Source: Candidatus Omnitrophota bacterium (GTDB lineage: Bacteria; Omnitrophota; Gorgyraeia; Zapsychrales; JANLHA01). From it: 39,959 nucleotides of DNA. Numbering within the stretch: position 1 is the stretch's first letter; the number at the start of each line of letters is the position of its first letter. The notes under the pieces were generated by a model. The model was not told where the DNA came from, searched no databases, and saw nothing but the letters and a program-made list of their open reading frames with translations. Shown piece after piece: positions 1 to 39,959 of this stretch. The translations under genes were made by a program, and so were the position numbers. The stretch lies in NCBI GenBank assembly GCA_023139575.1, contig JAGLNJ010000066.1, positions 1 to 39,959 on the forward strand. The letters are read 5' to 3'.

Positions 1-290
1 ATTTCACTTCCAATTGCAAATGAAATATTTTCACTATATAGACTGATTCCTGGACCTGAAGTTGCAGTCATCACTTTTTTCCCGACCATTGCAGCGCCAA
101 GACAGTATCCAATAGATGCAATCTCATCTTCACCCTGAAGACAGATCCCATCTTTTTCTGGCATTGCATTTAGCATGTAATTAAATATAGAAGTTGCAGG
201 TGTAATGGGATATCCGGCAAAAAAATCACATCCTGCTGCAATTGCGCCCGCAGCACAAGCATCATTTCCATCAATAAAATTTGTACTCAT
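1..290 (-). CDS. 2-oxoacid:ferredoxin oxidoreductase alpha subunit, 5' part (KorA/PorA-like)
   Basis: The reverse strand opens at 290 with an ATG four bases after a GGAGGG ribosome binding site (295-300 on the plus strand) and stays open to the window edge for about 96 codons, so the gene is cut by the window. The protein begins MSTNFIDGNDACAAGAIAAG and continues with FFAGYPITPATSI, the thiamine-diphosphate domain signature of 2-oxoacid:acceptor oxidoreductase alpha subunits, then LQGEDEIASIGYCLGAAMVG and TATSGPGISLYSE. Such enzymes decarboxylate 2-oxoglutarate, pyruvate or branched 2-oxoacids to acyl-CoA with reduction of ferredoxin, in anaerobes or microaerophiles. The exact substrate cannot be told from this fragment. 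Its codon use looks more AT-rich than that of the arginine genes to the right, which fits a junction between unrelated segments near 300-350. Confidence 0.85.
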   Translation of the reverse strand, partial: MSTNFIDGNDACAAGAIAAGCDFFAGYPITPATSIFNYMLNAMPEKDGICLQGEDEIASIGYCLGAAMVGKKVMTATSGPGISLYSENISFAIGSE

Positions 291-315
291 CAAACCCTCC
301 TTAAAAGTTTGAAAT

Positions 316-570
316 ATGATATATGAAGCAATTTTATTTGTCTATTTAATTATTGAATATTTCATTAGACTTTTGCAAAAAGAAAGCTTTCCTGATATAC
401 TAAACGTTAAAAATACGAATTTTTGTGATATTGGGTTTCACAAAGATAAGAATTCAGACAGGTTGATAATTGTTTCAGCTATTGATAACCTTTTGAAAGG
501 CGCGGCAGGACAAGCTGTACAAAATATGAATATCATGTATCAATTCCGGGAAACGGCCGGGCTCCTCTAG
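316..570 (+). pseudogene. argC: argC C-terminal remnant (N-acetyl-gamma-glutamyl-phosphate reductase)
   Basis: The last 60 or so codons carry the C-terminal signature of ArgC: NTNFCDIGFHKD, then VSAIDNLLKGAAGQAVQNMN and a final MYQFRETAGLL. ArgC reduces N-acetylglutamyl phosphate to the semialdehyde, the step between ArgB and ArgD. A normal ArgC is about 340-350 residues; here the NADP-binding Rossmann domain and the catalytic cysteine region are missing. The first 10-20 residues of this 84-codon frame (MIYEAILFVYLII) do not look like ArgC, and no convincing ribosome binding site precedes the ATG at 316. The remnant sits exactly where argC is expected, upstream of argJ. It is either a truncated gene at a real rearrangement or a gene cut by a chimeric assembly join. 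A functional copy would be needed elsewhere for the pathway to run. Confidence 0.85.
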
Positions 571-587
571 GACTACAGGCCATAATC

Positions 588-1727
588 ATGCAAATATTAA
601 AAGGTGGCGTTACAAAAGCAAAAGGATTCAAGGCAAATGGTTTGAATTGCGGGATCAAACGATCCGGCAAACCTGACTTAGCCCTTATTTACTCGGAAAA
701 ACCGGCATTTGCGGCCGGTGTCTTTACCAAGAACTCTATCAAGGCCGCTCCGCTTTTGGTGACAAAAAAACATCTCAAAAACAACCGTGCCCAGGCCATC
801 ATTGTCAACAGCGGCAACGCCAATTGTTTTACAGGCAGTTTTGGACTGATCTATGCCGAGCGCACCGCAAATATTATTGCTGATCTTTTAAAATTGAAAA
901 CCTGTGATGTCTTAGTGGCTTCCACAGGCATTATCGGCAAACCATTACCCTTCAAAAAAATTGCTAAGGCGACGGATAGTTTGGTTTCGGGATTAAAGGT
1001 TAAAAACGGCCATCAGGCGGCCAAAGCTATTTTGACTACAGATAAAATAACCAAGGAAATCGCTGTCCAGATTAACATTAATGGCAAGAAGGTCACCATC
1101 GGTGCCTGCGCTAAAGGGTCCGGCATGATTGCCCCGAATATGGCTACCATGTTGGCCTTTATCACAACTGACGCGGCTATCAGCCCGCTGATGCTTAAAG
1201 CCGCCCTGAATGAAGCCTCTGATATGTCTTTTAACTGTATAACCGTTGACGGATGCATGAGCACCAACGACATGGTCATCTTAACGGCCAATAGTATGGC
1301 AGGAAATAAAACGATTACTACAAAGAATAAGAATTATCAAATTTTCTTGGAAGCCCTGCAATATGTCTGTCTGGATCTTGCCAAAAAGATCGTATTGGAC
1401 GGAGAGGGAGCAACAAAATTTGTCGAGGTGAATGTGTCCGGCGTTAAGACGGAAAAGAAGGCCAAGCAAATTGCCTTAACAATAGCAAATTCAAATTTGG
1501 TCAAAACTGCCGCTTATGGAAGCAATCCAAATTGGGGACGCGTTGCGGCAGCTGTCGGGTCATTAGGTTTTAATATCACAGAAAAAGATTTAAAAATTCA
1601 TTTCAGTTCATTTGATAAAAAAGCCATCAGCATCTTTGTCGAACTCAGCCAGGGATCCCAAACGGCAACTGTTTACACATCCGATTTGTCTGTCGGTTAT
1701 ATAAATATAAACAGCAAGTATAACTAA
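588..1727 (+). CDS. argJ: Glutamate N-acetyltransferase / ornithine acetyltransferase ArgJ
   Basis: ArgJ transfers the acetyl group from N-acetylornithine to glutamate, closing the acetyl cycle of arginine synthesis; bifunctional forms also use acetyl-CoA. At 379 residues it is slightly shorter than the usual ~400. The autocleavage motif is clear: GSGMIAPNMATMLAF, where the precursor is expected to split before Thr187, which becomes the catalytic nucleophile of the beta chain. The oxyanion-hole motif STGIIG lies at about 112-117, and VNSGNAN and GNPNWGR-like (GSNPNWGR) blocks are present. The C-terminus ends TSDLSVGYININSKYN, the expected family ending. The gene starts 17 bases after the argC stump and precedes argB by 50 bases. 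Whether it is mono- or bifunctional cannot be decided here, and no argA is visible. Confidence 0.96.
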   Translation: MQILKGGVTKAKGFKANGLNCGIKRSGKPDLALIYSEKPAFAAGVFTKNSIKAAPLLVTKKHLKNNRAQAIIVNSGNANCFTGSFGLIYAERTANIIADLLKLKTCDVLVASTGIIGKPLPFKKIAKATDSLVSGLKVKNGHQAAKAILTTDKITKEIAVQININGKKVTIGACAKGSGMIAPNMATMLAFITTDAAISPLMLKAALNEASDMSFNCITVDGCMSTNDMVILTANSMAGNKTITTKNKNYQIFLEALQYVCLDLAKKIVLDGEGATKFVEVNVSGVKTEKKAKQIALTIANSNLVKTAAYGSNPNWGRVAAAVGSLGFNITEKDLKIHFSSFDKKAISIFVELSQGSQTATVYTSDLSVGYININSKYN

Positions 1728-1777
1728 TCATATTTTTTTTAACGCCATTCCCTGCGAAAATTAAAGGTAGCGCATGT

Positions 1778-2659
1778 ATGGAAAATGTTATTCGTAAAGC
1801 AGATGTATTAGTTGAAGCCATACCGTATATTCACGCCTTCCGGCGCAAAGTTTTCGTCATCAAATATGGCGGGAGCATATTGAATGACCCCGAAGTGCGC
1901 AAGAATATATTAGAGGACATCGTCTTTTTAAGTTATGTCGGTATTCGCACCATCCTCATTCATGGCGGCGGTCCGCATATCAGTTCCCGTTTAAAGGAAA
2001 AGGGTATTAAAGCCGAGTTCCATAATGGTATTCGTATTACGGATAAACACACCTTGGAAGTCGTCTCCGAAGAACTCGATAAACTCAACGCACAGATCGT
2101 CCATGAAATTAAAGAGCTGCGCGGGGATGTCACCGGATTGAAGGGACATGAAAATATTATTCATGTAGAAAAAAAAGGGGCGTCTCGAGAATTGGGATTT
2201 GTCGGGACGATAAAAAATATTGAACGCGAAGCCATTGAACAGCATCTGCGTCAAGGTCACATTACGGTGCTTTCTCCCATGGGGGTTAGTGGTGAACAAC
2301 AGCCGCATAACGTGAATGCGGATGAAGTCGCCAGCGCTATTGCGATTTCTTTAAAAGCTGAAAAATTAGTTTTATTGACTAATGTCCATGGCGTCATGTC
2401 AAAACCGGAAGATGAAAACACTCTTATCTCAACATTAACCGTGGATGCCGCGCGGGGCATGATTGAAAAAAAAGTTATACAACAAGGCATGATCCCCAAA
2501 GTAAAGTCTTGCGTTGAAGCATTAAACGGCGGGGTGAAAAAAACTCACATTATTGATGCCCGCTTGAAGCACGCTCTTCTTCTGGAAATCTTTACCGATC
2601 GTGGTATCGGCTCACAAATTTGTAAAAGTGACACTAAAGAACGGGATGATGAATCATGA
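1778..2659 (+). CDS. argB: Acetylglutamate kinase ArgB
   Basis: ArgB phosphorylates N-acetylglutamate with ATP, usually the committed and regulated step. The 293-residue protein has the nucleotide-binding KYGGSIL (Lys29), the substrate loop LIHGGGPHIS, VNADEVASAIA and the C-terminal HIIDARLKHALLLEIFTDRG block. An N-terminal helix (VLVEAIPYIHAF) precedes the catalytic domain; this extension plus the C-terminal block is typical of the hexameric, arginine-inhibited class, so feedback inhibition by arginine is likely though not proven. Its last four bases (ATGA) overlap the start of argD, indicating translational coupling. Confidence 0.96.
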   Translation: MENVIRKADVLVEAIPYIHAFRRKVFVIKYGGSILNDPEVRKNILEDIVFLSYVGIRTILIHGGGPHISSRLKEKGIKAEFHNGIRITDKHTLEVVSEELDKLNAQIVHEIKELRGDVTGLKGHENIIHVEKKGASRELGFVGTIKNIEREAIEQHLRQGHITVLSPMGVSGEQQPHNVNADEVASAIAISLKAEKLVLLTNVHGVMSKPEDENTLISTLTVDAARGMIEKKVIQQGMIPKVKSCVEALNGGVKKTHIIDARLKHALLLEIFTDRGIGSQICKSDTKERDDES

Positions 2660-3858
2660 AAAAACAAGATATCCTCAATAATTATGATAAATATATCATG
2701 CCGACCTATACACGCATACCCGTTGTTTTTGTAAAGGGAAAGGGGATGGAGTTAACAGACATCAACGGCAAAAAATATCTTGATTTCTTTCCGGGATGGG
2801 GCGTCAATAATGTGGGGCATTGCCATGTGAAAGTCATGTCAGCTGTTCGTGATCAAATCGGCAAACTGATTCATATACCGAATAATTTGTATCACCCAAA
2901 CCAGGCCAAATTAGCAAAAGAAATGATCCGCACGTCATTCCCAGGAAAAGTTTTTTTCTGTAATAGTGGTGCGGAGGCCTGCGAATCGGCGATCAAATTC
3001 GCGCGGGCTTATGGAAATGCCACAAATCGCTTTGAAATCATCACCATGGAAAAATCTTTTCATGGACGCACTTTAGGGGCGCTTGCAGCAACCGGTCAAC
3101 CCAAATACAAAGAGGATTTCGGCCCTTTACCGCACGGTTTCAAATCCGTTCCTTTTAATGAACTGCAAGTTGTGAAGAATGCCATTAATCCGACAACTGT
3201 AGCTGTTATGCTCGAACTCGTTCAAGGGGAAGGCGGCGTTAATATTGCTGACCCGGATTATCTTCAAGGATTACGAGAGCTTTGTGATAAAAAAAATCTG
3301 CTCCTTATATTTGATGAAGTGCAAACCGGCATCGGCCGCCTGGGAGAAATATACGGTTTCAAACATTACAAAATCCAACCGGATTTGATGACTTTGGCTA
3401 AAGCTTTGGGTGGAGGCTTGCCGATCGGGGCATTAGTCGTCAAAGACAGCATCACAGACACCTTTAAACCGGGGATGCATGCGTCGACGTTTGGCGGCAG
3501 CCCGTTAGTCTGTAAAGCCGCCTTAGGCGTTTATAAAGCTATTTACGGCCAACATATGCTGCGAAATACAAAGAAGATGGGAAAATACGCCATGGACGCA
3601 TTGGCACAACTCATGAAAAAATATCATTGTATAACTGATGTTCGCGGCATAGGTTTGATGATCGGCATCGAATTAAATATTGAAGGAAAACCCATTGTCG
3701 ATGAATGCTTCCGTAAAGGCTTGCTGATTAATTGCACCCAGGGAAATATCTTACGTATTATGCCGGCCTTAAACGTCACGAAACGTCAAATCGACAAAGC
3801 CCTTTTCATCATGGAAAAGGCTTTTGAAGAAATTACTGCTGAAGGTGACCTACAATGA
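2656..3858 (+). CDS. argD: Acetylornithine aminotransferase ArgD
   Basis: ArgD is a class III pyridoxal-phosphate aminotransferase that moves the glutamate amino group to N-acetylglutamate semialdehyde. The 400-residue protein shows the phosphate-binding NSGAEACESAIKFAR block (about 103-117), SFHGRTLGALAATGQ, the cofactor-binding aspartate in FDEVQTGIGR (219-228) and the Schiff-base lysine in TLAKALGGGLPIGA (Lys249). Class III members of this size can also act on succinyl-diaminopimelate, but DapL downstream makes that role unnecessary here. ATGA overlaps couple it to argB upstream and argF downstream. Confidence 0.96.
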   Translation: MKKQDILNNYDKYIMPTYTRIPVVFVKGKGMELTDINGKKYLDFFPGWGVNNVGHCHVKVMSAVRDQIGKLIHIPNNLYHPNQAKLAKEMIRTSFPGKVFFCNSGAEACESAIKFARAYGNATNRFEIITMEKSFHGRTLGALAATGQPKYKEDFGPLPHGFKSVPFNELQVVKNAINPTTVAVMLELVQGEGGVNIADPDYLQGLRELCDKKNLLLIFDEVQTGIGRLGEIYGFKHYKIQPDLMTLAKALGGGLPIGALVVKDSITDTFKPGMHASTFGGSPLVCKAALGVYKAIYGQHMLRNTKKMGKYAMDALAQLMKKYHCITDVRGIGLMIGIELNIEGKPIVDECFRKGLLINCTQGNILRIMPALNVTKRQIDKALFIMEKAFEEITAEGDLQ

Positions 3859-4775
3859 AACGAGATCTCATTAGCTTAACTGACCTTTCATCTGATGAAA
3901 TATTGCAGCTATTGGATGTAGCTCTGGATTTAAAGTCTAAAAAAGGACAGCTGCACGATGCTTTAAAGGGAAAATCTGTTGGATTGATCTTCCAAAAGCC
4001 TTCTAACCGTACGCGGGTTTCTTTTGAAGTAGGCATACACCAGCTGGGAGGGAATTGTGTTTATTTGGGGCCGAAGGAGATCAATCTCGGCAAAAGGGAG
4101 ACACCTTCAGACGTGGCGAATACTTTGTCCCGATATCTTGACGCTATTGTCGCACGAACGTTCTTGAATTCAGATGTCATCGACTTGGCAAACCATGCCA
4201 CGATACCGATTATTAACGGTTTGTCGGATCTTTATCACCCTTGTCAGGCCTTAGCTGATTTGTTATCGGTTAAAGAGAATTTTCAAGATCTAAAAGGCAT
4301 GACCTTAACTTATGTCGGTGACGGTAATAATGTCTGTCATTCCTTGATGCTTGGCTGTGCGAAGGTGGGCATGCATATGCATATTGCTTCACCGAAAGGA
4401 TATGCCCCAAAAGAAAAAGTTCTTTCTCAGGCCAAAGAGTTCGCCCAATCATCAGGAGCAACGATAAAATTATTCACCTCACCCCGGGAAGCCATCCACA
4501 ATACACATGTCGTCTATACAGACGTATGGGTCAGCATGGGGCAAGAGGAAGAATCGCAGGAACGCATTGATTTGTTCAAGGAATTTCAAATTAATAACGA
4601 CCTCACCGCCTTAGCTGATAAAGACTATATTTTTATGCACTGTCTGCCGGCGCACCGGGGGCAGGAAGTAACCGCCGAGGTTATTGATGGGCCGCATTCA
4701 ATCATTTTTGACCAGGCAGAAAATCGAATGCATATACAAAAAGCTATTCTCATGTTTTTATTAGGATCTCATTAA
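3855..4775 (+). CDS. argF: Ornithine carbamoyltransferase ArgF
   Basis: ArgF condenses ornithine with carbamoyl phosphate to give citrulline. The 306-residue protein has the family blocks in order: the carbamoyl-phosphate loop QKPSNRTRVSFEVG (50-54 is SNRTR where STRTR is the commonest form), YHPCQALADL, YVGDGNNVCHSL and the ornithine-binding HCLPAHRG (His at about 262). HCLPA separates it from aspartate carbamoyltransferase. The SNRTR variant keeps the phosphate-binding Ser and Arg residues and may be lineage-specific. It overlaps argD by four bases and lies 27 bases before argG. Confidence 0.95.
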   Translation: MKRDLISLTDLSSDEILQLLDVALDLKSKKGQLHDALKGKSVGLIFQKPSNRTRVSFEVGIHQLGGNCVYLGPKEINLGKRETPSDVANTLSRYLDAIVARTFLNSDVIDLANHATIPIINGLSDLYHPCQALADLLSVKENFQDLKGMTLTYVGDGNNVCHSLMLGCAKVGMHMHIASPKGYAPKEKVLSQAKEFAQSSGATIKLFTSPREAIHNTHVVYTDVWVSMGQEEESQERIDLFKEFQINNDLTALADKDYIFMHCLPAHRGQEVTAEVIDGPHSIIFDQAENRMHIQKAILMFLLGSH

Positions 4776-4802
4776 TTTTTTTTAATCAAGCAGGAGAAAC
4801 AT

Positions 4803-5972
4803 ATGAAAAAAATCGTACTAGCTTATTCAGGAGGATTAGATACTTCCTGCGCCATTAAATGGCTGAAAGACAGGAATTATGACGTTATCGCCTTTATTGC
4901 CGATGTGGGGCAGAAAGATGATTATCAAACAATCAAAAAGCGTGCCATGAACACGGGGGCCAGCAAGGTATATGTCGTGAACATGCAAAAAGAATTTCTG
5001 ACCGACTATGTATTCCCGACTATCAAGGCAAATGCTATTTATGAAAACAAATATTTATTAGCTACCGCGCTTTCTCGTCCGCTTATCGCTAAGCACCAAG
5101 TCGCAATCGCGCATAAAGAAAACGCCAAGACGGTAGCGCATGGCTGTACGGGTAAGGGCAATGATCAAGTGCGTTTTGAGACAACCGTGACGTTACTCGA
5201 TCCAAAGTTAGAACAGATCGCGCCCGTTCGCGAATGGGAATTCAAAACCCGCGAACAGGAAATAGATTATGCCCGGGAAAACAAAATCCCGATTGATGTA
5301 ACCAAGAAAAGACCTTATAGCATTGATAAAAATCTTTATGGCCGCGCAATCGAATGTGGTGTTTTGGAAGACCCCTGGCAGGAACCTCCGGAAGAGATCT
5401 ATCAAATGACCAAAAGCCCGCAAAATGCGCCGGATAAACCAACTTATATTGAGATTGATTTTGTTCAGGGTATTCCAGCAAAGATCAATAAAAAAGCGCA
5501 CACCCCGATCGCTATAATCGACAAACTCAATGAGATCGCCGGTAAAAACGGTGTGGGTCGCGTTGACATGGTGGAAAACCGTTTAGTAGGGATCAAATCC
5601 CGTGAGATTTATGAAAATCCGGCCGGGACTACCATCTTTATTGCGCATCAAGCACTCGAAGATCTTGTCCTTGACCGCGAAACGGCGCATTTCAAACAAG
5701 CCTTTTCGCGAAAGTATGCTGAATTAACATATTACGGCCTATGGGAAACCCCTCTCAAAAAACAATTGGATGCTTATTTCGATAAAATTCAAGAAAGGGT
5801 CAGCGGCACGGTGAGGCTAAAAGTCTATAAAGGAAATTGCGTTGTTGTGGGACGTAAATCGAAATATTCACGTTATAAAGAAGAATTGGCCACTTACGGA
5901 TATAAGGATGTCTTCGATCAAAAATTGGCTGAAGGTTTTATCCGTTTATGGGGGCTTCCCTTTACAAAGTGA
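4803..5972 (+). CDS. argG: Argininosuccinate synthase ArgG
   Basis: ArgG joins citrulline and aspartate using ATP to form argininosuccinate. The 389-residue protein opens with the N-type ATP pyrophosphatase P-loop AYSGGLDTS (Ser9-Ser15) and contains AHGCTGKGNDQVRFE, which contacts ATP and citrulline, and RPYSIDKNLYGRAIECG. Its length fits the family. A good ribosome binding site (CAGGAGAAA) lies just upstream of the ATG. The stop TGA at 5970-5972 is followed seven bases later by the argH start. Confidence 0.97.
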   Translation: MKKIVLAYSGGLDTSCAIKWLKDRNYDVIAFIADVGQKDDYQTIKKRAMNTGASKVYVVNMQKEFLTDYVFPTIKANAIYENKYLLATALSRPLIAKHQVAIAHKENAKTVAHGCTGKGNDQVRFETTVTLLDPKLEQIAPVREWEFKTREQEIDYARENKIPIDVTKKRPYSIDKNLYGRAIECGVLEDPWQEPPEEIYQMTKSPQNAPDKPTYIEIDFVQGIPAKINKKAHTPIAIIDKLNEIAGKNGVGRVDMVENRLVGIKSREIYENPAGTTIFIAHQALEDLVLDRETAHFKQAFSRKYAELTYYGLWETPLKKQLDAYFDKIQERVSGTVRLKVYKGNCVVVGRKSKYSRYKEELATYGYKDVFDQKLAEGFIRLWGLPFTK

Positions 5973-5979
5973 GGATACT

Positions 5980-7317
5980 ATGAACAAATTATGGGGCGGT
6001 CGTTTTAACAAGAAAACAAATAAATTGGTGGAAAATTTCTCCCGGTCGATACAGTTTGATCAAAAATTGGCTAAATATGACTGCATCGGTTCACTGTATC
6101 ATATTAATGTGTTGCGTAAAGCAAAACTCTTGACCGTGGCTGAACATGCCAAATTGAAAAAAGGACTTAAGAGTATTTTAACATCCATAGAAAAGGGGGC
6201 TTTTTTCAAAAATATTGATACAACGCATGAAGACATTCATTCCTATATCCAAGCCCTTTTGGAAAAAAAGGCAGGGATGGTCGCTTTAAAATTACATACC
6301 TGCCGTTCCCGTAATGATCAAGTTGTCTTTGACACCAAATTATACTGCCTGGATCAGCTGACAAAAACGGTCGACCTGATTATTCTCCTGGATGAAACGC
6401 TTCATAAAACGGCATCAAAGAATAAAGACATTATCATACCCGGCTATACACACTTGCAACACGCGATTCCCATTAGCCTCTATGATTATTTCTCTGCCTA
6501 TCATGAAATGCTATTCCGTGATATTGACCGTTTAGCAGACGCTTTTGTCAATATTGAACTGACATTCGGTGCCGGAGCTTTAGCCGGAACATTTATTAAC
6601 CATAGCCATTATGTTCAAAAAGCCACTAAGGGTATTCCCAAACCGATAAAATCAACGACTAATGCGATTGATGTGGTCAGCGACCGCGATTATATTATTG
6701 AATCTCTTTCTGTCCTGGCGATTATCGGCATGCATCTATCCCGGCTGGCAGAAGACCTGATCCTTTGGGCATCAAAGGAGTTCAGTTTTATTGATATTGA
6801 TGATGCTTTCTGCACCGGCAGCTCGCTCATGCCTCAGAAAAAGAATCCGGATGTCTTAGAATTAATTCGCGGGAATACCGGCGTACTCTACGGCAACCTG
6901 ATCAATGTCCTAGTTGTCATGAAAGGACTGCCCTTAAGCTATAACCGCGATATGCAGCATGACAAGGAACCCCTTTTCAAATCATTTGAGATAACGCAAC
7001 AGGTCCTCGAGATATTAACCGAGTTGTTTAAAAATATTGCTTTTAACAAAGAGTCCATCGCAAAACAATTGGATGATGAATTTCTTTATGCTACGGATAT
7101 TGCTGATTATCTTGTGCAAAAAGGTGTTCCATTCAAGACGGCGCATTCCTTGATCGGCACCCTTATCCAGACGAAGATCAAAAAGAAAACTAATTTATTG
7201 CAAATGGATGATAAGACATTAAAATCAATTTATCCCGACTTAAATAAGGCCGTATTAAAAAAAATTATTAACCCGAAACAATCCGTGCAGGCCAAGAAGT
7301 CAGTCAAGAGAAAATGA
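5980..7317 (+). CDS. argH: Argininosuccinate lyase ArgH
   Basis: ArgH splits argininosuccinate into arginine and fumarate, the last step of the pathway. I place the start at the ATG at 5980 (MNKLWGGRFNKKTN), after GAGGATACT and just past argG. The frame is open upstream to 5842, but that stretch overlaps argG and does not resemble ArgH, while the WGGRF motif is the normal N-terminus. The 445-residue product has the fumarase/aspartase signature GSSLMPQKKNP (280-290) with the catalytic serine loop, plus HTCRSRNDQV and GYTHLQHAIP. The C-terminal tail is Lys-rich (KSVKRK). lysA follows after six bases. Confidence 0.96.
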   Translation: MNKLWGGRFNKKTNKLVENFSRSIQFDQKLAKYDCIGSLYHINVLRKAKLLTVAEHAKLKKGLKSILTSIEKGAFFKNIDTTHEDIHSYIQALLEKKAGMVALKLHTCRSRNDQVVFDTKLYCLDQLTKTVDLIILLDETLHKTASKNKDIIIPGYTHLQHAIPISLYDYFSAYHEMLFRDIDRLADAFVNIELTFGAGALAGTFINHSHYVQKATKGIPKPIKSTTNAIDVVSDRDYIIESLSVLAIIGMHLSRLAEDLILWASKEFSFIDIDDAFCTGSSLMPQKKNPDVLELIRGNTGVLYGNLINVLVVMKGLPLSYNRDMQHDKEPLFKSFEITQQVLEILTELFKNIAFNKESIAKQLDDEFLYATDIADYLVQKGVPFKTAHSLIGTLIQTKIKKKTNLLQMDDKTLKSIYPDLNKAVLKKIINPKQSVQAKKSVKRK

Positions 7318-7323
7318 TGTTAT

Positions 7324-8580
7324 ATGCATGATTTTAAATACAAAAAAAATGAGCTTTTTTGTGAAAACACAAGGATTTCTACGATCGCGCAACAAGTGGG
7401 CACGCCGTTTTATCTCTACAGCTATAAAACGCTTATCGACCATCTCACAAAGATCAAAAAGGCCTTTGTGGAAATCGACCCACTTATATGTTTTGCTGTG
7501 AAATCTAACGGCAATATGGCCGTCATCAAGGCATTGGCGAATAAGGGAGCGGGGTGCGACATCGTATCTGGTGGGGAGCTTAAAAAGGCTTTGAAACTCA
7601 AAGTCTCACCGAAGAAAATTGTTTTTGCTTCTGTTGGCAAAAAAGAAGAGGCGATTGCTTTGGCTATCAAATCAGGCATTCTGCTTTTTAATGTCGAATC
7701 GGTGCCAGAGCTGGAAGTCATCAATGCCTTCGCCAAAAAGGCCGATAAAAAGGTGCAGGTCGCCATTCGCATCAATCCTGATGTTGAAGCGGCCACGCAT
7801 CATTTCATCACAACCGGGACATTAAAAAACAAATTCGGGATCGACCTTCAGTCCACGCGTGATCTTCTGCGTCGACAGAAAGCCTATTCACATATTGAAA
7901 TTAACGGTCTGCATATTCATATCGGTTCGCAAATCGTCAACAGCACCCCCTTTATCAATGCCATAAAGAAAGTTGTCGGATTTGTCAACGATTTGCGCCA
8001 GGAAGGTATCGAAATTAAATATTTTGATATCGGGGGAGGCCTTGGCATCATTTACAAGGACGAAAAACCGCAGACGGCCGAAGACTTTGCCCAAAACATA
8101 ATCCCGTATTTGAAAAAAACCGGGCTGAAAATCATCATGGAGCCGGGACGTTTTATCGCCGGCAATGCCGGAATCTTTGTTACCAAAGTTCTTTACCTAA
8201 AGGACAATGGCTTTAAGAAATTTCTCATTGTGGATGGCGGCATGAATGATCTGATCCGGCCGTCGCTCTACAATGCTTACCATGACATACTGCCGGTTAA
8301 GAAAACATCATCCAAAAAAATTACGGTCGATGTTGTCGGCCCTGTCTGCGAGAGCGGAGATTACTTCGGTAAAGAAAGGGCGTTGCCTAAAATGGTCCGC
8401 GGCGACCTCCTGGCTGTTATGAGCGCCGGGGCTTACGGCTATGTTATGTCGAGCAACTACAACGCTCGGCCGCGAGTCGCGGAGGTCATGGTCAAAGGCA
8501 ACAAATTCGCGATCATCAATGAACGCGAAAAATTTAATGAACTTATCAAGCGTGAACGCATTCCGGACTTTCTAAAATAA
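7324..8580 (+). CDS. lysA: Diaminopimelate decarboxylase LysA
   Basis: LysA decarboxylates meso-diaminopimelate to lysine. The 418-residue protein is a fold-type III PLP enzyme: the Schiff-base lysine is in CFAVKSNGN (Lys60), the phosphate-binding glycine loop is in FDIGGGLGI, EPGRFIAGNAG follows, and the active-site cysteine of the partner subunit is in VGPVCESGDYFG (about 342). A tyrosine-rich block (SAGAYGYVMSSNYNARP) closes the active site. It begins the lysine/diaminopimelate half of the cluster directly after argH. Confidence 0.97.
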   Translation: MHDFKYKKNELFCENTRISTIAQQVGTPFYLYSYKTLIDHLTKIKKAFVEIDPLICFAVKSNGNMAVIKALANKGAGCDIVSGGELKKALKLKVSPKKIVFASVGKKEEAIALAIKSGILLFNVESVPELEVINAFAKKADKKVQVAIRINPDVEAATHHFITTGTLKNKFGIDLQSTRDLLRRQKAYSHIEINGLHIHIGSQIVNSTPFINAIKKVVGFVNDLRQEGIEIKYFDIGGGLGIIYKDEKPQTAEDFAQNIIPYLKKTGLKIIMEPGRFIAGNAGIFVTKVLYLKDNGFKKFLIVDGGMNDLIRPSLYNAYHDILPVKKTSSKKITVDVVGPVCESGDYFGKERALPKMVRGDLLAVMSAGAYGYVMSSNYNARPRVAEVMVKGNKFAIINEREKFNELIKRERIPDFLK

Positions 8581-8596
8581 ACAGGGAAAACCCATC

Positions 8597-9424
8597 ATGA
8601 AACAACGCAGCATTTTATTTACTAAAATGGCCGGCGCCGGTAACGATTTCATTGTAATTGATGCCAAAAAGGGCATCGATTACAAACAATTGACCAAAAA
8701 AATCTGTGACCGCACAAACGGTATAGGTGCCGATGGTTTGCTGATTTGCGATAAATCAAGGAAATCAGACTATAAGATGCGCATCATCAATGCCGATGGA
8801 TCAGAAGCCGAGATGTGCGGTAATGGGGCCAGATGTTTAGCCAGCTATATTGTGAAAAATAAAAAGCCTAAAGGAAAAAACTTTTCCATAGAAACTTTGG
8901 CCGGAACCATAATCGCAACCGCTAAGGGAGAAGTGGCCCATGTCAGGCTGAGCCAACCCAAGGGACATCGACCTAATATTCCGCTAACCATTAACGGCCA
9001 AAAAATCCATGTTCATTATATCAACACGGGAGTTCCGCACGTAATTGTTTATGTGGATGATTTAAATAAAGTCGATGTAAAAACAATCGGCAATGCCATT
9101 CGTTTTCATAAAAAGTTTAAGCCGCGAGGAGCAAATGTCAATTTCGTTGAGCAGATTAAAAATGGACTGGTGGCTGTACGCACTTACGAGCGAGGCGTTG
9201 AAGATGAAACCAAAGCCTGCGGCACGGGCAGTGTTGCCGCAGCAATTGTTTCATATCTGCAAGCAAACCCCGGCATCACAAGCAAAGAGAAGGCCAGCAT
9301 GAAAGTCTTGACCCAAAGTGGTGAGACGCTTAATACACAATTTGATCTCACCGAAGGGGGCATTGAAAATGTCTGGCTCAAGGGAAGCGCCATATTTATT
9401 GCTGAAGGCAACTTCTTATATTAA
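8597..9424 (+). CDS. dapF: Diaminopimelate epimerase DapF
   Basis: DapF interconverts LL- and meso-diaminopimelate without a cofactor, using two cysteines. Both are visible: Cys74 in EMCGNGARCLA and Cys208 in ETKACGTGSVAAA. The N-terminus FTKMAGAGNDFIVID is typical and the length of 275 residues fits. It lies 16 bases after lysA and 43 bases before dapA. In this pathway it takes the LL-diaminopimelate produced by DapL and supplies meso-diaminopimelate both to LysA and to peptidoglycan synthesis. Confidence 0.97.
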   Translation: MKQRSILFTKMAGAGNDFIVIDAKKGIDYKQLTKKICDRTNGIGADGLLICDKSRKSDYKMRIINADGSEAEMCGNGARCLASYIVKNKKPKGKNFSIETLAGTIIATAKGEVAHVRLSQPKGHRPNIPLTINGQKIHVHYINTGVPHVIVYVDDLNKVDVKTIGNAIRFHKKFKPRGANVNFVEQIKNGLVAVRTYERGVEDETKACGTGSVAAAIVSYLQANPGITSKEKASMKVLTQSGETLNTQFDLTEGGIENVWLKGSAIFIAEGNFLY

Positions 9425-9467
9425 AAGTTTTCGTTATTTAATTGTACCAATTTAACAGGGGGGAGAA

Positions 9468-10346
9468 ATGATTAAAGGTTCAGTCGTCGCCATTATAACG
9501 CCGTTTAAAAATGGACAGGTTGATGAAGGCACATTAAAAAAATTGATCGCTTTTCATATAGAAAACAGAACAGATGCCATATTGAGTTGTGGGACAACCG
9601 GCGAGTCGCCCACATTGACGCATGAAGAGCATGAAAGAGTCATTGGAATCTGTATTCAAGAAGCCAAAGGCAAAATCAGTGTTATCGCCGGAACCGGATC
9701 GAATTCTACTGTTGAAGCGATTTCTTTGACCCAACACGCCGCTGAAGCCGGAGCGGATTATATCCTAAGCGTCACACCCTATTATAACAAACCGACTCAA
9801 GAAGGCTTATACCAGCATTTTAAAGCTGTTGCAAATAGTGTTGAAGCGCCCATTATCCTTTATAACATTCCCGGACGATGCGGTAGAAACATTGAACCTG
9901 CTACCATGGTAAGATTAGCTAATGATTGCAAAAATATTATCGGCGTTAAGGAAGCCTCCGGATCTATTGATCAAATGCAGACAATACACGCTGTCTGTCC
10001 GAAAGATTTCATCCTTTTTTCGGGGGACGATGCCCTGACATTGCCTCTTTTAAGCATCGGCGGAGTGGGTGTCATATCCGTTATCGCAAACTTTGTACCG
10101 CAAGACGTGGTAAAGTTGATTCAGGCCTTTGAAAAGGGTGATATCAAACTAGCGCAGGAATTGCATTATAAATTACTGCCTTTGGTAAAGGCCATATTTA
10201 TTGAAACCAACCCCATACCTGTTAAGACGGCAATGGGTATGCTTGGCATGTGCTCCGACGAAATGCGCCTGCCGCTTTATCCTATGGCAGAAGAAAACGA
10301 AGCTAAACTCAAAAAGGCCCTGCAGGACTATGGGCTTTTAAAATAA
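9468..10346 (+). CDS. dapA: 4-hydroxy-tetrahydrodipicolinate synthase DapA
   Basis: DapA condenses pyruvate with aspartate semialdehyde. The 292-residue TIM-barrel protein shows CGTTGESPTL (Thr43-Thr44), the catalytic tyrosine block PYYNKPTQEGLY, YNIPGRCGRN and the Schiff-base lysine in GVKEASG (Lys161). The pattern matches bona fide DapA rather than N-acetylneuraminate lyase. A very strong ribosome binding site (GGGGGGAG) precedes the ATG. Neither aspartate kinase nor aspartate-semialdehyde dehydrogenase, which feed it, lies in the window. Confidence 0.96.
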   Translation: MIKGSVVAIITPFKNGQVDEGTLKKLIAFHIENRTDAILSCGTTGESPTLTHEEHERVIGICIQEAKGKISVIAGTGSNSTVEAISLTQHAAEAGADYILSVTPYYNKPTQEGLYQHFKAVANSVEAPIILYNIPGRCGRNIEPATMVRLANDCKNIIGVKEASGSIDQMQTIHAVCPKDFILFSGDDALTLPLLSIGGVGVISVIANFVPQDVVKLIQAFEKGDIKLAQELHYKLLPLVKAIFIETNPIPVKTAMGMLGMCSDEMRLPLYPMAEENEAKLKKALQDYGLLK

Positions 10347-10373
10347 TTTTGGTAAAGGAAAGGCAACAGTATA

Positions 10374-11093
10374 ATGATCAAACTAGCTGTAAGCGGTTGT
10401 CAGGGGCGCATGGGGCAACGAATAACCTTGCTGGCATTAGATGACAAGGATTTTGACATCCATACCCTTTTAGAAAATAAGAATCACCCGAAAGCAAACG
10501 AGAAGTTCAACAACATTCCTGTCTCAACCAATTTCGAAGACTTAGCGGGTAACGATATACTGATCGAGTTTACCACACCGGAAGCTACGATTACTAATTT
10601 AAAGAAATGTGTAGAAAACAATGTCAAGATGGTCATCGGGACAACCGGTCTTTCAGAAGGTCAACTGAAGGAAATCAAAGCTGCTGCAGAAAAGATTGCT
10701 CTCGTCTGTTCTTCTAATATGTCAGTCGGCGTTAACATCACGTTTAAATTGACACAACAATTGTCTGAGGCCACACCCGAATCCTATAAAGTCCGGATAA
10801 CTGAAGCCCACCACATCCATAAGGTCGATGCGCCCTCTGGAACAGCCAAAACTCTGGTGCAAAAGGTTGAAAATGGATCGGCCCACAAGGTCGATAACAT
10901 CGATTCTATACGAGAAGGGGAGATTATTGGTGATCACGATGTTATTTTTGAAAGCCCGGTAGATGTTATCACGATCAAGCACCATGCGAAAACACGTGAT
11001 ATTTTTGCGAAAGGCGCTCTTATTGCCGCCAAATATCTTGCAGATAAGCCTAACGGGCTCTATGACATGCAAGATGTCCTCGGTCTCAAATAA
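10374..11093 (+). CDS. dapB: 4-hydroxy-tetrahydrodipicolinate reductase DapB
   Basis: DapB reduces hydroxy-tetrahydrodipicolinate to tetrahydrodipicolinate with NAD(P)H. The 239-residue protein has the Rossmann glycine loop GCQGRMG (8-14), VIGTTGLSEGQ, SSNMSVGVN and the catalytic EAHHIHKVDAPSGTAK block (His146, His147, Lys150). The C-terminal domain ending in YDMQDVLGLK is complete. It is 27 bases after dapA and 58 bases before dapL, in pathway order. Confidence 0.96.
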   Translation: MIKLAVSGCQGRMGQRITLLALDDKDFDIHTLLENKNHPKANEKFNNIPVSTNFEDLAGNDILIEFTTPEATITNLKKCVENNVKMVIGTTGLSEGQLKEIKAAAEKIALVCSSNMSVGVNITFKLTQQLSEATPESYKVRITEAHHIHKVDAPSGTAKTLVQKVENGSAHKVDNIDSIREGEIIGDHDVIFESPVDVITIKHHAKTRDIFAKGALIAAKYLADKPNGLYDMQDVLGLK

Positions 11094-11151
11094 ACGGATA
11101 ACGTTTCATTATTTATTCTTAAGGAATTATTAACCATAGAAAGGAAATTTT

Positions 11152-12318
11152 ATGAGCATCAACATTGAATTCGCAGAACGGCTAAAACAGTTGCCTCCAT
11201 ATCTTTTTCTTGCTATTGACGAGGCAAAAAGAAAAGCCATTGCGGAAGGAAGAAATATCATAAATCTAGGGATCGGGGATCCGGATACAGCTACACCACC
11301 ACACATCGTCGAAGCCCTGAAAAAAGCCGCAGACGATACAGCAAATCACCATTATGCCTTTGACGCCGGCATGCCTGAATTGCGATCTGCTATCGCCGTT
11401 TGGTTTCAAAAACGATTCGATGTTTCCTTAAATCCTGATAATGAAATTTATCCTTTGATCGGATCAAAAGAAGGTTTGGCTCACTTACCCTTAGGCATAA
11501 TCAATCCGAAAGATAAGGTTCTGCTGACGGACCCTGCCTATCCGGCTTATCGCCCGACCATTCAATTTGCTGACGGCAAAATTACTTCCGTCCCGATGAA
11601 AGAAAGTCATGGTTATCTTCCTGATTTAAAGAAAATAGCCGAAATCAAAGATCCCAAAGTCATGTATTTAAACTATCCTAACAATCCTACAGCTGCCACC
11701 GCTACAAGAGAGTTTTATGAAGGATTGGTGCAAATCGCTAAAGATAAAGGCATAATATTGGTGTCAGACATGGCTTATTCAGAAATTTATTTTGAAGGCC
11801 AAAAACCTTTAAGCATTCTTGAAGTGGAAGGCGCTAAGGATGTCGCCATTGAATTCCATTCTCTTTCCAAAACATATAACATGACCGGCTGGCGCATCGG
11901 TTGGGCTTGCGGTAACGAAACCCTTGTTGCTGCTTTAGCAAAGGTTAAAACCAATTATGACTCCGGTATTTTTCAGGCTGTTCAATTAGCCGGTATCGCA
12001 GCCTTGAACACTGATGAAGAAGAGATTGATGATATGCGACGCATGTACGAGGAGAGAAGGGACTGTCTGATAAACGGACTGCGCAGTCTGGGATGGAAAA
12101 TCCCGTCACCGATGGCAACTTTCTATGTATGGGCCAAGACACCTAAAGGCTTCAAAGACTCTATGGAAACAGCGGCCGCGTTTCTTAATAAAGCGGATAT
12201 CGTCATTACTCCCGGCGTGGGCTTCGGCAAAAGTGGCGAAGGCTATGTCCGCATGGCCTTGACAGTAAACAAAAACCGCATTACCGAGGCTGTAAATAGA
12301 TTAAGCAAAATTATTTAA
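11152..12318 (+). CDS. dapL: LL-diaminopimelate aminotransferase DapL
   Basis: DapL converts tetrahydrodipicolinate directly to LL-diaminopimelate with glutamate as donor, bypassing the DapD-DapC-DapE succinylase route. The 388-residue class I/II PLP aminotransferase has INLGIGDPDTATPPHIVEAL, LNYPNNPTAATAT, VSDMAYSEIYF and the Schiff-base block SLSKTYNMTGWRIGW (Lys240). Similar motifs occur in other fold-type I aminotransferases; the assignment to DapL rests on the GIGDPD/MTGWRIGW pattern plus its place next to dapB, dapA, dapF and lysA. DapL occurs in chlamydiae and relatives, plants, and various deep-branching bacteria. The ribosome binding site is AGAAAGGAAA. Confidence 0.92.
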   Translation: MSINIEFAERLKQLPPYLFLAIDEAKRKAIAEGRNIINLGIGDPDTATPPHIVEALKKAADDTANHHYAFDAGMPELRSAIAVWFQKRFDVSLNPDNEIYPLIGSKEGLAHLPLGIINPKDKVLLTDPAYPAYRPTIQFADGKITSVPMKESHGYLPDLKKIAEIKDPKVMYLNYPNNPTAATATREFYEGLVQIAKDKGIILVSDMAYSEIYFEGQKPLSILEVEGAKDVAIEFHSLSKTYNMTGWRIGWACGNETLVAALAKVKTNYDSGIFQAVQLAGIAALNTDEEEIDDMRRMYEERRDCLINGLRSLGWKIPSPMATFYVWAKTPKGFKDSMETAAAFLNKADIVITPGVGFGKSGEGYVRMALTVNKNRITEAVNRLSKII

Positions 12319-12328
12319 TCACGAAATC

Positions 12329-12751
12329 ATGCACACCATTTTCTTAGCATTAGGAACAAATCTGGGGGATCGCCTTGCTAATATCGAGAACGCCATTAAA
12401 AGTCTCAAAGAAAAAGGTGTTGTTATTGAGATCGTTTCATCAATCATCGAATCTGCCCCCGATGGAGGGCCGCATCAAGACGACTACCTCAACGCCGTCC
12501 TTAAAGGCAATGTTTCGATATCCCCCAAGCAATTACTCGATACGGTAAAACAGATTGAAAAAGAAATGGGCCGAAAAAAAACAGTCATCAACGGCCCACG
12601 AATTATTGATATTGATATATTATTATATGACAAAATATCTTTAAATACAAAGGACTTGATTATCCCGCATCCACGGATGCGGCAACGTAATTTTGTCATT
12701 AGCCCTTTAATAGAGATAGAACCTGCTCTGAAGGAAATTAAACCTTTATGA
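12329..12751 (+). CDS. folK: 6-hydroxymethyl-7,8-dihydropterin pyrophosphokinase FolK
   Basis: FolK transfers pyrophosphate from ATP to hydroxymethyl-dihydropterin in folate synthesis. The 140-residue protein shows FLALGTNLGDRLANIENAI at the N-terminus, the central EKEMGRKKTVINGPRIIDID block with the catalytic aspartates in DIDILLYD, and the closing IPHPRMRQRNFVISPL motif. It is a short single-domain form, not fused to FolB or FolP. It starts 10 bases after dapL and overlaps panC by four bases. Confidence 0.95.
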   Translation: MHTIFLALGTNLGDRLANIENAIKSLKEKGVVIEIVSSIIESAPDGGPHQDDYLNAVLKGNVSISPKQLLDTVKQIEKEMGRKKTVINGPRIIDIDILLYDKISLNTKDLIIPHPRMRQRNFVISPLIEIEPALKEIKPL

Positions 12752-13599
12752 AAATCATAACAAGTATTACTATGCTTCGACAAATCCTTGATAATTATCG
12801 GCGACAAAATAAATCAATCGGTTTTGTTCCGACTATGGGCGCTTTTCATAAAGGCCATCTTTCTTTAATGCGACGCTGCCGGAAGGATCACGATATCGCC
12901 CTTGTCAGCATATTCGTCAACCCCACCCAATTCGCTCCAGGCGAGGATTTGTCTTCTTATCCGCGGAATAAAAAAAACGATGTTTTATTGGCAAAAGAAG
13001 AAAATATTGATATAATATTTTATCCGTCGGTAAAGAAGTTGTATTCAGGACGCTATTTGACACACATTAATGTAGGAGAAATCAGTGAGGAACTTTGCGG
13101 CAAGACACGCCCGAATCATTTCCAAGGCGTCGCAACCATCGTCGGGAAACTAATCAATATAGTCCAGCCTCATGTTCTTTACTTAGGGCAGAAAGATGCT
13201 CAGCAATCAGTGGTAATTCAACAAATGGTCCAAGATTTAAATTTTCCTGTAAAAATTAAAGTCCTGCCGACGACCCGCGAAAAAAATGGTTTAGCCATGA
13301 GTTCGCGAAATAAATATCTTTCAGTTGAAGAAAGAAAACAAGCATCTGTTCTTTATAAATCATTGCTTTTAGCAAAAATTAAAATCAATGCTGGCCAGCG
13401 TAACGCCAATGCCATTATCAAATCAATGAGAAGGAACATTACTGAAAATGCCTCCTGCTCCATTGAATATATTGCATGTGTCGACACACAAACACTTAAA
13501 CCACTCAAGAAATTGCGGGGAAAGATCCTCATAGCTTTGGCAGTGCGTTTTGGCCATGCCCGATTGATTGACAATATATTGATTAACATGAAGGATTGA
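12748..13599 (+). CDS. panC: Pantothenate synthetase PanC
   Basis: PanC joins pantoate and beta-alanine using ATP. The 283-residue protein has the nucleotidyltransferase signature GFVPTMGAFHKGHLSLM, with HKGH corresponding to the HIGH box, then SIFVNPTQFAPGEDLSSYPR, YLGQKDAQQSVVI and the KMSKS-like LAMSSRNKYLS. All substrate-binding blocks appear intact. It is coupled to folK by an ATGA overlap, linking folate and pantothenate supply. panB and panD are not present in the window. Confidence 0.96.
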   Translation: MKIITSITMLRQILDNYRRQNKSIGFVPTMGAFHKGHLSLMRRCRKDHDIALVSIFVNPTQFAPGEDLSSYPRNKKNDVLLAKEENIDIIFYPSVKKLYSGRYLTHINVGEISEELCGKTRPNHFQGVATIVGKLINIVQPHVLYLGQKDAQQSVVIQQMVQDLNFPVKIKVLPTTREKNGLAMSSRNKYLSVEERKQASVLYKSLLLAKIKINAGQRNANAIIKSMRRNITENASCSIEYIACVDTQTLKPLKKLRGKILIALAVRFGHARLIDNILINMKD

Positions 13600-13627
13600 A
13601 ATAGGAATAATTGTTACTTCTCCTATA

Positions 13628-14455
13628 ATGAAGCCCCCTCAAAAAAAGGTAAAGATTGGCATTTTAGGATGCGGTGCTATTGGGTCAAGAATAGCCATCG
13701 CCTGCTTTGATGAAATCCAGGACTTCTGCCGTCTATCGAGAATTTATGATATTGCCGATGAAAAAATGAACGACCTTCTCAACAAGGTTTCTCAACCCCT
13801 CCTAAAAAGAAAATCACTTCAAGATTTAATAAAAAATTGCGATTTGATGGTCGAGGCCGTCAACTCAACCAAAACACGGGCTCTCATCAAAGAAGCGCTT
13901 CTAGCCAAAAAAGACGTATTAGCCATGAGCGCCGGCAAACTCATCTCCGCCCAAAGCTTATTTAAAATCGCGCAAAAGAATCACTGCACCATAATCGTTC
14001 CGTCCGGGGCTATAGCCGGTATTGACGCCATACAAGCTGCCAGCTTAACGAGAGTCTTTTCAGCCACTTTGACCACACGCAAGCCTCTCAGCGGATTTAG
14101 CAACAATGACTATCTTCGCAAAAAACGCATAAATTTATCCCGTATCAAAAAGGAACAAACCATCTTTGAAGGCAGTGTTAAAGATGCTGTTAAACATTTT
14201 CCTCGGAACATAAACGTTGCCGCGACGTTAGCCTTATCATTACATAATAAGGCCCCGTTAAAAGTGCGCATACTGACATCTCCGCATTTCAAGAATAATT
14301 CTCATGAAATCGAAATACTAGGAGACTTTGGTAAATTAAAGTGCCGTACATATAATGATGTTTGCCCTGACAACCCCAAGACTAGTTTCCTCGCCATTCT
14401 GTCGGGTATACAGGCATTGAAGAATCATTGCCAATACCTTCGTATTGGCACGTGA
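13628..14455 (+). CDS. L-aspartate dehydrogenase-like protein (NadX family)
   Basis: This 275-residue protein has an N-terminal Rossmann fold (KIGILGCGAIGSRIA, 9-23), VEAVNSTKTRALIKEALLA, then VPSGAIAGIDAI, TTRKPLSGF, SVKDAVKHFPRNINVAATLA with the likely catalytic histidine, and NPKTSFLAILSGIQAL. These are hallmarks of the aspartate dehydrogenase family, which oxidises aspartate to iminoaspartate or oxaloacetate with NAD(P)+. In some bacteria it replaces NadB in NAD synthesis, but no nadA or nadC is nearby; it follows panC by 28 bases instead. The role here is therefore uncertain: NAD synthesis, aspartate supply or a related dehydrogenase. A 9-bp hairpin lies just before its stop. Confidence 0.8.
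   Translation: MKPPQKKVKIGILGCGAIGSRIAIACFDEIQDFCRLSRIYDIADEKMNDLLNKVSQPLLKRKSLQDLIKNCDLMVEAVNSTKTRALIKEALLAKKDVLAMSAGKLISAQSLFKIAQKNHCTIIVPSGAIAGIDAIQAASLTRVFSATLTTRKPLSGFSNNDYLRKKRINLSRIKKEQTIFEGSVKDAVKHFPRNINVAATLALSLHNKAPLKVRILTSPHFKNNSHEIEILGDFGKLKCRTYNDVCPDNPKTSFLAILSGIQALKNHCQYLRIGT
14429..14450 (+). other. 9-bp hairpin at the 3' end of the aspartate dehydrogenase gene
   Basis: TGCCAATAC (14429-14437) and GTATTGGCA (14442-14450) form a perfect stem around a CTTC loop, ending three bases before the stop codon. No T-run follows, so it is not a classic terminator. It may stabilise the 3' end of the biosynthetic transcript or slow polymerase ahead of the lysine-rich gene. Confidence 0.45.
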
Positions 14456-14501
14456 TTCAGTACGGTAAGTATAAAAAAAGAAATGGAAGGAGGTGACAAA
14501 C

Positions 14502-14882
14502 ATGGCAAAGAAAGTCGCAAAAATTGGTATTAAGAAAGAGAAAGGCCGTTTGTATTTCGTCGATAAGTCCGGTGATGTATCCAGCGCATTGATGGCTCGC
14601 GGTAACAAAAAGGGAGGAAAGCCTAAGAAAGAAGCTAAGGTAGGCATTAAGAAGGAACCCGGTTACCTATATTTTATCGACAAGAATGGAGATATCTCTT
14701 GTGCGAAGATGGTTCGCGGTGGTTCTAAGAAAAAGAAGAAAAAAGCCGCTCAAAAGAAAAAACCTGCTCGCAAGGCCGCCAAGAAAAAACCGGCTAAGAA
14801 AAAAGTAAAAAAGAAAATCGTTCAAAAGAAAAAAGTCGCAAAGAAGAAAACAACTAAGAAAAAAGTCGCAAAGAAAAAATAG
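14502..14882 (+). CDS. Lysine-rich protein with two tandem modules and a histone-H1-like tail
   Basis: I place the start at the ATG at 14502, after the near-perfect ribosome binding site AAGGAGGTGA (14488-14497); a GTG at 14493 lies inside that site and is rejected. The 126-residue protein has two copies of a 29-residue module, at about residues 6-34 and 45-73, with shared pattern K-[IV]-G-I-K-K-E-x-G-x-L-Y-F-[VI]-D-K-x-G-D-[VI]-S-x-A-x-M-x-R-G. Residues 75-126 are almost only Lys, Ala, Pro and Val (KKPARKAAKKKPAKKKVKKK). The tail resembles those of bacterial histone-H1-like and extended HU proteins that bind DNA or RNA non-specifically. The modules are predicted small beta units of unknown function. 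No signal peptide is seen. It is followed by a strong terminator. The very good ribosome binding site suggests an abundant protein. Function unknown; a nucleoid or RNA-binding role is an inference from composition. Confidence 0.8.
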   Translation: MAKKVAKIGIKKEKGRLYFVDKSGDVSSALMARGNKKGGKPKKEAKVGIKKEPGYLYFIDKNGDISCAKMVRGGSKKKKKKAAQKKKPARKAAKKKPAKKKVKKKIVQKKKVAKKKTTKKKVAKKK

Positions 14883-14894
14883 ACGATTCTCTTG

Positions 14895-14942
14895 AAATAA
14901 AATAGCCTCAGTGGAAAATTTCCCATTGAGGCTATTTTATTT
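14895..14942 (+). terminator. Strong inverted-repeat terminator after the lysine-rich gene
   Basis: Two 20-base arms, 14895-14914 and 14923-14942, are complementary with only one G-T pair around an 8-base loop; the core is AATAGCCTCA against TGAGGCTATT. The AT-rich outer arms give an A-tract on the left and TATTTTATTT on the right, so the element can act in both directions. It closes the biosynthetic/lysine-rich transcription unit. Confidence 0.85.
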
Positions 14943-14945
14943 CCC

Positions 14946-14974
14946 TTGACGTTTCTTCATTTTTCATATATAAA
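14946..14974 (+). promoter_or_regulatory. Sigma-70-type promoter for uvrA
   Basis: TTGACG (14946-14951) is separated by 17 bases from TATAAA (14969-14974). Both boxes are one mismatch from consensus and the site lies right after the terminator and upstream of uvrA. I see no LexA-like palindrome next to it, so SOS control is not evident. Confidence 0.6.
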
Positions 14975-15058
14975 AAATTCAATAATAGCTTGATGCAATT
15001 CATCAGCTTCAATCACTCTGCCATATAGTAAAAATAGAATTTCCCTTTAATTCAATTT

Positions 15059-17887
15059 ATGATAATGAAACCAGATAAATACATAGTTATACGCGGGGCT
15101 AATGAACACAATCTCAAATCTATCGACCTCAAGATCCCCCGGAATCAATTTGTTGTCGTAACAGGACTCAGCGGGTCGGGAAAATCTTCTTTGGCTTTTG
15201 ATACTATCTATGCGGAAGGGCAAAGGCGTTACGTCGAAAGCCTTTCCGCGTATGCCCGTCAATTCTTAGAGCAATTGCAAAAGCCCGAAGTGGAATATAT
15301 CGAAGGCCTTTCACCAACTATTTCCATTGAACAAAAAACGACCAGCCGGAATCCACGTTCCACGGTGGCCACCCAAACAGAAATTTACGATTATCTGCGT
15401 CTTTTATTCGCCCGTGTCGGAACACCTTACTGTTATCAATGCGAAAAAAAGATAGAACGTCAGACCGTGCAGGAAATCACGCATCAAATCTTGAAATATA
15501 CCGATGGGACCAGAATATTTATCCTTGCCCCACTCATCCGCGGCCGCAAGGGAGAATACCGCAATATTCAAAGCCAGGTAGCCAAAGCCGGTTTTGTGCG
15601 CCTGAGAGTCGACGGCCAAATTTATAATGTGCAGGACAAAATAAAACTGGATAAATACAAGGTTCATGATATCGAAATCGTCATTGACCGTTTATCCATC
15701 AAGCTTTCTCTCAAAAAACGGCTGACCGATTCTCTAGAAACCGCCCTCAATATCGGCAAAGGGATTGTCACCATTTATGATGAAGGAACAAAAAAGGAAG
15801 AAGTTTTTAGCGAAAACTATGCCTGCATTGATTGCGGTATCAACTTGACGGAAATCGAGCCGAGGATCTTTTCTTTCAATTCTCCCTATGGCGCCTGTCC
15901 GGAGTGTAATGGGCTGGGAACAAAAATGGAAATCGATCCTGATTTCCTGGTGCCCGACAAATCAAAAACCTGGGTACAAGCCATCGCCCCGTGGAAAAGA
16001 GGCCGGCGTAATTATTTGATGTATTACCGGGCCGTCTTGCGTGCAATGGGCGAACTTTATGATGTATCGCCCCAGACATCATTTAATAAGCTGCCCAAAA
16101 AATTTATAAATATTGTTTTCTGTGGTTCTGATGATGAAATATGGGGCAGACGGTTTGAAGGTGTTTTGAGATATATGGAACGACTCTTTAAAGGAACCGA
16201 TAGCGATTGGCTCAAGGATGATATTTCCCGTTATATGTCCGTCCAACCATGCCCTGCCTGCGACGGTAAGAGGCTTAAAAAAGAATCTCTGGCTGTAAAG
16301 ATTTCGCATCATAATATCGCTGATGTCACTTCATTTTCTATCAAAGACACCAAGAAATTCATTTACGGTCTGAAACTGGCAAAAAGTAAAGAAATCATCA
16401 GCGCCCCGATCTTGAAAGAAATTTCCCGAAGGTTGGATTTTTGTATTAACGTGGGGCTTGAATATCTGACTTTAGACAGAAAAAGCGCCACGCTTTCCGG
16501 TGGTGAGGCCGAACGCATACGTTTAGCCACACAAGTCGGATCCGGATTAGTCGGTGTTATCTACATACTCGATGAACCGAGCATCGGCCTGCATCAAAGA
16601 GACAATGAACGGCTCTTAAATACCCTGCATTCACTCCGTGATCTGGGTAATTCGTTAATTGTTGTTGAACATGATGAGGCGACTATTCGTAAGGCCGACT
16701 ACATCATTGATCTCGGCCCGGGAGCCGGTGAGTATGGGGGGGAAGTCATTTACGCCGGGAATGTGCGAGGTATTTTAAAGTCACGTAAATCTCTAACGGG
16801 GAAATATCTGCGTGGAGATTTAAAAATCAAAACTCCTGATCAAAGAAGGCCTCTCGATAAGGACAAAATCCTAACGATATATGGCGCTCAAGAACATAAT
16901 CTAAAAAATATTGATGTGGCATTCCCTTTAGGAATCTTTATTTGTATTACAGGTGTTTCCGGGTCCGGTAAATCAACACTTATCAATGACATCCTCTATC
17001 GCAGCCTGGCCGTACAATTATATCATTCTAACGATAAAGCCGGAGAACATAAAAAGATCAGCGGCCTTGAAAACATTGACAAAATCATCAATGTCGATCA
17101 ATTGCCCATCGGCCGGACACCGCGTTCTAATCCGGCAACATATACCGGAATGTTCAGCCACATCAGGGATGTCTTCAGCCAGCTTCCGCAATCAAAAATG
17201 CGGGGCTACAAGCCGGGACGCTTCAGTTTTAATGTGAAAGGCGGACGTTGTGAGGCCTGCCGGGGTGACGGTATAAAGAAAATAGAAATGCATTTTCTGC
17301 CTGATGTTTATGTTGAATGCGAGATTTGCCACGGACAGAGATTTAACGAACAAACGCTCGATGTGTTGTTCAAAGATAAAAACATTGCCGATGTTTTAAA
17401 TTTATCTGTTGTTGAAGCCCTCGACCATTTTGCGAATATCCCGCGCATACACCGGATTTTACAGACACTTGTTGATGTCGGCCTGGGTTATATAAAACTC
17501 GGACAGCCAGCCACCACATTATCCGGAGGGGAAGCGCAACGGGTCAAACTCGCCAGTGAGCTGTGCAAATCAGCAACAGGGAGGACGCTTTATATTCTGG
17601 ATGAACCAACGACTGGCCTGCATTTTGCCGATGTGGATAAACTTCTCAGTGTCCTTCAAAAGCTTGTTGACCGCGGGAACACCATTATCGTCATTGAGCA
17701 CAACCTCGAAGTCATTAAAAATGCCGATTACATCATCGACCTCGGCCCGGATGGAGGAGACAAGGGAGGGACAGTAGTTTGCTCAGGCCCACCCGAAGCG
17801 ATTATCTTCTGCCCAAAATCCTATACCGGTAAATATTTAAAAAAGTTACTCAAAACCACCTCTTCTTCCAAAAAATCAACCAAGTGA
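15059..17887 (+). CDS. uvrA: Excinuclease ABC subunit A UvrA
   Basis: UvrA is the damage-sensing ATPase of nucleotide excision repair and loads UvrB onto DNA. The 942-residue protein has two ABC ATPase halves: Walker [10 protein letters not shown] (36-44) and GVSGSGKST, and signatures [14 protein letters not shown] and [14 protein letters not shown]. It keeps the UvrB-interaction and insertion domain ([30 protein letters not shown]), one zinc module ([13 protein letters not shown]) and the second, DNA-binding module [11 protein letters not shown] with CEICHGQR. Length is normal. Two possible starts exist, ATG at 15059 and ATG at 15065, with no clear ribosome binding site. It seems to be a single-gene unit. 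Confidence 0.98.
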
Positions 17888-17904
17888 TAATTATACCGGA
17901 AAAT

Positions 17905-17932
17905 TTGCAAACCCATCCAAACTTGATATAAT
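17905..17932 (+). promoter_or_regulatory. Promoter for the TPR-ExbB-ExbD operon
   Basis: TTGCAA (17905-17910) lies 16 bases upstream of a perfect TATAAT (17927-17932), predicting transcription from about 17939, some 44 bases before the ATG at 17983. Confidence 0.6.
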
Positions 17933-17982
17933 AAATATTCAAATATGTTAACTTCTAATATATCTTTATCTATATTCCCAAA

Positions 17983-20475
17983 ATGATACAAAAATTAAAC
18001 AAATTGTGCATATTTTCCCTGTTAATGACTGCCTTAATCATCGGGCAAACAAACACCATAACCGCGCAGGAGTCAAAAGAAGAGGAATTGTTTTTGGTCG
18101 CTCAAAAGGCGTTCGATGATGGATTTTATGATGTCGCCATCCGCTATATCAACCAATTCCTCCAAAGCTACCCGAAATCAGAAAAATTTGTCCAATCTCA
18201 ACTTCTGTTAGGGCAATGCTATTTTTTCAAAAGCCAATACTTGAAGGCTTACGATATCTTCCACCGTTTATTAAAATATGTCGAATATAAAGACGCCACT
18301 CTTTTCTGGCTAGGCGAAACATATTTTAAGGGGGCGGACTATCAGCAGGCTGAAAAATACTATAACCAACTTGTCAGCGTTTACCCGAAATCTGTTTATA
18401 TCCCTCAGAGCTATTATTCCCTAGGTTGGTCAAATTATGAACAGGGGAAATTTTTAGAAGCCAAGAAAATATTTCAAATACTTATCAGTAAATTCCCGGC
18501 ACATCAACTCACCGAAGACGCTTCTTTTAAACTAGGTGAATGTGAATTCCAAATCGGCAATTATGATGTGGCCACACAGTATTTTAAAAAATATATTTTG
18601 CGTTACCCTCAATCAACTCGTCATGTTGAAGCCTATTTCTATGTTGCGGAAGCAAAATATTTTCAAAAAGATTTCTTAACGGCCGTAACATATTACGCCA
18701 AAACGGCTGACATCTCTTGCGATTCCAAGATGGTCTTTGCTGCCAAGGTCAGCATGGGTTGGAGCTACTTAAAACTTGATAAACTAGAGTTGTCCCGCAA
18801 ATATTTCGAAGAGGCTAAGACTCTGGCCGAAAGCAAAAACCTTCTTACTGATGATATTTATCTCGGATTAGCCAGCCTTCATCTTAAAAAAGATGAAAAT
18901 GAAAAGGCCAAAGAAGCTTATGGGAACCTCATCAGTCAATTTCCCAATAGTCCCCGTATTATTGAAGCGCACTTAGGAAAGGCCAATATTGAATATATTC
19001 TCAAGAATTATAAATATGCCATAAAAGAATATAAAGAGATCCTCGATCTTCTCAAAAATTCTCCTGACAGGGAGGATGTCCTGGAAAAAGCCCATTATGG
19101 TTTAGCCTGGACTTATTTAAAATCCGGTGACATTGACCAATCGATCAAGACCTTTGAAAAGATCATGAGCAAGACCAAAAGCAAAATAGTTAAGGTTAGC
19201 GCCCTCACCCAGATAGGTGATGCCTATCATGACGCAGATAAATTGGATAAAGCCATTGAAATTTATGACCGCGTGCTGAAAAATTTTCCCGACAGCATGT
19301 ATACCGATTATGTTCAATTCCGTCTCGGGATAGCCCTGCTAAAACAAAATAAAGTTGAGGCGGCGACTCTTTCTTTTCAAAGTCTGCAGGCAAATTTCCC
19401 GACAAGTCAACACCTCAATGAATCGGAATATTATCTTGGTGTCGCCTATTATAAGAAAGAAGATTGGCGCCAAGCTGCTATTCATATGGAAAGATATCTT
19501 AAAGGCCTTCCGCGTTCAGAATCCTATACTTCCGAAGCCTATTATATTCTTGCCTTATCCCATTTTAATTTAAAAGAATACAAAGATTCTTTGGAGCACT
19601 TTCAAGAAATTATCGACAATTATTCATCTAAAAAAGAAATTACACGTATCGCCAAGCTTAACATTGCCAAATGCCTTTTTGAGTTAGGCGATGAAAAGGA
19701 GGCGATCAGGCGTTTCCAGGCTATTCAGGCCAAATACCCCAAATCAGAGTCCGCCCAATACGCCTTACTTTGGCTAGGAGATTATTACCTTGAACACAGT
19801 GATTTTGACGTAGCCATCAAGGCTTATAAAGACTTCATTTCCCAATTCCCCGGTAGCGATAAAATTCCTATCGTTCAATTTGAACTGGGACAGGCCTACC
19901 AGGCGTTAACCCAATATAATGTAGCGCTAAAATACTATACTTTGATTGATAATAAAGCCCCGAAAATTATTTTTGCGAAGGCTCGATTGGCTATTGCTGA
20001 CATTTTTGCTAAAAAACTCGATAAAAAAGAAGCTATCGACACGTACCAAAACATCATCAAGACCGTTCCGGACTTTAAACGTGACGCTTATTTAAAACTC
20101 GCTACCCTATACAAAGATGACAAAATGTTTCTGGAGGCCATAGAGGCATATAACACAGCCCTCGCATCCCCTTCAGATCTAAGTGAAATCCTTTCAGCTG
20201 AATTAGAGTTCTATCTGGGAGACACTTACGAATTAATGAATGATTTTGATAAGGCTGTTGAAACATATCTCAAGATACCCTATCTTTATCCAGATGAAAA
20301 AGCTTGGGTCATTAAGGCTTATTTGCGTGTGGCCCGTATATTTGAAAATAGCGAGGAATGGAACCAAGCTAAAACTATTTATGATAAAATCATTACCTTT
20401 AACCCCGAAGAAGCCAAATATGCCCAAGAAAGGGTTGATTGGATTAATAAAAACATTTTCGAGAAATTGAAATAA
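17983..20475 (+). CDS. Exported TPR-repeat protein (YbgF/BamD-like repeats)
   Basis: The 830-residue protein starts with a Sec signal (LCIFSLLMTALIIGQTNTITA, cleaved near AQE) and is then almost entirely tetratricopeptide repeats of about 35 residues. Many have the exported-type pattern with YPKS or FPxS at the end of helix B (SYPKSEKF, VYPKSVYI, KFPAHQLT, RYPQSTRH, QFPNSPRI, NFPDSMYT). This style is seen in periplasmic CpoB/YbgF and BamD proteins, which bind envelope complexes. It heads an operon with an ExbB/TolQ and ExbD/TolR pair, so a periplasmic scaffold for a proton-driven envelope machine is likely. No membrane anchor follows the signal and no lipobox cysteine is seen. Exact role unknown. 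Confidence 0.85.
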   Translation: MIQKLNKLCIFSLLMTALIIGQTNTITAQESKEEELFLVAQKAFDDGFYDVAIRYINQFLQSYPKSEKFVQSQLLLGQCYFFKSQYLKAYDIFHRLLKYVEYKDATLFWLGETYFKGADYQQAEKYYNQLVSVYPKSVYIPQSYYSLGWSNYEQGKFLEAKKIFQILISKFPAHQLTEDASFKLGECEFQIGNYDVATQYFKKYILRYPQSTRHVEAYFYVAEAKYFQKDFLTAVTYYAKTADISCDSKMVFAAKVSMGWSYLKLDKLELSRKYFEEAKTLAESKNLLTDDIYLGLASLHLKKDENEKAKEAYGNLISQFPNSPRIIEAHLGKANIEYILKNYKYAIKEYKEILDLLKNSPDREDVLEKAHYGLAWTYLKSGDIDQSIKTFEKIMSKTKSKIVKVSALTQIGDAYHDADKLDKAIEIYDRVLKNFPDSMYTDYVQFRLGIALLKQNKVEAATLSFQSLQANFPTSQHLNESEYYLGVAYYKKEDWRQAAIHMERYLKGLPRSESYTSEAYYILALSHFNLKEYKDSLEHFQEIIDNYSSKKEITRIAKLNIAKCLFELGDEKEAIRRFQAIQAKYPKSESAQYALLWLGDYYLEHSDFDVAIKAYKDFISQFPGSDKIPIVQFELGQAYQALTQYNVALKYYTLIDNKAPKIIFAKARLAIADIFAKKLDKKEAIDTYQNIIKTVPDFKRDAYLKLATLYKDDKMFLEAIEAYNTALASPSDLSEILSAELEFYLGDTYELMNDFDKAVETYLKIPYLYPDEKAWVIKAYLRVARIFENSEEWNQAKTIYDKIITFNPEEAKYAQERVDWINKNIFEKLK

Positions 20476-20513
20476 TTTTGTTTATTTCTCATTAAGCAAC
20501 AGAGGAGGAGAGC

Positions 20514-21179
20514 ATGGGAATTTGGGAAATCAGCACGAAAGAATTGATTGTTTCAGGTGGACCGATCATGATCCCGATCATCATCTGTTCAATTGTGGCT
20601 TTAGCGATTGTTCTCGGCAAGGCCATCTATTTTGCGCAAATCACGGTCAACCCCAATGACTTAAAAAAGCACGTCTTTGACATGCTAAAGAAAAACAATC
20701 TTAAAGGTGCCATTAATTTTTGTGAAGCTAGTCGTTCGCCGATCGCAAAAATTATCAAGGCCGGGATTCTCAAATATGGAGATACTCGTGATTCTATCAA
20801 AGAGGCCATGGAAGATGTCAGCCTCTATGAGATACCTATTTTGGAAAAACGCTTTACGGCCCTGGCCACAATCGCCCATGTGACGCCATTACTTGGGCTG
20901 CTGGGTACGGTTACGGGTATGACTGCCAGCTTCCACACCATTCAAGTTCGTGCAGCATCGCTTAACCCCGTCACCCCGGGAGATCTTGCGGGGGGCATCG
21001 GGGAAGCCCTCTTGACCACCGTGGCCGGACTTCTTGTTGCGATTCCAACTTTCGTTGCTTACAACTACCTGGTTAGCAGAGTCAATCATTTTGTCCTGGA
21101 AATGGAGCACGCTGCCACCGAACTCGTTAATTTCCTTTGCCATATGTCTGAAACCAGCAAAATTGATTTAGATGCTTAA
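20514..21179 (+). CDS. MotA/TolQ/ExbB proton channel family protein
   Basis: This 221-residue inner-membrane protein has three hydrophobic spans: IMIPIIICSIVALAIVLGKA near the N-terminus, then IAHVTPLLGLLGTVTGMTAS and ALLTTVAGLLVAIPTFVAYN. The last two contain the LGLLGTVTGM and TVAGLLVAIP motifs that line the channel in ExbB, TolQ and MotA. With ExbD/TolR it forms a proton-motive-force-driven motor. TolQ and ExbB cannot be separated from sequence alone. A good ribosome binding site (AGAGGAGGAG) lies just upstream. Confidence 0.93.
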   Translation: MGIWEISTKELIVSGGPIMIPIIICSIVALAIVLGKAIYFAQITVNPNDLKKHVFDMLKKNNLKGAINFCEASRSPIAKIIKAGILKYGDTRDSIKEAMEDVSLYEIPILEKRFTALATIAHVTPLLGLLGTVTGMTASFHTIQVRAASLNPVTPGDLAGGIGEALLTTVAGLLVAIPTFVAYNYLVSRVNHFVLEMEHAATELVNFLCHMSETSKIDLDA

Positions 21180-21213
21180 CAGTTTAACTGAACTATATAC
21201 CAGGATTTGTTAA

Positions 21214-21618
21214 ATGAAATTCAAACGAAATATAAAATTAGAAAACGGCCTTGAGCAAATAAATATGGCGCCATTAATTGACGTCATTTTTCAGCTGTTG
21301 ATCTTTTTCATGCTGTCATCGTCTTTCACTTTCCAATCCGGAATCAACGTGAAACTGCCTAAAGCCGTAACCAGCGATACCGTACGGGATGAAAATTTCG
21401 TCATAACAATCACGAGCGAGAATGTCATTTATCTGGGCAATAAGGTTTTGACGATCAAGGAATTGACCGAAAACCTCAACACGCCGGCTGTCCGTAATCG
21501 ACCGATACTTATCAAGGCTGATCGACGAGCATCCATGGGAAGGATCGTTGATGTTTGGGACCTATGCCGCAAAATCGGCATTGAGCGCATTAATATCGCG
21601 ACAACCCGTGACAAATAA
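21214..21618 (+). CDS. ExbD/TolR-family biopolymer transport protein
   Basis: The 134-residue protein has one N-terminal span preceded by NMAPLIDVIFQLLIFFMLSS, with the conserved membrane aspartate of the ExbD/TolR family in LIDVIFQL. A periplasmic domain follows (INVKLPKAV, VITITSENVIYLGNK, RPILIKADRRASMGRIVDVW), which fits the family alpha/beta fold. It lies 34 bases after the channel gene. Confidence 0.93.
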   Translation: MKFKRNIKLENGLEQINMAPLIDVIFQLLIFFMLSSSFTFQSGINVKLPKAVTSDTVRDENFVITITSENVIYLGNKVLTIKELTENLNTPAVRNRPILIKADRRASMGRIVDVWDLCRKIGIERINIATTRDK

Positions 21619-21636
21619 ATATCCCCTTGTATTTTA

Positions 21637-22050
21637 ATGTACGAAAAATCTACAATCATATTGTCATTGGTCATCCACCTTGTTGTGTTTGAGATAATTA
21701 TACTGACTTTTACCTTAAAACCCGTTGCTCATAAACCTATTTTTATCTTCTTAGGATCCATATTAGAAGAGGAGGAGACCACCCCCATTGCCGTACAAGC
21801 AAGAAAATCTTCTCCCAACCCAACCCTTCGCAAAGCGCTAATCCATTCCCCAAGTTCTTTTCTCCCGAATTCATCAACCTCCATGTTAAAGCCTTTTTAT
21901 TCCGAAATAATTCCCAAAGACAATAAATCCTGCCAAAAGTCATCTTTTCTTAATGATGATGATTTTGACCAGCATAAATTGTTATTAAAAAAACTCGGCA
22001 TTGCGACAACGCCTCCGGTTTACATGCCTTTACGCCTGGACGCGCAATGA
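21637..22050 (+). CDS. Single-span membrane protein in the TonB position
   Basis: The 137-residue protein has an N-terminal span (TIILSLVIHLVVFEIIILTF) in the TonB arrangement, including a histidine within it, as TonB and TolA often have. A low-complexity, Pro/Ser-containing stretch follows, then an acidic and hydrophobic tail ending YMPLRLDAQ. I cannot see a canonical TonB C-terminal domain, and the protein is shorter than typical TonB. Position directly after ExbD suggests a TonB- or TolA-like transducer, or a partner with an unusual output. It overlaps the next gene by four bases (ATGA). Confidence 0.6.
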   Translation: MYEKSTIILSLVIHLVVFEIIILTFTLKPVAHKPIFIFLGSILEEEETTPIAVQARKSSPNPTLRKALIHSPSSFLPNSSTSMLKPFYSEIIPKDNKSCQKSSFLNDDDFDQHKLLLKKLGIATTPPVYMPLRLDAQ

Positions 22051-22304
22051 TAAAAATCGACTTTATAACAGCCATTTCAATACTCACATCATGTGTCCTG
22101 TTACTTGTTTTTATACCTTGGATAACCTATAATTATACTAGAACAAAGAATCGATCAAATGATAATCAACACCTCATTCATTGCCCCTTTTGTTCATACA
22201 TTTTTTTTGATTATCAAAATAGGGAAGTTAATTCTTGCCCTCGCTGTCAAAGTCTGATAGAAAAAAAAGGTGGAGAAGATGAATACGCCGAACAAAATAT
22301 TTAG
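22047..22304 (+). CDS. Small membrane protein with a zinc ribbon
   Basis: The 85-residue protein has one N-terminal span (AISILTSCVLLLVFIPWITY) and a C-terminal cytoplasmic-type zinc ribbon, HCPFCSYIFFDYQNREVNSC followed by PRCQSL, giving two CxxC knuckles. I recognise no family. ATGA overlap with the TonB-position gene and overlap with the minor pilin gene downstream place it firmly in this operon. Confidence 0.65.
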   Translation: MIKIDFITAISILTSCVLLLVFIPWITYNYTRTKNRSNDNQHLIHCPFCSYIFFDYQNREVNSCPRCQSLIEKKGGEDEYAEQNI

Positions 22305-22656
22305 ACATGTCCATAATGAAAAGGGCATTATCCTGGCCACGGTCATAATCATCAGCATGATTATGTCCATCGTAGCGATAGGTTTGATCAGCATTAATGC
22401 AAGCCAAGGGAGTACCGGACAAACGGTGATTGACACCATCAAAGCGGAGCAACTCTCTGAAGGCGCCTTTTTCTATTATCACCAATTACAGATGGAGGGG
22501 TGCCCCAATCCGCCTTGCGGGACCGCAGGGGATTGTACAACCTGTCCGTTACCTGACGAAGCCCCGGATGGAAAAACTTTTTCTGTTACCATTGTCGAAC
22601 CGGGCACCACCGGCCCCAATGATGTTGATACCGTACAAATCATAATTAATTATTAA
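22279..22656 (+). CDS. PilX-like minor pilin / pilus-associated protein
   Basis: I choose the ATG at 22279 (MNTPNKIFRHVHNEKG), preceded by AGGTGGAG; an in-frame GTG at 22270 lies inside that site. The protein has the PilX-type prepilin pattern, NEKGIILATVIIISMIMSIV, a positively charged leader, a Gly before a long hydrophobic helix, then a globular domain with four cysteines (CPNPPCG, CTTCP). As in PilX/GspK relatives, the Glu5 of class III pilins is not obvious. It overlaps the zinc-ribbon gene by 26 bases and probably ends the operon. Confidence 0.6.
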   Translation: MNTPNKIFRHVHNEKGIILATVIIISMIMSIVAIGLISINASQGSTGQTVIDTIKAEQLSEGAFFYYHQLQMEGCPNPPCGTAGDCTTCPLPDEAPDGKTFSVTIVEPGTTGPNDVDTVQIIINY

Positions 22657-22713
22657 TATATTCCCATCCTGTTTCAAACCCAAAAACCCCCCCAAAAAAA
22701 ACCATTATCTTAA

Positions 22714-22742
22714 TTGACATTTATAAATACTTATAGTTAAAT
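22714..22742 (+). promoter_or_regulatory. Candidate promoter for the pilM-N operon
   Basis: A perfect TTGACA (22714-22719) is followed after 17 bases by TTAAAT (22737-22742), within a very AT-rich tract that also contains an off-spaced TATAAT. Transcription would begin near 22750, leaving a leader of about 95 bases that holds an 8-bp hairpin (AAGGGATA/TATCTCTT, about 22772-22795) and the nested structure at 22803-22841. Confidence 0.5.
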
Positions 22743-22802
22743 ATATAATAATAAATGATTCGACTGGTAAAGGGATATTTTTTATCTCTTGGCTGATACA
22801 TA

Positions 22803-22841
22803 CGTTGAATTCATTCAAATAATTTGAAAGATTATTCAACG
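22803..22841 (+). promoter_or_regulatory. Nested stem-loop covering the pilM-N ribosome binding region
   Basis: The outer arms CGTTGAAT (22803-22810) and ATTCAACG (22834-22841) pair perfectly, and inside them TTCAAAT (22814-22820) and ATTTGAA (22822-22828) form a second hairpin. The 3' arm ends two bases before the ATG at 22844, and the only Shine-Dalgarno-like bases (GAAAG, about 22826-22830) lie within the fold. Folding should limit ribosome access. Which factor, if any, opens it cannot be seen. Confidence 0.5.
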
Positions 22842-22843
22842 AT

Positions 22844-24370
22844 ATGGATAAAAAACACAATTTAGGATTTTTTTGGGGGGAGAAGGGGTTTAGTCTTGTC
22901 GAATCAAACAAAGGCCATACTCTTCAAATAAAACATATCCCTTTTGATACCCCGCTTGCTAACGACCAAGCCGAAGAAATTCCCGAAGGGTTAAAATACA
23001 CCGCCCTGATTCAAAAAGCTCTCGGCGAAATGGAGATTACGCCGCAATTTATTAATTTATCCCTGCCGAATAAAGATTTAATCTTTCGTTCTTTTGTCAT
23101 CCCCTGGATGCAGCCCAAAGAAGTGAAGAACGTCGTTGAATTTGAAGCTACAAAATATATTCCGATAAAGTTAGAAGATTTATCGTATACGTATCATTCC
23201 GTAACAATTAGCGAAAATAATCAAAAAAACCTGCTTATCTTATTTGTCGCTATTCGTAAGAACACCATGGAAAAATATGTAGGAGTTTTTGAACATAGCG
23301 GGTTAAGAATCGACAACATGGAACCCGCGGCGGTTAGTTTATCACGCGCCTTGCACAAATACGGACATGTCTCCCGCAATCAAACCAATGCTGTTATCGA
23401 GTTAGGGCAGGATACAGGGAAAATTGTGATCATTGATCGCGAAGTTGTGCACTTCGTCCGAAACTTCCCTCTGCAAGCGGACAATACCGACCTCTCAAGT
23501 ATCAACACGCAAATTGCAAATGACATTCGGGTTTCTTTAAATTTTTATACTCGACAAAATCCAAAAGCCAAAATAGATAAATTTGTTCTTATATCTTTGC
23601 TGGAGTTTACCCAACTGGCCAAATCACTATCTGATGAGTTTGGCAAGCCAGCCAGTTCGATTACCGCAGCGAAGATCATGAAAAATAAAAATATAAATGA
23701 TATCGGAATATTAAACGCTTTCGGCATTTCAATACGCGACAAATCATTCTCCACCAAGAATTTCGATTTATCAGATAAAGCCACCAACCGCCTTTTGAAA
23801 GGTGAGGATGTTTCCAATAACGAACCCAATTACAAAGTGGCTGCTGGAATTGTCCTCTTTTCATTCTTGCTCACAGCCAGCTCATGGTTTTTATCTCATC
23901 ACCTGATAAAAGATTTGCAAAATAAATCGAACGCCCTGAAAACCCAGCAGGGCGTTTTCGAGAGTTCTGATAAAGCAGGCATTGAGAAAATGACGAAAGA
24001 TATTGCTAACAAATTTGTTAATTATCGCGACATACGAAACAATAGTAACGTTAAAGCTATTTTAGCCGAGATCCCCAAACTTCTTCCTCAAGGAACGTGG
24101 CTTAAAAAGTTTAATGTAGTCTATAGGGAACAAGTTAAAAAAGAAAACAAAATGAACCGCACCGTATCAAAGATGGAAGTTCGACTTGAAGGCTATGCTT
24201 TTTTAGAAGAATCAAACCTCCAACTAAAATTGGTCAATCTTCTCGTCTCTAAACTAAAAAACAATGAGTTATTTAAGCAATTTGACAACATCGAACTTAT
24301 CAATGTCAGGCAGGAGAAATTGAGTGACGTTATTGTAACGTCATATCGAATCAATTGCGCACAGAATTAA
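22844..24370 (+). CDS. PilM-PilN fusion, type IV pilus/secretion inner-membrane assembly protein
   Basis: The 508-residue protein combines two normally separate components. Residues 1 to about 320 match the actin-like PilM (LSLPNKDLIFRSFVIPWMQP, EFEATKYIPIKLEDLSY, NMEPAAVSLSRAL, AVIELGQDTGKIVII, NDIRVSLNFYTRQNP). A single span at about 330-350 (AAGIVLFSFLLTASSWFLSH) follows, then a coiled region and a PilN-like periplasmic domain with ILAEIPKLLPQGTWLKKF and MEVRLEGYAF. Such a fusion has the topology of GspL in type II secretion. PilM binds the cytoplasmic tail of PilN, so a fusion keeps them 1:1. It leads the assembly operon. Confidence 0.85.
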   Translation: MDKKHNLGFFWGEKGFSLVESNKGHTLQIKHIPFDTPLANDQAEEIPEGLKYTALIQKALGEMEITPQFINLSLPNKDLIFRSFVIPWMQPKEVKNVVEFEATKYIPIKLEDLSYTYHSVTISENNQKNLLILFVAIRKNTMEKYVGVFEHSGLRIDNMEPAAVSLSRALHKYGHVSRNQTNAVIELGQDTGKIVIIDREVVHFVRNFPLQADNTDLSSINTQIANDIRVSLNFYTRQNPKAKIDKFVLISLLEFTQLAKSLSDEFGKPASSITAAKIMKNKNINDIGILNAFGISIRDKSFSTKNFDLSDKATNRLLKGEDVSNNEPNYKVAAGIVLFSFLLTASSWFLSHHLIKDLQNKSNALKTQQGVFESSDKAGIEKMTKDIANKFVNYRDIRNNSNVKAILAEIPKLLPQGTWLKKFNVVYREQVKKENKMNRTVSKMEVRLEGYAFLEESNLQLKLVNLLVSKLKNNELFKQFDNIELINVRQEKLSDVIVTSYRINCAQN

Positions 24371-24376
24371 AACATT

Positions 24377-24991
24377 ATGAATTTAATGGATTTAAGTAAA
24401 TTAGACATTAAGGACCTTCAAAAAATTAATTATACTCAGCTCGGCAAAGACCTGACAAAAAGGCCGGATTTCATTATTATCATTGCGTCAATCCTGCTGT
24501 CTCTTTTCTTATCCATACATTTCTTCTCAAAGAATCAAAAGCTGGCTAACACTCTCAAATTGGAAGTCAAAACTCTTGAGGACAAAGTAGCCGTTATAGA
24601 AACTTACAATAAAACTAAGGGAGATTTAGCCGCCTTCCAGGATGCCATATCTGAACCCCTTTCGGAAGAAGAGCTTATTAACATCATCTCTGACTTTGCC
24701 TTTAAACGCAACCTGCAAATCAAATCCCTAACGCCGGGACAAGATAAAGAAAGCACTTATCATAATCTTATCTCCATACATGTTAGAATTGAGTCATCTG
24801 ATTTTAAAAATATGTGGCTTTTTATTCATGATATCGAAAGTTCCAAAACAGCTTTGAGGGTGGATGACTGGAACGGATCCATGGAGGCGACAACAAACTC
24901 ACGAACCAGCAGAAGACAATCTAAAACTAATACCGAAAAAAAGATCGAATTCCAAATAAAAATTTCAGCAGTGAACTATATTGATGTCTAA
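24377..24991 (+). CDS. PilO-like type IV pilus alignment protein
   Basis: This 204-residue protein has an N-terminal cytoplasmic segment, one span at about 31-50 (DFIIIIASILLSLFLSIHFF), a coiled-coil stretch (TLKLEVKTLEDKVAVIETYN) and a ferredoxin-like periplasmic domain (LINIISDFAFKRNLQIKSL, ISIHVRIESSDFKNMWLFI). This is the layout of PilO, which pairs with PilN in the inner-membrane alignment ring. It follows the PilM-N gene by six bases. Confidence 0.8.
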   Translation: MNLMDLSKLDIKDLQKINYTQLGKDLTKRPDFIIIIASILLSLFLSIHFFSKNQKLANTLKLEVKTLEDKVAVIETYNKTKGDLAAFQDAISEPLSEEELINIISDFAFKRNLQIKSLTPGQDKESTYHNLISIHVRIESSDFKNMWLFIHDIESSKTALRVDDWNGSMEATTNSRTSRRQSKTNTEKKIEFQIKISAVNYIDV

Positions 24992-25508
24992 AAAACAAAT
25001 ACTTATAGTTATTACTATATTAATGATGTGCCCTCAGGCGCGGAGTCAGGAGCCCAGCAGCCAAAAGGTGTTTTATCAGTTAGGTTCTTTTCGCCAGGCT
25101 TTAGAAGGTCATGACCCTGTTCATGACACCTATAATATATTGGATAAAGAAAGAAAACAACAATTACAAAAAACACATAATATTGATGCCGAAACGGCAG
25201 AAATATTGAACTCCTTAGAAAATCCTTTTATCTCTCAGATAAAAAAAAATGAAGCGCCTGTCACACTTCAAGATGAGGTATTTCTTTCCCTTGATGATGA
25301 AGGCATTGGCGAAGAAGTCTATGAGGAAATTTCTAAACCTACATTTAAAATATCAGGGTTGGTTTGGGATACCGAACGCCCTCAAACCATTCTAGACGGA
25401 GCCGTTTATAATATGGGAGATATTGTTGACAGCTGGACCATTGTAGGCATTAGTGCTGACGGTGTAGAAATATCGTTCCAAAACAAAATATTTTTGATTG
25501 AACCTTAA
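24984..25508 (+). CDS. PilP-like periplasmic pilus assembly protein
   Basis: I choose the ATG at 24984 over a TTG three bases upstream; it overlaps the PilO gene by 8 bases. The roughly 174-residue protein has a Sec signal (QILIVITILMMCPQARS) and a C-terminal beta domain with KISGLVWDTERPQTILDGAVYNMGD and GISADGVEISFQNKIFLI (near-verbatim pieces), typical of PilP/GspC homology-region domains that link the alignment ring to the secretin. The cysteine in the signal region is not in a convincing lipobox. Confidence 0.75.
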   Translation: MSKKQILIVITILMMCPQARSQEPSSQKVFYQLGSFRQALEGHDPVHDTYNILDKERKQQLQKTHNIDAETAEILNSLENPFISQIKKNEAPVTLQDEVFLSLDDEGIGEEVYEEISKPTFKISGLVWDTERPQTILDGAVYNMGDIVDSWTIVGISADGVEISFQNKIFLIEP

Positions 25509-25519
25509 AGGAGATGAAA

Positions 25520-26998
25520 ATGAAAAGCCGCCACATAATAAGTACAATTTTACTTTTTTTAGCACCTGTCATCTTTTGTCATGCTAATGAAATTGACCTG
25601 ACCTCCAGCTCCTTTGTGTACCCGGCATACTCCAACACCATTTCAATGGACTTTCAGGAGGCTGCCTTGGTCAATGTCTTAAAAATCTTCTCACAACAGT
25701 CCGATTTAAATCTCGTCACCGCTGAATCTATCTCTAATAGGAAAGTTACTGTTTTTCTCGATAATGTTCCGGTTGAACAGGCCTTGGAGCAAATCTTACG
25801 AGCAAATGAGCTTACTTACGAGATACAACCTGATAGCGACATATATATCGTTAAACCCCTGCTCAAACCTGCCGTTGAGTTAATCACACGCATCTATGAA
25901 TTGAAACATGCTACGGTAAAATCTTCCGTGATAAATAATACTCTCGATATTTCACCGGCAAATTGCGGTGGGGAGAAAATTGAATCTGAAATTGATTTCG
26001 AGGAATATGGGCTCAAGGCTGCTATAGAGGCTATATTAACCGAAGATGGGAAATTGACTGAAGATGCACGCACTAACAAAATCATTGTAACGGATATTGC
26101 CAGTAATTTTAAGAATATTGAAACGGTTATTTCCAAGTTGGACACTCCTGCACCACAGGTACTGATTGAAGTCGAGATGCTTGAAGTATCTGAAGCCACA
26201 GCTGATCTTATCGGCAACAAAATAGGAAATACCCCTGTAGTCCTCAGTGGAACAGCAAAGGATACGATTTTTCCCTTCACCTATCCCGCAGAATGCGCAT
26301 GGGAATTTGAACCGGAATACGCATTAGGTTCTTCTAATTTTTCAGGCTTAACTGCTACCCTGCAGTTTCTCCGCACACAAACAGACACCAAAAGCCTTGC
26401 CCGACCCACTATTTTGACTTTGAGCAACCAAGCTGCCCAGATCAAGATTTCTACTGATGAGGCCATCGGCGTTAAAACATCGAGTATTTCATCTGAAGGA
26501 TTGGCAACATCCAGTGTTGAAGCCGAACGTGTCGAAACCGGAGTCTTTTTAACCGTCACACCGCAAGTAAACATTTATACCGGAGAAATACTGATGGCCC
26601 TTGTTCCCAAAGTCATTATTGCCCGCACAGGGGGGACTTTTGGCGGTCAAACATTCAAAGATCCGGAAGAGCGCGGCACCCAATCTTTACTGCGTGTGCA
26701 AAGTGGTGATACGATCATAATTGGAGGATTGCTGCGTACTGAGGAATCAGACACTGTTACCAAAATGCCGCTATTAGGGGATATCCCGTTGCTAGGCGCA
26801 TTATTTAGACATAAAGATAAAAGTATTTCTGACCGTGAACTTATTATCTTTATCACCCCGCATATTGTTCACGAAACACCTGTGCGAAAAATTGCCAATT
26901 TGCCAATGCCGCATCTTATGCGTGAACAGTATATCCCCATCGAGAAATTATCTGAAGTAGACAAGGAATTAACATTGATTGAGAAGCAAAAACTCTAA
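25520..26998 (+). CDS. Secretin (PilQ/GspD family outer-membrane pore)
   Basis: The start is set at 25520, six bases after AAGGAG; an in-frame ATG at 25514 touches that site. The 493-residue protein has a signal peptide (ISTILLFLAPVIFCHA), an STN/N0 domain (SMDFQEAALVNVLKIFSQQS, VPVEQALEQIL), a short N1/N3-like region (LTEDARTNKIIVTDIASN) and a secretin domain with VEVEMLEVSEATA-like sequence, QSGDTIIIGGLLRTEESDTV, PLLGDIPLLGALFRHKD and ELIIFITPHIV. Secretins form the outer-membrane gate for pili or secreted proteins. This one is compact, with fewer N-domains than most PilQ or GspD. Neighbours favour a PilQ role. Confidence 0.92.
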   Translation: MKSRHIISTILLFLAPVIFCHANEIDLTSSSFVYPAYSNTISMDFQEAALVNVLKIFSQQSDLNLVTAESISNRKVTVFLDNVPVEQALEQILRANELTYEIQPDSDIYIVKPLLKPAVELITRIYELKHATVKSSVINNTLDISPANCGGEKIESEIDFEEYGLKAAIEAILTEDGKLTEDARTNKIIVTDIASNFKNIETVISKLDTPAPQVLIEVEMLEVSEATADLIGNKIGNTPVVLSGTAKDTIFPFTYPAECAWEFEPEYALGSSNFSGLTATLQFLRTQTDTKSLARPTILTLSNQAAQIKISTDEAIGVKTSSISSEGLATSSVEAERVETGVFLTVTPQVNIYTGEILMALVPKVIIARTGGTFGGQTFKDPEERGTQSLLRVQSGDTIIIGGLLRTEESDTVTKMPLLGDIPLLGALFRHKDKSISDRELIIFITPHIVHETPVRKIANLPMPHLMREQYIPIEKLSEVDKELTLIEKQKL

Positions 26999-27034
26999 AA
27001 TAATTCACAATACTTAAATTGGAGTAAAAATATA

Positions 27035-28795
27035 GTGGCTCATAGAAAATTAGGTGAAATCCTTATCCAGCAGGGATTGGTCACTGATGCACAGTTAAAA
27101 GAAGCCTTCAAGGTTCAGAAGAAAGAACAGGGACGTATCGGGGAAGTATTAATCAAGATGGGGATACTCTCTGAAGAAGATATCATTTCTGTCCTGGGGA
27201 CTCAATTAGACCTTCCGCATTCCACACGAACAAACAATCTTTTAAAACCGGATGTCAATCAAGGACTTGACAAGGTTGTTCCTTTTGATTTTGCTAAAGC
27301 AAATTTAGTGCTGCCCCTTTCAAAAGAAGGCAACAATCTTACTTGCGCCATTGATGATCCGCTTGATCTATTAAAAATTGACAATTTGAAAATGGTTACA
27401 GGATGCGATGTCATCCTGATTTTGGCTTCACGCTCAGATCTGATGTCAGCAATACAGGACTTTTATACATTAGCCCGCTCTAAATCGATGGAAACCCCTC
27501 TTAAGGCTGAGGATATTAAAATAACAGGAGGGATAGGAGCCCCTAAAAAAGATGTTCCTTATCCACCCTCCACAGATAAAGCTACGCCGGGTGATCTTGA
27601 AGGGGGACAAAAGGGCATTACCCTGGATAAACTCATCGAAAAAGCTGAAGAAGCCCCTGTTATAAAACTTGTCGACCTTATCATCCGTCAAGCCATCGAG
27701 CAGAGGGCCAGTGATATTCACATTGAACCGTTTAAGGATAATATTAATTTACGTTACCGCATTGATGGCGCCCTATATAAAATTCCACCGCCTTCACGCA
27801 CTCTTCTTTTACCGATCATTTCACGCCTGAAAATTCTTTCAAAATTAGATATTGCCGAAAAACGCCTCCCGCAGGATGGGGCTATATCCTTTAAGATTGA
27901 AGATCGCGTTGTCGATATCCGTATTTCAACGGTTCCAACTGTCTGGGGCGAAAAGGCTGTTATGCGTATACTCGATAAAGAAGCTGTTCCTCTACAATTA
28001 TCCGGCCTTGGTTTTGACGGAATGAAATTGGATCGGATAAAAAATGCTTTGCAGAAACCCTACGGGCTCTTTTTTGTCACCGGTCCGACGGGTAGCGGCA
28101 AGTCCACGACATTGTATGCCGCCTTAAATGAAACTATTGATCCTAAAAAAAACATTCTAACTGCCGAGGATCCGGTGGAATTCAGGCTCGATGGTATTAA
28201 TCAAATTGCCGTACGCCCTGAGATCGGCTTAACTTTCGCTACCGCTTTAAAGGCTTTCTTGCGTCAGGATCCCGATGTTATTATGGTCGGTGAGGTTCGC
28301 GACCTTGAAACAGCTCAAATATGCGTTCGGGCAGCTCTTACCGGTCACTTTGTATTAAGCACTTTGCACACTAATGATGCGGCTTCCGCCATTTCCCGTT
28401 TAATGGATATCGGAATTGATTCTTATCTTTTGACACCTTCACTGGTTATGATCCTTGCCCAGCGCCTAGCAAGAAGATTATGTATTAAATGTAAAGAACC
28501 TCTAGAGCCTAATCCTGATCACTTCGGCGGTATAAAATTTAAAAGCGATCTAATCTATAAGTCCAATGGCTGTGATGAATGCAATCATACCGGATACAAA
28601 GGGCGTATCGTTCTCACGGAAGCGCTTCTTGTTGATGACACGATACGCGAATTGATTTCCATCAAGGCTTCTTATGCTGAAATCAAAAATGCCTCCCGTA
28701 AAGGAGGGATGGATACCTTATTTGAAGACGGCATAAAAAAAGTTGAATCCGGTATCACCAGTTTTGATGAAGTTGTCAGTATCACAACAACATAA
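27035..28795 (+). CDS. GspE/PilB-type assembly ATPase
   Basis: Start is a GTG at 27035 with GGAG ten bases upstream. The 586-residue protein has an N-terminal MshEN domain (RKLGEILIQQGLVTDAQLKE, EQGRIGEVLIKMG), which in relatives binds cyclic di-GMP, then the hexameric ATPase core: RASDIHIEPF, Walker A GPTGSGKSTT (about 350), the Asp box AEDPVEF, Walker B RQDPDVIMVGEVRD, TLHTNDAASA and a zinc module CIKCKE with CDECNHTGYKGR. It powers pilus or pseudopilus extension. No PilT retraction ATPase is present in the window. Confidence 0.95.
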   Translation: MAHRKLGEILIQQGLVTDAQLKEAFKVQKKEQGRIGEVLIKMGILSEEDIISVLGTQLDLPHSTRTNNLLKPDVNQGLDKVVPFDFAKANLVLPLSKEGNNLTCAIDDPLDLLKIDNLKMVTGCDVILILASRSDLMSAIQDFYTLARSKSMETPLKAEDIKITGGIGAPKKDVPYPPSTDKATPGDLEGGQKGITLDKLIEKAEEAPVIKLVDLIIRQAIEQRASDIHIEPFKDNINLRYRIDGALYKIPPPSRTLLLPIISRLKILSKLDIAEKRLPQDGAISFKIEDRVVDIRISTVPTVWGEKAVMRILDKEAVPLQLSGLGFDGMKLDRIKNALQKPYGLFFVTGPTGSGKSTTLYAALNETIDPKKNILTAEDPVEFRLDGINQIAVRPEIGLTFATALKAFLRQDPDVIMVGEVRDLETAQICVRAALTGHFVLSTLHTNDAASAISRLMDIGIDSYLLTPSLVMILAQRLARRLCIKCKEPLEPNPDHFGGIKFKSDLIYKSNGCDECNHTGYKGRIVLTEALLVDDTIRELISIKASYAEIKNASRKGGMDTLFEDGIKKVESGITSFDEVVSITTT

Positions 28796-28829
28796 TATAA
28801 ATTTGTATTTATGGAGTAAGTAATACATA

Positions 28830-30077
28830 ATGCCGAGATATTCTTATACAGTAAAAGACCCTCAAGGTAAGACAATCAATGAGATAACTGAAGCCTATGA
28901 CAAAAACAGTCTTGTGCAACAATTGCAAGGCAAAGGATTTTTTATTGTAAAAGTTGAAGAAGTCCCCATGGGTCCGGCACCGATTTCCACCAAATCTAAG
29001 GGCGGGAAAAAATCGAAGGTGTTCACCCATAAAAAGGTTAAACTCGACGACCTGATTTCTTTTGCACGGCAACTGACTACCATGTTAGAATCCGGTGTTA
29101 CTCTGCTACGCAGCCTCGAAGTTATCACCCAACAGTCTGAAAGTGAGAAGCTCTTTAATATACTTTCCAAAGTCAACAGGGATGTTGAACAAGGCAGTTC
29201 CCTTTCCCAGGCATTAGAAAAACATCCTAAAATTTTTAATCAGTTCTGGGTCAGTTTGATCGAAGTAGGGGAGGCCTCAGGAACAATGCCCATGGTCTTA
29301 AGCAAATTATCCTTTTATCTGGAGCAGCAAGCCGCTTTTAAGTCTACTATTGTTTCCGCCATTATGTACCCCATCATTCTTCTTTTTATCTGTCTGGGGG
29401 CGATCACTTTTTTTGCCCTCGTTGTCGGCCCGAGATTTGAGAACGTCTTTAACTCCATGGACATTGAGCTACCGCTCATCACCCGAGCTTTATTAGGGCT
29501 TTTCCGTTTCATTAAGGAGAAATTCATTCTAATAATAGTATTTACCAGTGTTTCAACTTTTTTATTTAAAAAATGGGCCAAAACCCGTAAAGGTCGCTTA
29601 CAAATAGAGAAAATTCTCTTTGGCATGCCTGTTGTCGGCAAAATAGTAAAATTAATTGTTGTTGAAAGATTCACATCGCAAATGGCCATTCTCGTAGAAA
29701 GCGGCGTACCCATACTTTACGCCCTGGATATCAGCGAAAGGCTTGTGAATAATATTACCTGTGCTCTCATCATTGCAGACATAAAAGAGCGGGTCCGTGA
29801 GGGCGAACTTCTGGTGGCCCCCATGGAGCGCAGCCATTTTTTTCCACCTATGGCCATACAGATGATCAATGTAGGAGAAGAAACCGGTGAATTGAGTAAA
29901 ATGCTCGGTCATGTGGCCCATTATTATCAAGACGTCGTGGAGACCTTTATGAAACGCTTAGGAACTGTGATTGAACCCTTTATGTTAGTCTTTATGGGTG
30001 CTATTATTGGTATAATCGTTTTGGCGATGTTTTTGCCCATGTTCAATATTTCCCAATTATCCGGAGCGGGGGGGTAA
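28830..30077 (+). CDS. PilC/GspF inner-membrane platform protein
   Basis: The 415-residue protein starts PRYSYTVKDPQGKTINE, the usual PilC/GspF beginning, and has two GspF domains: one from about 65 (FARQLTTMLESGVTLLRSLE, WVSLIEVGEASGTMP) and one from about 275 (FTSQMAILVESGVPILYALD, QMINVGEETGELSKML), each followed by hydrophobic spans (IILLFICLGAITFFALVVGP; FMLVFMGAIIGIIVLAMFLP). It is the membrane platform turned by the ATPase. It ends the assembly operon; the pilin genes have a separate promoter. Confidence 0.95.
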   Translation: MPRYSYTVKDPQGKTINEITEAYDKNSLVQQLQGKGFFIVKVEEVPMGPAPISTKSKGGKKSKVFTHKKVKLDDLISFARQLTTMLESGVTLLRSLEVITQQSESEKLFNILSKVNRDVEQGSSLSQALEKHPKIFNQFWVSLIEVGEASGTMPMVLSKLSFYLEQQAAFKSTIVSAIMYPIILLFICLGAITFFALVVGPRFENVFNSMDIELPLITRALLGLFRFIKEKFILIIVFTSVSTFLFKKWAKTRKGRLQIEKILFGMPVVGKIVKLIVVERFTSQMAILVESGVPILYALDISERLVNNITCALIIADIKERVREGELLVAPMERSHFFPPMAIQMINVGEETGELSKMLGHVAHYYQDVVETFMKRLGTVIEPFMLVFMGAIIGIIVLAMFLPMFNISQLSGAGG

Positions 30078-30137
30078 AACTTAAAAGAATGCGTTTTCAC
30101 AAAAAAGAAAATTTCTTAAAAATAACCTTGACTGGAA

Positions 30138-30166
30138 TTGACAACATTTATGATGTGTGTTATACC
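30138..30166 (+). promoter_or_regulatory. Strong sigma-70-type promoter for the pilin operon
   Basis: A perfect TTGACA (30138-30143), a 17-base spacer and TATACC (30161-30166) predict a start near 30173, just ahead of the riboswitch aptamer. The pilins can therefore be expressed apart from the machinery genes upstream. Confidence 0.75.
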
Positions 30167-30189
30167 TTACATAGGAAAACAATTTAGAG

Positions 30190-30268
30190 CACTTGTTAAA
30201 GGTAAACTATCCGTGAGGGTAGGGCACAAAGCTAAAGGGTCCCGGAAATGCGGGATAGCCAGTTGCCA
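30190..30268 (+). ncRNA. Cyclic di-GMP-I (GEMM-I) riboswitch aptamer
   Basis: The aptamer elements occur in order: GGTAAAC at the 5' side (30201-30207), hairpin CTATCC-GTGA-GGGTAG (30207-30222) with a GNRA tetraloop, the junction GGGCACAAAGCT (30222-30233), a second hairpin (GTCCCG paired with CGGGAT, 30239-30256), then ATAGCCAGTTGCC (30255-30267) closing the fold. This matches the GEMM-I consensus (GGCAAAC..GNRA..GGGACGCAAAGCC..GGGTC..GATAGCCAGGTTGCC). The base I align with the ligand-contacting G20 is a G (30201), favouring cyclic di-GMP over the cGAMP-selective variants that carry A. It precedes the pilin genes and an intrinsic terminator, so cyclic di-GMP probably controls pilin transcription. 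ON or OFF sense is not resolved. Confidence 0.9.
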
Positions 30269-30286
30269 ATATTAGGAATTATAAAG

Positions 30287-30325
30287 ATGCCTAAGCCACT
30301 CACACGGTGGTTTAGGCATTTTTTG
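30287..30325 (+). terminator. Intrinsic terminator of the riboswitch expression platform
   Basis: A perfect 13-bp stem, ATGCCTAAGCCAC (30287-30299) with GTGGTTTAGGCAT (30307-30319, one G-T pair), is followed directly by a T-run (30319-30324). It starts about 20 bases after the aptamer. A possible weak competitor is TTAGG (30272-30276), which can pair with CCTAA (30290-30294) in the left arm. Confidence 0.88.
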
Positions 30326-30463
30326 TTAACCCGGCAACCCCTGAAGGAGTGATGACCCGACAAAAACAAGATAGATCTTAGCAGATAGTTTAATTTTAAA
30401 CACGAAATTGAAAATTTCAGATCATCCTGAAATTTGATATAAGAAATTTAAAGGAGAATTAAA
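30326..30463 (+). promoter_or_regulatory. Pilin 5' leader downstream of the riboswitch terminator
   Basis: About 140 untranslated bases. GGCAAC (30332-30337) is complementary to GTTGCC at the aptamer 3' end (30262-30267). A perfect 9-bp hairpin AAATTTCAG/CTGAAATTT (30412-30420 and 30427-30435) lies upstream of the ribosome binding site AAGGAGA (30451-30457). The segment GGCAACCCCTGAAGGAGTGA looks faintly like the start of a second aptamer, but it lacks the rest. Confidence 0.5.
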
Positions 30464-30886
30464 ATGAAAAAGCAAAATAATAGCGGTTTTACACTGCTCG
30501 AAATCATTATCGTTATAATCATTGTTGGTGTTTTAGCCAGTTTGGCCTTACCCCGTTTTTTCAGTATGGTTGAATATTCAAAGAGTACCGAAGCCTTGGC
30601 GGCTCTTTCATCTGTGCGTCAATCCATCGAAAGATGCTATTTGATGAATCCTCAGAGTTATGCCGGTTGTGGTGATGGCGGTTTTGGTGAATTAGATCTT
30701 GAAGATCCAGCTAATTCACCTAATGCTCACTTCGATTATACTATTGGCACAGCGGCTAACGCTTACACTATTACTGCTAAACGTAATGCTGGTGATGGTG
30801 GTGACAATGTTTCTCTTATTGTTTTAACTCAAGAACTCGGAACCGTTGTAAGAAGCGGTACCGGAGTCTATTCAGGCATCAAATAA
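30464..30886 (+). CDS. Type IV pilin, probable major subunit (PilA/GspG-like)
   Basis: The 140-residue prepilin has a short basic leader (MKKQNNSG) and the class III site G-FTLLEIIIVIIIVGVLAS, with cleavage after Gly8 and Glu5 of the mature protein present. The rest is a small globular domain with one cysteine pair (ERCYLM and YAGCGD) and repeated Gly/Asp loops. Excellent ribosome binding site, first gene after the riboswitch, and a following stable hairpin suggest it is the most abundant subunit. No prepilin peptidase is in the window. Confidence 0.9.
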   Translation: MKKQNNSGFTLLEIIIVIIIVGVLASLALPRFFSMVEYSKSTEALAALSSVRQSIERCYLMNPQSYAGCGDGGFGELDLEDPANSPNAHFDYTIGTAANAYTITAKRNAGDGGDNVSLIVLTQELGTVVRSGTGVYSGIK

Positions 30887-30912
30887 TTATGCTGTTAATG
30901 CGTTAGGGCTTG

Positions 30913-30945
30913 GAAGCAACGCCGGAAATTTTCCGGTGTTGCTTC
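30913..30945 (+). other. Stable hairpin between the main pilin and the next pilin gene
   Basis: GAAGCAACGCCGG (30913-30925) pairs with CCGGTGTTGCTTC (30933-30945), 13 bp with one G-T. No T-run follows (TGAATATTT), so full termination is unlikely. Such intercistronic hairpins can protect the upstream mRNA, giving more major pilin than minor pilins. Confidence 0.6.
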
Positions 30946-30978
30946 TGAATATTTAACAAAAGAGGCCTATTTATAAAG

Positions 30979-31401
30979 ATGAAACAGGAATTAAGCTATA
31001 ATAAACAAGCTTTTACACTTTCTGAGATAGTCATTCTCACCATGGTCATAGGGTCTTTGTCAGCGGCTGCTATTGTGAACTACCAACCAGCCGTTGAAAA
31101 AATGCGTTCACATGAAGGAGAACAGATTTTACTTAACATATTAGCTTCTCAAAAACGCTTTTCTTTGGAGAATGGCGGTAATTATGCTAATCAACTTGCT
31201 GACTTAGATATCGAATTCCGCTCCTCAAATAAATTTAATGCCCCAACAGCTGCGAGCGTTAACCCGATAGGAAGTGTAACAAGAACCGGGGCATACACTT
31301 TGAGCATAGCTTATAATGACAATACACATGTAACTGATATCACCTGTGCCGATGGCCCGGCAGGGATATGCGCAAAGATGGGATTCCCCAAACAATATTA
31401 G
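30979..31401 (+). CDS. Pilin-like protein (minor pilin / pseudopilin)
   Basis: The 140-residue protein has the leader MKQELSYNKQA and site A-FTLSEIVILTMVIGSLSAAA, a class III pattern with Ala in place of Gly at -1 and Glu5 present. A soluble domain follows with a cysteine pair near the C-terminus (ITCADGPAGIC). It lies 92 bases after the main pilin and before a second pilin with an Ala -1 site. A role as minor or alternative subunit is inferred. Confidence 0.8.
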   Translation: MKQELSYNKQAFTLSEIVILTMVIGSLSAAAIVNYQPAVEKMRSHEGEQILLNILASQKRFSLENGGNYANQLADLDIEFRSSNKFNAPTAASVNPIGSVTRTGAYTLSIAYNDNTHVTDITCADGPAGICAKMGFPKQY

Positions 31402-31413
31402 ACTTTTCGGAGA

Positions 31414-31429
31414 ATGATCATATGATCAT
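31414..31429. repeat. 16-bp perfect palindrome over a pilin start codon
   Basis: ATGATCATATGATCAT is fully self-complementary, made of two copies of ATGATCAT, and contains the ATG chosen as the start of the next pilin gene (31422). It may be a protein-binding site, a weak start-codon-masking hairpin, or chance. Confidence 0.5.
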
Positions 31430-31844
31430 GAAAAAAAACAGGAAAGCATTCACGTTACTCGAAATAATGGTCGTCATCATCATTATTGGCGCTATTGCGG
31501 GGTTTGCGATCCCTAATTATACCAAAACTATTGAACGGGCGCATCTGCGGGATGCGATGATGCAATTGGAAACCATTCACGCGGCCAACAATTTATACCG
31601 CTCACGGACAGGCAGCTATTGGCCGGTTCCGGTAGGAGCCGTTGACCTGGCGGCCATAAACAACAATCTCGGAATTAATATTATCGGGAATGGCATGGAT
31701 TATTTTTGTAATGGGGTGGGCGACGGTTCAGCATTTTTGTGCTGGGCAGACCGCCAGTTAGCCGCGCCTAAAGATTTTCACGTTGAAGTAACTGAGTTGT
31801 CATTAGATGCGACGAATCCACTATGCACAGCCAACTGCCCTTAA
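31422..31844 (+). CDS. Pilin-like protein (GspG/PilE type)
   Basis: The frame is open from 31368, but that region overlaps the previous gene. The ATG at 31422 lies nine bases after GGAG (31409-31412) and gives MIMKKNRKA-FTLLEIMVVIIIIGAIAG, a class III prepilin of 140 residues with Ala at -1 and Glu5. A second ATG at 31428 is possible. The soluble part has YRSRTGSYWPVP and cysteines in YFCNGVGDG, FLCWAD and at the C-terminus (LCTANCP), the last resembling the disulfide loop of pilins. Confidence 0.8.
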   Translation: MIMKKNRKAFTLLEIMVVIIIIGAIAGFAIPNYTKTIERAHLRDAMMQLETIHAANNLYRSRTGSYWPVPVGAVDLAAINNNLGINIIGNGMDYFCNGVGDGSAFLCWADRQLAAPKDFHVEVTELSLDATNPLCTANCP

Positions 31845-31868
31845 TTTGTCGAAAAAAAGTGACTTTTT

Positions 31869-32261
31869 ATGCTTAAACTAATTATAAAAAATCAGCATGG
31901 CATGACCTTTGTAGAAGTCATAGTGGCTGCAATGATATTTTCCCTTACTTCTGCGGGGCTCTTTGCCACAATCACCGCCATTAACCGCCCGGCAGGGACA
32001 TCAACACGTGAAGTGAAAGCCGTCATGTTAGGAAAACAAATCCTTGATGGCCTGCGTAATGAAGTTGACGCGACTACCTGGGATGATATCTTGGGGAAAC
32101 TGGCAGCTAATGGCGGGGACGACGGCAATGGCCTTTTTGAACTGGGAGAAATTTATAATGAAGACGGTATTGCTTATAATGCCACATATCAAGTTAATAA
32201 TGACCCTGACATCAGTGCCAGAAAAGTCACTTTAAACATCACCTGGACGGAGATGGATTAA
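31869..32261 (+). CDS. Minor pilin, PilV/GspI-like
   Basis: The 130-residue protein has prepilin site QHG-MTFVEVIVAAMIFSLTSAG, the form typical of PilV and GspI minor pilins (xTxVEVxVAxxIF), with Glu5. A short soluble domain follows. It is one base upstream of the next minor pilin gene, and together they probably form the tip complex that primes assembly. Confidence 0.8.
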   Translation: MLKLIIKNQHGMTFVEVIVAAMIFSLTSAGLFATITAINRPAGTSTREVKAVMLGKQILDGLRNEVDATTWDDILGKLAANGGDDGNGLFELGEIYNEDGIAYNATYQVNNDPDISARKVTLNITWTEMD

Positions 32262-32262
32262 C

Positions 32263-32922
32263 GTGAATAAAGTTCTAAGAAATCAACTTTCCGGGCTCAC
32301 TCTGACTGAACTGCTTGTGTCCGTTATTCTGGTGGGCGTTGTCATGGTGGGGGTCATCTCAATGGACTTTGCCATGCGAAGCTCTAAAGAAACGACCAGT
32401 GACTATACGAACATGGTGATGAGACTCCAAGCCGCCATGATGGAGCTCGAAAGACTGGCTTTTGAAGTTGTCGGAGATGCCTCATCGGTAGATAGTATGA
32501 CCTTGGGCATCCACACTAATTATGATGACTCTAATTCAAGCTTTCCACACAATCCAATTTGTTTTCGAACGGATACGAACACACCAATAACGCTTGATGA
32601 TTACAGTGATGATGTCTGGGCATGTTTTTATCATGGTTTTTCCTTTGATTTATACCGATATCCTTACCGCAACACCCCTTGCGATTTTGACGCGGATTGT
32701 GGTGGGGCGGCCGTGCACAAATTTGTGTGTTCCCTGTCCGAGAAGGCGATTTTCGCCACGGTCAACACGGCAGGTGGAGATTATTTAATCAATGGCGGAA
32801 CTTTTGATTATCTTCAAATCACCTTAACATCCAGAGTATACCAAACACAACCAGCTCACCCTATTAAAAACCCGGAATATACCCTAACCACCCGTGTAAG
32901 CCCGCCCGGCATCAGCCGCTAA
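32263..32922 (+). CDS. Minor pilin, PilW/GspJ-like
   Basis: Start is a GTG at 32263, one base after the previous stop. The 219-residue prepilin has site LSG-LTLTELLVSVILVGVVMVG with Glu5, and a larger globular domain, as in PilW and GspJ (MRLQAAMMELERLAFEV). Cysteines occur at PICFR, VWACFY, TPCDFDADCG and KFVCSL. It is the last gene of the pilin operon. Confidence 0.8.
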   Translation: MNKVLRNQLSGLTLTELLVSVILVGVVMVGVISMDFAMRSSKETTSDYTNMVMRLQAAMMELERLAFEVVGDASSVDSMTLGIHTNYDDSNSSFPHNPICFRTDTNTPITLDDYSDDVWACFYHGFSFDLYRYPYRNTPCDFDADCGGAAVHKFVCSLSEKAIFATVNTAGGDYLINGGTFDYLQITLTSRVYQTQPAHPIKNPEYTLTTRVSPPGISR

Positions 32923-32957
32923 ACACACTCACACTGATAAGTCTTTCAACTAAAATC

Positions 32958-32986
32958 TTGTTTTTCACATGACCATTTGTTAATAT
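32958..32986 (+). promoter_or_regulatory. Candidate promoter for tRNA-Ala
   Basis: TTGTTT (32958-32963), 17 bases, TAATAT (32981-32986). Both boxes are only partial matches to consensus, in an AT-rich gap 44 bases upstream of the tRNA. Confidence 0.35.
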
Positions 32987-33029
32987 TAGCTTTATAGTAT
33001 TCCAGAGTAAAAGGTATCTAAAATTATAT

Positions 33030-33102
33030 GGGCCGGTAGTTCAGCTGGGAGAACGCATGGTTCGCAATCATGAGGTCGGGGGTTCGACTCCCCCTCGGTC
33101 CA
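33030..33102 (+). tRNA. tRNA-Ala, anticodon CGC
   Basis: A 73-base cloverleaf. The acceptor stem GGGCCGG pairs with TCGGTCC and includes the G3-U70 pair that marks alanine tRNAs. The D arm is GTTC/GAAC, the anticodon stem CATGG/TCATG with loop TTCGCAA giving anticodon CGC (reads GCG), and the T arm GGGGG-TTCGACT-CCCCC is intact. The discriminator base is A and CCA is not encoded. Confidence 0.95.
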
Positions 33103-33156
33103 CTTACAATGTAAACCTGAGATATCTTTCATTTCTTACTTCTTATTTTTTTTGCT

Positions 33157-33894
33157 ATGCATAGATTCTATCTCCCGAAAGAAAGTTTTAACCAGCCAAC
33201 CATTCAACTCAACGACCGTGCGGAAATTCATCATTTAAAGAACGTTTTGCGTTTAAAAAAGGGGGCGGCGGTCACCATCTTCAATGGCGAGGGGAAAGAA
33301 GCAGAAGGGAGGATCATTTCGATTTCATCGGAAGCCGTTTCAATTGACATCCTGACCGTCAAGACAATTCCCTTTTCGGAAACAATATTGAGTCTGGCTT
33401 GCGCCATTCCTAAAAAAGCGAAATTTGAAACCATCATTGAGAAATGCACCGAACTCGGCGTCAACGAAATTATCCCCTTAATCACCAAAAGAACAGAAAT
33501 ACATCTCGACGCTGCCAGAAGACAAAAAAAAGCATCGCGTTATCAGGCCGTTGCCATTAATGCCGCCAGGCAATCAAAGCGTTTATCTGTGCCGGCAATC
33601 CATCCCATTACCGACTTTCCAACAGCCATTAAAATGTTGCGCAAGGACTCTTTGGCGATTATCCCGCACCTCGACGGTGAACGAAAAGAATTGCCCAGTG
33701 TGATCAACGCGAATCCAAAATGTAAAAGAATTAATTTCTTTATCGGCCCCGAAGGGGATTTCACGCTGGCAGAAGTGAATCTTGCCAAAAAGGCCGGGTG
33801 TATCCCGGCCAGTTTAGGCAACACCGTTTTGAAAGTCGATACCGCGGCAATTTATGTCATCGCGGCAGGCCGCTTATTAATCAATAAACATTGA
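33157..33894 (+). CDS. rsmE: 16S rRNA m3U1498 methyltransferase RsmE
   Basis: RsmE methylates N3 of U1498 in 16S rRNA using S-adenosylmethionine. The 245-residue SPOUT-fold protein begins MHRFYLPKESF and has an N-terminal PUA-like domain (EIHHLKNVLRLKKG), then EKCTELGVNEIIPL, NAARQSKRLSVPAI and the knotted cofactor site FFIGPEGDFTLAEV with SLGNTVLKVDTA. All are family signatures. No clear ribosome binding site precedes the ATG. The next gene follows after 15 bases. Confidence 0.95.
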   Translation: MHRFYLPKESFNQPTIQLNDRAEIHHLKNVLRLKKGAAVTIFNGEGKEAEGRIISISSEAVSIDILTVKTIPFSETILSLACAIPKKAKFETIIEKCTELGVNEIIPLITKRTEIHLDAARRQKKASRYQAVAINAARQSKRLSVPAIHPITDFPTAIKMLRKDSLAIIPHLDGERKELPSVINANPKCKRINFFIGPEGDFTLAEVNLAKKAGCIPASLGNTVLKVDTAAIYVIAAGRLLINKH

Positions 33895-33909
33895 GGCATT
33901 AAAATTCCT

Positions 33910-35721
33910 ATGGCCCAAAAAAACAGTAAAAGCATTTTAATCGTTATTCTCATTTTTCTCCTGGCCTTCAGTCTAAGATTAGGCTATACATTTTTTCTAA
34001 AAAATAATTATTTCTTCTACAATAATCCCAGCAGTGATGTCACCTATTACAGGGAATGGGCGCATGAAATCGCTAAAGGAGACTTTCTCGGCAAGGAAAT
34101 TTTTTACGGTCTGCCACTCTATCCATATTTCTTAGCGCTCATCGAAAGACTTTCACTGGGACATATTTTTGCCATGCGATTGATACACTTACTCTTAGGA
34201 TCGATCAATTGTCTCTTGCTTTATTTTATTTCTAAAAAAATATTTAACCAAAAAGTCGGCATCTTGTCAGCGCTTTTGGCATCTACCAACTTTATCTTGA
34301 TCTATTATGATTGGCTGATGATGCCGGTAACGCTCATCATTCTCTTGTCACAAATATGCCTCTTATCGCTTCTGCGCCGCGATGACATCCTTAAAAGATC
34401 CGAATGGTTTATCCTCGGGCTTATTTGGGGGACGGGGATATTAGGTGACGGAAAACTTCTTTTCTTTTTATTCTTCAGCGGCATCTATTTATTCTTTTAT
34501 TGGAACAAATCAAAATACTTTAAGCTCACCACCGTATTATTGCCGTTAATTCTGGGGGTGTCGATCATCCTGGGTGGCGTGACCCTGAGAAATAAAGTTG
34601 TCGGAGGAGAGTGGATTTTTATCTGCGCTCAGAGCGGTTTAAGCCTTTATGCCGGCAACAACCCTGATGCTAACGGCATTTTTGAAAACCCGGAATTCAT
34701 CCGCCCCACTCACGGCGGTCAGGATGAGGATCAAAAAATCGTCGCTGAGGCCATCGCTGAAAAGAAATTAACCGCCTCGCAAGTATCACAATTCTGGCGG
34801 AACAAGGCTATAAGTTTCATTACAGAACAGCCTCTGGCTTATCTCGTCCTTTTAAAAAGCAAATTTCTTGTCTTTTTCACTGAAACAGAGCGTGCGCATG
34901 ACATTGATTTGATTCTTCAACAGAACTGGCGTAAAAAGTTCGATTTCAATCCCTTTTATGTCATCATGCCCTTGGCCCTTGTCGGACTGGCTGCAGCCCT
35001 TTTTAATAGAAAGGATACTGCGTTCCTCAACTTACTGATCCTTTCGCAACTTACAACAACCCTGATTTTTTTCTTAACAACCCGACATCGGGCGTCGTTG
35101 CTCCCTGTACTCATCATTTTTCAGTCCTACGGTATTTTTTGGCTCTTTGAAAAAATCAAGCAAAAGAATGTGAAGCCGCTATCACTGACTTTAGGTTTTT
35201 TAATTATTTTTCTCCTTCTTTTCGAACCGCAACATCTGGATTCAAAAACTATCACATTCTTAAGACACGCGAAATCCGGTCCCGTTTATGAGCAAATGCA
35301 GGATTATGAAAGCGCTAAGGATGAATATTACAAAGCCTTGGAGATCCGCCCAACTGATTCTAATACCCTTTATAATCTCGGCACTGCTTATCTTTTAGAT
35401 GAAAACCTCGTCAAAGCTGAGGAATTCTTTCTTAAGGCCCTAAAAGTATGTCACTATAATGTCGATGCACTGTTCAATCTGGGTTATATTTATGAACAAA
35501 AGGGGAATACCCCCGCGGCCCTGAAAACTTATCTCAACGTTTTGGAATATCAACCGCAAAGCCTGGACATACACTACCGTCTGGCTCATCTTTATCACTA
35601 CTGCGGGGATTGTCAAAACGCCCACCACCATTACTCAACAATCATTAAGCGGCAGCCCCAATTATATAAAGAAGTAAACCAACTGATTACACAATGCCGG
35701 CCTGATATGTCAAAAAACTAA
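33910..35721 (+). CDS. Membrane glycosyltransferase (PMT/ArnT-like) with C-terminal TPRs
   Basis: Residues 1 to about 450 hold roughly ten hydrophobic spans in the GT-C pattern: a first span LIVILIFLLAFSLRLGYTFF, then an outside loop with SSDVTYYREWAHEIAKGDF, where the acidic residue corresponds to the catalytic position of GT39/GT83 enzymes, and later GLPLYPYFLALIE. Such enzymes move a sugar from a polyprenyl phosphate to protein or lipid. Residues from about 460 form three TPRs (YESAKDEYYKALEIRPTDSN, TLYNLGTAYLLDENLVKAEE, ALFNLGYIYEQKG), as in some O-glycosyltransferases. The target is unknown; glycosylation of pilin or of surface proteins encoded nearby is a guess. Confidence 0.75.
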   Translation: MAQKNSKSILIVILIFLLAFSLRLGYTFFLKNNYFFYNNPSSDVTYYREWAHEIAKGDFLGKEIFYGLPLYPYFLALIERLSLGHIFAMRLIHLLLGSINCLLLYFISKKIFNQKVGILSALLASTNFILIYYDWLMMPVTLIILLSQICLLSLLRRDDILKRSEWFILGLIWGTGILGDGKLLFFLFFSGIYLFFYWNKSKYFKLTTVLLPLILGVSIILGGVTLRNKVVGGEWIFICAQSGLSLYAGNNPDANGIFENPEFIRPTHGGQDEDQKIVAEAIAEKKLTASQVSQFWRNKAISFITEQPLAYLVLLKSKFLVFFTETERAHDIDLILQQNWRKKFDFNPFYVIMPLALVGLAAALFNRKDTAFLNLLILSQLTTTLIFFLTTRHRASLLPVLIIFQSYGIFWLFEKIKQKNVKPLSLTLGFLIIFLLLFEPQHLDSKTITFLRHAKSGPVYEQMQDYESAKDEYYKALEIRPTDSNTLYNLGTAYLLDENLVKAEEFFLKALKVCHYNVDALFNLGYIYEQKGNTPAALKTYLNVLEYQPQSLDIHYRLAHLYHYCGDCQNAHHHYSTIIKRQPQLYKEVNQLITQCRPDMSKN

Positions 35722-35763
35722 CCGTTTTCAGCTATTATGATATCGCTTCCTAAGCCTATAGAG

Positions 35764-35862
35764 CTGGAGCATAAACTCCAGATTCAGGTGAGGACTTATA
35801 AACACTCACCGGGGACACGCAGTGAAAAGCGGAAAAGATCCCCTGGTATTTGAGTGACTGAA
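35764..35862. ncRNA. Possible structured RNA (unassigned)
   Basis: Complementary pairs are nested within 100 bases: CTGGAG/CTCCAG (35764-35769, 35776-35781); an outer TTCAG/CTGAA (35783-35787, 35858-35862); GGTGAG/CTCACC (35787-35792, 35805-35810); and GGGGA/TCCCC (35811-35815, 35839-35843). CACTCA (35803-35808) can instead pair with TGAGTG (35851-35856), giving a switch-like alternative. It does not match any riboswitch or housekeeping RNA I recognise. Strand is uncertain, and chance folding is not excluded. Confidence 0.35.
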
Positions 35863-36044
35863 AATTGTAAAAGCACATTTTATACCTGGCGCAAGAATGT
35901 TCAAAAAGGGAAAAATGCCACCAAAATAGATTTATAAAAGTTCAGGCTTACAGTTTGAGAAATAGCCAAGAACTTCCAGTACTCTTGGCACAGGGATAGT
36001 CAATTTCAAGGAAATTTTTTACTTCATTCGGATCTATCCATTAA

Positions 36045-36076
36045 AATACTTCCCTTGTCTAGACAAGGGAAGTATT
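36045..36076. repeat. 32-bp perfect palindrome
   Basis: Each 16-base half is the exact reverse complement of the other, centred on TCTAGA between 36060 and 36061; the core arm is ACTTCCCTTGTCT. There is no spacer and no following T-run. It could be a dimeric-protein operator, a mobile-element end or a bidirectional terminator. Confidence 0.7.
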
Positions 36077-36181
36077 CCGCAGTTCAATATCTTCCAGATT
36101 CTTCAAAACAAAATAGCATTTTAATATACATCACCTGGATACTAGGCTATTTATCGAGTATACTTAATTAGTTCGTTAAAT

Positions 36182-36448
36182 ATGTATAAAAGCATCAATA
36201 AATTAATTCTTAAGGTAACGTCATTTTCTGTTCTTTTGGTATTTTTATCAAGCTTGATAATTTTACCTTTATCAGCTAATGCCCAAAATTTTCCAGATTT
36301 ATCTCAACCTAGTTCAATGGTTCCTATAAGCAATAGCCATTCCTTCCCGACATTGACTGGATAAAATATGCGTATTGATAATTCTTTTCAGTTTGGTTTT
36401 ATTGTTGATCCAAGTAATGATCATTTAACAAGAAAGCAATTACGGCAA
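36182..36448 (+). pseudogene. Broken 5' fragment of a giant exported protein gene
   Basis: A signal peptide (LKVTSFSVLLVFLSSLIILP, then LSANAQ) leads into a stretch ending PTLTG and a TAA at 36362-36364. The same frame continues after the stop with NMRIDNSFQFGFIVDPSND. This aligns with residues about 55-90 of the intact giant ORF downstream (PGVMVTRSPVFLPAILRG, then YQDNPLRFDFIVDTGD). The fragment is therefore a paralogue with a premature stop that loses homology near 36440, where an IS200 transposase remnant begins. Confidence 0.75.
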
Positions 36449-36461
36449 GGGAGATGTTTAA

Positions 36462-36629
36462 AAGATTCCTGAAGTGAAGAAAAAGTTGTTGGGAAGTGAG
36501 TTTTGGGCGAAAGGATATTTTGTCAACACAGTGGGACAGCATGGAAAGGAAAAAATGATACGAGGATATGTTAAAAATCAAGGTAAAGAGAAAGAATATA
36601 AGCAGTTACACAAATTTAAATCTCTTTAG
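36462..36629 (+). pseudogene. IS200/IS605-family transposase C-terminal remnant
   Basis: This 55-codon frame after a TAA (36459-36461) reads KIPEVKKKLLGSEFWAKGYF, VNTVGQHGKE and MIRGYVKNQGKE, then YKQLHKFKSL and a stop. It matches the last third of Y1 (HuH) transposases of the IS200 group, including the helix that carries the catalytic tyrosine (RGYVKNQ). The HuH metal-binding part and the left end are missing, so it is inactive. It ends two bases before the ATG of the giant ORF. Confidence 0.8.
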
Positions 36630-36631
36630 TT

Positions 36632-39600
36632 ATGGAAATTGTTCAAATGCGAAAATTTCGATTTTTATTTTATATGGTGGATTGGTTTGTTGTGTTTTTC
36701 TTTGTATTCACTGTATTAATGCCGACGCGGGGGCATGCTCAGGGAGTGACTGCCGGTGTGGGAGGTGGCACTGTAGCGGGCCTTCCTCTACCCGGCGTAA
36801 TGGTGACGCGGAGTCCGGTGTTTTTGCCCGCGATTCTTAGGGGAATCAAGCTCTATCAGGATAATCCTCTGCGGTTTGATTTTATTGTTGATACAGGCGA
36901 CACTGATCTAAAAGGTAATGGATTGGAAAAAGAAACCTCCAAGCTGATCAGATATTTCCTCACCTCATTAACTATTCCTGAAGATGACCTATGGGTCAAC
37001 CTTTCCCCTTACGAAAGCGGCAGGATTATTCCTGATAAATTCGGTATAACCGAGATGGGAAGGGACCTGCTTGCCCAGGATTACATCCTTAAACAGTTGA
37101 CCGCGTCTTTAATGTATCCTGAAGACGCCTTAGGGGAGAAATTCTGGGAAAAGGTTTATGCCAAGGCGAATGAACTTTATGGCACAACTGAATTGCCGAT
37201 TAATACCTTTAATAAAGTCTGGATACTTCCTGAAAACGCGGTTGTCTATGAGAATGGAGATACCGCGTTTATTGTAGAGAGCCATCTTAAGGTGATGCTG
37301 GAGCAGGATTATTTTGCCTTGAGTAAAAATTCAAATAAAAACAACTCCCGATTTGATAATAATCAATTAACAGCGGGCAATGAGTCAGTCTCCTTCAGTG
37401 ACGTTTCTTCTTCAATTATCAGGGAAGTAATCCTGCCGGAGATTGAAAAAGAGGTTAACGAGGGTGAGGATTTTATCCAATTAAGGCAGATTTATCATTC
37501 TCTGATATTAGCGGCATGGTTCAAGCGCAATCTCAAAAATAGCATGTTGGGAAAAATTTACGTGGGGCAAAATAAAATTACAGGCATAAATATTGCGGAT
37601 ACAAAAATAAAAGAGAAAATTTACCATCAATACATGCGGGCATTCAAGACAGGTGTGTACAATTATATCCGCGAGGACTACGACCCTGATACTAAAAATC
37701 TGATTTCCAGAAAATATTTTTCAGGTGGAGCGCGATTTACCAAGGAAGTAACAGATGCGGCAATGTTGGTGAATTCAGGAAAAGAATTGAGGGAAACGGC
37801 GAAAAAAAAGATCCCTCCAAAAAGACTGCAAACAGCGGCAATAATACTGGATGTAACAGGCAGACCGAAACTAGAAGGAATAGAAGTAACAGACGAGGAG
37901 ATCGCGGCAATAGCTGAACGCCAGGTCATGGTCGCAGGGCTTATTATGCGGCATAGCCGGGTTGCGGAAGATGACTTATTACAAATATTTGGTGATCTTA
38001 ATGACGCATTGGCCTCAATTTTCAGGGATTTACGCTTTGACACTAAAGCGGAAAAACTTAAAATGGAACTCTTTGGGATTTGGAGGAATTTTCAGATTAA
38101 TAGAGATGATCCTGAAAAGTTGATGACAAGATTTTTTCGCGAGATTGAGTTGCTTCAGGAAGAGTCAAGAAGTGCGGGAGTACAGCAGGATAAAGTTGGT
38201 ACGCGTTTAAAATTATTTAAAGATTTTGAAGAAATGCTTCTAACTGAATACGAGGAATTTAAACAGATTGAAAAGGAATATTTGCCAAAAATAAGCAGCC
38301 GGTTTGATGAGCAGATAAAAGGGATTCATAAAAATTTTAAAGACGCAATCTTGTATATTGCCTGGATGAACCGTTTTTTTGTCGGCAAAACAGAAGATGA
38401 TGAACATATGCTAAAAGATATACTAGTATATGCGATTGACATATATTTTGAGGAAGGGGTTCCCGATGTAATTGCAGAATTTGAAGACATTGTGATATGG
38501 GGAGATATAGGGCTAAAATGTGCATTTAGTATGATTTCAAGCGATTTATTTTATAAAGAGATTAGAACTTGGTTTGAATTCAGTGAAAAAAACGATTATT
38601 TTATTGTAGATATAATATCTCCAGGGTCACTTATGACTTCAGAGGAGATTGAGGAATTTAAAGAATTATGTGAGCGTAGAGCGGGGGAATTAAAGATAGC
38701 ACGCGAGATATTTGATATGCATGGCATTAAGATTGAACCGTCTTATGATCAGGAAATAAAAGGCTCCAGGTTTAGAATCAGGATACCAAAGTCAAGGATT
38801 GGGTATAAAAAGAAAATTGGTTCCCAGCCTGCAGAATTAACCTTTCATGAAAAGCGGATTTTAGACGAGTTATATCCTATAGCGCGGCGGTGGGGAAACT
38901 TTTTAGCTTTTGAGGCATATTTTTATGATGACGTGCAAGAAAAATGGGCTGAAAAGGATAGCGAACGTTTCCGCGGTCTTGAAAAATTAGTGGAAGGGTA
39001 TTGGAATAAGTTCCCTGAATTTCTTGAGATTTTGAAAAAGCCTTCTTTAAAAGGTGAATTTTTAAATAATGAAATGGCCTTTGTTAAGTTATTTTTATCA
39101 ACGACAGCAGAACAAAACAGGGAAATTAAGGAACAAATCGATGAATTAGTTGAGAATGTGCCTGAAATGGGAAAGGATGAGGTATTCAAAAAATTTTGCA
39201 GGGTGCATAAATTTTATTTCGATCGTTTCAGGGCAAAATTAAGAAATGATTATAACGCGGGAAATATTGAAAAAGAGGCTGTTGATTTGAATTTGGTAAT
39301 AGAGGATTTAATTAAAGACCATTTTAAACTTCGCGGTATTAAAGAAAATTATGATAATAATATCGGGATAATATCTCTTGATAATAAGATATTCCCGACA
39401 GTGATCTTTAATATATTAAAATTTATTAACTTACCGAGTTTTTTACAAGGGCCACAGGAAGGGGAAATTCAAATAAGCACTGCTTTAGAGAAAAGGGCGG
39501 AGAGGGATAATGTGAAAATAGAGATATCGTACGCAGGGACAGATGTGCTTGCGTCTGTTTTAGGTGAAGAGCCGGAGAGAGTGTTTGAATCTTATCCTAC

Positions 39601-39959
39601 GATAATAATGGAACACGGTATAAATGCCCGGCTGGATATCAGTGCAAAAATAATTAAGGCGCATAAAGGGAAGATTACTGTTGAAGTAGTTTCGACAAAA
39701 GAAGTAAAATTTACAATCACTCTGCCTGCTGACGCTGCAATGGCAGCGGAAACTGTTTCTCCTGAAGAACTTGTGTCTTCATTGAATAAAAAGGAAAAAG
39801 GTGGTATTGATTTTAATCCTGAGAGGTTGGATATTCAGAGGCGAGGTGAAGGTATAAATTTTGATGCGTATTCCGGTAGCGGGCAAGATGGTCAGAAAGG
39901 TGGGGGTGATTTTTACGGCATTCAGGTTGATGGCTTTGTCCCTGTGATTTTCAGTATTA
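36632..39959 (+). CDS. Giant exported protein with a divergent histidine-kinase-ATPase-like region, 3' end outside window
   Basis: The frame from the ATG at 36632 stays open to the window edge, over 1109 codons; a second ATG at 36647 is possible. An N-terminal hydrophobic signal (FVVFFFVFTVLMPTRGHAQ) suggests export. Conserved-looking blocks include residues 65-90 (ILRGIKLYQDNPLRFDFIVD), DLWVNLSPYESGRIIPDKFG (119-138), EMGRDLLAQDYILKQLTASL and FNKVWILPENAVVYENGDTA (from 193). A long, charged, helical middle follows. Residues about 982-1032 (ERVFESYP, SAKIIKAHKGKITVEVVS, KFTITLPAD) resemble the G2-to-end part of a HATPase_c fold, but the GxG nucleotide-binding glycines are not seen. GGIDFNPERLDIQRRGEGI (from 1057) and VDGFVPVIF follow. 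I associate this protein type with Omnitrophota; function unknown. Confidence 0.85.
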   Translation, partial: MEIVQMRKFRFLFYMVDWFVVFFFVFTVLMPTRGHAQGVTAGVGGGTVAGLPLPGVMVTRSPVFLPAILRGIKLYQDNPLRFDFIVDTGDTDLKGNGLEKETSKLIRYFLTSLTIPEDDLWVNLSPYESGRIIPDKFGITEMGRDLLAQDYILKQLTASLMYPEDALGEKFWEKVYAKANELYGTTELPINTFNKVWILPENAVVYENGDTAFIVESHLKVMLEQDYFALSKNSNKNNSRFDNNQLTAGNESVSFSDVSSSIIREVILPEIEKEVNEGEDFIQLRQIYHSLILAAWFKRNLKNSMLGKIYVGQNKITGINIADTKIKEKIYHQYMRAFKTGVYNYIREDYDPDTKNLISRKYFSGGARFTKEVTDAAMLVNSGKELRETAKKKIPPKRLQTAAIILDVTGRPKLEGIEVTDEEIAAIAERQVMVAGLIMRHSRVAEDDLLQIFGDLNDALASIFRDLRFDTKAEKLKMELFGIWRNFQINRDDPEKLMTRFFREIELLQEESRSAGVQQDKVGTRLKLFKDFEEMLLTEYEEFKQIEKEYLPKISSRFDEQIKGIHKNFKDAILYIAWMNRFFVGKTEDDEHMLKDILVYAIDIYFEEGVPDVIAEFEDIVIWGDIGLKCAFSMISSDLFYKEIRTWFEFSEKNDYFIVDIISPGSLMTSEEIEEFKELCERRAGELKIAREIFDMHGIKIEPSYDQEIKGSRFRIRIPKSRIGYKKKIGSQPAELTFHEKRILDELYPIARRWGNFLAFEAYFYDDVQEKWAEKDSERFRGLEKLVEGYWNKFPEFLEILKKPSLKGEFLNNEMAFVKLFLSTTAEQNREIKEQIDELVENVPEMGKDEVFKKFCRVHKFYFDRFRAKLRNDYNAGNIEKEAVDLNLVIEDLIKDHFKLRGIKENYDNNIGIISLDNKIFPTVIFNILKFINLPSFLQGPQEGEIQISTALEKRAERDNVKIEISYAGTDVLASVLGEEPERVFESYPTIIMEHGINARLDISAKIIKAHKGKITVEVVSTKEVKFTITLPADAAMAAETVSPEELVSSLNKKEKGGIDFNPERLDIQRRGEGINFDAYSGSGQDGQKGGGDFYGIQVDGFVPVIFSI

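What the first reader, a model, noticed from the sequence alone, without database searches (positions are those of the whole stretch)
36632..39959. Giant exported protein ending in a divergent, apparently glycine-less histidine-kinase ATPase-like region
The open frame exceeds 1100 codons and starts with an export signal. Near the C-terminus ERVFESYP...SAKIIKAHKGKITVEVVS...FTITLP follows the order of the distal HATPase_c fold (G1-like F-box region, helix, final strands), but GTGLGL-type glycines are replaced by EHGINARLDIS. A kinase fold outside the cytoplasm with lost nucleotide loops would be a repurposed scaffold or binding domain.
Basis: partly seen in the sequence, partly recalled or inferred. 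Interest (0 to 1): 0.75.

Follow-up and report, generated by a model that had tools for sequence, protein, structure and literature searches.

The report
Exported Omnitrophota carrier with dead kinase-fold cargo
This gene belongs to a large, apparently undescribed family of exported bacterial proteins in which the same head and tail carry many different borrowed enzyme domains; here the cargo is a pair of sensor-kinase folds, of which the better-preserved one has lost its ATP-binding site.

Summary
ORF 36632-39958 (1109 aa, cut by the contig end) has an export signal and a C-terminal GHKL/HATPase_c region (Pfam 28.9 bits, above the 26.4 cut-off). Its N, G1 and G2 boxes are degenerate (FNILKFI, SYAGTDV, EHGINARLDIS). 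A second, more eroded copy lies at residues 595-735. The larger finding is the frame around it. The protein is one of about 20 copies in this genome, and up to 85 per genome in relatives, of an Omnitrophota carrier family. Members share a signal peptide, a ~330-aa head with no Pfam, NCBIfam or PDB relative, a variable cargo and a C-terminal GGIDFN...VPVIINI tail. In this order, D-x-A-M motifs sit between modules (20-fold enriched, none inside the domains tested). Cargo in other members includes divergent TIM, PGK, enolase, GAPDH, aldolase, hexokinase, GH116 and PMI; where tested (TIM, PGK), nearly every genome also keeps one stand-alone copy. At least six other carriers have GHKL cargo with intact boxes, so the degeneration is specific to this copy. 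Modularity is well supported and export strongly suggested by sequence; D-x-A-M cleavage and cargo function are inferred.

The parts
36632..39958 (+). Carrier protein gene, 1109 aa, 3' end cut by the contig end
   Evidence: family membership
36632..36745 (+). N-terminal signal peptide (hydrophobic core, ...TRGHAQ)
   Evidence: sequence; 122/126 members alike
36782..37729 (+). Conserved head module, residues ~51-366, with 46 invariant columns in 91 members
   Evidence: no Pfam/NCBIfam/PDB relative
37754..37771 (+). D-x-A-M motif DAAMLV between head and cargo
38414..38836 (+). Second, strongly eroded GHKL-like domain (residues 595-735)
   Evidence: hhalign E 1e-6, probability 83%; shuffles E 0.17-0.98
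39269..39736 (+). Degenerate HATPase_c/GHKL domain (residues 880-1035)
39407..39424 (+). Degenerate N box (FNILKF)
39527..39547 (+). Degenerate G1 box (SYAGTDV)
39611..39643 (+). Degenerate G2 box (EHGINARLDIS)
39731..39748 (+). D-x-A-M motif DAAMAA at the end of the HATPase domain
39800..39958 (+). C-terminal tail GGIDFNP...VDGFVPVIFSI, incomplete at the contig end
36182..36480 (+). Decayed copy of the signal peptide plus head module upstream, with in-frame stop
   Evidence: read by eye

Best explanation
The gene encodes a member of an Omnitrophota family of exported modular carrier proteins. SHOWN: a signal-peptide-like N-terminus, a ~330-aa head of strongly constrained sequence, a variable cargo, D-x-A-M motifs at module borders (in this order), and a conserved C-terminal GGID...VPVIINI tail, in tens of paralogues per genome with unrelated cargoes. 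The cargoes resemble ordinary cytosolic proteins (glycolytic enzymes, kinases, GHKL ATPases, response regulators); where tested they are more divergent than the genomes' stand-alone copies and have kept active-site residues to varying degrees. INFERRED: the signal peptide directs Sec export; head and tail are recognised by one shared sorting or assembly apparatus outside the cytoplasm; D-x-A-M linkers are unstructured joints and possibly cleavage sites that free the modules; cargoes arose by in-frame capture of gene copies and are then re-used or decay. In the window protein the cargo is two tandem histidine-kinase-core (GHKL) folds. It should not bind ATP in the usual way nor work as a kinase, so its likeliest role, if any, is a non-catalytic binding or dimerisation module.
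For: Shared head with divergent middles: 20 further stretches of the head at 48-63% identity in the own genome; 25 of 28 relatives, up to 85 copies each; 135 of 384 genomes across the phylum. Head conservation over 91 sequences. Tail in 71 of 90 members with an intact 3' end, and also in divergent members of other families. D.AM[LMVTIF][SAGTV] at 0.66 per 1000 aa against 0.034 in other ORFs; 0 of 22 D.AM sites inside 3823 aa of annotated domains; a PGK at 1194-1636 is flanked by sites at 1186 and 1638. Signal-peptide-like start in 122/126. Cargo Pfam tallies. One stand-alone TIM and PGK in nearly every genome, with extra lower-scoring copies mainly inside giant ORFs. GHKL assignment.
Against: No expression, localisation or protease data. 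D-x-A-M motifs are absent from the divergent members in other families, so they are not essential to the family. Cargo needing ATP or NAD has no obvious substrate in a periplasm. The fold model of the cargo was built on an alignment of histidine kinases and leans towards that fold; its remainder is low confidence (mean pLDDT 58.5). No homologue of residues 405-595 was found.
Confidence: 0.6

Rival explanations
1. Effector delivery: the carriers bring working enzymes and signalling domains into a host or prey cell, whose cytoplasm supplies ATP and substrates; head and tail are delivery signals.
For: Several cargoes keep catalytic residues: GHKL boxes intact in at least six carriers; two embedded TIMs keep Lys/His/Glu, and one embedded PGK keeps all 10 active-site residues checked. 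Fic, AvrB/AvrC and PLD matches occur among cargoes. Omnitrophota are reported as host-dependent or predatory (PMC10066038).
Against: No injection machinery was linked to the family; the window cargo and some other cargoes are dead (PGK of L226 lost His62); a Sec signal alone leads to the periplasm.
Confidence: 0.25
2. Birth-and-death family: cargoes are captured copies kept only as bulk, adhesive or antigen-like surface modules, and catalytic sites decay without consequence.
For: Embedded PGKs keep only 85-104 of 159 near-invariant columns; window domains degenerate; a decayed head copy lies just upstream; several tail-bearing ORFs begin in mid-protein, as broken genes would.
Against: Long-diverged GHKL carriers, most in one clade (94/93), keep all three boxes, which neutral decay would not do.
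Confidence: 0.3
3. A single repurposed extracytoplasmic histidine-kinase scaffold.
For: Degenerate GHKL fold in an apparently exported protein.
Against: The architecture is shared with many carriers bearing unrelated cargo, so the kinase fold is not the defining part.
Confidence: 0.1
4. Not exported: the hydrophobic N-terminus is an anchor and head plus cargo face the cytoplasm, where ATP is available.
For: Many cargo families are cytosolic enzymes; in a divergent complete genome the N-terminal helix looks more like an uncleaved anchor (L255-L257).
Against: 101 of 126 members have an A-x-A-like site after the hydrophobic core; Tat-like segments also occur among cargoes.
Confidence: 0.15

Closest known systems
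HATPase_c / GHKL superfamily (Pfam PF02518), histidine-kinase core
   Same: Fold, strand/helix order and significant profile match of residues 880-1035
   Different: N, G1 and G2 residues lost, no H box, export signal, embedded in a carrier
Giant ORFs of Omnitrophota (PMC10066038; Velamenicoccus archaeovorus 39,678-aa protein)
   Same: Same phylum, large apparently extracellular proteins with few recognised domains
   Different: Those reports name transmembrane helices, adhesin domains and unknown regions; the shared head, tail, D-x-A-M joints and housekeeping-enzyme cargo were not found described in the passages read
Polymorphic toxin/effector carriers (conserved trafficking region plus variable payload)
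   Same: Conserved delivery-like region with exchangeable payload, many paralogues
   Different: Payload lies between a conserved head and a conserved tail and is mostly metabolic or signalling rather than toxic; immunity genes were not searched for
Bacterial C-terminal sorting tags (type IX CTD, sortase-type signals)
   Same: Short conserved C-terminal region on unrelated exported proteins
   Different: GGIDFN...VPVIINI motif does not resemble those signals; comparison from memory, not tested

Membership tests
HATPase_c / GHKL ATPase | Profile match over the curated cut-off | tested here: met
   28.9 bits against 26.4; hhalign 99.4%
HATPase_c / GHKL ATPase | N box, G1 (D-x-G-x-G) and G2 (G-x-G-x-G) nucleotide-binding residues | tested here: not met
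   FNILKFI / SYAGTDV / EHGINARLDIS
HATPase_c / GHKL ATPase | Fold | tested here: inconclusive
   High pLDDT over most of residues 880-1032 and top PDB matches to histidine kinases, but the alignment consisted of kinases
Histidine kinase | Phospho-acceptor H box | tested here: not met
   No H-box pattern in the 180 residues before the domain
Omnitrophota carrier family defined here | Head module | tested here: met
   563 bits to the head HMM, which was seeded with this protein; 48-63% identity to paralogues
Omnitrophota carrier family defined here | C-terminal GGI[DN][FLM] tail | tested here: met
   GGIDF at 39800, truncated by contig end
Omnitrophota carrier family defined here | D-x-A-M at module borders (this order only) | tested here: met
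   residues 375 and 1034
Polymorphic toxin/effector systems | Toxic payload with adjacent immunity gene | not tested
   No systematic search for immunity genes

The most novel reading that the evidence does not exclude
A bacterial phylum runs a general export carrier system: one conserved head and tail ship polyproteins loaded with active copies of the cell's own central-metabolism and signalling enzymes, divided by a short D-x-A-M processing motif, to act outside the cell or in a partner cell.
Probability: 0.3. Interest if true: 0.92.

Novelty: new variant of a known kind. Interest (0 to 1): 0.68.

Why it matters
Giant ORFs of Omnitrophota have been reported as functionally obscure. A shared head, tail and linker give a testable handle: they define a family, its modules and its likely export, and predict cleavage sites. 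They also show that enzymes such as PGK and TIM can be present twice, once as the ordinary stand-alone enzyme and once in an apparently exported carrier, which raises a direct question about activity outside the cytoplasm.

Tried and rejected
No orthologue of the window cargo as a whole was found in 384 genomes of the class; hits were to the HATPase part only. Foldseek of the head against PDB gave nothing better than E 0.45, and a profile search of PDB sequences gave none. Residues 405-595 and 735-880 do not resemble the kinase profile. The idea that the domain match was spurious was rejected by the curated cut-off and, for the second copy, by shuffles. One PGK position (R38) was mis-indexed and is not used. 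Literature searches found no description of the family; bioRxiv and many subscription papers are not held, including the West-Roberts 2023 preprint on giant genes.

Full report
1. Observation. The ORF 36632-39958 is open for 1109 codons and runs off the contig. It starts with a hydrophobic export-type segment. Pfam finds one family, HATPase_c, at residues 927-1034 with 28.9 bits against a curated 26.4. A local HMM built from histidine kinases of related genomes scores 64.6 bits, E 2.9e-18. In the alignment the N box reads FNILKFI, G1 reads SYAGTDV and G2 reads EHGINARLDIS, so the Asp and the glycine pattern that hold ATP are gone. No H box precedes it.

2. A second copy. Residues 595-735 align to the same kinase profile with E 1e-6 (probability 83%), against 0.17-0.98 for eight shuffles, and the neighbouring segments 405-595 and 735-880 do not match. 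The cargo thus looks like two tandem kinase cores, the first more eroded. Carriers L282 and L285 also hold two GHKL domains each.

3. The frame. Searching the own genome with the whole protein gives 21 further matches to its N-terminal part, 20 of them at 48-63% identity, in ORFs whose remainders do not align to it apart from the short tail; a few are fragments, so 'about 20 copies' is the safe statement. Relatives carry 1-85 head copies (25 of 28 genomes), and 135 of 384 genomes across the phylum have one. Named records with the head are nearly all Candidatus Omnitrophota MAGs. The head has 46 invariant columns in 91 members, models with pLDDT 75 and pTM 0.70, and has no relative in Pfam, NCBIfam or PDB.

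4. Tail and linkers. GGI[DN][FLM] followed by a VPVIINI-like stretch ends 71 of 90 members with an intact 3' end. D.AM[LMVTIF][SAGTV] is about 20 times denser in the family than in other ORFs of the same loci. In ten members with located domains, none of 22 D.AM sites fell inside 3823 aa of domains; about 4.3 would be expected from length alone. An embedded PGK is flanked by sites 8 aa before and 2 aa after it. In the window protein the sites are at residues 375 and 1034; the second overlaps the last residues of the HATPase match and was counted as inside in the pooled test (1 of 24, P 0.034). In L025 and L281 a D.AM site is followed at once by an RRDFL Tat-like segment, as if whole genes had been joined. 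The divergent members of other families have head and tail but no D.AM.

5. Cargo. Own-genome members carry GH116, ARMT1 plus phosphomannose isomerase, NUDIX plus GNAT, and an epimerase. In 73 members from other genomes, Pfam finds TIM, PGK, enolase, GAPDH, both aldolases, phosphoglucomutase, hexokinase, adenylate kinase, isocitrate lyase, glutamate dehydrogenase, GHKL, response regulators, Fic, ABC1, AvrB/AvrC and others, mostly one or two each. TIM and PGK were tested across 28 genomes. Nearly every genome has one stand-alone copy, and the extra, lower-scoring copies lie mainly in large ORFs, one PGK in an ORF of 8222 aa; not every one of those ORFs was checked for the head. Embedded TIMs (29-44% identity) keep Lys, His and Glu; embedded PGKs keep 85-104 of 159 near-invariant columns. 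Of ten PGK active-site positions checked, the copies keep 10 (L220), 9 (L222), 8 (L223), 7 (L221) and 6 (L226). Cargo is therefore a mixture of apparently intact and damaged enzymes.

6. GHKL cargo elsewhere. Carriers L164, L281, L282, L283, L285 and L289, from six different genomes, keep recognisable N, G1 and G2 boxes. Six of the nine carrier-borne GHKL domains form one clade (94/93), and the label is more clustered than in any of 500 shuffles; the window domain is on a long branch and its place is unsure. Loss of the boxes is thus a property of this copy, not of the family.

7. Mechanism. Shown: architecture, repetition, conservation, motif placement, degeneration. Inferred: Sec export, a shared receiving apparatus, cleavage at D-x-A-M, gene capture, and a non-catalytic role for the window cargo. 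Intact active sites argue that some cargoes act; if so they need substrates beyond a normal periplasm, which makes delivery to a partner cell possible but unproven. Omnitrophota are described as host-dependent with functionally obscure giant ORFs (PMC10066038).

8. Verdict. The more important result is the family of which it is a part. The family as such was not found described in the papers searched, with the limits of that library.

Noticed in passing
window 36182-36480: Decayed copy of the signal peptide and head module with an in-frame stop, directly upstream of the intact gene (read by eye).
   Followed up: partly
window ~36475-36625: Remnant resembling the C-terminus of an IS200-like/REP-associated transposase (GSEFWAKGYFVNTVGQHGKEKMIRGYVKNQGK) between the decayed copy and the gene; identified by eye only.
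   Followed up: no
window 28830-32922: Run of genes with type IV pilin-like N-termini (GFTLLEI) and a PilC-like membrane protein upstream.
   Followed up: no
L025:3497-9370(-), L026:127-4245(+), L281: Internal Tat-like RRxFL segments inside carriers, in L025 and L281 immediately after a D-x-A-M motif, suggesting captured whole genes.
   Followed up: partly
L224 (G008:C56): A divergent PGK inside an 8222-aa open frame; presence of the carrier head there was not checked.
   Followed up: no
L251-L260: Divergent carriers in other families keep the head and, where the end is held, mostly a GGID-type tail, but lack D-x-A-M; some tails continue with a conserved EWxxIxxMxxxGIxPSxxRIKEYL-like stretch.
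   Followed up: partly
L080, L114, L118, L140: Tail-bearing ORFs without a head that begin in mid-protein, likely broken carriers or assembly frameshifts.
   Followed up: no
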